This document shows, piece after piece, positions 1-64,000 of a stretch of DNA of 64,000 bases; the stretch's first letter is position 1, and every line of letters starts with the position of its first letter. Below the pieces are notes generated by a model that saw nothing but the letters and a program-made list of their open reading frames with translations, did no database searches and was not told where the DNA came from. The stretch spans positions 19,090,481-19,154,480 of the forward strand of contig OX424561.1 of assembly GCA_949152475.1 (NCBI GenBank). The letters run 5' to 3'. The stretch comes from Terebella lapidaria. Its lineage: Eukaryota; Annelida; Polychaeta; Terebellida; Terebellidae. The position numbers and the translations under genes are program-made.

Positions 1-650
1 AACACGTCTAACTGTAACTGCCTCCGACCAGTGCAACTGAACAAACATATTATGTATTTTCTGCCACCAAAGTTGTGAAGAACAATTGATGTCATTCACG
101 TCTATTGGGCATACAATATGTACTTACACTACATATATACCAATTAGTGCCCCTCATTACAAACATGTGCATTCATAATATCAAGGCAATTGTAGATTGA
201 AAATGACAGTAGAGTGCTGGCACATGTATGTGTGTCAACGCGTGAGTCTCCTGTTTTCACTAAGCATTTACCCACAAAATACCAGCGGTTTGGATCAAGC
301 TATCCATGTGGGTATCAATGCAAAAGGTCGGTATTTTTTCTCCCAGGCACCACAGAACAAGGAAAGAAGTTATACAATTCAGACACAAAGGATTCCCATT
401 GAGATAACAGGTGGATCCCACAGGCCGGGTTCCGGTCCTGTATCCCAAACCTTCAGACTCCCAGTAGTAAACCAAAAACTCAGGTGATGGATCTGTTGAT
501 GATATAATGTCCTTTTTACAGCATGTCTGGCAATGTGGCTCAAGCAACGAGCCAATTTTGAAGCTCTCAACACATCCACAAGTACATCCATGGCTACTGA
601 CTTAGGAGAACCTGGTATCCACATGGCCCATGAATATCATCAGTCCTAGG
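1..650. other. Left edge: HIF-alpha intron 3 continuation
   Basis: By position this lies in HIF-alpha intron 3, beyond the tandem array. I searched the minus strand for the expected exon 4 (FELTGHSVFDF-like) and did not see it. Overlapping short ORFs here have no recognisable domain. Confidence 0.6.
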
Positions 651-1745
651 TATCTATGACTACCCACCTGTGTCAGGCCCTGGTTTCCATGACCACCCAA
701 CTGTGTTAGGCCCAGGTATCCATGACTATCCACCTGTGTCAGGCCCTGGTTTCCATGACTACCCAACTGTGTCAGGCCCAGGTATCCATGACTACCCACC
801 TGTGTCAGGCCCAGGTATCCATGACTACCCACCTGTGTCAGGCCCTGGTTTCCATGACTACCCAACTGGGTCAGGCCCAGGTATCCATGACTACCCAACT
901 GTGTCAGGCCCAGGTATCCTTGACTACCCACCTGTGTCAGGCCCAGGTATCCATGACTACCCACCTGTGTCAGGCCCAGGTATCCATGACTACCCACCAG
1001 TGTCAGGCCCAGGTATCCATGACTACCCACCTGTGTCAGGCCCAGGTATCCATGACTACCCACCTTTGTCAGGCCCAGGTATCCATGACTACCCTCCTAT
1101 GTCAGGCCCATGTATCCATGACTACCTGGTACCCACCTGTGTCAGGCCCAGGTATCCATGACTACTCACCTGTGTCAGGCCCTGGTTTCCATGACTACCC
1201 ACCTGTGTCAGGCCAAGGTATCCATGACTACCCACTTGTGTCAGGCCCAGGTATCCATGACTACCCACCTGTGTCAGGCCCAGGTATCCATGACTACCCA
1301 CCTGTGTCAGGCCCAGGTATCCATGACTACCCACCTGTGTCAGGCCCAGGTATCCATGACTACCCACCTGTGTCAGGCCCAGGTATCCATGACTACCCAC
1401 CTGTCAGGCCCAGGTATCCATGACTACCCACTTGTGTCAGGCCCAGGTATCCATGACTACCCACCTATGTCAGGCCCATGTATCCATGACTACCTGGTAC
1501 CCACCTGTGTCAGGCCCAGGTATCCATGACTACTCACCTGTGTCAGGCCCTGGTTTCCATGACTACCCACCTGTATCAGGCCCAGGTATCCATGACTACC
1601 CACTTGTGTCAGGCCCAGGTATCCATGACTACCCACCTGTGTCAGGCCCAGTTATCCATGACCACATGTACCCATATCCATGACTACCCACTTTTGTCCG
1701 GCCCAGGTATCCATGACTACCCACCTGTGTCAGGCCCAGGTATCG
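651..1745 (-). repeat. 33-bp minisatellite of the HIF-alpha exon 3 splice donor
   Basis: About 33 tandem copies of a 33-bp unit. On the gene strand each unit reads GGATACCTGGGCCTGACACAG, then GTGGGTAGTCAT. The left half equals the end of exon 3 and the right half equals the start of intron 3. About twenty units keep an intact CAG|GTGGGT or CAG|GTGAGT. Variants change the donor (CAGTTGGG, CAAGTGGG, CTGGTGGG). A block containing an irregular tacctggtaccc unit occurs twice (about 1120-1200 and 1485-1570), which shows higher-order duplication. Frame is open for 11 codons per unit but is broken by irregular units. Confidence 0.95.
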
Positions 1746-1879
1746 GGACACACTGTCTGCCAGGTACACTATGTCTCCCTCCTGGGACAGGATGATGAGG
1801 AAGCCCTCAAGTGCCTTCGAGTACTGAGCATCCAGCTTCTTCTGGATACTCTCACTGTAGTCGGTATTTGTAGCTACTT
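1725..1879 (-). CDS. HIF1A: HIF-alpha exon 3, start of PAS-A
   Basis: A 155-bp exon with acceptor TTTGCAG at 1886-1880. Its core reads [19 protein letters not shown], then [15 protein letters not shown], matching vertebrate PAS-A (LKALDGF, GDMIY, NKYMGLTQ). The donor CAG|GTGGGTAG is at 1727-1719. The last 20 exon bases and first 13 intron bases are the seed of the 33-bp tandem array that follows at once, so many further donors lie downstream. The next exon, expected to begin near FELTGHS, is not in the window. Confidence 0.88.
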
Positions 1880-4800
1880 CTGCAAACAGAAAGCATGCAA
1901 ATTGTTTCATTGTGTTTGACATGACGTTTTATCATCTCCCAAAAATTTGAAACACCCTCTCCAAAGACTCAGACAACTTTGAGACACCTAAAAGTCCTGC
2001 ACATGTATCCACCATCCCCTATTCTGACCATTTCGAGACACCCATTCCAATGCTCTGACCAATCTGAGATGCCCCCTCCCCAAGGATCAAGATTCCAACT
2101 TCAAGATGACCACTGCTCTCTCAACAGTAGTACAGCATAAAACAAGGATTAAACTCCCTGCCCCCTCCCCCCCTCGCCATCCAAGACTCTTCCAACTTCA
2201 GAACGTACCCTCCCAAAGCTCTCCCAACTTCAAGACACCCCCTCACCTGCGCCAAGCAGCTTGCGGAGCCTGAGGTGACTGATGGCGAGCCTCATGATCG
2301 AGGCCTTGTCCTGTTGGAGGGTCTGTGACATGGGCAGGGGCAGGAGGCTGGCCAGGTCCGAGAACACCTCCGACTCCTTGTTCCGACGACATCGTGCTGC
2401 GTCACGAGACTTCTCCTTACGTTTCTCTGAATTTCTGAAAAGACACAAATAAATAATGTTGTTCAAACGTATTCACAATATAATCCATGTCAAACTTTGT
2501 CTGAATCATCCTGATCACAGCATGTAATACCCCAGTTACAGTAGTGAGTTATCAGGAGTTAGTAAAATACAAAAACATTTAAATACATGTACACTGTATA
2601 ACGACTAAAAAGATTGTAGATTGTACACTACTAGTCTCCAGGTATCTTGGGTATACACGTAAGGGACCAACAGTCACCTTGTGAGGTGTAAATAAGGTGT
2701 CTTGTTAGTTGCCTGTTACATGTATGTATTAGTATACACTCATGTACCGGGTATGTAAGTATGTATATATACAAGTATATAGCAGAGCTATCATAATTCA
2801 GTGTGGCAGTTGATGGCGATATCTACATGTATTCCTTTGTAAATACATGTAGTCTTTCCATTGTAAATTCAACTTATTTTTTTCACATTTTTTATCATTA
2901 CATGTGAGGTTTTGAGCGCTGGGCTGTCAGCGCTGTCACTCCGGTTGGGGTAAGTATAGACTCGGGACAGGATGCGAACAACCATAGCAATTTACTGCAC
3001 CATCAGCAGCACTTTAATCATACCAATTAGTCAACAAAGCTGAGAAAAATAACCTAAAAATACGACATTCGTGGGAGAACAAATTTATAATCAGCACGAT
3101 AAGCAGGATAACCATGATAACAATTCCTATCAAATGGTCATTTCATATCTATACTTTTGTACATGTATGATACAATGTCATTAGAAGGTCTCTTCATGTG
3201 TGTGTAAAGATGGAAAATTACCAGTAATAGTGGTGAAAAATCATAGCATCAGAAATACATTAGACCAGAAATACATCTCTCTCGTCATGTACTTCTGATT
3301 AGACCAAACTTCTTACTGGTATGTATTTTTGATCATGCATGTACATTCATTATGTCAATAATTACAATTATTACAAATACTATACATGTAATCTAAAGTC
3401 AGCTGTCTGCACTCATCTCTTAAAATTTGATGTCACAGATTTACATGTACACGTACACCTATTTGCTACCAGCATCTGTAAAATATCACTCCTGACCCGA
3501 TGAAGGATCACCACGTGACAACTATTAAACCACTGCAATTAGATTTATAGCTATTTTAACACAAATTTTTAGATCCTGTTTGCAATCTGTCTGTAGATTC
3601 TTATTTACTGGTTTACATACTGCCTATTATTATGCTTTTCTGCATGATGGCTTCACTTAGGACTGTTCTTGACTAAAGTTCTAACACCTCTGCCCCCCTC
3701 CCCCCCTCCTACCCCCTTCCCCTTGATCAATCTATTTACAACAACTATTTTTGTTGTATATTACAATATATATTTATTGTACTTCCACATTTATGAACAT
3801 CGGCATGCATGTCATGACTGCAAAAGAAACCGAAAGAAATATAATTTTCCTGGTGTTCTTGAAGTCCCCTTATGGCAAACCATGCAGACACACAAACACA
3901 TACTAGTATATTGAGAGATAGTTATTTTGGAAATCTCTACATTATTTTTATCTGCACAATTTTATCTGCACAATGAACCTCGACTCGAGAGGTAATTTCT
4001 TTCACCAACTATTTTATAAGCATATAGATCTATCGCATACATGTCTGAACTTTGTTCCCGTTGTTGCAGTTCGGATAAATCTATGTATTGTGTTTGGGAG
4101 ATTTTTATCAGCATACTTTTACGGGGGAACTTATCAACCCCTTTGGAGCTAGTATTGGACAAAGATCCAGAAAGAAGCTTACATGTATATTTTAACGAAC
4201 TGATACATTCCAAAGTTGCACAACATTGTACCATTATCAGGAATTACACATAATAACCCCGGGTCTCAACAGAGACATGGTTGATGAACATGAAGAAAGA
4301 ATCTAGCCACAATCATCTACCATGAAGATTTTAATGATAAACATCATCAATGCGGAAATTATCTCGATGGCACATCAACCAGTGTGTACTTGAATAATTA
4401 TGTTGGAAAACTGCTGAATATTTTGTAATACTTGCAAGTAACAAATTATAAAATTGACAAATTATATGTGATTATATAACAGTAGTATATACATTGTACG
4501 TGTTCTTTATTTTTTACCACAATAAATTTTACTAGTATGAATCTTTTAATTCACCACACATAATAATTATTCACATAATGTTTCATCATCTCATAGAATC
4601 TAATAAATAATTTTTTTCTTACCTGTAAGGCATCTTGAATGTTTCTTTCTACAGTCAGCAAGAATATTTTGTATTTTTCAACACAAAACGAATAATTCCG
4701 TGAATATATTATGATATACAAATGAACAGCTCAAGAAACATGAGAAAGAGTAACTCTCGCAGTCCATCTAATTCAGTCTATAAACAGATTGATATATATA

Positions 4801-7800
4801 CAAATGCCCATTTCCTAGATAAAAATATTATATCCATTGCAAATGCAATGCACGATGAAGTTCCATGGAATGATATATCCTCTACATGTGCTGCCTGTCA
4901 AGTTGTCAAGTTGTTTTGGTTTTTTTTCTTTATAACAGTTCCAAAAATGCTAGAGATGCAACGGAAAAAGTTCTGCAATTACTTCCCTCACAAATGATTA
5001 TCCTTCGTATATGTACATGTATGTCAACATGTAAAACTCCCGATTACACCCAAGGAGGTATATAGTGTTGTATGTTAAAACACACAACTGAGCACTGCTG
5101 TTCCCTGTGCTTCACTGATTGTGTAATTAGATGTCGCGGTCACCAGAGCTTTGTGACGAAGAGTCAAGTTCTCCCTGTAACTCTCAGGGATACAGCGGCC
5201 TCGATCAGTCTGTTGTATGATGGTGTCAGTTAGCAGAGTCTGCTGCGCTCTCTCTCAGTCTGCCTCTCAACTGAAGGCTGCTACCCCACACAACAGCACA
5301 AGTAACTCCTGCAAGGCTCTCGCTCACACTTGACACAGTCCACAGTGCGTGCGTTCTCACAGCGATTAAACCCTCAGCATTGTTCCAACACAGTCAATAC
5401 CGGGTGCACTAATCAGTCACCATGCCCCACTCTGATAGGGCAACTGGCATTTTGTTCAAGTCTGATTGGCTGTTGGCCCACTGACTGACTGAAAGATCCG
5501 AACGAGGGGAGAAATTATGTCTGCGATGATATTTTTCACCGTCTCACCCAGTAAGCGCAGTCATAAACAGTTGGGAGCAAAAAGATTCCATCGGGAAAAA
5601 CTTCAGCAGCCAGTAAATACTGGTACAATGGATACCGTTTGATGCGGCGAGGTTTTGCTGAAGGTTATGCTACATTCTTCTGTGCTTGAATCGAAGTTGA
5701 TAAACTGGCAATCGGCCTTCACAATATTTTCCTCGCCGTCTCTCTTAGTGCCTTCACTTCTTCACATGGACTCCAAATCTCACGAGGAATCAACGCCCTC
5801 CATAGACTAACCACAGTATTAAATTTACATGACTCAAATCCTTTGGTTCCTTTAGTTTCCGCCTCAGATTCTAAAACTACAGCTGATACCTGTGACTGTG
5901 ACTATAGTGGACTTGATGTATGTACCTCGTTATCGCTATAAGTATACATGCACAGGAGAATCTTACAGGTCCACGATCAAAAACTACATGTAATCCCAAA
6001 ATTTGTTTCAATACATGTATGTGCATGCACGCAACTGAAAAGTTCTGTGTACAAAACTGAATACAACTACTAGTATCATAGTCTGCAACAAATTTGTTTT
6101 CATATGTCACTTGTGATTTGGCATCATTTACGTAATATCATAATTATTATTTCAATAGAAGCTTTTGCTTTCGCAGAAATGCAGTCCTACATAAAATGTG
6201 TCCCCGACAGCTTTCATGTCGAAATAAATCATGTTTTGTTTGCAAACAGATACAAATTTTCCACGTAATTATCACAAATATGATTTTTGGTTAAATGTCA
6301 TTTCGGGAGTGACTTCCTTGAGTAAATTCCGGTAAATCCAAATCATACACTCATAACATTGTATGAGAAATTCATTTCGTGTTTATCATATATTTACCAC
6401 TGTATTCCAAAGAATATTAAAGACCATTACAGTTACCATGATTACATCATGTACATGTAGTTCACACCTTCATTTGATGGCAGAATATGGAGGACACTAG
6501 GAGAGGTACAGTATTACTAGTAGTTCCGGAGACTACTGTATTTTCACCCCTGCCAACGCCTCCCATCCCACATCACCCCCCCCCCCCCCCATAAAAAACA
6601 TATCACACAAATCAATCACAAATTTTTCATGTGGGACTTTATAATTAGATTTTTTTTTCATAGAAGAGCAAAAAAAAACCAGCAAAAAAAATGTCACTGT
6701 CACTGGCACCGAGGTGTAGTCCAAGGTCACAGCATGCATGTTACAGATACATGATACCGGGCATTATATATAGTCATGTAAGCAATCATGACCATGTGAC
6801 AATTAAATATATATGTTCACATATGTAATAACAACTCAGGGAATCTATACACTGTAAGCAGTTTCTATATTGACGAGAAAAGGACATAGAGTTTCACATG
6901 TCACAACTATGCAGTTCACTAACCCATTGTCATGAAAATGCACTGCAGGATTTTCATTTTCTGGCTGTACATGTACCCTGTGCCCTTTCCACACATCTGT
7001 ATGAATATGTGTGAATCAATTCAAATATATAAGGCATTCGATTGAAGTGTTCAATTTCAAATGAAATCATAAACTTATATTCACCCCGAGAGGAATAAAC
7101 AAGATGGGGGCAACTTTTGCGTGTGTCTTTTTTTGTGAGGAGACTGCTCACAAAACATGACATACATTTCGCCAGCCAAGGAGACAACACCACATTGTTT
7201 TGCAGTCTAGCAGTTGCTGCCCTGTATCGTATATCAGCCAACAAGCTAGAAACCGCCTCAGCATAAATATGCATAGACTCATCTGGTTACAACTGTGTGC
7301 CTCAACCCTGCCTAATTCAAGATCTATTTACCCTTGTTTTATTCAAATGGAAGATTCAAGACACTACATAATATGTAAATGAACTTTTTGCATCAAGAAA
7401 AAAATGTGTAGCCTCCATTGTTTGTACAACCTTCCTGATGTATTCAATATCTTTTGACTGTTGAGTGTCCTTTTTATCCAAAACAGATATCACGCCTAAC
7501 ATGCCTAAAAAGGTCTTCTTGTGCTAAATTTGTGTCAAGTCATACGATAGGGAAACTTTTTATGCACATGATACAATATAAAAAGTGAATATTTTTCATA
7601 ATACATGTAATGCATGTTACATGTACATGTACCAAGTTGTTATGCAATCTTTCATGGTTTTACAAGTTACCACATTTCTCGTGTTTACGATCACAGATAT
7701 ATCTAGTGTCGATCAACATCGAAACGCTTCGGATTACTTCTGTTGTAACACTGCAAACAACAACTTTTCACAGTAATATTCCACAGTCATATTCTTGAAA

Positions 7801-10800
7801 ATAAGGCTTAAAATTCAACAAGGTAGCAGCATTAAAACTTGAACTCAAGGTCACGAAATGAGAAATTCCCCATGATTTCTGTTTGTTTTTGACAAGACTG
7901 TACGTTGATTTATGTTGGGAGAATTCAAAACGCACTAACGGATCATTGCACAAAATTTTAAATCAATTATTGAGAAATGGTGATGTGTGATGCAATATTG
8001 CCTCCTTCGAACCACTTATATAATGAAACATTTGTCGTTACAATCTTCTATTACCATGCGTACGGTACAAGTATATGCAGATGCAAGATGTTCTGACTGT
8101 ATTTCTATTTGGGTATGGAATACTACATTATTATATTACGATTATAAATCAGGGGTAAATGCATGTTTGTCAGTTTTGGCGCTGATGTATCCAGTGTGTA
8201 CAAGACTTTACATGTACGTGTACATTCATGAACAGTTAGGAATTAAAATCCGAACACATATTTTTACACACATGTACCATGTGTACAGTGCTAGCATCCA
8301 TTAGGCAATGGTGGTAAGCTTTGCAGGCTGAAGGATTGTGCAGACAACATTGGTATGCTGCTGCATCCCACAAAGTCGCAGTACCAGTACATGTCTGTAC
8401 ATCTAGCAATAGACTGCCAGGATAAGGAGCCAATCACCATTGACACTGTCACCATCTCCCAGACTGATAAGTACACATCTTGGATCTCTGATCTTTGAAC
8501 ATTCCATTCTCAATGCAAGTCCGCCATCACATCTCTAGCAAACATTTAGACACTACATGAGAGAAATTTTGTCATTCTTGGCAAAAAAACTCTGACTGTC
8601 CATATGTCATCAAGTTAAAAGTGTGGGAGAATGCGAAAAATGTATTATTGTGAGTCATGGCATACTCCTGATCTAAGGGCTGCGGAATCAACATACATGT
8701 ACAACTCCACTCTCAGGCAGATGCTGGGAATCCGCAAAACCACGTGTAATGACCTTGCTCTGGAAGCTGATGTACAAATGCACCAAGCTCTAAGGATTAC
8801 ATCCAGGATCGACAGAAGCGGTTCCTTGCCAAGCTAAGATATAAATGTACATACATGTATGTACATACTCGGGACTGTCACCAAAACGATAGATTTGCAG
8901 ACCAAAAGGACCAATGGGCAGACAACGAGTTGGAAGCTGCCCCTGGCAGTGCCCCACTATGAGCACCAACTCATCCCTGTACAAGATTTGAGGCAGGGTG
9001 CGAGATTCTGAATCACCCCTGAGATGCAAAGCTTACTGTGAGTTGAACCCTTCTGTCCAATCTGCTCTGATTCTCCCTTATCCTCAAGTTGAACAACTAC
9101 CGAAAGGACTACCTCAGACTAAGGTTCTCGTCTCACCACCATCGGATCGAGATTGGACGTTGGTCCAGGATTCCTCCTGATCACTGATCAGAGACCTTGC
9201 CAATGTGGACTCCCCACTCAAGACATGCCTTGTTTTGCCCTATGACTAAACCATTGGGAGTACAGATTAGCACACATCGGTTGAACTGCTTTCTCATGAA
9301 ATGGAACTGCTAATTATTCTGGTGTTTTTATTAATTATTTTTTCAGACTCTGGATATACATTTTCTGATTGTTTTTTTTTTGTATTGTTGTACTTAACAT
9401 CAATAAACTGACCACCACCAGACAATAATAGATGCAATTACCACACATTATCACAATTATCCATGACAAAACACTATCATTAAGATTTGGATTTGGAATT
9501 GCCTGTATTATCCATCTCAGTTATCATGGTTACACTACAGGCTCCCACCTAAGGTAGTACCAGTACGTGATACACCCGTGTACAATACATGTATAATTGA
9601 CACAGCAGGTACTTGTACACTTAGATCCTACAAAAATCCTGCTGACACCTGTATGATCATAACCCTGATAACCTGACAAAGCTTTTTATAACCGGCCCAC
9701 AGGGAACATCTTCCAACACTTCCTTCCCCAGGAAATTGAGATTGTTCTCCATAAAAGCCTAATGAATGCCCCGATGATGTCCATCGCTGTGTCACCCATT
9801 ACACCCTGGGCGGAGAGGTGGGGGGGGGGGGGGGGACCAGAGTAAGTGAAAAGCACCACTCCATCCATAGGGTTCACAACCTGTACCCCGGCCAGTGACA
9901 GGTAAAAACTGTGTCGCAAGGAGGGATCTAGCGAGCGAGCGTGTGGCGGTAATTCCTGTCCTTATCGCCTTTGAAGGTGAAGACATAGCCACTGGGAGGC
10001 ACAGACGGTCTGCGGAAACTACTGCAGTGCTTACATCTCTATATCACTCGGGTCATCGCTGATGCGAACGTAGCGTACGGACGATGTAACGGGGAGTGGT
10101 TAATGGCCAGTTTTGAAGGTTAAATGGTGCATTAATAAATGTCCGGGCACAGTGGGTCAGGCAAAAGGGATAGATGGGATCGAAGTCACACCCACTAATG
10201 GATCGTGGCCATACGGTATACATGGTGCAGAACACAATACAAATACAGTACAACACCCTGTACGTGCCCCATTGCATGCTTAAGCAACCATATGGACATG
10301 ATTCGTTTTATGCATCTTATATAATAGAGGAATAATCAAACAATACGCAGTAGATTATTGTAGCAAGACTTCCTTGGATGAAGGTACATAGAATGAGAAG
10401 TGAAGCACTTACAAGATGTCAACTTTAAGTAATGGTTCTAGCCTTGACCTTTTCCTGGTGCCTGGGACCATGAACCTCACACAAATCTTACAGTAATTGT
10501 ATAGTCACTCCTACATGTAGTGTTCATCTTCTCTCACATAATATCAGGTGCAATGTCATGTACATGTACATGTACATTTATGTATGGCAAAAATGTATAA
10601 AAACGTATATATGTTTGCAATAACATAATCATCTGACTGATAAATTCAATTCTCACTGTCCTTTTCATTTTGAATAACATGATTGTACAAAAAAGAAGTA
10701 GTAGCAGGTCATTGACAAAATATATACAAATGGAATGTGATCACATATCCCCGTGGTAAACCTATCAATATATTGTCCAAAATAAATATTTTCCAGAGTC

Positions 10801-13800
10801 TTCATCCTGATTCATTCATGACAACAGTTTTCGGACATTAAAGCACAGTTCAGCAAGGTACATACATGTACTGTATACATCATACCAGTCCAGTAATTTA
10901 TACACTATCAGAGAGTGAGCTATTGTCGATCAAAGTTGGCACTACGAATGTGAGGAACATTTCTCCAAAAACTAACACGTGATCAGCCCAAATTTATGCT
11001 GGATTATCATTTATAATAGCCACTGCTTGCACAATCACGTAATCCCTCCCACAGTTGTACCAAAGTAAGGAAAGAAGATCTTATTAGTACATGTAGGGTC
11101 ATTACCCTAACTATGGAGAACTTTCCTGGACTGGTATTGTGTTCAAGGCACGGTGCATTACCCTGATTGGGATCTGTTCCTCTGTTCCTAGGTCTCACAT
11201 GTATCTGTGCTGACCCCACAGGGCATTCCAACATTTCCACTCCTGAGAATAGCACTGGCGAGTATGACAATGTAGTTTGTACTCCCACGGGGCAGACCCT
11301 CCAAGGCCGCTGTAATCTTGTTAACAAAGGACTGCACCGGAGGTGACAGGAGAATGACCAATCACCGCCGAGCTTTTGTCCCAATTAAGAAAGGTAAACT
11401 TTTCTCTGACTATGGCACTTGAGCAGGCTTGTGTACAGGGTTAATCGTGGTAATTGGGTACATATATCTACTGGTACATGCATGTTTATTGTGTGTTAAT
11501 AAACTACTACTAACTCTACTATGTCAGATTGACAGTGGATTTTCAGCAGGCAGCATGTAAATATATTCTCTGACGTAGATATCAGGATGCTGCAGCCTTG
11601 TGTTTAGTCGAGTAAAAACAAAATTCTTTTATTTAATTCAATATACATCTTCTGAAGCCGTGTGTTTTAGTGGAGTACTAATAAAGGTCCATAGAAACAT
11701 TCCTCTATTTGATTTGATTAGTGGAGTAAAAACAAAATTCTTTTATTTATTTCAACATACATGTACAGATAAGAATGCTGGAACCGTATGTCTGGTGGAG
11801 TAATGAGACTGAAAGAAAAACTCCTTTATTTAATTTCAATAACATGATGATAGATACACAACATCTAGATGTATTACCCAGTGACATGTACTTGTTGTTG
11901 AAATATCCTGCATGTAAATAATTCAGTGTTACTACAATGTAATATCTACCAGTACTATGCACTGGATTATTTAACAAGCGTCAAGGTTGGTAACTTCACA
12001 TTCCACTTGGAATAAGAATACAACATTACAATCCCAATGTGTATTACATACATGTATATGTATGGAGTTACTCCGCACATGACAAAAATGTTTTTGTAGT
12101 CCTGTCCAATACAATCATTACATTGTCATGTACATACATGTACATGTAACTCCCATCACTGGCCGGCGGCCACAAATCACAGACATCATCAGCTACACAT
12201 GAGTGAGCGGCTGTCTTCGTTCAAGTGCAATATTTTAGAATATTTGGGCACATTATGACCACTCACAAATCCAGGCAATATTGCAGAATATTTGGGCACA
12301 TTATGACCACTCACAAATCCAGGCAACATTGCAGAATATTTGGGCACATTATGACCACTCACAAATCCAGGCAATAGTGTAGAATATTTGGGCACATAAT
12401 GACCACTCACAAATCAAGGAGAAAGTGCCTGGCGTTGAGCATAATGACAAGAATCTATGATAATTCTAAATTCTAGTCAGCACTCTAAATCTATTCATAA
12501 TTTGCCTAAATGTTTCATGCATAAATTGCGAAATCATGCACGTCAATGAAAGTTTCAACCTCTGTGAGGAGACATTGTATTTTCATCAATTGGAATTCAA
12601 TGAATACCGTCATGCCTGCAAATGCATACTAAATGCAATTAATAAAGTGCAACCAAATATTTAATACATAAGGTGCATGTACTATGTATATCACTCCAGC
12701 AATTCTGACTTCACTATCAGCACAATTGGACCATATCAGAATGCAAAAACACATCTTCGAAGAGAACCAGTCTTCAGGATATTTTAAATTACTGATAAGA
12801 AGATAATATTGTTGGCCATTGAATTCAGCGGTGGTGAGCTCCACATTATATTCGGCAGGCCATTTTGAATTTAGTTGTTGTAACCCCCACAAATCGTTTG
12901 GTGGGCTATTGAGTTTAGCAATTTAAGCGTCACCAATCAAATGATCATGATGTTAGGTCATATAACACGATTTACATGTACACGTAGTTTGACCAAGATC
13001 TATTACCGTGGTGTCTTCCTTATTGTCAAATCAGCTTCATGTAAATTATAGATAAATCACATGTCAGAATTCTGAAATAGGTTTTTTTTTACAGTAATGT
13101 GACTACCATCGGACTATCAAGAATATATCTTTCGAATCTGAATGACATATATATCTGAATCAATATGTCATACAATATCTGCTCAGTAGTACATGTTTCC
13201 TTGTACACCCATGCGCCACCCTGGATACAGTATGTACACTGTGCATGAATGTCTGTACCTCACATTACTAGTACTTAAATGGAACAAAATAAATCATCAG
13301 CCATAAAGTTGCATGACAAGCAAATCCTGGTGTCATGTTTGTGTTTATTTATATAAACAATCATGTGCATATATACAAATTTGTCTTTTTTACTACATGC
13401 ATAACAGTAGGACATTCCACAGACGGTTGTACCTCCACGTAATATGTTTGTTAAACATTCTTGACGTCTTTTTGTCTATCATTATAGTTTTTTGCAAGTA
13501 CATGTAATTCCATTTCACTGTATGCGATATTCTTGTTTTCAACAAAACTGAAAATTTCTGAAATAAGTATGTCATACCGGGTAGTTGTAGTTGTAAACAA
13601 GGTAAAAACGTGACTTGCATGTTCACAAATTTATAATCACTGCCATGCAATGTCATGAATATGCCCTACATTCGTTCAATAAACATCAATTTCTGTTGTT
13701 TACAAATTTCCGTGGCCTGAACTAGATAACGGATGCACCGGCTTTCCCTCCACACTCTCATCTGAGCAGGCCACTAGCGCATGAAGTCTAGGGCCAGCCT

Positions 13801-16800
13801 GTGTCAACCAATCAGGAGCCTGGAACCTAATCCATCCCCTTTGCTCAAAGTTTGGGCTCGGTAAATGTAACATGTCAAACTGGGGTGGCAAACTATAAAT
13901 AAACATGAATTCATAATTATTCAACAACACTGGTTTCAGCATGGATGTTTGTCCTTTTTGACAATAATAAGCTTGCCCGAGTTGTTGTTTGTATTTCAGG
14001 CCTGTCAGGAGTCTAGACTAGAGATATAAGTACGTCTTGACATTGTTGGGGAGCCACATCTAAGTATTGATTCTACTGTGTTAGGAAAACGTGGAACTTA
14101 GTCTCTGCTGCGCATGCGTAAGTTTCAAGTTTTTTGTTTACAAGTACATGGTTATTACATGAATGGTTTATCAAATAACCATGCCACTTCCCCAGGCCCT
14201 GTAAATACCCGTTTGCGAATCTGGTATTTTTTGCTTGGGGCCTACATACAAGTACATCAACACATAAATACTTACGATGTAAATATTTACATACAGTTTT
14301 CTATTTTGTTATCTATCTATCTATTTTTACATACAATTATAAACTATTTTGCAAAATTGGCTATTTTGGAACATTATGTGGTACATGTAGGCCACATTCC
14401 ATGCATACCAGGTATTTATATGTGTTTTCTTATTAGTTAGTTATCACACAAAATGCACTTCAACACAAAATGTTACTTCAAATAAATTTTATCTTTGATC
14501 AAATGGCGAAATCTCATGCAGGCGTGAATGCTACTTGCCACAAGGGGAAATGCCCTGAAAGGATCAAGCCTGATGCACTGACACTGAAAATTGTAAAATA
14601 TTGTAATCTCATAATGAAGTGTGCACAAAAAGTGTAACTGCCAAGCCACGAGAGCCCTATATATTGATAAACCAAATCCTATCAGGAGTATTAAGTAAGA
14701 TATATATTATATGTAAAATCTGAATGTTGTTAGATGATAGAAATTGGTTTTCCTGTTGAGCCAGTAACATTGGTACATGTAAAACTTTGATGTATACATG
14801 TATTACCGGTACTTGCATACTAGTATCACCGGTAAGAGATGTAAGGACCAAATTACAAAATATACCATCACCCCATGAGTTTGCAATCAATGATCATGGC
14901 TTACCATATAACTACACTCAAATACAGAATTACAACATCACACGTTTACATTTGTATAAACATACGGGTATCCAATAAACTGACAAAACTGTGTGAGCAT
15001 GGTGTTGACTGGTGGAGCTTTGGTTCTCGACTGACAATCATCCTGACAGATTGGTGCATAGATAATGTATACTATTAAACGGGAATTTTTTGCGACTTGA
15101 GAATTTCATGGCTTTGATGTCCAGACGATTTCGCAGCGTTTTAATTTCGTGGTTGAAGAATGAAGATCAATAGATTTCATGAGACAATAATTGCATGTCA
15201 CTTTTATCGGTTTGCACTAAGAAAACATTTAACATGTTATTTAGGTCCTAATTGCAATAGATATTATGTGACATTTCTCCCCCACATAGTTGTTGGGCCT
15301 TACGACTGACACAATTCACAGGGGAATAGCAATCTAGCACTGACAATAATTCACACCTTGCACAATAACACTGCTCGTGTCATTTTATATTTCATGATCA
15401 TTCTATGGTATTATATTATCGGTAGATAGGGGCCTACAGTACTGATTTTGCAAAACCTCACCAAAATGCTAGCACAAGTAACCTGGCATTTAGCACGCGT
15501 TCGCCCAACTTCGCCTGACGTAGCATCATGCGATTTGATGCTAGCATTGTGTATGCGAGCATTGCTCAATGCTAGCATCACTTCTTGGCACTGTGGCACA
15601 ATAAAAGCATTTCGCATTTCGTATTTTTTTGTGAAGGCCATTATATGCTCGCATATGCTTGCAAACACATGGTCGAGTGGTTTATAGACAGTCTGTATCA
15701 TGTTGATCGTATGGGCAAATGCAGTGTTCAAGTTCAGTTCATATTAAAGTCTGTATTTGCGTCCGAAAATAAGGATGCTCGCATCTGTGCGAGACAATGC
15801 GCGCCTGTTCAACAAGACGGCCGCCTGAGCTAGCATCAAGTCGCACGTAATCACATTATCGCACGGCCTTGCATTTAGCATGTAGCATTCGCATGGCTAG
15901 TGAGGTTTTCTGAAATCATTACTGTAAATACAACAATAACAGAAACACATATTTTTATTTTTCGTGGCAGCCTAATGTTCACGAGCTTCTTAACTTAGCG
16001 ATTGCCTTTCTACCACAAATTCGCAAAGTAAAACGCATGCAAAAATTACTTATTTTATAGTATTCTGATTTTCTCAACTCACTTACACCATTTTTTAGAT
16101 GTTCCATGACTGTTGAGAAGCATGGATAGTGATCCTCCAAACGAACAAAATCAGTTCGATGTTTGACAGCTTCAAAACCGCACTCAGCATCATAATCATA
16201 CATTTTTATCACTTGATATGACCAGTAAGTTAATTATCCTGGATAATCACATTTTTGTGTACATTTTCTGCATGTTTGAAAAGTATAAACCAAATTGACG
16301 AACTACCTCTGTTCGAATCATGCATTTTCAGTGTTTTGGTTGTCGTGCAACGTCACAGGTTGCATGCCCCCTTACACATGTTACACGGTGTGCATACAAA
16401 TCGGAACTGAATCAACTGATCATGGCGCAAGTCCCTTGTTATAGGTAGTGATCAGTTCCCCATATGTACAAGGTGCAAGTAATCTGAGTAGTACTGTTGC
16501 TTCCACCTCATAAATCTTTTGTGATCCACTTGGATGTTACTTTCGTGTAGTGCATGAATTTATGGTGTGAAAACCGCCTGTTTAATACGGAGTCATCATG
16601 CTAAAAATTAAAGTCAGTGAAAACTGTTTAGAATCTCTAATTGAATTAGTTCAAGAGCATAGGTGTTTTGGCCGAAGTATCATACACTGCGCCTTAATAC
16701 TACTCGTCCACTAAACACATGCCATTTAATCCGTCTGTCACCTTTTTAATCCTTATTGAATATAGAAGAAGGCGCAGTGTATGATACTTGGGCCGGTGTT

Positions 16801-18408
16801 TTTATGACCAACAATAAATCCATACCATAAAGATGCCGTCAGACAGGAAAATAATAATATGGAGCAGCAGTGTAGGCCTACAATGTCTGCATCAGCAGCA
16901 GTTCACATGAACTTCACAGGCTATTATCATATAATGTTTCATACCTGGTAATCATAATATGACGGACACATCAAGACAGTGGTTATGCATACAGACAATG
17001 TTGACGGACAGACACGCTGACGTAGCTTAACACTGTTTCAGGGCTAATTAGTGTACCTCCTTGTGGAAGAAGAAATTCAGCTAGTTTTTCAGACTTCTGA
17101 CATCTCTCAAATATATCTACATGTAGTAGTAAGAACCTGGTAAGTACGGTATATTACAATATAATATACTCTGATTTTTCTAACTTGTTTACACTGGTTT
17201 TTTGGCGATGTTTGCGATGCTAAATTGTATCGTTCCATAATGTGACATACTTCCCATGGGAGTCAAACAGCAATTTTCTACCAAAATTCAGCCTTCTATC
17301 GCAAAAATTGAAGAAGATGGCAATCTACCTCAATGTTAAAGTTCAGCCCAAAACGGAATCTCGAGAATCTGAGCCTATTCGTGGAATTGGTTCTGTTTAT
17401 AACCATCAGGATTCGAAGTATTATTGTAATTTTGAACCAGTGGACACATTGGGGTGTATTCTACACAAACATGTTGACTTTGAAAGATTGCACCACTACA
17501 AAACCAAGCAAATGCACAAAATTGTGTCAGACCCAGAAATTAAATGACGAAGCTGATTTGAACATTGCCATTGGGATAGACTGCCAACTTTGTAAATTTT
17601 CGCGATAGGAGTCTGAAATTTGATATAAAATTGCCGTTTGACTCTTGTTATAAAATTGCCGTTTGACTCCCAGGTGAAGTATGCCAAGTTATAGAACGAT
17701 ATCATTCAGCATCGCAAAAATATCGCCAAAAACCGAGTAAGGTGCGGTATTCGACTTTCACCATGGTGATCTAACCCCCCTCATTGGTTAGATAGACCCC
17801 TAGCACCAACTCAAATATACCATAGCTCACTAATGTGCTCATACCGCACCTTGAACCAAAAACCGGTGTAAACAACTTAGGAAAATCAGAGTAAACACAC
17901 ATACATACATTTCTGGACAAATAGGGTATGATTAATACTAGCGGGTATGGTATAGTCGATAGGCTAGATCTATACGTAAGCTAGAGAATCTTACTATCAG
18001 AGTTACGAGTCATCCGACCTAAATTCACCGCATCCCAAAATTCGCCAACTCAATATTATCAGAGCTCAAAAACTCGTTTTCTGGAGAAAAAACTGCTGGT
18101 GCAAAGATTGAATATCAGAGTCTCGATTGATGATAGAACTGGTTGGTTTCGTTTGCATTACAAGGTCTGAAAACCCTGTTGGCGAATTTGGGAATGCGGC
18201 GAAATTAGGACGGACGGCTCATAGTGAGTAGGCCTGTGCGCAGCCCACTGCAGCATGACTGCAGCCTGCAGGTGCCAGACTCTGACTGAGGCTGTGAGTA
18301 TCTCAGTACATGTCTCAGTATGCTATGGGCTTATGGCTGTCAGTGTCAGTCAGTGACAGTGTGATACGGTGTGATATCTTACCTTCGTTTTCCTTTGCGG
18401 CTGGCCAT
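1725..18408 (-). CDS. HIF1A: HIF-alpha gene, 5' part (bHLH and start of PAS-A)
   Basis: Hypoxia-inducible factor alpha subunit, a nuclear bHLH-PAS transcription factor that pairs with ARNT. Visible coding exons on the minus strand are a distal exon 1 (18408-18383), a proximal exon 1 (4633-4623), exon 2 (2434-2247) and exon 3 (1879-1725). Either first exon ends in phase 2 and fits exon 2, which ends in phase 1; exon 3 ends in phase 0. The basic region ([20 protein letters not shown]) and helix 2 ([19 protein letters not shown]) are diagnostic for HIF-alpha. Exon 3 aligns with the start of PAS-A and ends at GLTQ, the place where vertebrate HIF-alpha genes also have an intron. PAS-B, the oxygen-dependent degradation domain and the transactivation domains would lie left of position 1. 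I cannot tell HIF1A from EPAS1; a single pre-duplication orthologue is likely in an invertebrate. Confidence 0.9.
2247..2434 (-). CDS. HIF1A: HIF-alpha exon 2, bHLH domain
   Basis: A 188-bp exon. The acceptor is TTTTCAG at 2441-2435 and the donor is GCAG|GTGAGG at 2250-2241. It encodes the whole basic helix-loop-helix. The basic region contacts the RCGTG core of hypoxia response elements. The residue that is Ser in human HIF1A and Cys in EPAS1 is Cys here (AARCRR). The loop contains [14 protein letters not shown]. Length and both splice phases match the vertebrate exon. Confidence 0.92.
2435..4622. other. HIF-alpha intron between proximal exon 1 and exon 2
   Basis: AT-rich intron with many tacatgta words, pyrimidine runs near 3690-3720 and no coding signal. 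There is an isolated CACGTG near 3512. Confidence 0.6.
4623..4633 (-). CDS. HIF1A: HIF-alpha alternative proximal first exon (MPY-R)
   Basis: ATG CCT TAC AG is followed by a textbook GTAAGA donor. Spliced to exon 2 it gives MPYRNSEKRK in the correct phase 2. The ATG has a purine at -3. Upstream (about 5.1-5.6 kb) the sequence becomes GC-richer and holds a CCAAT box on the minus strand, so an internal promoter is reasonable. Vertebrate HIF1A also uses alternative first exons. It could be a chance ATG next to a real 5'UTR donor. Confidence 0.5.
5100..5600 (-). promoter_or_regulatory. Possible proximal HIF-alpha promoter and 5'UTR
   Basis: A locally GC-richer stretch about 0.5-1 kb upstream of the proximal HIF-alpha ATG. 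On the minus strand it holds a good CCAAT box (AGCCAATCAG at about 5463-5472). No TATA box or transcription start can be fixed. Inference only. Confidence 0.3.
5650..8290. other. HIF-alpha distal intron, no gene seen
   Basis: AT-rich sequence with a C tract at about 6578-6592 and tacatgta words. No ORF here resembles a known protein and no consistent exon chain was found. Confidence 0.5.
8320..9412 (+). mobile_element. LINE (non-LTR retrotransposon) 3' remnant
   Basis: The plus strand carries broken pieces of a reverse transcriptase C-terminal region. One piece is [17 protein letters not shown] then TDKYT. Another has [11 protein letters not shown] and [18 protein letters not shown] third has [20 protein letters not shown] with RPCQCG, which matches the common LINE tail (R.SSH..RIE.GRW.R.P and a C.CG motif). 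Several stops and frame changes show it is dead. The 3' end has a T-rich stretch and AATAAA near 9402-9412. It lies antisense in the distal HIF-alpha intron. The clade (CR1 or RTE-like) cannot be fixed. Confidence 0.7.
9686..9992 (-). other. Unrecognised coding-like fragment with poly-G tract
   Basis: Two minus-strand frames look protein-like in succession: [18 protein letters not shown], then [17 protein letters not shown] with DGVVLFTYS. They are interrupted by a frame change and a G/C tract of about 16 bases near 9820-9835. I do not recognise a family. It may be an eroded exon, a pseudogene or chance. Confidence 0.2.
9993..11590. other. HIF-alpha distal intron, no gene seen
   Basis: No recognisable feature. 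One 125-codon minus ORF at 11007-11384 has no known motif, biased composition and no matching splice chain. Confidence 0.45.
11590..11835. repeat. Degenerate tandem repeat of about 110 bp
   Basis: The phrase gtggagtaaaaacaaaattc with a following ttttatttaattcaa recurs about three times with drift. It is an old tandem duplication. Confidence 0.55.
12222..12416. repeat. 48-bp tandem repeat, four copies
   Basis: Four head-to-tail copies of a 48-bp unit containing gaatatttgggcacattatg and accactcacaaatccagg. Units differ at a few bases. Forty-eight is divisible by three, so a 16-codon periodic ORF appears on the minus strand; it has no known homologue and is most likely incidental. It lies in the distal HIF-alpha intron. 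Confidence 0.85.
12420..15450. other. HIF-alpha distal intron, no gene seen
   Basis: AT-rich and tacatgta-rich, with short ORFs only. A GC-richer patch at about 13700-13860 has an 80-codon minus ORF without known motifs. Confidence 0.45.
15452..15909. mobile_element. MITE with aaaacctcac termini
   Basis: The ends are inverted: aaaacctcac on the left and gtgaggtttt on the right. The interior carries many copies of gatgctagcat-like words and GC-richer sequence than the flanks. About 458 bp. Non-autonomous; superfamily unknown. Confidence 0.6.
16675..16789. repeat. Perfect 21-bp inverted repeat
   Basis: The arms at 16675-16695 and 16769-16789 are exact reverse complements (aagtatcatacactgcgcct plus t) around a 73-base loop. 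It may be a tiny foldback element. Confidence 0.7.
17165..17893. mobile_element. Long-TIR foldback MITE, copy 1
   Basis: The ends are inverted: tactctgatttttctaactt on the left and the complement aaaatcagagta on the right. The inverted arms run for about 190 bp and enclose about 200 bp of unique sequence. A different MITE (17736-17855) sits inside the right arm. A second, more intact copy lies at 27549-28120 and a fragment at 44480-44670. TA at the ends is compatible with a Tc1/mariner-type target. It is in the distal HIF-alpha intron. Confidence 0.8.
17736..17855. mobile_element. 120-bp MITE with 10-bp target duplication, copy 1
   Basis: The TIR is aaggtgcggta and the element is flanked by a direct repeat ccaaaaaccg (17726-17735 and 17856-17865). 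Its relative at 21307-21427 is in inverted orientation. The 9-10-bp target duplications fit a Mutator-like origin. It is inserted inside the foldback MITE. Confidence 0.85.
18011..18222. mobile_element. MITE with gtccgtcctaaattcg-type TIR, copy A
   Basis: About 210 bp. The inverted ends are similar to ccgtcctaaattcgccgcat with cccaaaattcgccaac. It matches the element at 55707-55920 in opposite orientation. The superfamily is unassigned. It ends about 160 bp from the distal HIF-alpha first exon. Confidence 0.8.
18383..18408 (-). CDS. HIF1A: HIF-alpha distal first exon (MASRKGKR)
   Basis: The start codon has a good context (A at -3, G at +4) and is followed by eight codons, MASRKGKR. The exon then ends in AG before a GTAAGA donor, in phase 2. 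Joined to exon 2 this gives [21 protein letters not shown] short basic leader before the bHLH is typical of HIF-alpha and EPAS1 proteins. The exon lies about 16 kb upstream of exon 2. Sequence just upstream on the minus strand is a plausible 5'UTR. The assignment is inferred from phase, donor and leader composition. Confidence 0.7.
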
Positions 18409-19230
18409 TGTCAGTGACAATGGATGAATGTCTCTCGTTCACTGCAATATGCGGATTTTTGTGACTTCCCACCGACTTTATATATGTGTATTGCCTTGTT
18501 TATTGTTTACAACGATTCTTGTTTTCGTTTCACATTCTGCAGTCTATACTCACTGACCCAATAGTTAGGGAGCGTCCATTTTCTGACACATATCCATGAT
18601 ATCGATCGTTCTCTATCCTGGACCTCAGTCAGGTCGGGTTATTTGATATCTCGATTTATTTGTTATCGGGTCAGGCCTAATAGGGTCAGCAGGGGGATTT
18701 TTCCTAAATTAAAAAGCGGATATCTATATATAGATTTATTATTGAGGCATATCAAATAACTGCCTCCGAAACTCAGATATATTTTCTCGTTTGTTAAATT
18801 TGTTGTTGTTTAAAAATTGTTTTTGTTGTTGTTGTTGTTTAACATGTGTGGCCCCGGGATGTGTGGAAACAATCAAATTGTGTGTCAATTAAGGAATCAA
18901 GTTAAAAACAAAGTCTAGACCGATTTATAACATATAACAAGAAAACAGGATACGTGCTGACTTAATATAGCCTAGGCCTATGCCTATAGGCTATAAGCTC
19001 ATCTGTACAGGATGTCCGTACATATATCTATATGTCACATTTACTATTGTAGGTAATTTTCTGTGCATTGCTGTCCACATGGTCTATGGGCAGACAATTT
19101 GTATTTAATAAAGTAACATATGCATACATTGGAGCCAGACCCCAGCCCCCCCCCCCCCCCCCCCCCACTTGCCTTATAAACCGGCATGCATTCACATTTG
19201 ACACATTGATGCCATAACTCGTTTACAATG
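18409..19230. other. Upstream of distal HIF-alpha exon 1
   Basis: 5'UTR and promoter are expected just right of 18408, but no TATA box or clear motif can be named. There is a (ttg)n patch near 18800-18840 and a C tract at about 19147-19167. Confidence 0.4.
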
Positions 19231-19232
19231 GG

Positions 19233-19409
19233 ATAATGACATTGTTCCGACACCTCACTGATCCGACACCCCAATGTTCCGACACACCACTGTCATCAAA
19301 CTGTATTGAAACACTATTGTGTTGGATCCAACTGTCATCTAACTGTATTGAAACACTCTTGTGTCGGAACATCGGGGAGTCGGAACAGTGGGGTGTCGGA
19401 ATATAGGGT
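19233..19409. mobile_element. MITE with tgttccgacacc repeats, copy 1
   Basis: An inverted-repeat element. The left end has attgttccgacacc words and the right end has ggtgtcggaac words; the interior reads ctgtcatctaactgtattga. A related, partly deleted copy is at 21601-21725. Confidence 0.7.
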
Positions 19410-19744
19410 AGACCCCAACTGAAGAATGAAAACATTTAGTGTACAAGTATTGCAACTGTGAGCAGCGCAGTCAAAATATTTTTGAAATGTTCCCAAAACT
19501 GTGCCCTGAATTATGACATGAATATAATAACTGTTACCTTAATTGTTAACTTAATCAGTAGGCCCTAATATATACATACCTATATATTCTTCATATTGGG
19601 CTCCATAGTTACTGGCATTATCATGACGTTGCCTCTATATTAATTCATCACTTGTTACAGTCATCATGCATTTTGAAATTAATTTTTTCAGCGAGTTATA
19701 TAGTACTCTATGGAGATATTAGACCTACATTTAAAAATTATACT

Positions 19745-21300
19745 AAAGTCTAATATAGGTTGAATCACCGGGCATTTTTAGTTTTAACCATTGGAAGTAT
19801 GACCTTGAAATGACCACCAGTCAACCCAATGTCATCTTGGTCAAGTTCAGGCTCACCAAAAGAGTCACCATTGTATGATTTTTCATATGCTCATAATGCA
19901 ATAATCAGCTCAAACTTTTTTCTGTAACGGCTAATACACATTCAATGCAAGGAGTGACCTTGGGATTTGGCCTTCAGGATCATATGAAGATCAAGTTCCA
20001 GTTCCCAAATGATGTGCAATATAAATTACCTATATGCTTCAGACGTGGGATTGAACACGCGAGGTCATCAGAGGTCAAATTCAAAAGACACCATTAATTA
20101 TGCCATATATGACTTTCTATATGCTCATAAGACAAACATAAGCTAGGTCTACAACTGAGCATTTTGTCTGTACAAGCGAACTTACACATTTTCGGTCAGG
20201 CATAACCCTGAAATTTAGCCTTCAAGGTCATCTGAGGTCAAGTTCAAGATCACCAATCAAAAGTGCACCATATATAACTTCCTACACGCCTATATTATAA
20301 ACATAAACTCTATGTACAAGTATTTTGACCCCAGAAGCCAACTTGAACATACCAGTCATTCATGGGCACTTTGGGCACACATACCAGGCTTTACGAGCCA
20401 TTTAAAGCTCTCCATTCTTACATCCAAGATCGAGGACCCTAATTAGCATGTTCTAAAGAAAATATCTCGAAACATGCAGATGAGATGAGATAAACCAAGG
20501 CCAAAAGTAGGCAATTTTCAATATATTGAAGGTCAAACCCAAGGCCACCACACAAACCGCCATATGACTTCCTATTTGAAAATGCTAATATCGAAGCTCT
20601 ATCTTCAAGCGTTCTAGATGAACAGTTGTGGCAGCTCCCATTACATGTATGCAGAAAAAAGTCTTTTGTCAATGGGGCATTTTTTTTTTTGGCTGAAAAT
20701 GGTCCAAAACGGATAGTAAAGTGATTTCAGACCCAAAAAATGTTGGGTTTCTAAAATTTAAATTTTAAATTTAAACTAATTTATTTTACAACAATTGACG
20801 AACAAGATATATCCAGTTGGCTCGGATCTTGGCGTAAGGGAGGTCATTATCGTCGGAGGACACCAGAGAACCTGGTGAAAACCCAGTTTGGCGACCACAT
20901 ACCATCTCACATACTGCCGATGCCGGGTATCGAACCCGCGCCCAAACCGAAGTCAGCCCACATACGAACTGAGCTAACCGAGCAACCAATTGTTTTCTTT
21001 AATTGACTTGTCGAAAAAAAATCAAAATGGCCGCAGCATGCAGACCGGCTATTCAAGGGCAACCAAACATATAAACGTCACAAAGGTATATAAGGGGAAT
21101 TTTTTGAAACAAAACTCTCAAAACTGGTGGAACAGTTTTCGAGAAAATGGCCCTCAAAGTCAGAAACTGGCCGTTTTTTCGTAAAAATTAAAAATGGCCG
21201 CAATTTTGAAAAAAAAAAAACCTCGAGATTCATAACACTAAACATACCAAGAAATTTCACGAAGATTCTACTGTAAACTTGAACGGTATTTCAGCGATCT
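19745..21300 (+). mobile_element. Old copy of the GGTCA-rich element
   Basis: It shares with the MED17-intron elements the motifs aaggtcatc and aggtcaaattcaa, the block caaaatggccgc, then aagggcaaccaaac and tataaggggaa. It is much diverged, so older. A tRNA-derived SINE (20795-20998) interrupts it and a 120-bp MITE follows at 21307. Clear termini with the ggttaccggac hairpin are not visible. Confidence 0.65.
20795..20998 (-). mobile_element. tRNA-derived SINE
   Basis: On the minus strand there is a tRNA-like head with A box ggttagctcagttcg and B box gggttcgatacccg, followed by a conserved-looking body (accaggttctctggtgtcc). It is inserted in the old GGTCA element. Pol III promoter boxes are visible; a full tRNA fold was not checked. 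Confidence 0.75.
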
Positions 21301-21306
21301 ATTTGG

Positions 21307-21427
21307 TTTAAGGTGCGGTACGAGCACATTAGTGAGCTATAGTATATTTGAGTTGGTGCTAGGGGCCTCTCTAGCCAATGAGGGGGGTTAGATCACCATG
21401 GTGAAAGTCAAATACCGCACCTTAGTC
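21307..21427. mobile_element. 121-bp MITE with 9-bp target duplication, copy 2
   Basis: Same family as 17736-17855, with TIR aaggtgcggta. It is flanked by tctatttgg on both sides (21298-21306 and 21428-21436). It lies at the end of the old GGTCA element. Confidence 0.85.
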
Positions 21428-21600
21428 TCTATTTGGGGACCTGAAAACTATATAGGTCCAAACATGAGCATTATAGCAATTCTTTGCATGACCATATAGG
21501 ACCTAGCTATATATGCACGATACTAGTCTGGTGTGGTAAGCTGATACATGTAAGAGCATCACACTCGGCGATGGCACGTGCCAGTGATCGTGAGGGATAA

Positions 21601-21725
21601 ATGACATTGTTCTGACACCCAAATGTTCCGACACCCCACTGTCATCTAACTGTTGTGTCGGATCTAACTGTCAAAAAACTGTATTAAAACACATGTTGTG
21701 TAGGAACAATGGGGTGTTGGAACAT
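21601..21725. mobile_element. MITE with tgttccgacacc repeats, copy 2
   Basis: A shortened relative of 19233-19409 (ccgacaccccactgtcatct near the left end, aatggggtgttggaacat at the right). It abuts the next MITE directly. Confidence 0.65.
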
Positions 21726-22257
21726 ACACTGAAAAAATTACCTCGTCATAAACTCGTCATTATGACAAACTTATGGGTTGTCTTCCCAAAAAACACGTTT
21801 TTGACGAGGGTAAAGTCGGCCTTGTTAAAGAACTCGTCACATTGACAACTTTGTGTCGTCATATGCAGTGCCACATACAGACACCATTTTTATGTTCAAT
21901 GTCATGCATGTTAAAGCAGACTTGCAGTGTGCTTGACAGCACAAGAACTTGACACGTCGTCAAGTGCATTTGACGCAGTTGTGACTTTGGGCAGAGTTGC
22001 TCTGGACTCTGTGTGCGTGCAGTGCATGGCCCATCTCTCGTAGAAGTTAATAAAATTTGATATTGCTGCAATAGTATATTATTCCAAATTTGCATAGTAG
22101 GCCTACAGATGAAGAGGATTTGACAAGTATTTGACAAGTTTACGGTTGTCAAAATTTGTCGCCGACGAGGTTAAAGTTCTCCGTTTTGGCACAGTCAAAT
22201 TGACAGTCGAAAACTTGTCATTTTGACAATTTTATGACAAGGTTATTTTTTCAGTGT
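21726..22257. mobile_element. MITE with acactgaaaaaa termini
   Basis: About 530 bp. The inverted ends are acactgaaaaaattacctcg and the complement of tttttcagtgt. The interior is rich in short ttgacaagt and gacgagg words in both orientations. The superfamily is uncertain. It stands directly next to another MITE. Confidence 0.8.
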
Positions 22258-23240
22258 AGGCGCTGGACGCCCATCGTGTTGCGTGGTAATGTGGAGTTGG
22301 TTGGACTCTTATGAGATAAGCTCGCATTTGAATCGTTCTGTAATGTTTCATTTTATTTAGAGCGTTGGGCTTCATCGAGCATAAAATAGTATAACTGGAT
22401 TTGAAACGAATTATTTACTATTCATAATATTAATCTGGTAAATCTCTTAACATTATTGTCATAATGAAGTATCCCGCAGTAAGTGTCCTTCAAAAAACAA
22501 GGTCACACGACTTGTTTACACCAGCGCCGTCTACTGAAGAGGGAAGAAAGTTCTGGACTATTCTCAAGTTTTCTCGATGTACCTACCAGATGGCAGCACT
22601 GTATCACAAGGTCGTGTGGAATATTTTCAAACATCATGACGACACCTTCAAAATATCATGACGTTCGAAATGTGTTGGTCAAAATCCATGAAATAATTAT
22701 TAAGCACATGGCCACCTTAATGAAATATAATGAATTGTAAATAATTATTTCTTATATATTATAGTTAATCTGACGCCTGCATTTGTTTTAATTATGGAAA
22801 TGTTAAATATCTCGAATCATGTAAGTTTGAAGGTGCACCGATAGTTTACATGCATGAATAAAGGATAAATATCAAATTCTTTTATCGAATAATTGTTCAG
22901 ACACCAGCTATGAACTATCCATGAATCCGTATTAGAATCTAGTATTTATGTGATATTCCAGTGAGCTTGGAATTATGACCAGTGATCACCAGTTGGAAGC
23001 AGTCTTGTTTTGTGTCTTTCTACTAATAAGGAGGATGTTGCATGCTACATTAATGAACCCGAGTTGACCAGTAGTGACCAGAGCTTTGTTGTGACTAAGA
23101 TACAATTCCCACCAAAACACCATTAGCTACCACTACAATACTGCAAATGAGCTCACTTTTAGAATCATTTTGTTCACTATAGTGAAAGGATGGCATGTCA
23201 CATTGATATAATATATCCTACAACAGGAAAACAATTGAAG
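22258..23240. other. Intergenic between HIF-alpha and MED17
   Basis: No recognisable gene. A direct duplication of about 75 bp (ggatgacatg, cctacaacagggaaa and agatgaaatg words) lies at about 23185-23340, at the expected MED17 3' end. Confidence 0.5.
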
Positions 23241-23244
23241 AGAT

Positions 23245-23792
23245 GAAATGTTTATTTAGAAAGGATGACATGACAGTCACACTGATATAATCAAACCTAC
23301 AACAGGGAAACGGTCGAACAGATGAAATGACTATTTTTATTTCCATGAACTTGCAATGACACATGCACCTGGAAGACAGCTTCATGTTTTGTCATCCTTT
23401 AGATGTCCCTTTAAAAGTGCATGCAGCCTGAGCTCATACCCAATACATTCGATTACAGTTCACACAGCTGTTTTGCTATAATATCAAATACCATGACAGC
23501 AAACTATATCCAGTGTGAGAGTATGCCCACAAATACACCTGGATAGACTCTCTAAAATTGGCAACGGTGTACTGGGTAAGCAAAGTTTATCTGAGGAATC
23601 ATGACTGATGTGCTTCCAAATCGCACGAAAAGATACAATAGCACTCAATTGGATATGTGCATGATCAGCAATACCAAATTTTTCTTTGAGATTTTGCTGA
23701 AACATAACTCCCAAGTTTCAATCAAGTACCAGAGTCATGCACATGAATACATAATTTTTCTTCCGATAACATGGTAATCAAACTTGTAACAA
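23245..23792 (-). other. MED17 3'UTR and possible poly(A) signals
   Basis: On the minus strand AATAAA occurs at 23342-23337 and 23256-23251, about 450-540 bp past the stop codon. The cleavage site is not fixed. The region includes one arm of a 75-bp direct duplication. Confidence 0.45.
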
Positions 23793-26700
23793 TCATCTGA
23801 TATCAGACTCTCTGTTGAGACAAGCCATCAAGAGTTCTATTTTGTTGATGAAATTCTTTCCCTCCATTTTGTCGAGGTGTACTTCGTTGAATGGACCGCC
23901 AATGTGGGCCCACTTAGGATCAGTTACAAGACTGCCTGGTGCATCCAGTGCCGACAGACCACGAGGCTTCTGCAGGCAAACACGAATCCCACTCGCAGGA
24001 CCACTCTTGACCGACAACACTCTGCAAACATAAAGACTCTATTCAGAAGCTGTTCGATTACACAACACTTATTATGAAGAACATTCGGCAAATAATCCTC
24101 AAACTTCATAGGGAATTTAGGGATCAACATATACTATAGGTATCACTCAATGTTAGTCTAATCAGTGAACTCAGTGAGTTGACCATGTTGGCCTGTTCTT
24201 GGAAGTTTTACTGTAGTTACCTGTCTCCACTTGGTGAAGTGACCATGATGGCCTGTTCAAAGAGATTTTACTGTAGTTACCTTTCTCCACTTGGTGAAGT
24301 GACCATGATGGCCTGTTCTAGGAGGTTTTACTGTAGTACCTGTCTTCACTTGGGTGAATGACCATGATGGCCTGTTCTAGGTGGTTTTACTGTAGTTACC
24401 TGTCTCCACTTGGGGAAGTGACCATGATGGCCTGTTCTAGGAGGTTTTACTGTAGTTACCTGTCTCCACTTGGTGAAGTGACCTTGATAGCCTGTTCTAG
24501 GTTTTGCTGTAGTTACCTGTCTCCACTTGGTGAAGTGACCATGACGGCCTGTTCTAGGAGGTTTTACTGTAGTTACCTCTCTCCACTTGGTTAAGTGACC
24601 ATGATGGCTTATCCTATGAGGTTTTGCTGTAGTTACCTCTCTCCACTTGGTTAAGTGACCATGCTGGCTTATCCTAGGAGGTTTTACTGTAGTTACCTGT
24701 CTCCACTTGGTGAAGTGACCATGATGGCCTGAGCAGTACCAATGGACTCCATCTCTCCCACCCCAACATAGCTCTGTGAAGTTAGTGACAGACTTGTCCA
24801 GCCCATTATCTTGGACAGGTGCTGCACTGTGTTAATGTGGTGTTGTGCAACCTACAAAAGACAATCAGAAATCACATACAAATACAAAGAATTGTGCCTT
24901 TCCTGTTGTGATACTTCCCCGGATCAATGAACTATTGCAATATTGCAATCACAAGAAAATTGGTATTGCAGATGAAATCATCATGTGAATAATTGTGAAT
25001 AATTCAATTTTCCGAACCTGGCCGAGAGTGAAGTCTTTGAGTTCCTGTTTCTCCCATGACATATCAATGACTCGTCCATCCTTGCACACAACCTTCATAC
25101 AGTCCACGTATATGTGCAGTGTGAATGAAGTCCTGCGAAATGGTAGATCATAGTACTACTCAGACAAGACCGTCATGCTTTCTTTACACAAAAGATAGAA
25201 TTGAAACATTTACACACACAACATGATGTATAAATCATTTGCACACCTGACATTCTCGTAGCCTGTGGAGGTGATGTTCACTTTGACCATTGCCTCAACA
25301 GCTGAGCTTAGGCTGCTCCAGTGAGCGGCAATCTGAGGATCCTGAACCAACTGAGCCAGCTCGTCCAGTACCATGATAGCCCTGTATATACAACACAGGC
25401 AAAGTCTATTGCGTAGTTCACATCATACAGTTCCATCTAATCATCCCATAGTACGCACACAATAAACCACAGATTTCAACACGTGTTGTACTGACCTGCG
25501 TCGTAGAACAATATGTCTGGCTTGCTTGATAATCTGTTCCAACAAGGTTTCCCTGGAAGTTACATAATTGCAATATTATTCACCTAAAGCAGTTGCTTCC
25601 ACATTTCTCAAGAAACACCAGTTGGGAAAAGTAAAGCATGTACTATAGTACATCTGAGTGGACTACAAGACTCACTGTTGGCCGAGCTCCAGTAGTTCAC
25701 TGCCTGTGAAGGCCTGCGGTCCGGCCAGGCGACGTCGCTTGCTCATGCCCAGCAGAGCCGTCACGGGGTGCGGCATTGTGTGGTATGAGTTGTTGTAGTG
25801 AACCTGAGTCAGCAGCTGGTGCAGCGAGTGTTCCAGGACATAGTTCTGGTCGGGCTTGGGAGGCTGCATTGGGAGCTGTTGGGAGCGAGTGATGTACATA
25901 AAGGATAATCTTCATAAACTCATAAACCAAGGAAACTCAAATTTGGCAACATTTTGCTTGTATTTTATTCAAGTTAGGTTTTGAAGGTTATTGGATAATG
26001 CTTGGGCTGTTACCATGGTTACCTCACCTTTTTGTCCTTATTATTTGAATGCCTCAATGCGATACTCAGCTGAACACCAGGGAATAACTGAAACACAGCA
26101 TCCGACAATTAAAAATATATTTTGCATACTCATCTAACATACATGTGCCAATATTTTCAAATCAAGATTGGCAAATTGGATAATCCATATGATATATGGA
26201 CCCAATTTGCAGCTACATGTATGTAATACAGCTATGTAATATACCATACCTATATTTTCTTCAGTGACATTACTTACATGTGATAGGATATGGTTGCCAA
26301 CAACTATATGAGGAAGGGGAGATTTTGACTGAACGGCTTCCTTTGCAAGCTGGAACATACATTATTAGCCTAAAAAATCACAGACAGGTTGAACACACTT
26401 CAACACAATTCAATAAGTTTACTGCAAGCTAGTAGTTGGAAGACTGACACGACGACGTGGTTGGAACTGACCTGAGCAAAAATCTCCTTGCAGAAGAGAA
26501 CATTCTGAGCACTCTCGAGACGCTTGTACCACGGAGCCTCTGGCGGGAGAGTGCCGGGCGGCGAGTGCAGCTCCAGGTCAGCGCTCGCCAGGGTCGTGTC
26601 ATCTGTACAGTATTAGAAGGAATGTCAGCCTCGTGTTCTATAGGGGGCTGGAGGGTGGTCTTCAACACTAAGAGCCACATTTAGGTATCATATATCAATA

Positions 26701-29700
26701 GCATACTATTATCAGTCTTGTCATTTAATTGCCATTTAGAAGTGAGTCATGTTGTAAGTGCACATTATCTAACCTGCAAGTTTTTTGATGGAGACCTGGA
26801 TGTAAGCCACACCCTCGAGGTCACTAGGTATGGTGACTTGTAGTGCACTCTTTTGACTGGGATGTGGAGTGGGGGAGCTGGTCGTGGCTTCTTTGGACTC
26901 AATCTCACTCTTAGTTACCTCAAATGTACCACTTTGCCAGAACCTCGACCCAGCTGACAAATCATCAGATACATTCATTGTTTGTTTTCCATCATCATCA
27001 GTTAAAAATCATGTTTAACTTTGATCAAATCCCATCTCAGCTGAAGTACATTAGCATATATATATATCATTAATATGTTAAATCAATTGCAGATGAAAAG
27101 TCATTCAAATGTGCATATAGATATTGAGATAGTCCAGCGTTTGAGCCACACTGACCAGACTTGTAGCTCAAGTCGCCCAATATGTTGCTGCCGACTTTTT
27201 TCAGTCGCCACCGTTGTCTTAGTTTGAGAAGGTCATAGTGAAAATCTGGGTTGGTGCGCTTTGAGGCTTGGTCCTGAGACTTTCTAAGTCGCTCACTGCC
27301 AGCACTCAGTATTGCTGCTGCTGATCCCAGGGCCTGGAAATTACATGTAATTTACCAGTACATACAGAATCGCTGTACTGCTCACCTACTTACTTGTAGC
27401 ATTCTTCGTCTCTCTAATCCTATCGCTCTAGAACTACATTTGCATAAGTGTATATTGATATGTTGAATCAATTGCAGATAAAAGGTGTTTCAAATCATTT
27501 GTACTAAAATTTATTATTTCACTGCTGCTTCTGCAGAGTGCACAATACTATACTCGGATTTTTCTAACTCGTTTACACTGTTTTTCGCTAATATTTTTGT
27601 GATGCTAAATGCTATCGTTCTATAACTTGGCATACTTCACCTGGGAGTCAAACGGCAATTCTCTACAAAATTTAACATAGCTATCACGAAAATTGAAGAA
27701 GTTGGCAATCTACCCCAATGTTAAATTTAGCCCTATTATTTAATTTCTGGGCCCGCACACAATTTTGTGCATTTGCTCGGTTTTGTAGCGGAGCAATGTT
27801 TCAAAATCAACATGTTTGTGTAGAATACACCCAGTGTATCTCCTGGTTCAAAGTTACAAGAATATTTCGAATCCTGATGGATGTAAACAGGACAAATTCC
27901 TCGAATATGCTCAGATTCTCGAGATCCCGTTTTGGGCTGAAATTTAACATTGAGGTAGATTGCCAACTTTTTCAATTTTCACGATAGCTGTCTGAAATTT
28001 GGTGGAAAATTGCCGTTTGCCTCCCAGGTGAAGTATGCCAAGTTATGGAACGATATCATTTAGCATCACAAAAATATTAGCGAAAAACAGTGTAAGCGAG
28101 TTAGAAAAATCCGAGTATAAATAATGTACATGATGTATGTGAATAGTGCCAGACCAGCTGAAACTAGACATAAAAGCCTATAGGCTTTGTGGCATCCCCC
28201 AATTTGTTCTTATCATTTCAAATGGTCATACTGGACTGAGAAAAGGATACATAGGCCATTGTATGTGGGTAAGAGTGAGAGCTCATCAGACAGTTTCTTA
28301 CCAGAACTGCTTTCTACCATCTTGACAACTTGGCCCACCAGACATTTGCCACCCAAAATGACTGGACAATTGCCCAGCCAATATTCAGAGTACTACCCAG
28401 CCAATATTCAGAGTACTAGTATATTTAATCAGGATGTTCGTGATATTTTTCAGGTGCTCCTGTCAAATGTAAAATGATACGTAATGCTGTGTCATCTTGG
28501 CCAATTTTGTGATTCCAAAACTGGTACAAACAGTGGAATATTCGCATTCACATTATAACCAAAGCCAAACATTCCCCAGCTAACTAAAAAATTAGCCCAA
28601 AGGCTAAGATAGGTTACCGGACAATTTTGGTTTGGCCATGGCAGCATTGGCAGGTAACAGACCTTGAGATTTACCAATCAAGGTTCGCAGTGTAAACATA
28701 TGACCTTGGGATTTACCAATCAAGGTCATCCGTATGAACTTCGATGTAACCATTACATGTATGTGTGCGGCATTTGATATTCTATATGTTGGGTGGAATC
28801 ATTTAGGCCGCTCAGGTCAATTTACACATTCCAAGTCAGACATTTGGCACTCAAGGTCATCTGACGTCAAGTTCAAGGTCATCATTAGTTGTGCCATATA
28901 TGTCTTCCTATATGTTCATAATGCAAACAGGAGCTCTATCTGCAAGCATTTCATCTACAAAGGCAAATCTGGGCATTTTTTGACCCCAAAATGGCTGTTT
29001 TGACCTTTCAAGGTCATCCAAGGTCAAATTCAAGGTCACCACACAAATCGCCATATATGACTTCCGATTTGAAAGTGCCAATTTCTAAGCTCTATCTTCA
29101 AGCGTTCTATGAGTACAGTCCTGACAGCTCCCATTATGAAGGAAAAAAGTGGCGAAAATTTTCTAAGTCCAAAATTTTTTTCAAAGGGTGAAAATTTTTT
29201 TTTGCCTAGAAATGGCCCAAAATGGATAGTAATGTTATTTGGGGCGAAAAATTTTTTTTTCGCCGACTCGTCAAAAATTCAAAATGGCCGCCACACTGAG
29301 ATCGGCGATTCAAGGGCAACAAAACTTATACACGTCGCAGAGGTATATAAGAGGAATCTTTTTAAGCAAAAATCTCAAAACTGATCAGAGAGTTTTTGAG
29401 AAAATACAGACCAGGTGCAAATTTGAGCGTTTTTCGACCCAAAAATGGCTGTTTTGACCTTTCAAGGTCATCCAAGGTCAAATTCAAGGTCACCACACAA
29501 GTCGCCATATATGACTTCCCATTTGAAAGTGCCAATTTCTAAGCTCTATCTTCAAGCGTTCTATGAGTACAGTCCGGACAGCTCCCATTATGAAGGGAAA
29601 AAGTGCCGAAAATTTTCTAAGTCCAAAATTTTTTTCAAAGGGTGAAAAATTTTTTTTGCTCTAGAAATGGCCCAAAATGGATAGTAATGCGATCTGGGGC

Positions 29701-32700
29701 GAAAATTTTTTTTTTCGCCGACCCACCAAAAATTCAAAATGGCCGCCACACGAAAACCGGCAGATTTAGGGCAACCAAACTTATACATATCACAGAGGTA
29801 TATGAGGGGAATCTTTTGGAACCAAAAACTCAAAACTGATCAGACAGTTTTTGAGAAAATGGCCGTCAAAGTCCAAAATTGAGCGTTTTTCGACAAAAAC
29901 GGCCGCCATTTTGAAAAAAATGCGAAAATCAAAAAACAAAAAAATACCTCCTTCTCAAAATATTTTTAGGCATTTTTGTGCAAAATTTCAGAAAGATTCG
30001 ATCGTTAACTTTAAAGATAAAAATGTTAACGCCGGACGGACGGACGGACGGACGGCTAGGCTCACGTCCGATACCTTGTGGGACTTTTACGTTGTGGGTT
30101 TTTTTGTACGGTACATTGTGTGGCTTTCAAAAAAGTTCGCACGTTTGATACCATGTGTGTTTATTTGTCCATGTCATTGTGGGACTATGTCCAACTCGCT
30201 GTGGGTTTAATAAATTGTCTCAGAAATAATAAGTTATGGATAAGATACAGTGGGGTCCAAAAGACTTTGACCACATTGAGTGTGTCATAATAACTAGCGT
30301 ACAATAGAAGACAGTGTTTATTACATGCGGACTCTAAAGCTAAATCCTCTGCTCATATTTATAGACATGTATCTCAAATTGATACCAGAAGGTTTATTTC
30401 GGTAAAATCAACAAATTTTACCAACAAAATTAGATAAATAAGGAAATGTGACATATTTATTATATGTCACCAACTCATCCTAAACTTGTGAAACACATTA
30501 AGATAAGAGGTTGCAATGAAACTGATATTGACCAACACACAATCACCAACCACATTGCACCCCAATCCTGTTATTTTTCGCATTCCATCAATTTTCCTAA
30601 GCAAATTTAAAAACATTCAAATTTAGAGTTTTTACCCAAAAAAATATTTTAATGTTGCACAATCAAACTTTCTGAATATCTGATGTTATTTGTGTTTACA
30701 TACATGAGAGTGACTGAAAGAACAAATAACAGACAACTTAGATTAAATAAATTATATTTTAATGATAGGTTTTAGAAAAGGTGATATTATCAGGTTGGTC
30801 TAAGACTAAAGGACCCCACTGTATGCATTTTGCTGGTCACTCAATGACTAAACTTTTACTATTATTGCTGTATATTTACAGAAGAAATTCAAGGGAACAG
30901 GCCTGACAGACAATCTCTACATTTATAAGCACATATATTCTACATAAATCTAACAACTTTTACTGCACACCCTTCATATGCTCAAATATTGATTAGAAAA
31001 ATACAATGCTGAGTTCATAGAGCAATATTTATTCAAAAAGCTGCTCAACAGATATCCCAGTTATGACCAACAATAGCTTAGTGAACAGCACTGTTCAGCA
31101 TCATACAAAGTTTATTCAACGGATCATCAACTCAACATTTTGATTGCTTCCAGCGAGTAACAATATTTGAATAATCTACATTATACAACATGCCACTTAT
31201 CTACATTATACAACATGCCAAAAACAAAACTTTGTACAGTCAGTTTGATACTTTGTGAATAAATAACAAAAGAGTCACCTCATTTCATATCTCAAGGTTT
31301 TTTGTTAAATCTTTTCAATTTCTGCGACATCTACTTCGGTCCACTTTGCACGGCTCATTGGCTTTTTCAGTTTTGCTCTTGTTAACTCAGGGTAGTTGCC
31401 AGAAAAGGTCAGATGACGCTCAGATCCAGGATGTTAACGTATTGATGTCCGGGCAGTACTCGGATCCAGGTTAGTGTAAGTGGGAGCACTGCTAGGATCT
31501 AGCCTGTCTGGAAAAAAACATAGATAACATTTATTTTCTTAGAAAATAATCCAATACATGTATATGATTCGGCTGATATTCTATTCTGTACAGTATCAGA
31601 AATATTATTATACTAACTGCAATTTAGATATGTACCTTCCATTGTGATTCCACTCAATTACCAGTAACCAGTTATTTTCAATGCATTCATAACATTTCGT
31701 GGCTTAAATGTTAAATGCACAACAAATTGTCTGACAAGAATAACTCTGTATACAATCATAAACCAATCAAAAGGAGGCTCAATTTATGCAATATTTATGG
31801 CTGACAATACAAACCTGTGATATCTGCGTATTGTAATTCACTTTGGTGCTGTTTAATCTTGTGAGCAATGTCTTTCAAGCATTCATGGCTCCTCATGGAT
31901 CCATCTCCTAAAAGAACAAGAATGTATTAATATTTAACCACAGTCAAATTACTTCCCTACTAGCATCAATGCAAACCCGCAGACACAAGTTTGGACACAC
32001 AACCACAATCAATACATAGTTTTAAACGGTTACGACAAAAAAAAAAATTACTGACAATCAAAGTAGATTTGCGTCAATGGAACACATGAATTAGGAGCCA
32101 AAAATCAATGTACCTCTTGTACCTGAGGTGCAAAACCCGTATTTGTTACTGTTCCAAATTCCTGCTCTTGTTGTGGTGTCAGGATCCGACAAGAATCACA
32201 AGACATCCTGGGTGTAGCTTAATAGTAAACCGATACTGGTCAACTCCTCTGAAAGACACAAATGCAAAATGCAACTAATGAATAAAGTGATAATTATGTC
32301 CTAAATGTTTGACTGAAATGTTTTCTTATTCATGTCTGCGATATCATAGTAGAGTGTTTACAGGAGGTCAGTATAAAATGAGGTCAGTATTCTTCACAGT
32401 CCATTTGCTATTTTCACGTAATTATAAGAACCAAATCGATTGCAGTTTTGTTGTTCATCCATTTACTTGTATCAGGTTTCTCAGTCTTCGTGTATTAAAC
32501 TTTACATAAATCTATTGGGCCTAATAGAAGCATGTGCCCTTACACGGCCCTAATAGAATAGCGCCCTGCCCCCCCCCCCCCCCTCCTGAAAAAAAACTGT
32601 AATGTTTTCAGCTTTATAACTACCCTTGTATCCTCATAACAATGGTCTTATAATGTTTTATCTAGGCTATTTTGTCAGCAAATTAACACATAACAAACAC

Positions 32701-35700
32701 TATATTATATATGATATCAATAATTAAATTATTAATTAAAGATGTGCACTATTAAATGTTGAGTCTTGCATTGGAGCACCGCTCTTCCATTGGGACTAAT
32801 AAGATAACATAAAATCATAGATTTACAGGATGAAGCTCATGCAGCTGAGACATTCTGTCTATGCATTTAACTAGTCCTGCAGCCGCTCTGTCTGTGCCTA
32901 TTGCACAAAGACCGTAGGTCTAACCGAGTTGAAAATGTAAAAATTACATAAGTGGCCGTAACTTTCAGTACTACTCAACATAGTGACTTGTGAGTTTAAG
33001 AATAATATAGGTGCATTGGATAGCTTGTTAAAGATCATGTCCAGGATGATCTGCTAAAAGAACTGTAAAAATGTTGCCGATGTGAGAAATGTCATGAACT
33101 TTATTTCGGGGTGATACAATGATAATAATACTTACGGCATTATATCAGACCGCACGAAGTTTTGAACAAAATGCCCCATTCATCCTCCATCTCACGGACC
33201 TGTGCAGGCAATGGGAGAGGCCATTTCTTCCATTTTATGTACACAAACATCCTGGAAATGAAATAAATGATCATTGGTATAATCTAAAACAGACAATTCT
33301 CAGTCATAGCATATATTTGTTATGTGCACATTTACCACCATAAATTTTACATGTCAGCCACTTTGTGTTCTACTTTGGGGTTCTCTCTGCCAAATTTTAT
33401 ATCCAAACACACCATACCATGTCATGAATACCTATGTCGTACCAAAACCTCCTTCAACCTTGTGTAAAATATCTGCCTGAAATTCTGTGTGCCTTTATCC
33501 TGTTTATTATCCATACATAAACAACACTTCTTCCCGAAGGTATTTGTATAATATCTTCGGGAAGAAGTGTTGTGGATGATCAGTCAATACAACAGTCAAT
33601 ATTTGTTCTATTAAATATTTTATTTTTATTTTGTTTGAATGTCTGCAAACTTATAGGTTTCTCAGCAAATTCATTTCTGCGAAACTACGGTGCTCAAAAA
33701 GCTAAACATGCACTTATATAGCAACTATTTCCGAACTGTTGTAACATATTTCATGATTTTCCCACGTGACAAATTCTGTCAGACGAATCAGCTCGGAATT
33801 TACCTAAACATAACAAATTTCTCTGTTTAACAAGAATTTTTTCCTGCCAATACCTGTGAGTCTTTTCAGTTAAAAAGTTTGTGTGGCTTTATTGTCCATA
33901 CTTCTGTGTTTATTCCAACAACATGTCTCTACTATTCCCTACCAAGACTTATGTGTCTTTTCAGTCCAAATTTGTGTGGCTTTATTGTCCATGCTTCTGT
34001 GTTTATTCTAAAAACATGTCTCTACTATTCCCTACCAAGACGTGCGTGTCTTTTCAGTCCAAAGTTTGTGTGGCTTTATTGTCCATACTTCTGTGTTTAT
34101 TCTAACAACATGTCTCTACTATTCCCTACCAAGACGTGTGTCTTTTCAGTCCAAAGTTTGTGTGGCTTTATTGTCCATACTTCTGTGTTTATTCTAACAA
34201 CATGTCTCTACTATTCCCTGCCAAGATTTGTGTGTCTTTTCAGTCCAAAGGTTGTGTGGCTTTATTGTCCATACTTCTGTGTTTATTCTGACAACATGTC
34301 TCTACTATTCCCTGCCAAGACTTGTGTGTCTTTTCAGTCCAAAGTTTGTGTGGCTTTATTGTCCATACTTCTGTGTTTTTATTCTAACAACATGTCTCTA
34401 CTTTTCCCTACCAAGACTTGTCTGCTTTTCAGTCCAAAGTTTGTGTGGCTTTATTGTCCATACTTCTGTGTTTATTCTGACAACATGTCTCTACTATTCC
34501 CTACCAAGACTTGTGTGTCTTTTCAGTCCAAAGTTTGTGTGGCTTTATTGTCCATGCTTCTGTGTTTATTCTAACAACATGTCTCTACTTTTCCCTACCA
34601 AGACTTGTCTGCTTTTCAGTCCAAAGTTTGTGTGGCTTTATTGTCCATACTTCTGTGTATATTCTAACATGTCTCTACTTTTCCCTACCAAGACTTGTGT
34701 GTCTTTTCAGTCCAAAGTTTGTGTGGCTTTATTGTCCATACTTCTGTGTTTATTCTGACAACATGTCTCTACTTTTCCCTACCAAGACTTGTCTGCTTTT
34801 CAGTCCAAAGTTTGTGTGGCTTTATTGTCCATACTTCTGTGTTTATTCTAACATGTCTCTACTTTTCCCTACCAAGAGTTGTGTGTCTTTTCAGTCCAAA
34901 GTTTGTGTGGCTTTATTGTCCATACTTCTGTGTTTATTCTGACAACATGTCTCTACTTTTCCCTACCAAGATTTGTCTGCTTTTCAGTCCAAAATTTGTG
35001 TGGCTTTATTGTCCATACTTGTGTGTTTATTCCAACAACATGTCTCTACTATTCCCTGCCAAGACTTGTGTGTCTTTTCAGTCCAAAGTTTGTGTGGCTT
35101 TATTGTCCATACTTCTGTGTTTATTCTGACAACATGTATCTACTTTTCCCTGCCAAGACTTGTGTGTCTTTTCAGTCCAAAGTTTGTGTGGCTTCATTGT
35201 CCATACTTCTGTGTTTATTCTGACAACATGTCTCTACTTTTCCCTGCCAAGACTTGTCTGCTTTTCAGTCCAAAGTTTGTGTGGCTTCATTGTCCATACT
35301 TCTGTTTATTCTGACAACATGTCTCTACTTTTCCCTGCCAAGACTTGTGTGTCTTTTCAGTCCAAAGTTTGTGTGGCTTCATTGTCCATACTTCTGTGTT
35401 TATTCTGACAACATGTCTCTACCTTTCCCTGCCAAGACTTGTCTGCTTTTCAGTCCAAAGTTTGTGTGGCTTCATTGTCCATACTTCTGTGTTTATTCTG
35501 ACAACATGTCTCTACTTTTCCCTGCCAAGACTTGTGTGTCTTTTCAGTCCAAAGTTTGTGTGGCTTTATTGTCCATACTTCTGTGTTTATTCTGACAACA
35601 TGTCTCTACTTTTCCCTGCCAAGACTTGTGTGTCTTTTCAGTCCAAAGTTTGTGTGGCTTTATTGTCCAAACTTCTGTGTTTATTCTGACAACATGTCTC

Positions 35701-36778
35701 TACTTTTCCCTGCCAAGACTTGTGTGTCTTTTCAGTCCAAAGTTTGTGTGGCTTTATTGTCCATACTTCTGTGTTTATTCTGACAACATGTCTCTACTTT
35801 TCCCTGCCAAGACTTGTGTCTTTTCAGTCCAAAGTTTGTGTGGCTTCATTGTCCATACTTCTGTGTTTATTCTGACAACATGTCTCTACTTTCCCTGCCA
35901 AGACTTGTGTGTCTTTTCTGTCCAAAATTTGTGTGGCTTTATTGTCCATATTTCTGTGTTTATTTCAACACGTCCATGTTCTTGTGTTATTCTCAAGATC
36001 AGTTCAACTATATTTTCCCAAACCTCTGTGTTTAATTGATCCACCGTGGGTTATTGTGAATGCCTACCTGAATTGCATGCTGAATTCGGCCTTGTTTTAC
36101 CCAATATTTGTGAGTTTAATCAGTTAATCTGTTCATCACTTATGTGTTTTTAATGTCCATGTTTATGTGTTTCAGTTTACCTAAATAAAAAATCATGCTC
36201 AATGAAGCTCTTGATAGCCTCATAACAATGATTTTCCTTTAATATCATGTGCATCTATGCAACTTCTAAAACAAATTCACACTCTAGATCTACTGAACTC
36301 GATTTAGGAAAACGTTCAGCTTTTGGGTGCAGCAAAACACCACATTATCGCCCACTGTGACTTGCAACTATAAGGGTCTTCGTTTACATTACCAAGTCAT
36401 ATTTTACTAATTCGACAAATCTAATTGATATGCATCTCCTTCAATTTACTGTGCATTGCTAGACCAGACATACAGCATAAATTATTTCGTAGAGTGGCGG
36501 TCGAGACCCTGTGAACAGCCGAAACACGAAAGTCCCACAAGAAGAATGTCTGACACCGCCACTCCCGTTTTCTATTCTGATTTCTTCTGTAAATCTGTAT
36601 TCTCACCAGCTGCGATTTACGCAATGTATGTGAGATACAAGAAACACGTCTGGTGACACCACGACTGAGATATATCGATCTCCTGCCGGGTGTGCACTTT
36701 TCGCACCCCTGTATAAATACACAAAGACAATAGTTCCCATGTTCGAATTATTTTGCAGTCATTCGCTAGGTGACAGCA

Positions 36779-36843
<65 letters not shown>

Positions 36844-39800
36844 ATATAAAAAATAGTTGTTTATTTACATCTTGACAACGGCAACAGTCTAGACGCGCAC
36901 GAATATACGGACTATTTTTTATGTCAACACAATGGCGACAATATTGTAAAATTTGATTGTTTTGTTGGAATATTGCTTGTATTATAGTGTTTTTCGTTAA
37001 CCCCAAACTGACTTATGGTGAGAAAGAGAATCTTATGTCTTGTTTTGATGAGATGGAGAAATCTCAGACTCGTCATCAGCTGTCCAGGCTCGCCTAAAGG
37101 CTCGCCATGGACCACGCTGAAGACTCGTCTGAGATTTCTCCATCTCATCAAAACAAGACATAAGATTCTCTTAATCGGTGTTACTTTCACGTTGGAATTT
37201 CCATCGAGTTTGGTATGTTGCAGAGATACGTACAGAAAACAACGAATATACAAGTTAAAACAAGGTAAAAACAAATCTTTTTCCTTCTGATCCTTACCTC
37301 AAATTTTCGTCTGACGCCATTTTGGATGACGAAAATGCGCATGCGCACGCAACCCGGAATCAGAAAGAGACCAAAAGTATTGCACAATGTGCACCATACT
37401 CTATGATCGTCATGATGCACCCATATAAGGCATGTATTTTTTTCATGCAGTGATGTCCATACTTGGACAAAAATTCACGTGATGGACATTGGACAAAACA
37501 TTGTGCGACTTCACAGGAAACGAACGAGAAACACACAAAGCATCATTTGGCGAATTTTTGGAGGATGCCTTGTGTGGCTAGTCCCACAGTACGAAAAAGA
37601 CACACAATGACCTATTGGGCGGAAATTAAAACACACAAGGTATCAGACGTGCGAACGGACGGACGGACGGACGGACGGACGACGGACGCAACGCCATGCC
37701 AATAGGTTATCAGACCAAAGGTCCGGTAACCTAACAATGATGATTTGGTCATTGCATGTGAAATAGAGTTGAATAACAAAACATTCAAACAATACATGTT
37801 TGTACAATATAAATGCAGACAGGGCAAATCATCCCCCAAGCATGTTGTGTCATGTGTGTTGGCTTATTAACCAACTATTGTATCCTGTGGGGTGGAACTT
37901 CTTTCTTTTACCATGTACACACACTAGTAAACCAGGCTTTGGAGGGGGGAGTGAGGGATTATGCATGGATATGAGCCTGGGGTCAAGTTGGACATGCTAG
38001 CTGTATCACTTGTCAGGCATGACTGAGCAGGGCTGGCTGAGAGGGCGGAGCCTATTGCTGTGCTGGACAGACTGGCTGATCTTGTAAGGCATGACTGAGC
38101 AGGGCTGGCTGAGAGGGGCGGAGCCTATCGCTGTGCTGGACAGAGTGGCTGATCTTGTAAGGCATTACTGAGCTCTCATATACTGCACTGGCTGAGAGGG
38201 CAGAGCCCAGCCTCATGCTGGACATGCAGGCTGCAGTCAGTGAATACAGTAGCATGGCTCAGTCACAGTATTACATCTGCATGGGGGCAGGCGAGGGAAA
38301 AATATAAGTCCAAAAAAAAAAAATGCGAAAATCAAAAAACTAAAAAATACCTCCTTCTTGAATTATTTTTAAGTATTTTTGTGCAAAATTTCAGATATAT
38401 TCGCCTGTAAACAAAAAAGAAATTAGCCCAAAGGCTAAGATAGGTTACCGGACAATTTTGGTTTGGCCATGGCAGCATTGGCAGGTAACAGACCTTGAGA
38501 TTTACCAATCAAGGTTCGCAGTGTAAACATATGACCTTGGGATTTACCAATCAAGGTCATCCGTATGAACTTCGATGTAACCATTACATGTATGTGTGCG
38601 GCATTTGATATTCTATATGTTGGGTGGAATCGTTTAGGCCGCTCAGGTCAATTTACACATTCCAAGTCAGACATTTGGCACTCAAGGTCATCTGACGTCA
38701 AGTTCAAGGTCATCATTAGTTGTGCCATATATGTCTTCCTATATGTTCATAATGCAAACATGAGCTCTATCTGCAAGCATTTCATCTATAAGGGCAAATC
38801 TGGGCATTTTTTGACCCCAAAATGGCTGTTTTGACCTTTCAAGGTCATCCAAGGTCAAATTCAAGGTCACCACACAAGTCGCCATATATGACTTCCCATT
38901 TGAAAGTGCCAATTTCTAAGCTCTATCTTCAAGCGTTCTATGAGTGCAGTCCTGACAGCTCCCATTATGAAGGAAAAAAGTGCCGAAAATTTTCCAAGTC
39001 CAAAATTTTTTTCAAAGGGTGAAAATTTTTTTTTGCCTAGAAATGGCCCAAAATGGATAGTAATGTTATTTGGGGCGAAAAAAATTTTTTTCGCCGACTC
39101 GTCAAAAATTCAAAATGGCCGCCACACTGAGATCGGCGATTCAAGGGCAACAAAACTTATACACGTCACAGAGGTATATAAGAGGAATCTTTTTAAGCAA
39201 AAATCTCAAAACTGATCAGAGAGTTTTTGAGAAAATACAGACCAGGTGCAAATTTGAGCGTTTTTCGACCCAAAAATGGCTGTTTTGACCTTTCAAGGTC
39301 ATCCAAGGTCAAATTCAAGGTCACCACACAAGTCGCCATATATGACTTCCCATTTGAAAGTGCCAATTTCTAAGCTCTATCTTCAAGCGTTCTATGAGTA
39401 CAGTCCGGACAGCTCCCATTATGAAGGGAAAAAGTGCCGAAAATTTTCTAAGTCCAAAATTTTTTTCAAAGGGTGAAAATTTTTTTTTGCTCTAGAAATG
39501 GCCCAAAATGGATAGTAATGCGATCTGGGGCGAAAAAAATTTTTTTCGCCGACCCGCCAAAAATTCAAAATGGCCGCCACACGGAAACCGGCAGATTTAG
39601 GGCAACCAAACTTATACATATCACAGAGGTATATGAGGGGAATCTTTTGAAACCAAAAACTCAAAACTGATCAGACAGTTTTTGAGAAAATGGCCGTCAA
39701 AGTCCAAAATTGAGCGTTTTTCGAGAAAAACGGCCGTCATTTTGAAAAAAATGCGAAAATCAAAAAACAAAAAAATACCTCCTTCTCAAAATATTTTTAG

Positions 39801-42800
39801 GCATTTTTGTGCAAAATTTCAGAAAGATTCGATCGTTAACTTTAAAGATAAAAATGTTAACGCCGGACGGACGGACGGACGGACGGGTGAACGGATGGGC
39901 GTTACGGGCGGACCCAATGTTAAATTTCCTATCTTAACTTTCCCCATAAGTCCTGAAAAAATCCCCATAAGACCGCACTTTTGGCTTAAACTGTGGTTGT
40001 GGGGCGTTTTCAGCTTTATTCCCCCTAAGAAATCCCCAAAACTCCGTTCCGTTTGCCCGGACGGACGGACGGACGGACGGACGGACGGACGGACGGACGG
40101 ACGGACGACGGACGCAACGCCATGCCAATAGGTTATCGGACCAAAGGTCCGGTAACCTAATAAAAATGTGGACGACGACGACGACGGACGACGGACGCAA
40201 CGCCATGCCAATAGGTTATCGGACCATAGGTCCGGTAACCTAAAAATTAGCCCAAGGGCTAAGATAGGTTACCGGACAATTTTGGTTTCAAGCATTGTAG
40301 GTGACATAATGTTTTGAGATTTACCAGTCAAGGTCATCTTTGTGAATCTCAATGTCACCATCAGGTATGCTGCATATGACTTCGTATGTTCATAATACAG
40401 AAGGCCGGAATTGAGCTCCGTTTCGCTCTACGACTCACCGTTTCCGAGATACGACCAAACAGGAAGTGCCGAGTCGGCAAAAAAAAAGTTTTATCAACAA
40501 GTATTTCGTGTGTAGAGGCCAATTTCAGATTTTGAGATTCGCCCTTCAAGGTCTTTAAGGTCAAGTTCAAGGTCACCAAAACATGTGCCATTTATACATG
40601 ACTCTTTTACAGGCTTATACACAATCCTAACCTGTATGTGCAAAAGTTTATGCTTCAGCGGCCACTTTCAAGATTTCAAGTCAGACATTTAGCACTCAAG
40701 GTCATCCAAGGTCAAAATCAAGGTCATCATCAGTTGTTTCATATATGACTTCCTATATGTTCATAATGCAAACTGAAGCTCTATCTACATGCATTTCATC
40801 TGTAGAGGCAAATTTGGGCATTTTTTCACCCAAAAATGGCTGTTTTGACCTTTCAAGGTCATCAAAGGTCAAATTCAAGGTCACCTCCCAACTCGCTATA
40901 TATGACTTCCTATTTGAAAATGCCAATATCTAAGCTCTATCTTCAAGCGTACTATGAGTACAGTCCTGGCAGCTCCCATTATGAAGAAAAAAGTGCCGAA
41001 AATTTTCTAAGTCCAAAATTTTTTTCAAAGGGTGAAAAATTTTTTTTTGTCTAGAAATGACCCAAAATGAATAGTAACGCGATTTGGGGCAAACAAAATT
41101 TTTTTCACCGACCCGTCAAAAATTCAAAATGGCCGCCACACGGAGACTGGCGATTCAAGGGCAACAAAACTTATCAACATCATAAATGTACATAAGGGGA
41201 ATATTTTGAAACAATAATCTCAAAACTGATCAGACAGTTTTCGAGAAAAGACAGGCCAGGTGCAAATTTGAGCATTTCTCGACCCAAAAATGGCTGTTTT
41301 GACCTTTCAAGGTCATCCAAGGTCAAATTCAAGGTCACCACACAAGTCGCCATATATGACTTTCCATTTAAAAGTGCCAATATCTAAGCTCTATCTTCAA
41401 GCGTTCTATGAGTACAGTCCCTGCAGCTCTCATTATGAAGGAAAAAAGTGCCGAAAATTTTCCAAGTCCAAAATTTTTTTCAAAGGGTGAAAAAAAATTT
41501 TTTGTCTAGAAATGACCCAAAATGGATAGTAACGCGATTTGGGACAAATAAAAAATTTTTCGCCGACCCGTCAAAAATTCAAAATGGCCGCCACACGGAG
41601 ACCGGCGATTCAAGGGCAACAAAACTTATACACATCATAAAGGTACATAAGGGGAATCTTTAGAAACAAAAATCTCAAAACTGATCAGACAGTTTTTGAG
41701 AAAATGGCCGCCAAAGTCCAAAATTGGCCATTTTTCGTCAAAAATGGCCGCTATTTTGAGAAAAATGCGAAAATCAAAAAAATAAAAAATAACCCCCTCT
41801 TGAAATATTTTTAGGCAACTTTGTGCAAAATTTCAGGAAAATCCGCCTGTAAACTTTAAAGATAAAAATGTGGACGGACGACGGACGACGGACGATGGAC
41901 GGACGACGGACGCAACGTGACGGCAATAGGTTATCGGACCATAGGTCCGGTAACCTAAAAATACACCCAAAAAATTTTTTCCCCCTGGAAATTGCCTGAA
42001 TCAAATTATGACATTGACAGGAATCGCCCGATTTTTTTTTCCAAAATGGCCGCTGGCGGCCATCTTGGATTTCGGATCTCGACGAAAAACAATAGGGGTT
42101 AGGAGCAAAGTATTTCGGATGAGCTGTGAAAATTTCGGAAAGATAGATCAAGGCGTTCAAGAGTTATGATCCGGAAACCAAACGGCGGAAGAAAAAAAAA
42201 AATTAGGCCAAGGGCCAAAGATAGGTTACCGGACAATGTTTAATATTTTAGGTATTAGCCAGGTCACTGGTTGAATTCAAGGTCAAGAGAATATTCAGCA
42301 TATATAACATTAAGCATATATCATGTCCACAGTTGATTGCTAAGCTGTAAGTTCAATAATTAGAGAGAGATTAGCAATTTTATGCTGTAGCCTTGAAAAT
42401 GAAGGGGCAAAGGTCAAATTCAAGGTCATCAAAATATTCAGTGTATATCATTTTCTATATCATGTATATCATGTCCACAATTGATTCCCAAGCCATACAG
42501 TCAATAGAGGAGCAAGATATGAGCCAGTTTGTCCTTGGACCTTAAAAATGAGGTCAGAGGTCAAATTCAAGGTCACGAGAATATTCAGCATATATCATTT
42601 CCTATATGTCCACAATTGATTCCTAAGCTGTAAAATCGATAATAAGTGAGATATTAGCCATTTTGTCCTGTGACCTTGAAAATGAGGTCAAAGGTCAAAT
42701 TCAAGGTCATGACAATAATCTGCATATATCATTTCCTATATGTTCATAATTGATTGCTAAGCTGTAAAGTCGATAACCAGCGAGATATTAGCCATTTTGT

Positions 42801-45800
42801 CCTGTGACCTTGAAAATGAGGTCGAAGGTCAAATTCAAGGTCATCAGAATATTCAGCATATATCATTTCCTATATGTCCACAATTGATTCCTAAGCTGTA
42901 AAGTCGATAATAAGCGAGATATAAGCCATTTTGTGCTCTGACCTTGAAACTGAGGTCAAAGGTCAAATTCAAGGTCACGAGAATATTCAGAATATATCAT
43001 TTCCTATATGTCCACTATTGATTCCTAAGCTGTAGAGTCGATAATAAGCGAGATATAAGCCATTTTGTGCTCTGACCTTGAAAGTGAGGTCAGAGGTCAA
43101 ATTCAAGGTCACGAGAATATTCAGCATATATCATTTCCTATAGGTCCACAATTGACTCCTAGTCTCTAATCTCGATATCAAGTGAGATATTAGGCATAAT
43201 GTGTCCCATTATAAAGCATAGGAGAATTTAACATGGGAAAGTCCCATTTGAGCCGAGTTTGGGCCAAAATGGCCCACTTCGAGCGATTCAAGCGCAACGA
43301 AATTTATAGACATCATAGGAGTACATATGAGGAGTGTTATTTATCAAAAAGAAAAAAAGTTACTGAACAGATTTTGAGAAAATGGCCGCCAAAGTCCAAA
43401 ATCAGGCATTTTTCGTCGAAAACGGCCGCCATTTTGAAAAAAATGCGAAAATCAAAAAACTAAAAAATACCTCCTTCTTGAATTATTTTTAAGTATTTTT
43501 GTGCAAAATTTCAGAAATATTCGCCTGTAAACAAAAAAGATAAAAATGTGGACGACGACGACGACGGACGACGACGGACGCCGACGGACGACGACGGACG
43601 ACGGACGACGGACGCAACGCCATGCCAATAGGTTATCGGACCATAGGTCCGGTAACCTAAAAAAAAAAAAAACAAGCCCTCCATAAGGGGGCCCTGCCCG
43701 ATATTTTCAATCGGGATGCCTAAATATATATACCTTCCTTTTTGCTACTACAAACAGCCCATTTTTTGGTTCATGTTGTTCAGGAGTGACAGGATCCAGA
43801 ACCATGTAACGTTTCTCCTTAGCTATGTTGAGGACATCGAGAAGGACACTCATCTCAGTCAGTGCTGACCTATAGGAAGGGAACAGTATCAACAAAAAAC
43901 ATCATACAGTTATCCGTATATATATGTTACCTACTTTGGTCATCATTGACATATCAAGCATGCTTGAAGCTTTCAGCATGATTAATTGATTATAGCAGTA
44001 CATATACCAAATTTGTAGAAATCTACACAATGGACCATATTACAAGTATTTATTTATATAAACTACAGCTGCATATACCAATATGCTAATTTATTGCCTG
44101 CTAACTACAACACTGTTTGACATGTATTATGTAAACATACTTGAGTTTGTTACGGACACTATCCCATGGCCACAGGGACGGCTGGAAGGGAGCCTCCGAT
44201 TTATCGTCCGATTCATCCTCCTCATTTTCCCCCTCAGATGTTAACTTTCCCTTTTCTGCACTTTCCTCCTTTAGGAAGTCAATCTTATGTGCCAGTTTTG
44301 TCAGGTTCTCTGACATAGACAATGGCCTGCAAACCGAAAGAACAAATATAAGTTTTGTTCAGTGTTAGAATGGTAATTGATAAAAGGATATATGATTCAT
44401 ACAAGAACTCATTCTGTGTGCCTTGGACTGTAAAAATTTTCAGTCAGTTTTATGTCACTCATGTATACAAGTAATTATACCACACTTGTATGTCAATTCG
44501 CTTTTTGAATGTTTGTCACAGGCTCTATGCAAAAATATATTTTTGTGATAGAAATATGGACTTTGGTATAAAATTGCTATTTGGCTAACAGGTGAAGTAT
44601 GACAAGTTATAACACAAAACCATTTAGCATTGCAAATAACTGTGTAAAGATTTAGAAAAATCAGAGTATACATAATTTAAATCATGTTTTATATTGTACA
44701 ATTTTGTCACTGATTGTATGAATGATGTGTATGTATGTGAACCTAAATAAATGAAACAAAAATACTAACTTTGACACAATAAGGCTCATCATAATGTAGT
44801 GGGATCTAGATAACGCTGGGGATCTAAATACAACACAATCGGCCGCATCGCTTGGGCTGTAACAAAATAGGCCTCATCATAATGTAGTGGGACGTTGAAG
44901 CCAATGAGGGTATTCTGAATATTACATTCTGGAATAGATTAACATGCGCATTTCAACCAGAATCATCTACCAACCGAACAGAACTGTGAATTCTAGAACT
45001 GTTTTGCTAATTCGAAACACGCATCGTTTCAGTTCATGCACATTTTTCTCCACATTCTGAACACGCTTCAAATATATTAAATTTAGTGAAATTATTATTG
45101 CTAACATGTTCCTGAAAAATTTGATCAATGAACTAACTGTAGTAGCATTTGTGACAATTTTGTGCAGTCTTTAATATAGAAGTGTGAATTTCGTATGTTT
45201 GTATTTTGCAATAGAAATAAAAGTTATACATTGTTGATTTGGGGGAAAAAGTACCATTTTTAAGTTCAACTGTTGGACTCTACGGAGCACATGTACAATT
45301 TAGTGGGCAATCCTGTTTCTCTATGACAATGATGAGTTTATCAGTGGCACAAAATGATAAGTAAAGATAAAAAGAACATCTAGTTTGCAATAAAGAACAC
45401 TTTTCTATCATAACCAATTGTCATTCAGGATCCTAAGTATGGGAAATTAGTTGGTAATGAAATTGCCCACGTTATTGTACATCCTAGCCGACTCTACTTT
45501 TATATACTGGATTTAAATGAAAAATAAAGTAGCCAGTGGCGAATCTAGTGTCAAAGTTCGATGACTGGCATTTAGAGTAAACCATACAGTTTTCAGACAC
45601 TTAATGTGAAATCTCAATAATGACTGTAGCGAAATATGCTAGATGATTTATTTTACATGTACCGGCATATGCTCGTAAATGTGGTAAAAGTTATAAAGTC
45701 GTATGGAAATATTATATTGTCCAGACTTCGATATTGGTGAATTACGAACTGTGAGTTCAAATGACAGTAATCGGACATCCCAGACAGAAATCGGACACCT

Positions 45801-48800
45801 TATGTGTCTTTAAAAATAATAGCTATATCATTATAATTTCAGGCTATATAGTCAATCGGTAGTTGTTGCAAGGCTGAAGATCAGTTATGAAAGAAGAGGA
45901 CAGGGAGAAGATATAGAATACACCATACATACAGTTTTCGGACACAAACACTAACAGGGAAGCTAACATTGTTGAACTTATCAAACTACATATCCCTGAT
46001 AACACATTGCCGAAATTAAATTTTCTTCAAACCAGCAAAGACCACTCGAGTCAGTGCTTGAGCAAATTTGTTTGCAACATTTTAACTGATATAGATAATT
46101 GGCGGTAAATCATGAAGTGTCCGATTTCTGGTGGTGTCCAAAATTAGGCTGGTTTACTCAAATTGTTAGGGCTTCAACAAGTACTCGGTTAACTGGTCAC
46201 GGTTCGGTTACAGAGTGTAACCGGTTACAAATTTTGTGACCGGTTAATCGTGAACGTATTTTGCACCCTCGTAATTCAGCTTAAAACACTTCACATCAGT
46301 CAAATTTCCGCCCAAACGCGTTGAATTGAAGTGATTTATCACTCTCCAATCCAAATTATTCATCAAAATATTGCATATTTTCACGTCAAAATGACGTCTA
46401 ATGTCGAGTTTTAGGCGAGATTTTGACCGTTTTTTGACACGGAGATTTGATGAAAAGCGAACTGTGAAAAAAAAATGGTGTTACTTTGGACAATATTTAG
46501 CTCTATATTTTTGGACCAGTAACCGGTTACGGTTCGTTACAAGCTAACAAGTAACTGGTCACGAAATTTTGTACTCGTTGAAGCCCTACAAATTGCCCCC
46601 AATGAGTCCAGTTCAAAGTTTGATATATAAATCTATATTTGGACTAGGGCCCGGACGAATCGAAAATTTCCGACCCGGGTACCAGTGTGGTCTGACCCGA
46701 TCCCGACCTGGGTAACCCGTCCAAATACAGATGAAAATTGAACGGGAATCACTGGAGCAAATACGAGCAGTTTGTAACACGTAAACGCCAGTCATCGATA
46801 TTTGACACACACTATTTGTTTCGTCGGTGTTTATTTTCGAGTTTGAAAGAGATCACATGATCTCATAAAACTACTTTCGATTTCTTCCCGATGAATTTCT
46901 TGTCATTCTCGTGATTTTACTAGCGTTATCGCAAATTTTCAAGACAAAAACTATATCATTATTCGTTCTCGGGTACGGGTAATGAAATTCCGACCCGGGT
47001 AATTGTTTGACCCGCCCCGAATTCGGATACCCGTTGACTCGTCCGGGCCCTAATTTGGACGAATTACCCGGAGCGAATCGGGTCAGACCACACGGGTAAC
47101 GGCCGGTCAGAAATTTTCGACTCGTCCGGCCCTAGAATTCAAAGCATGGCTCAAACGAACGGCCAACGGGTCGGATTGAAATGAGATGGTTGGGCGATAA
47201 TAGAAGAATCACAGTCGTCAACGTGCGCACAGGATTCCTGTAGCGGAGTTACAGGAAGCCTGCTAAAAACAACAACATAATCTGAGAAAATTGATGGTGG
47301 GTGGGTATTTTTGGTTGGAAACACATCCCAAACGAGGTTTCCAGCAAAGCGACTTCGCAGATAGACTAACATAAAGATATTCTTTTGGGTGGTAGTTTTA
47401 TTTGTTGTTGACACCTTCGTTATTATTAACTATAAACACATGAAGTGAGATTAGTCCTCAATTATCGTCCGATTGCCCCTTTTTTCTACATGAAATCACC
47501 ATATAATGGAACTTTTGCCCACTGCTAATGTGTATGGGGGTTTATTGGTTCACAGTTGATCAAATTCAACAGTTAATGGAAGGTGACACTCGTCTGTTTG
47601 TGTTTGTCAAGCAGTTGTTTATCGTAGCACACACGAGATATGTGCTGCATGATTCACGTAACAGGCGCTGAAGTATTCACGTAACAGGCGCTTCAGTGTT
47701 CAAGTAACACTGGATGTAAAATTGCCCTAAAATTTTTCTTTCCACTAAATTAACTTCGTACACATCAATATAAACACATACAAAGGTCAGATTCATGGAT
47801 TGTGCATTGTACTGGAAAAGTACAAGCATATATGCTGCATTATTCCTGGCTGGATCTCATCAATTGGCAATGCAAGTACCACTAGATGTAGAATTGTCCC
47901 CGAATCTCTCTTTCCACTAAATTTACAGCAAAATTATTTATTATATTTAACAACTGGAACGGTATAATATGTATGTACACTATATACATAAACTGAATAC
48001 ATACAGTGCTCACCATGACCTCTCTGATCAGTATTGGGACCAGCATGGGACTGGATGCAGTGTTGTACAATGTCATCCGTTTGCTCTGATGAGAAACTGC
48101 AGTACCCACAGTCACCAGCTATAGTAATTCTCTCTAGGAAAGTTGCTAACAAAAACACACACGTGAGATAGGATAGGTCCATGCAACACACCAATACTGA
48201 TTTCATTGAGAACATGATGAGCACTGTGCATTCAGTTTATTATATTCACAGAGAGGAACCGTTTGTCTGATTCTATGTGCATTATTCTGATAAAACATGC
48301 TGGATCAACGACAAATGTCTCAACACAATCTGATGGCACGTGATCTATTTACTCTATAAATCATTGCAGAATATGGATTATGTTCAGTTTCTTATGCAGT
48401 GTTCATCGTTGTTCATACATTTGTCACACAAAAGTGGAACGGCTAGGTGGTGGAGCAGTTATTAATAATAAACCACCAACTGCAAAGCGTTCGCATTAAC
48501 CTACCTGGGTATCTGGACAAAAATTAGTCCAGTTGACATTCTGATTGTCCCTAGATGTGAAATCAGCTACAGAATCAAACAAAATTGATCATAGACTAAA
48601 AATAACAGAAAAAAACTCGATTCTATGGGAACAAACCTGATTCTATGGGTAGGTTTATTTGATAACCATGGAACTATAGGCTACGATCTGTCATCCATGT
48701 TATTGACCTTCTTCTAGAAACAGAACATAAAATCAAGCTTCAATACTATATTTATTCAGGATCAGCATCGAAAAGCTGTTAGTTTCATGGCTATAACAAA

Positions 48801-50248
48801 ACCCTACTCTTAGAATCAGGTTTGTTCCCATAGAATCAGGTTTGTTTCTGTTATTTTTATTCTATGTCCAATTTTATTGGATTACGTAGCTGACTTCACA
48901 TCCAGGAGCAATCAAAATGTTAACTGGAATAATTGTCATGCAATTGTGGTCAATATATCCTGGTAAGTAACTGGAATCGCTTTGTCTTTGGTGATTTATG
49001 ATGGCTAACTGCTCCACTGCCTAGCCGTTCCACTTTTGTGCGACAGATATATGGAGAGCGGTGAACGCCACATAAGAAACTGAACATGAATCATATTCTG
49101 CAATGATTTAAGAAGTAAACAGAACATACGCCATCAGATTGTGTTGAGAAATTAGCCGTCGATCCAGCATGTTTTACTGGTGCCCCGCAGCTTACTTGCC
49201 TATTTGCCCATAGAATCAGACTTTTTGCCCATAGAATCAGGCAAATGCACATAGAATCAGACAAACGGTTCCTCCCTGTGATATTGTTCCAGTTATTACA
49301 CATAATAAGTTATTTTGCTGTAAATTTAGTGAAAGAGGTGTTTGGGGCAATTTTTCAACTAGTGCTACTTGCATACTAAATTACTTTACAACGAAGAAAA
49401 GGCATTGCCAGTTGATGAGATCCAGCCAGGAATATCGCAACCTATATGCTTGTACTTTTCCAGTCCAATGCACAATCCATAAATCTGACCTTTGTATGTG
49501 TTTCTATTGATGTGTACAAAGTTAATTTAGTGGAAAGAGAAATTTTAGGGCAATTTTACATCCAGTGTTACTTGAATACTGAAGCGCCTGTTACGTGAAT
49601 ACTTCAGCGCCTGTTACGTGAATCCTGCAGCGCATATCTCGTGTGTGCTACGATAAACAATTGCTTGACAAACACAAACAGACGAGTGTCACCTCCCATT
49701 AACTGTTGAATTTGTTCAACTGTGAACCAATAAACCCCCATGCACAGTAGCAGTGGGCAAAAGTTACATTATATGGTGATTACTTGTAGACAAAGAGGCA
49801 ATCGGACGATAATTGAGGGATAATCTCATTTCATGTCTTTATATTTAATAATAACGAAGGTGTCAATAACAAATGAAACTACCACGCAAAAGAATATCAT
49901 TATGTTAGTCTATCTGCTCAGTCCCTTTGCTGGAAACCTCGTCTGGGATGTGTTTCCAACCAAAGATACCCACCTACCATCAATTTTCTTAGATTATGTT
50001 GTTGCTTTTTGCAGGCTTCCTGTAACTCCGCTACAAGAATCCTGTGCGCACGTTGACGACTGTGAGAATTAGAGGTAGGGGATCTGTATGAGAATAAACT
50101 AAATCAAACACATGCAGGAGATTTTATTCAAAGTAAAATGAAACATGTATACACACTGAACGTATATTTCGTGGCCATCTAGAGTAACTTCTTGTATTTG
50201 ACTTTCTGTTAGCGTTTCAACACTGACATCAACCGAATGAGTCGCCAT
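23793..50248 (-). CDS. MED17: MED17, Mediator head subunit, complete
   Basis: Mediator head-module subunit that links the complex to RNA polymerase II. The 14 exons (minus strand) are 50248-50157, 44326-44141, 43869-43734, 27333-27156, 26953-26774, 26602-26472, 26349-26278, 26087-26028, 25875-25676, 25552-25496, 25381-25247, 25132-25018, 24851-24697 and 24021-23793. All phases agree and sum to 642 codons with stop, so 641 residues (human protein 651). Landmarks are QIQEVTLDGHEIY (exon 1), FQPSLWPWDSVRN (end of exon 2), KKVGSNILGDLSYKS (exon 4), IPSDLEGVAYIQVSIKK (exon 5), CKEIFAQ then LAKEAVQ (6/7), DPQIAAHWS (11), HHINTVQHLSKIMGW (13) and KMEGKNFINKIELLMACL (14). Intron 1 is 5.8 kb and intron 3 is 16.4 kb, both packed with repeats. 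Intron 13 is mostly a minisatellite made from its own exon-intron junction. The start codon follows acaaaATGG. Confidence 0.96.
24181..24737 (-). repeat. 60-bp minisatellite of the MED17 exon 13 splice donor
   Basis: Nine tandem copies of a 57-60-bp unit plus the exonic original. On the gene strand each unit holds the last 35 bases of exon 13 (ggccatcatggtcacttcac, then caagtggagacag) and about 25 bases of intron (gtaactacagtaaaacctcc and tagaa). The true donor is at 24696-24695. Every unit repeats a GACAG|GTAACT-like or GAGAG|GTAACT-like site. The array fills about 516 of the 675 bp of intron 13. Reading through the first donor meets TAA at once. Confidence 0.95.
27549..28120. mobile_element. 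Long-TIR foldback MITE, copy 2
   Basis: A near-complete relative of 17165-17893 in MED17 intron 3. The ends are tactcggatttttctaactc and its complement, with inverted arms of about 190 bp. The unique centre is inverted relative to copy 1, as expected when a palindromic element inserts in either orientation. An open frame across the centre is shared by both copies (QPKT.SRESE, HQDSKY.CNFEP.DTLG). Confidence 0.85.
28121..28590. other. MED17 intron 3 sequence, nothing recognised
   Basis: No gene or classified repeat. A short direct repeat (agccaatattcagagtacta) occurs at about 28376-28420. Confidence 0.45.
28591..30056 (+). mobile_element. GGTCA-rich hairpin-ended element, copy E1
   Basis: The left end has a hairpin (ttagcc caaa ggctaa) and then aggttaccggacaattttgg. 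The interior has ten GGTCA motifs in the first 930 bp, seven of them as TCAAGGTCA. Two similar halves about 454 bp apart both contain gacctttcaaggtcatcc and caaaatggccgccaca. The right end reaches an (acgg)n tract and then diverges, so the usual ggtccggtaaccta terminus is missing. It is nearly identical to E2. I see no transposase; it is non-autonomous. Confidence 0.8.
30057..30245. other. Degenerate gtgtggctt/ataccttgtg sequence
   Basis: Two drifted copies of cacgtccgataccttgtggg and cacgtttgataccatgtgtg. A related stretch lies inverted at about 37540-37655 next to another (acgg)n end, so this may be a flank carried with the element. Confidence 0.35.
30248..30821. mobile_element. Tc1-like MITE
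   Basis: 574 bp with TIR cagtggggtccaaaagactt on the left and aaaggaccccactg on the right, flanked by TA on both sides. CAGTGGGGTCC is a typical Tc1 end. The interior has no transposase. Confidence 0.88.
30822..31433. other. MED17 intron 3 sequence, nothing recognised
   Basis: AT-rich, with a short direct repeat (atctacattatacaacatgc) near 31173-31218. It could be the 3'UTR of the tentative nested unit. Confidence 0.4.
33521..33573. repeat. 23-bp near-perfect hairpin
   Basis: The arms at 33521-33543 and 33551-33573 (aacacttcttcccgaag core) pair over 23 positions with one mismatch, a G-U pair in the plus-strand RNA, around a 7-base loop. Confidence 0.75.
33850..36010. repeat. 94-bp minisatellite, about 23 units
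   Basis: Head-to-tail copies of a 90-94-bp unit containing gtgtggctttattgtccata, cttctgtgtttattctgaca and acttgtgtgtcttttcagtc. Central units are nearly identical. Units at both edges (about 33850-33880 and 35960-36180) are decayed. Length variants drop two bases (gtctgc for gtgtgtc) or three (lost aca). Because 94 is not divisible by three, the overlapping plus-strand ORFs are artefacts. On the MED17 sense strand each unit carries two AATAAA hexamers. Confidence 0.95.
36020..37020. other. MED17 intron 3 sequence with (TA)n
   Basis: Apart from the (TA)n tract at 36780-36840 I see no gene. A short plus ORF at 36456-36656 has no known motif. Confidence 0.4.
36780..36840. repeat. (TA)n microsatellite
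   Basis: About 30 uninterrupted TA dinucleotides. Confidence 0.98.
37024..37172. repeat. Perfect 46-bp inverted repeat
   Basis: The arms 37024-37069 and 37127-37172 are exact reverse complements (aagagaatcttatgtcttgt at the outer end) around a 57-base loop. Perfect arms suggest a recent origin or strong gene conversion. Confidence 0.9.
37298..37380 (-). promoter_or_regulatory. NRF-1-type site upstream of an ATG with splice donor
   Basis: TGCGCATGCGCA at 37336-37347 is an exact match to the palindromic NRF-1 site. It lies 16-27 bp upstream of a minus-strand ATG (37320-37318, context aaaATGG), which is followed after eight codons by GTAAGG. A CCCGGAA ETS-like core is adjacent. This combination is typical of housekeeping promoters. 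Confidence 0.5.
37560..37733 (+). mobile_element. Solo right end of the GGTCA-type element
   Basis: An (acgg)n tract is followed by gacgcaacgccatgccaata, then ggttatcagaccaaaggtcc and ggtaacct. The GGTCA body is missing. Sequence to its left resembles that after E1 in inverted orientation. Confidence 0.7.
38017..38225. repeat. 72-bp tandem repeat, about 2.5 copies
   Basis: Units contain aaggcatgactgagcagggc, then tggctgagagg and gcggagcctat. The third copy is divergent. Confidence 0.85.
38422..40242 (+). mobile_element. GGTCA-rich hairpin-ended element, copy E2
   Basis: Nearly identical to E1 through its first 1.46 kb. Its left hairpin is ttagcc caaa ggctaa. After the (acgg)n tract there is a different insert (39890-40060), a second long (acgg)n tract, and then two successive 3' ends, each finishing in ggtccggtaaccta (40159 and 40242). 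It stands directly after a fragment of another copy's right end (about 38316-38415). It is non-autonomous. Confidence 0.85.
40243..41957 (+). mobile_element. GGTCA-rich hairpin-ended element, copy E3
   Basis: Joined head-to-tail to E2. Its left hairpin is ttagccc aa gggctaa, then aggttaccggac. It holds many TCAAGGTCA motifs and two internal caaaatggccgccacacgga blocks. The right end is ggacgacggac repeats, then ggttatcggaccataggtcc and ggtaacct. Confidence 0.87.
41958..42201. other. Fragment of another repeat between E3 and E4
   Basis: It has caaaatggccgctggcggcc and aaaatttcggaaagatagat blocks, similar in style to the 3' parts of the E family but not alignable to them by eye. Confidence 0.4.
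42202..43659 (+). mobile_element. GGTCA-rich hairpin-ended element, copy E4, with DR1 array
   Basis: The left end is ttaggcc aag ggccaaa, then ataggttaccggac. The interior has about six tandem units of about 135 bp, each with gaccttgaaaatgaggtcaa, aggtcaaattcaaggtca and catatatcatttcctatatg. Perfect DR1 sites (AGGTCA-N-AGGTCA) lie at 42551-42563, 42685-42697, 42953-42965 and 43087-43099. The right end is a gacgacggac tract and the ggttatcggacc/ggtccggtaacc hairpin. It ends 75 bp before MED17 exon 3. Confidence 0.88.
44480..44670. mobile_element. Fragment of the long-TIR foldback MITE
   Basis: It shares caggtgaagtatgacaagtt and tttagaaaaatcagagtata with the right arm of the copies at 17165 and 27549. 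Only one end remains. Confidence 0.7.
44671..45574. other. MED17 intron 1 sequence, nothing recognised
   Basis: It holds one short direct repeat (ctcatcataatgtagtggga at about 44786 and 44873) and is otherwise unremarkable. Confidence 0.45.
45575..46159. mobile_element. MITE with gagtaaacca termini
   Basis: The ends gagtaaacca and tggtttactc are exact inverted repeats, and similarity continues for about 25 bp (ttttcagacac opposite ggtgtccaaaatt). Inner words such as aatcggacacc and gtgtccgatt are also inverted. About 585 bp. A hAT MITE is inserted immediately at its right edge. Confidence 0.55.
46167..46588. mobile_element. hAT-type MITE, copy 1
   Basis: 422 bp. The TIR is tagggcttcaacaagtactc and its complement, with an interior rich in accggttac. 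It is flanked by an 8-bp target duplication, caaattgt and caaattgc. It matches copy 2 at 52672-53089. The 8-bp duplication and TAGGGCTTCAAC ends indicate the hAT superfamily. Confidence 0.92.
46645..47052. mobile_element. hAT-type MITE, second family
   Basis: 408 bp with TIR tagggcccggacgaatcg and its complement. The exact 8-bp target duplication atttggac is at 46637-46644 and 47053-47060. The interior holds several gacccgggta words. It is followed directly by a partial copy of the same family (47053-47134) ending gactcgtccggcccta, so one copy may have inserted into another. Confidence 0.9.
47205..50068. repeat. Giant 2.9-kb inverted repeat (foldback)
   Basis: The left arm (about 47205-48650) and right arm (about 48815-50068) are reverse complements at roughly nine bases in ten by eye. 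The matching landmarks are cagtcgtcaacgtgcgcaca, ttcacgtaacaggcgc, aggtcagatt, gaggaaccgtttgtc, gtggaacggctagg and cctgattctatggg. The spacer is about 165 bp. Near both outer ends an open frame of 80-87 codons is shared (LVYL.S.FAGNLVWDVFPTK and RLPVTPLQESCAHVDDC). The outer end of the right arm is 89 bp from the MED17 exon 1 donor. It may be a long-TIR DNA transposon. Confidence 0.88.
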
Positions 50249-50360
50249 TTTGTTTTGTTTCCGTAATACATTTAGTTTCGGACTTTTTTACGCGCATCCT
50301 CACATTTTTGGCTGGCTCAATACCTTGAACATTCCCCCCCCCCCCCCCCCCTCATTTTAG
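50249..50360 (-). promoter_or_regulatory. MED17 5'UTR and promoter region
   Basis: Immediately upstream of the MED17 ATG. The minus strand has an ACGGAAAC ETS-like core near 50268, and an 18-base C tract follows at about 50334-50351. No TATA box is seen. Confidence 0.35.
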
Positions 50361-50507
50361 ATCTAGATACGACTATTCATTTACACACAAATAGCTACAA
50401 ATCCCTAAAATTCTAGAAACAATTCAGAAAATAAAGTATAATATGTACTGAATGTTATATTATTTAATTTTTGGATAATCAATTTATATACCGGTGTCGA
50501 TTTTCTG

Positions 50508-50650
50508 TGTGCGTGGTTGAGTGGATAGAATTGGTGGCTCTCCAGTGAGGCTCACAAGGCGAGAGGTCTGGGGTTCGTGCCCTCAGCCAGCATTTAGTAT
50601 GTGGTGTTGTCCTGATTAATTAATGATAACAACGTTTGAATAATGAAAAG
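50508..50650 (+). mobile_element. tRNA-Leu/Ser-like SINE
   Basis: The tRNA-like head has A-box-like gtggttgagtgga, a long variable-arm-like stretch (ctcacaaggcgagaggtct) and B-box-like ggggttcgtgccc. There is no CCA-ready acceptor stem, so a SINE is more likely than a tRNA gene. Confidence 0.6.
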
Positions 50651-50659
50651 GACATTGTT

Positions 50660-52488
50660 TGAAGCTCAAAGCTCTGAAGCTTACAAAGTAACAATTCTCC
50701 AATTCCCACCCAAAGTATTACATCCCACGTACTACTAGTTAACTATAACAATATAATAATAAAAACAAAAAAGTAAACATTATTGCTAAGAAGACAAATA
50801 ACATATAATTAACATATTGATCTAGTACTGGTACTCATACTTGGAATGTATTTCTATTCATGAGCCAAGCTGTAATTTTCGAGCTTGGACTTTTTAACAA
50901 TTTTTTTTACTGACAGCATTGTGAATATTTTCAACATTAAATCCAATATTGCTCCAGAGTTTGACACTTTCCATCTTACACAGAGGTTTTGCAGCTGTTT
51001 TGAACTTTTGATAGACAAAATACCTTTGGAACTAGCTCGTGTATTATAATTGTGGGTTTGCTAGTTTCGAGAAATAGTAATTGAATATTTGTTGACAGAG
51101 TACATGATTCCATGTAACATTTTCCGATTTGATTTGATTCGATTTGATTTGAATTTATTCAGGCTTGTGGGAGCATAATACAAAAACATATACAGTGGTC
51201 ATATATAAATGACATATAACAACCGACATATATTTACCAGTTTACACTGATTGGTACAAAAACTATACATTTGAAGTTAAAGAGGATAGTATTAAAGTAC
51301 ACATCATAATAATCACAATAATATTGAACTAGTAGATTCTACTACTATTTATCAATCCCACTTGCCTAGTCTCGCGGCTTATTTCCAGTGTGGTCTCGGG
51401 ATTCAACATGGGGGCGGAACCATTTCAACCATTACTCCGAGAAACTTGGTGACATGTACTTGTTCAACATTAAAGCTATCAATTTTGACAGAACCCTCAG
51501 TAATTTTTTTTTATCTTTGTAAAAGTCATGTAATTAGTTTTGTTCACAGGTGAACAGTCAGTCCTGTTGCTGATCTTAAGATACAAGTATGTTGTCAGAA
51601 ACTTGCTGGTGAAACTTAGACAGAATACCAGTTCAAATATTACTTGTAGATATATATAGACCTTAAGGCCTACCACGACATTTTACATTTTTTAGATAGT
51701 GTATATGGGCGATCATGCCCAATATCTTATTTGTCATGATATGTAACGAAAGTCAGGTGTGTTTGGTTAAGTCGACGTAGTTAACTTATGTGTTGCACAT
51801 TTCTGTTTGACTATCTATGGATTTAATGTCAATATTCATGGTTAGGGTGTAGGCAAGTTCAGTGGTGTGTACATACAAGTTTGTTTGCTCTATATTGATA
51901 TTCAGCTCCTAATGATATAACAATTACTTATAGTAGTTGGAACCGCTTTTTTATTTTAAACTTTGCTGTTAAATGATGACCTTCGTGGTGATGTTCATAT
52001 GTGATGCTCAACTATATATGTTCACAACGTCCTTATTAAGGTATAAACCTAAACCAGCTCGGATCCCATCACCACTGCTCAGGATTCCGGTGTTACGGTT
52101 ATCAAGGTGCTTACAGTGAATAAGTTTCTTTTTCTGAATACTTCTATTGGTCTATTCTACAATAAATATATACAATAGAAAGGATATATATAATCTGAAA
52201 TATACACCAGAATTTATTCGAATAATATTTGTTATGTATATGCCGGTTTTGTACTATACTGGTACTAGTATTTGTTCTTATTCGAAACTAATATAACGTT
52301 GTTTTTAGTGCGGTCATGTGACCAATAGGCCTAAGTAGCAATCGAGGTTTTCCTAAAATAAAAAATACAGTAGGTACATACTTTCTTCCAAAGTAAGTTA
52401 GTTTGTACAGAGCACTGGCTACATAGATATTAAATCTACAGTTTGCGTTTTCACCTTCGAAGTTCACTTTAGTAAACTTAAGCTGCCG
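50660..52488. other. Intergenic, nothing recognised
   Basis: AT-rich. There is a (gattt)n patch at about 51127-51153. No gene, TIR pair or conserved ORF was found. Confidence 0.45.
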
Positions 52489-52671
52489 TCAGACTATGCG
52501 AGTCAGTCGCGGCGACCGAGTCGCAGGCCCCCGGTCGCACGTCCGGTCGCATAGTGTGACATGGTCGTGCGACTCACTCGCAGGTGAGGTGCGACTCAGT
52601 CGCATGTATCAAACATGTTCGATTCCATGCGACTGAGTCGCATGTGATTAACCAATCGCGATGGTGAGTAT

Positions 52672-53089
52672 TAGGGCTTCAACAAGTACTCGGTTAACCG
52701 GTTACGGTTCGGTTACAGAGTGTAACCGGTTACAGAATTTGTGACCGGTTAATCGTGAACGTACTTTGCACGCTAGTAATTCAGTCTGAAACACTTCAAA
52801 TCAGTCAAATTTCCACCCAAACGCACTGAATTGAAGTGATTCATCACTCTCTGATCCAAATAGAATGTTTATTCATCATAATATTGCATATTTTCACCCA
52901 AAATGACGTCTAATGTCGAGTTTTAGGCGGGATTTTGACACGGAGATTTTATAAAATGCGAACTGCGAAAAAAAATGGTGTTACTTTGGACAATATTTAG
53001 CTCTATATTTTTGGACGAGTAACCGGTCACAGTTCGGTTACAAGCTAACGAGTAACCGGTCACGAAATTTTGTACTCGTTGAAGCCCTA
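52672..53089. mobile_element. hAT-type MITE, copy 2, inside the Harbinger element
   Basis: 418 bp, same family as 46167-46588. The exact 8-bp target duplication gtgagtat is at 52664-52671 and 53090-53097. It shows that the Harbinger element was already in place. Confidence 0.95.
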
Positions 53090-54547
53090 GTGAGTATTGT
53101 CACGTGAAATTTCAAAATAGACCGACCACACATGCGGACAGTTGAATTGACAAGATGGAGTGGACACAGGCTGCCGACGATCTGGGTAATCCCGGAAATG
53201 ACTCCCTCGCTCTTTGATGTTAAAGTTCAGAATACAGGAACAGAGACAAGAGAGCCTCGGCGCTGACGACCATCTCTGAGAAGCTACGAACATCTGGTAA
53301 TTTACAACTGAGTGGGCATACTAAGTATGGTTCACTAAAATATTAATTACTAGTACACTGAGCTCACTGCCGATGTTGACCAGTGCATTATCCATTTCTA
53401 AAATGTAGGCCCAACGTCACGAACGTCGACTAACATATTAAGCCCACACCATGCTGCAGTACTGATATCGATCTGGATCTAGGTTGACTCACGAAAGTGA
53501 GTCCATAAACCGACACCTCGAATCTAGACATGTTTACAAGGTTATAAAATCTGATGAAGGAAGGAAAGGGCGATTTACCCAATACTAGGCCTACCGTGCA
53601 TTGGATTTCAAATTACATCCATGTAGTGGAGAGCCGGGCACAGCGTTCATGCTACATATGTTTGTTCGGATATTTATCAGCAGTTCTTCTTTTTTTATAA
53701 TAGACAGAAAATATAAGAAAACATTCGAAAGAAATGAGCCACTCCTGTTCCTCACACAGGTGTAGAGGGTAACTTTCTCCAAGCTGGCTCCAGGTGTATG
53801 CTACACCAACGGTAGGCCTACAGAGCGATATCAGAGCAGAGAATCGAAAAAACATCCCGTATGGTGCAGATCTATGGAATTTCCAAAAAGAAAAAATCGT
53901 AGGCCTGGTTTTGCCGTGCATGGGCTTCATGGTTGGCAAGCATGGGCCTGGTTTTCAATCACTCATGCCATATAACTTTTCAGTGCCAAACAAATGAAAA
54001 AAAAACCTAATGAATTCGCTTCTTTATAAGTTGTAATGTGGTTACAGTCGCTTCTCTGGAGTATATCTAACTTGCTCATCAATCACCACAATGGACAAGC
54101 CCGATTATTTCAGTGTTAACGCAAAGATGCAAGGACCTGGCGTATTCCATGCACAGGCGTGAAGAATTCTATTTGATATTTAAAGATAGATATATTAGTT
54201 TCTGTTAATGGTGCAGGATGCTAAATGGGCATACCCATTAAAATACTGGATGAAATGAATATTAGACATTTATTCATCATTTAAATGAAAACACAATATG
54301 AAAGGCTGGGACAGCCATGACCAAACGATGAACGGGAGGGAAAGCTCCAAAAGACAAACCAAAACTCATATTGGATATCGGAATCTCGCTCTATTTATGA
54401 GTTGAGAGCTAAGATGTTTAATAAGAGCGATGTAAAATCAGGTCTTCATTAATTTGCGTGGCTATTATGATACATAAGGAGCCCTAACGTTACTTGCACG
54501 TTGACGTAGTAGAGAGTAGTGGTAGAGAGCCTTAGATATGACAGGCA

Positions 54548-54682
54548 CAAGAGTCATAAACTATAACAGAGCAAGAAACATTACAATAATTTAGACTGAG
54601 GAACACTCCCTATGCAGAACTTTAACAGAGCAAGAAACATTACAGTTATTTAAACTGAGGAACACTCCCTATGCAGAACCTA
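54548..54682. repeat. 56-bp direct duplication
   Basis: Two adjacent copies of aacagagcaagaaacattac, then actgaggaacactccctatg and cagaac, inside the Harbinger element. Confidence 0.8.
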
Positions 54683-55164
54683 TGCAGATATTAAATAACC
54701 AATCCGTATTTTTTTCCACTCTACGAATTTTTTCTCTCTGAATTTTAGGGGGTGCTTTCGCACCCAATGCACCCCCCCCCCCCCCCCCGTCCTACGGCCC
54801 TGCTTAAGCTCCTGTAACAGATTACTGTAGGCACCACTTTCGCTCCGCCGTTTCATCCATGGCTTCACCCACACGCTCCTTTTGTATTTTCTGCTTTGTT
54901 TTTGCCTTCTCTTTCGCCTTCTGCGCATAACTTTTGCTGCCAAAAAGGCAACAAGGCGCCGACGCGTATCTTCGTTCATGTTGGAACTACAGAAACACCC
55001 GTCTGCCAACCGATTCTTTCTAATTCGCGCTCAAATATATTGTCACGTGAAATGCGACTCGATCGCATAGTGTGACCAGCGCCGGTCGCAGCGACCAGAT
55101 CGCATGCGAGTGGATTGCGACTCGGTCGCTGCGACTGCCTCGCATAGTCTGACGGCAGCTTAGG

Positions 55165-55706
55165 AACTTGACTTGACTTTAGTACTGTAAAATGGGAATG
55201 TGATGTAAAACTTATACAGCTGTAGTGTAGTTCAGCCCAATAACAGAGTTAAGTGCTAGTCCCTTCCTGAGGCGACAACGGTTTTCGCCTGACACCCTGT
55301 CACAGTGGGTCAGGATTTGTGAACTTATTTCAGAACAAAACATGTTTTGAATGCATGAAATACACACTGTGTATCATATTCTTCCCCTCTCAGTTGTTTC
55401 CAACGATTTATGTCCCTCAATTTCAAGTTTATTCCATACTTTGTCACTTGACAGCTGTTTGTTTACATTGTCATCATGGTGCAGTTTTGTCATGCTACAA
55501 AGCTGTCACTCAAATTAGCCAATCAGGAAACTTCATACAATCAGCTGATGATAGGTGTGATGTCATAATCCGGGAAATATCCCCTTTTTGGGCTTTTGGC
55601 GCCAAATCTTAGATTGAAACATTTTAGCATGTGGTTGAATAGGGCTCTGCCCGTGAATAGTGCTAGCTGTAGTGTATATCTATATGTAATATCTCCCTGA
55701 CCATAC
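55165..55706 (+). promoter_or_regulatory. Likely SARS2 promoter region
   Basis: About 0.5-0.9 kb upstream of the SARS2 coding start are a CCAAT box (agccaatcag, about 55517), a CRE-like tgatgtcat (about 55558) and a ttggcgccaaa E2F-like palindrome (about 55597). A 5'UTR intron between here and the acceptor at 56095 would then contain the MITE at 55707. Inference. Confidence 0.35.
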
Positions 55707-55920
55707 GAGCCGTCCGTCCTAAATTCGTCGCATTCTCAAATTCGCCAACAGGGTTTTCAGACCTTGTAATGCAAATGAAACCAACCAGTCTTATCATCAA
55801 TCGAGACTCTGAAATTCAATCTTTGTACCAGCAGTTTGTTTTCCATAAACGGAGTTTCTGAGCTCTGATAATATTGAGTTGGCGAATTTTGGGATACGGC
55901 GAATTTAGGACGGATGGCAT
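55707..55920. mobile_element. MITE with gtccgtcctaaattcg-type TIR, copy B
   Basis: The ends are gagccgtccgtcctaaattc and its near complement. It is a reverse-orientation relative of 18011-18222. Confidence 0.85.
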
Positions 55921-56120
55921 TCATGACATGTATTGAGGTATTGTAACTAAATTAACACTTCTTGGCCCTTTAAACACACAGGAGGAGGACAAACTTGCAG
56001 ATTGCTTGAACTTGCTTTTAGTTTGATATCATAACCATGCAATTCCCTGTATCTTATAGCTTACAATTATCATATTTATGTGTTTGTTCTCATAGGCACG
56101 CAACTACATGCCGGGTAAGG

Positions 56121-59100
56121 ATGGCATTGCAGAGGAATATCAGGGTGGTGGCAGACTTGCTAAAAGTCAAGAGGAGTGTACTTTCGAAATCAACCACATG
56201 TGGTTTCTGTGGATTTTTGTGGAAGCCGGGGAGTAATTCTCTATTCGGTGGCAATTTCTTCCATGTCAAGAACCACTCTAGAAAAACTCTTGCGACATCA
56301 AACACTTTACAGCAATTTTCCTTGGTGGATCCCAACAAAAGCATGACATTCAGGAATAGGAAACAATGTAGATATTCACGAATGTTCTCAACATGCAAGG
56401 CCAATGCTGCAGGTGCCGATAAGAGACATTCCTGGCTTACATTTAGTGATCCTGCTCTCAACTGGGATTATCTTCTGGATGTGAATAATAAAGAAGCCAT
56501 AAGGGAAAACATTCACAACAGGAAAGGTGTTGGAGATATAGATAAGCTGGTAATGATTTATATATTTTATATTTTGTCAAAAAAGCAATAGCATTATATA
56601 GAAATAACCAAACATTTTCGTGATTGCATCATGATCAGGCCTACATGTAAATCATGTCAATATTCAGCAACCAAAAATTACTTCTAGTTCTTCAATATTC
56701 CAGCATGCGCTCCTTGAAGAAATTCAGCAAGCTGAGGTTTGTACCTTGTCTATAATCATTTTACAATATTCAAATAATAGCATCTATTGATTCTTTAGAA
56801 TGTATACACAGTATAGAACTGACAGTTGTGTAAAGTAATAGTAATAGACATTAATAGAACAGTTAATGTACAGTAATTACATCTCCATGTATTCACACAT
56901 CCCCAGGATAAAGATATAACTAAACTGAAGGAAGATTTCATTAAGACAGCCCTGGAGATACCAAATATCAGTCACCCTGATTCAGTAAGCAATGATAAAA
57001 GTTTTGTCATTTTATGAATAATTATTGCAAAAATTTTATCCCACAATTTTTTGGCATATACATTGTATATTCATGAACCTGTTTAACCTATTCACAGCCC
57101 ATTGGGGATGAGTCTGAAGCTGTCACCAAAACTCTTGTTGGAGGAAAACAAGGTGAGAAAATGGATCGTTTCTGCATGTTTGTTTCCTGATTACATAATA
57201 AGGATGGTAGGTGATTCTTGATATAATGTACATGTATAGTTATATCACTCTGACTGTCTTACTATGGTTACAGAGTTCGACTTCGAGCCACAAACCGTCG
57301 ATGTTTTGGGAGAACACCTTGACACCCTCAGGACTAAGTATAAACAATAGGAACTTTTATTCATGTCAATAACTTTATATTGTATGTGTACATGTTCTAT
57401 GCTTCGTATTCAAAATGAATATAAAATAGGATGTATGCATTCTGTGTACATATATCCTGTTCATGCACATGTATTTTGCGAGATACAGAAACATGAACCA
57501 CGTGCTGTGTCCAGAGTTCAGCATGCATCATCAGTTATGTATACATCTCTTGCAGGAATGTATCTCTGACAACTGGAGACAATACTTACTACCTGAAGGG
57601 AGCCTTCGCTATGCTGGAACAGGCGCTCGTTCGATACACTGTAGATGTTCTCAAGAAAAAGGCAAGTGTCACAGATGTTTTCTGCTCTGTATAGTATGCA
57701 TTCAAAGCTTTGAATGTATGTAGATGCATGCTAACCATCGTACATGTATATGTATTTAATAAAATTATGAGTATTAGTTAATTTTGGATATCGATGTGTT
57801 CAAAAGTATTGATGTTTCAACTGTGTCTATACTTTCACATGAATTTATATCAATATTTACTTGCAGGGATTTCACCTGTTTTCAGTGCCAGATCTACTCT
57901 ATCCACATATCATAGTGAGTAAATAATTATGTACATACGGTATGTACATGTGATACTGTATGTAAACGCACAAATATTTCGGTTCTCTCTAATATCAGTT
58001 AAAGTCAAAAGTTGTTAATGAATGATAGGATACATTAATTGTATAATAATATGATATAATTAAAACATCTCCAATAATTCAGAATCACCAATAGCAGCAA
58101 TGTTGCACCACTGATTCTGATTTAGACACCGTCTCGTATTGAAACATTTTGTCGATATTTTTGCGGACAGGAAGGATGTGGTTTCAAGACGACCGGTGTC
58201 AACCAAGTGTATAAACTCCGACCTGAGATCTATGGCAGAGTCTGTCTCTCTGGGACTGGGGAAATGCCATTGGCAGGTTTGTAGTTCTGTATTTGTACAG
58301 AAAAAAAGCATGTTCCTGTTCCACCATCCACATTGATTCAGATTTATTTGAAAATCACAGGTGCTCTTGGATTATACTGCCCATATGAATGTTCGATTCG
58401 GTCGATATTATTTGTTAAATAATTGATTTGAAACCTATTTTCTCCAAAAATATCTTTTTAGGTGGTCTACACTGTATAATACTTGTTCTAATATATTTAC
58501 ATGAGAAAACTTTCAAATACATGTTCAACAATTTACTGATTATGTGTATTTGTGTTGAATTCATATTCAATTCTGTACTGCTATTGAAGGATTCTGTATG
58601 AACCAAGTTTGGCAAGCAAGGGATCTTCCACAAAGGTACACTATGAGTCATGTAAACAACCTGGAGTTGTCATTGCTGCACCATAGATAACATATGTTCA
58701 TGATGTTCCATACAATGATGCTCCATACTGATTGAGCGTGTTGAATACGACTAATAAAATTTGCAATTCTCTATGGATATTATTGACGTGATAAATGAGT
58801 GCAGCCTTCAGCTGAGCTTGTATATGTGAGAATGTTGATGTTGGCAGATACATGTAATCCCCAGGCAGTATTACCTACCGGTAGTAATACTTCATCCATT
58901 ACAGAATGATGGCAGTGAGTCAGTGCTACAGAGCTGAGGCGTCCAACACACTGGAGGAGCATGGTATCTACAGAGTCCATCACTTTCTCAAGGTCCATTA
59001 CTTAACATTAACATGCTAAATTAAGCTTTGCACTATGGATTGTTGATAATACTAAATGTGACATAGGTTAAGGGAAAAATGCTTTATTATTCTGAGTTCA

Positions 59101-60568
59101 CAAGAATTTTTGTGCTGAATTGTGCTGAATCACGCCATTATATGGTTGTAAATGAATGTTTCACGTTTCTTTTCCAATGGAAGGCAATGAACTTTCATTA
59201 CAGTACCCTGTCTAGAATATTTGAAGTTCTAAAGACATACGTTACATTTACAAATGAGATGTTCATAGTTGTACATGTATGAAGTATGGTGTTTGGTTGT
59301 GGTCTAGGTGGAGATGTTTGGACTCACGACAAACTCAGGTGTAGAGAGCGAGGAAATGCTGGAAGACTTCATCAATATAGAGACTGAGCTCTTCACAAAT
59401 CTTGGTCTTCATTTCAGGTATGATGACTGATATGACATATTCAGAATTTTTGTGAATATGAATAGCTGTATCAATACCTTTTTACAGGCACCTAGAGTTG
59501 TCAGACAAGCAATGTACTATAGAAGCTTTAGTTACGATTACAACTGTGTTCACAATAATGTTATATCTCATTATAACTAATGTACCCCTTTAGAGTTTTA
59601 GACATGCCCACTCACGAACTGGGAGCATCTGCACACAGAAAATACGATATCGAGGCTTGGATGCCTGGCAAGAAAGCATGGGGAGAGGTAAGGCAGAAAT
59701 AACAAAAATATCTTATCAGCTATTGCTTGGAAGATAACAATAGGTAGAACAAAAATATTGTATCCCATAAACGAAGTTGAGTAGATACCATGGTTTTGTG
59801 ATTGTTACACCTCTGCCGCATCTGTATACTTTCTTATGAACACCCTACTGATCACAAGTCCGAAACAAATTAAGCACATTCTTGCATTGGCCGACAGGGA
59901 CAATAGAGCATCCTGGGATATACTTAGGTGGCAGGCATCGACCGGAGTGAATATAGTTTAGACACTTTGTACATCAATATTATTGTACCGACATTGGAAA
60001 CAGTTTTTTTTCACTCACTGGCAGATTTCGAGTGCATCCAACTGCACAGATTATCAGAGTAGAAGACTATCTGCTCAGTACGAAGACACCGATGGCTCAA
60101 GGGAATTTTGCCATACGGTGAGCAAAATAGTTTGTATTTTGTAATACCTGTGCATTGATTATGAAGATGTATAAATGTATAATGAATAATAGACATGTAT
60201 AAATGAATTATGATATGCCATTTATTCTTCAGGTGAATGGAACCGCATGTGCTGTCCCACGGATGATTCTTGCCATAGCTGAAACTAACCAGAACCAAGT
60301 GAGATTGATGTCAATCGTTGTTCAATTGTTATATTGAGAAGATTATACTGGTATTTATACCAGTTGTCTGTTGATTATGGATTTGTTTACTGTTCATATC
60401 ATTAACCTTGCTGTTTTCTCACAGGATATGACGATTGAAGTGCCACGAGCCTTACAGCCATACATGAGAGACATGGAAAAAATTGTTCCACGTCATGATG
60501 CTTCTGTCATGAAACCAATCAGATATACCCGAACCTTGAAAAAGACAATGCACAGTCAACAGGTGTGA
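56121..60568 (+). CDS. SARS2: SARS2, mitochondrial seryl-tRNA synthetase, complete
   Basis: Class II aminoacyl-tRNA synthetase that charges mitochondrial tRNA-Ser. The 15 exons are 56121-56549, 56704-56736, 56907-56984, 57098-57152, 57274-57337, 57556-57661, 57867-57914, 58171-58276, 58590-58635, 58905-58992, 59308-59417, 59594-59687, 60025-60117, 60233-60298 and 60425-60568. All phases agree and total 519 residues (human 518). The start ATG follows an acceptor at 56095, and the N-terminus ([19 protein letters not shown]) looks like a basic mitochondrial presequence. Landmarks are [11 protein letters not shown] (motif 1 area, about residue 256), [16 protein letters not shown] (exon 8), [20 protein letters not shown] (motif 2, about residue 328), [38 protein letters not shown] and [19 protein letters not shown] (motif 3, about residue 452). 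Intron 6 uses a GC donor (AAAAAG|GCAAGT). An AATAAA at about 60629 probably ends the mRNA. Confidence 0.96.
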
Positions 60569-60655
60569 ATTAAGGGGCGATAAATTAAATTCATGTTGCT
60601 TGAAATTGCAGGTGTGTTGTGCATTTTGAATAAAACCATGAAATAACCGAGTGTT

Positions 60656-61128
60656 TTGTGAAGTGTTTCATCGGCATAATCGAAAGGACGCTCAGGCTGC
60701 TTGTGTTTAGATTTAAATACATGTACATTGTATGTATCAGTCACTGTATCACTGAACACACTTCAGCAGATATTATGATTCAGTGTTCATCACATGCAAG
60801 GCCAACAGTTAAATTAACAAGCTTGGATGAGAGCAACCATTGTCACACGCTAAAACATTGCTCACATCTACATGATTAAATGTGAGCAAAATGGCAAGTG
60901 CAAATGGTACGAAAATGATCAAATGATAAGGCACTGACTAAATGCATTTTAGTTTATGATAGTAATAATGACTGATGATGGTTCATTGGAGGGCACACCG
61001 ATGTAGTATCAGCGACTATATTTACATGTGTACACAATATACCCAGAAATACATGTGTTATGACGTTATGTCATTCTGATGTATCTTAATGGCTAGGTGA
61101 CACAAGTACATAATAAGTAAATACTGTA
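60656..61128. other. Downstream of SARS2, nothing recognised
   Basis: No coding signal. The plus ORF at 60658-60879 has no known motif. Confidence 0.45.
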
Positions 61129-61130
61129 TA

Positions 61131-61308
61131 CAGTGGATCCTGTGTTTTAAGACCACCCAAGGGACCCCAAAAAGGTGGTCTTAAATGACAGGTGGTCTCT
61201 CATGACAGGTTCATTTACATGATTAAAGGCCACTTGGGACCAAGTGGAGTGGTCTTAAAACACAGGGTGGTCTCTCAAACCAGGTGGTCTTTAACACAGG
61301 ATCCACTG
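61131..61308. mobile_element. 178-bp Tc1/mariner-type MITE
   Basis: TIR cagtggatcctgtgtttta and its complement, flanked by TA on both sides. The interior repeats aggtggtctt words in both orientations. Confidence 0.88.
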
Positions 61309-61925
61309 TACATATATGTTGAGTAAATATATTTGTTGAGTAAAAATATATATACTGTAGTAACAAGAGGCCCAATGAATACGATTCAAAATCCTGTTAG
61401 CTCACATAAAGTACATCTTGTATTGAAAAGGCTAAAGCAATCATCACAGTGCCGAAACCGACTATGGTAATGCGCATTACCATAATCAAAAATGGCGGCA
61501 TGTATTTGTGGTTCGAATTTGATCGAGCTTAACAACTTCAATGAGAAGCTATTTTGAAGCATTCAGAAGTCTATGATTTAAAGTTGATTGTGCTGCACAT
61601 AATTAATAAGGCGAGATACGGAAAAATAGGCTTTTTCTACGAGATATCAGCGACTGAAAATCGTGGCTGACTATGGTAACGCCGAAGTCCAAGGATACAC
61701 TGACTATGGTAACGCATAGTGTCGACTATGGTAATGCATTCACTACTTCACTGCAAATAATATATATAACACAAGAATTGAACTGTAATTTATACGATAT
61801 TCGTATATTTACTACAGAGAATAAATCTATTTCAGGTTACAGTACATTTTTTTTCTTTAAAACTGCATATACTGGGTGTAGTACTGTGTTGAAACCCATG
61901 TTGACATCATGAGATATAGAACCAC

Positions 61926-62650
61926 TGAGTCGCATGTGATTAGTCCCGATACAAATGTACCGGGTAATTTTATGACAACAGGATCGATGGACTGAACACA
62001 GTTTGCGGACGATGTTCCAATCACAGTCCGTCACTCCGACGTCACTGCCCCAAATACAGGAACAAGGACAAGGGTGCGTCGGACTGGTAAATATTGAAAT
62101 ATTTGAATAAAATGGGACACTTCTTACCCCTCGCACATCAGTTGTAAGACAGTAGCCTCGACGGATAGAATGACATTCACAGTTAGTGGATCATGGAGTA
62201 ACATAATAGTAGTATAATTGGGGTGCAAATTCCCAGAGGGCCAGAGGCTCAAAGAGCATGGTTCCAAAGTCAGTGCCGACATACCGGTAGTAATATTTAC
62301 CCAGACAAACATGGTTTGTTCTTGATAGGATAAAAGGCCTAGATAGAAAACAAAATGAACGGTGCCACAGATATGACCCACAGGCCCAACACACTCCTTT
62401 TGTAACCTCTATTTTGCCTTCTCTATCGTATTTTATATGATTGTTGTCGTGAAAAGGCACCGACATAGCCAACATTAATGATGATCCATGTTCACACGAC
62501 AAAAACACCCATCTGTCTAGTGCCTACAGATTCTCTACAAATCGCACTCAAAATATATCGTCAATTTACATGCGACTTGAACGACACAGTGTGTCGCCGC
62601 GACCAGATCGCATGCGATTGGCGTGTGAAATGTGAAATGTATTGGCGAGC
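61926..62650. mobile_element. Internally deleted Harbinger relative
   Basis: It shares with the 52.5-55.2 kb element gagtcgcatgtgatta, caggaac.aggacaag, the block acacccatctgtc, then cagattct, and ccgcgaccagatcgcatgcg, in the same order. The termini are eroded. Confidence 0.65.
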
Positions 62651-62660
62651 GCAAGCTTAA

Positions 62661-63414
62661 CCTCTTGACCGCCAGACCTGAAAAATTGTCCCACGCCGGG
62701 CATTTTTTCTAGGAAATTTGCAAAATTAAAGAAAGACCCACAGTTTATTGAAATTAATTAAACAAAATATCTAGCCTTATGCAAGCGACACCATTGGGCC
62801 TTGGTGTGTTCTGGTTACCATAGCAACAACCACTAAACTTTTCACAAATCTTGAAATAATATTCACGAAAGAATGCAATGTTTTCACAGAATATTAATAT
62901 CCCCATGTCTTTGATTATGAATGTAAGTATCAATCTATTACCACCAATATAAAATATTATACATGCAACTCAGTTTCTTTTATTGATGTTAAATGTAAGT
63001 ATCAATCTATTACCACCAATACAATCAGATTTTGATGATGCACCTATATAGATCTAACTGGTACAAATGACAGTGAATTCAGTGGAGAATACCTTTGCTC
63101 AGCATGCTCACACACTTACATACATCTGTCAGACGACAACACCACGGAAAACCCAATAATTTCTCTTTCCATTACATGCATTCCCATTGTATTGATGTAC
63201 TGATTGTATTGATCTTTGACTAACATATTGATTGTAACGAACACTACAACAGTTTCATCGATATACGGAAGCTGCGTGGGGACTTTTGACTGAAAAATAT
63301 AGACCGTACAAGAAGAAACATGGGAGTGACTTTGCGCCGGATATTTCCGGCACATAGGCGTCACACAATTACGTTTTGCGCCGGAAATATCCGGCGCTGT
63401 TGGCGCTGAAGAGG
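62661..63414. mobile_element. piggyBac-like MITE
   Basis: About 754 bp. TTAA stands at both ends (62657-62660 and 63415-63418). The TIR is cctcttgaccgcca and the complement of tggcgctgaagagg. The right part contains the palindrome gcgccggaaatatccggcgc. TTAA duplications with CCTCTT-type ends fit piggyBac. Confidence 0.75.
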
Positions 63415-64000
63415 TTAAATCAAACCTGCATTGTCTCCCGTTTTTGAAATTCCTCAACATTTCTGACGATTTGATGGGGAAATGCACAGATTTGTAAAAA
63501 CTCAAATGTGACTTTATGCTAGACCCTGCGTTTAATCAACAACTTGGTGTTTCTTATCATGCGTAGCATAGGTCTGAAATAATAACATTGAAGGAGTTGC
63601 TGACCTGTGTACAGTAATAAAATCGCAAATGTTTTTTTACATGGATTTGTGATAAAATAACAGATGATTAGAGAGTTTTCAGCACATATATTCTACCCCT
63701 CAAATCATTGTTATGTTGACAAAGAATTGTGTTTGTGTACGAAAGCCCTATCGCATTACCATAGTCATTAAATTTCCTACAAATCACATTACCATAGTCT
63801 GACATTCGCGTTACCCTAGTCAGGACACAATTGTCCACACTCCGTTTCCACTAATATATCGCCAAGTGTACATAATCGGGATTAACCTACATGTATCAAT
63901 TTCGCTATATTTCGAAGATCCCCTCGATTTATACACGTTATATGCATATAAATTCGCGAGCAAATTCGAACCACAATTGCCTGTCGCCATTTTTGACTAT

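Follow-up and report, generated by a model that had tools for sequence, protein, structure and literature searches.

The closest described precedent for the arrays reported here is the human gene 6-16/IFI6, which likewise contains a minisatellite with multiple splice donors. Its repeat unit is 12 bp long and its later units give in-frame isoforms, whereas the two arrays described below, which lie in other genes and within ~23 kb of each other, have units of 33 and 60 bp, and all but one of their later donors would break the protein. In the title of a 1995 report, Turri and colleagues reportedly described the 6-16 minisatellite as providing multiple splice donor sites. Another study states that two downstream repeat units of human IFI6 serve as donors (PMC4526556).

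In the Rogers model, introns are gained by tandem duplication of AGGT segments, with ATP2A1/2 and fission yeast SPOG_01682 as described cases (PMC4974935). As in those cases, short tandem duplications have multiplied AG/GT signals here (the slash marks the exon-intron boundary); in contrast to them, an existing junction has been duplicated together with intronic bases, and the acceptor of the MED17 intron does not come from the array. At DOK7 intron 4, where two donors compete, SRSF1 is reported to be able to shift the choice towards the intron-proximal one (PMC5585400). The likeness to that case is that near-neighbour donors would compete and that a wrong choice costs a frameshift, but there are two competing sites in DOK7 and 27 (HIF-alpha) and 8 (MED17) donor-like sites here.

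Beyond IFI6, we recognized no similar splice-donor array in the literature, judged mostly from listings, and a search for literature on molluscan HIF found nothing. The available portions of work on earthworm metallothionein describe intronic minisatellites and no donor multiplication, and those of papers on DDX3Y, a prawn lectin, hTERT and repeat RNA describe no such array. The kind of array is already known; what is new is the presence of two separate, coding-disruptive arrays, one of them at a Mediator subunit, in a single 64-kb window of the annelid Terebella lapidaria (the window being the whole stretch of DNA that was analysed).

Results

A HIF-alpha gene on the minus strand

The 5' part of a HIF-alpha gene lies on the minus strand of the window. 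Exon 2 (2247–2434, minus strand), placed by translation, Pfam (PF23171) and tblastn with a human HIF1A sequence, encodes a HIF-type bHLH domain (bHLH_HIF1A, E 9.9e-23; 80.6 bits against a cut-off of 27) and is followed by a donor GT at 2246. Exon 3 (1725–1879, minus strand; 155 nt), placed by translation, PDB match and tblastn, encodes the start of PAS-A and ends ...YLGLTQ at a codon boundary (phase 0), with the GT at 1724. This first, exon-adjacent donor, CAG/GTGGGT (1723–1724, minus strand), follows from translation, the split of the array into units and donor scoring.

The identification of the gene as HIF-alpha in the earlier note is borne out by the Pfam match and by comparison of the joined product of exons 2 and 3 with the PDB, in which the best match is EPAS1 (E 3.4e-33). 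The top matches are EPAS1, HIF1A and HIF3A, with nearly the whole query aligned, and the printed alignments, all to EPAS1, extend through the terminal GLTQ of exon 3. NPAS1/3 match the bHLH part only and ARNT is far weaker; by sequence comparison, the predicted PAS-A start aligns to HIF-alpha rather than to NPAS or ARNT. A Pfam search of the short stretch of exons 2 and 3 returned no PAS family at E 0.001. Exon 4 lies outside the window: in tblastn with the N-terminal stretch of human HIF1A, only matches of E at least 0.28 were obtained past residue 124. The downstream exons that would encode the oxygen-dependent degradation domain, with its LxxLAP proline, likewise lie beyond the window, and exon 1 was not found within it.

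A tandem array at the exon 3 donor

The HIF-alpha array (655–1744, minus strand) consists of 33 tandem units that multiply the exon 3 donor, and a decayed partial unit continues to ~640. It was delimited by TRF, which reports a 33-bp array of 30.6 copies at 640–1662 and further rows that reach 1744, by matching of the exonic 20-mer, and by splitting into units after each GTCATG (or GTCAAG/GTCATA). The regular unit of 33 bp comprises the last 20 bases of exon 3 and the first 13 bases of the intron. The earlier note had described an array of about 33 copies with exactly this composition, and both statements hold: counting from 1744 to 655 gives 33 units, and unit 1 has the 20 exonic and 13 intronic bases. 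Twenty-nine units are 33 bp long, one is 22 bp, two are 40 bp and one is 31 bp.

Twenty-one distinct sequences occur among the 33 units, and unit 1 has exactly the sequence of the commonest type, which accounts for 8 of the 33 (unit 1 counted). Units 7–8 are repeated exactly as units 18–19, 368 bp apart, and the units next to the two pairs on the intron side are similar too. With at most 3 mismatches allowed, the 20 bases that end exon 3 occur 32 times in the window, the exon itself counted; in 100 shuffles the mean was 0.01 matches and the largest count 1. An exact strong donor, CAG/GTGGGT or CAG/GTGAGT, is present in 19 units (17 with CAGGTGGGT and 2 with CAGGTGAGT), in line with the roughly twenty good donors noticed before. 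The stronger CAG/GTGAGT is carried by unit 7 (1525–1557, minus strand) and, in the same form, by unit 18 (1189–1157), as located by the unit split. In this respect the array resembles the 6-16/IFI6 kind, with 5' splice sites borne by units repeated in tandem at the end of an exon.

The two GTGAGT units (1525–1557 and 1157–1189) differ from the consensus at three bases, and their predicted hairpin is weaker (−5.7 against −11.1 kcal/mol).

Predicted products of the later HIF-alpha donors

Donors were scored with a human 5' splice-site matrix, with cut-offs of 6 bits for HIF-alpha and 5 bits for MED17. The scoring, which the earlier note had suggested, did yield a long series of 27 HIF-alpha sites of at least 6 bits, the exon-adjacent one included, but only the first two of these, at 1724 and 1691, give an open, in-frame product. 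The site at 1691 is a weak AAA/GTGGGT with a predicted U1 pairing of −4.6 kcal/mol, against −11.1 kcal/mol for the first donor, and its use would insert 11 codons (VGSHGYLGRTK). The third site, at 1636, gives an open product that is one base out of frame, since the irregular unit 3 (1657–1678, minus strand; from the unit split and donor scoring) is 22 bp long and shifts the frame of any extension past it. From unit 5 on, all 24 sites of at least 6 bits place a stop inside the extended exon, and a frameshift or internal stop results from 25 of the 27 sites. The earlier proposal that each unit would add 11 codons in frame thus applies to donor 1691 only, and the tunable in-frame effect built on it is mostly wrong.

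Past the weak site at 1691, use of a later donor would truncate the product or send the message to decay. A series of in-frame HIF-alpha isoforms was accordingly rejected on frame and stops, and so was a reading of the whole array as a coding repeat, in which the exon 3 frame hits a stop just past the donor of the fourth unit. By the human matrix, 16 later sites equal the first donor (9.5 bits) and two are stronger (12.0 bits). The predicted U1 pairing at the 19 exact donors is −11.1 or −11.9 kcal/mol.

A second array at MED17

A second donor-multiplying array within the same window, at MED17, is a new observation. Exons of MED17 were placed by tblastn with a human MED17 sequence from ~50.2 kb down to 23.8 kb. 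The penultimate exon (24697–24851, minus strand; 155 nt), supported by an exon-joined peptide match and donor scoring, ends ...SPSGD plus 2 bases, and the coding part of the last exon (23793–24021, minus strand), placed by tblastn and translation, runs to a TGA. The array (24180–24731, minus strand; TRF and unit analysis) has 9 full units and a partial tenth, and its 60-bp unit comprises the last 35 bases of the penultimate exon and the first 25 bases of the intron. It fills 517 of the 675 intronic bases (intron 24696–24022), and the acceptor AG (24023–24022) lies outside it, ~157 nt beyond its end.

The peptide joined from the first donor matches MED17 in solved Mediator structures with E 1.8e-19, and the junction is aligned without a gap (SPSGD-R-VLSV against SPSGD-Y-AISV). 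Eight sites score at least 5 bits, and all seven after the first meet a TAA one residue past the junction. A product that is both in frame and stop-free would thus come from 1 of the 26 later HIF-alpha sites and from 0 of the 7 later MED17 sites. The MED17 array is, like that of HIF-alpha, a junction array with unit-borne 5' splice sites (8 sites over 9 full units). The two are of unrelated sequence: at E 0.05 neither unit has a match in the window beyond the array that it belongs to, and since there is no cross-match between them the two arrays look independent. Pfam searches of the three minus-strand frames of 20–30 kb found no family at E 0.01, though MED17 exons lie there, and neither did searches of the three plus-strand frames of 30–40 kb at the same threshold.

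The introns of MED17 hold other repeats. In the long intron between 43.7 and 27.3 kb there is a 94-bp array of ~23 copies (33838–35964), which on the plus strand has acceptor-like TTTTCAG motifs, with no exon seen in its 300-base flanks. Two direct copies of a 1471-bp stretch (28586–30055 and 38416–39886; 98.5% identity) in the same intron are perhaps a young dispersed element, and four ORFs that overlap or adjoin them gave no Pfam match. An AGGTCA-rich 134-bp array of 5.5 copies (42456–43197) lies in a MED17 intron ~540 bases past the donor at 43733.

Variation and folding of the units

If the extra HIF-alpha donors were preserved by selection, the sequence gives no sign of it: the donor columns are the more variable ones. 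Among 29 of the 33 units of the HIF-alpha array, the only array counted in this way and with the four irregular units dropped, deviations from the consensus occur in 17 of 261 cells (6.5%) in the nine donor columns and in 21 of 696 cells (3.0%) in the other 24 columns; several changes are common to units and may be single events, so that the cell counts overstate the contrast. With all circular nine-column stretches ranked from least to most variable, the donor stretch is 29th of 33 (tied with two others). The extra donors thus look unpreserved, and we take the variation as evidence against preservation rather than for selected decay.

An RNA hairpin that hides the HIF-alpha donor was considered and rejected. 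The donor is paired in the predicted fold of the unit (−11.1 kcal/mol), yet 30 of 200 shuffles match this value (z −1.0), as do 6.3% of the 586 33-mers of similar G+C taken from the window. RNA folding of the MED17 unit against shuffles (z 0.22) and DNA folding of the units (z −0.54 to 0.40, four strands) showed nothing notable. In predicted accessibility, the first HIF-alpha donor ranks 14th of 27 and is not singled out, and the first MED17 donor ranks second among 8. The CAG/GTGGGT sites have low predicted accessibility (0.0001 to 0.006; regional median 0.0021).

Donors and arrays across the window

Fifteen donors were placed in the window, 13 in MED17 and 2 in HIF-alpha. A segment of the last 40 exonic and first 20 intronic bases at each of them was searched against the entire minus strand. 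No second copy turned up at E 0.01 for 13 of the 15 segments, and the remaining two are the arrays. The 48-, 94- and 134-bp arrays and two shorter ones, read together with 300-base flanks, show no exon junction (a 455-bp two-copy array was left out). For an estimate of enrichment, arrays of at least 4 copies with a unit of at least 30 bp were taken (n = 5; units of 33, 48, 60, 94 and 134 bp), and TRF rows with shorter units were left out. A donor lies inside the first unit of 2 of these 5 arrays, for which the probability of at least two under uniform placement is 0.0027. The test is post hoc; tblastn matches inspected by eye supplied most of the donors, and HIF exon 1 is missing from the set. 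Once the HIF-alpha array is set aside as the starting point, the probability of a donor in the first unit of one or more of the remaining four is 0.077, which is the fair figure. We regard the enrichment as a lead to preferential seeding at donors, not as proof of it.

Among other searches of the window, ten ORFs matched no Pfam family at 0.1, and Rfam and tRNA scans found none. Exact 35-base and 22-base patterns had 0 occurrences in bacterial/archaeal and viral contig collections, a result that is uninformative on animals.

Discussion

We consider it probable that both arrays are minisatellites seeded at exon-intron junctions and tolerated there, the exon-adjacent copy continuing to work and the rest becoming intron. 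A short tandem duplication across the junction would seed the minisatellite, which would then grow by unequal exchange or slippage. Further copies would fall into the intron and, provided that the first donor wins, be tolerated because the exon-adjacent copy retains an intact exon end and a working donor. Tandem duplication across a donor may in this way be one of the few internal duplications that a gene can absorb. Most HIF-alpha mRNA is expected to come from the first donor, at 1724, because donors beyond the second break the frame or bring a stop. The same kind of event would have occurred separately at MED17, where a product that aligns to known MED17 needs the first donor. In support, the HIF-alpha array begins inside the exon with a unit of the commonest type, 25 of its 27 donor-like sites bring a frameshift or internal stop, its donor columns look unpreserved, and the MED17 layout is the same, with a first donor that ranks high in predicted accessibility. 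From this anatomy, and from the frames and stops of two arrays unrelated in sequence, we infer the mode of growth, the use of the first donor and the near-neutrality of the extra copies.

The later HIF-alpha donors need not be silent. As 16 of them equal and two exceed the first donor in score, and as SRSF1 can favour an intron-proximal site in DOK7, their silence is not guaranteed, and some leak into them is plausible. Nor does predicted accessibility single out the first HIF-alpha donor. It could be that such use is functional, the stop-bearing extensions making splicing unproductive and the array length setting the amount of functional HIF-alpha (and MED17). The stops brought into the extended exon by 24 of 27 HIF-alpha and 7 of 8 MED17 sites, and the 16 later HIF-alpha sites that equal the first donor with two that are stronger, would suit such control; we nevertheless regard it as unlikely, since the HIF-alpha donor columns are not preserved and since the arrangement is shared by MED17, for which, as a Mediator subunit, no reason for control of this sort is apparent. 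Somewhat less likely still, the sites might rarely be cut and instead hold U1 snRNP beside the exon, where it would aid exon definition or protect the intron against premature polyadenylation. The predicted pairing at the 19 exact HIF-alpha donors is consistent with this, but the donor columns vary more than the remaining unit, and the predicted accessibility of the CAG/GTGGGT sites is low, though near the regional median.

That HIF-alpha is made as a graded set of proteins, each unit adding 11 residues within PAS-A, is very improbable. Donor 1691 would add such residues in frame, and human IFI6 transcripts are reported with two downstream repeat units as donors (PMC4526556); against this stand the weak predicted U1 pairing of 1691, the frame shift in unit 3 and the stops from unit 5. 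We give equally little credence to an assembly or expansion artefact, by which the unit number or the array itself would be wrong. Tandem arrays are often mis-sized in assemblies, but the 21 distinct units among 33 argue against an assembler simply duplicating one segment, irregular units are present, and a second array of different sequence has the same design. The poorest candidate, and an extremely improbable one, is intron gain after the Rogers model, with the intron born from copies of an exonic AGGT segment. The CAG/GT of the units supplies both AG and GT, and fission yeasts are described as having multiple 24-bp AGGT duplications that introns span (PMC4974935). However, each unit holds bases from both exon and intron, and the acceptor of the MED17 intron is not part of the array; such an origin does not fit MED17, where GT and AG do not both come from the duplicated segment.

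Junction-seeded, tolerated minisatellites thus remain our preferred explanation, although simple neutrality may not lead one to expect a pair of such arrays in 64 kb, for which the fair chance figure is only 0.077. It is conceivable, if doubtful, that this lineage undergoes recurrent tandem amplification of exon-intron junctions, with minisatellites seeded preferentially at 5' splice sites, either by a mutational bias or because they are tolerated only there. If so, arrays of near-identical donors would be found in many genes, and the spliceosome would reliably pick the exon-adjacent donor in each.

It is an old question how, when similar 5' splice sites lie close together, the spliceosome settles on one of them. 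The two arrays offer a natural series for it, with 27 donor-like sites in HIF-alpha and eight in MED17, of which, by frame, essentially only the first makes a full protein. Two arrays in a 64-kb window suggest that the genome may hold more, and ordinary long-read RNA would test the choice of donor directly. If array length varies among animals, the HIF-alpha array would amount to a dose series made by nature in a gene central to the oxygen response.
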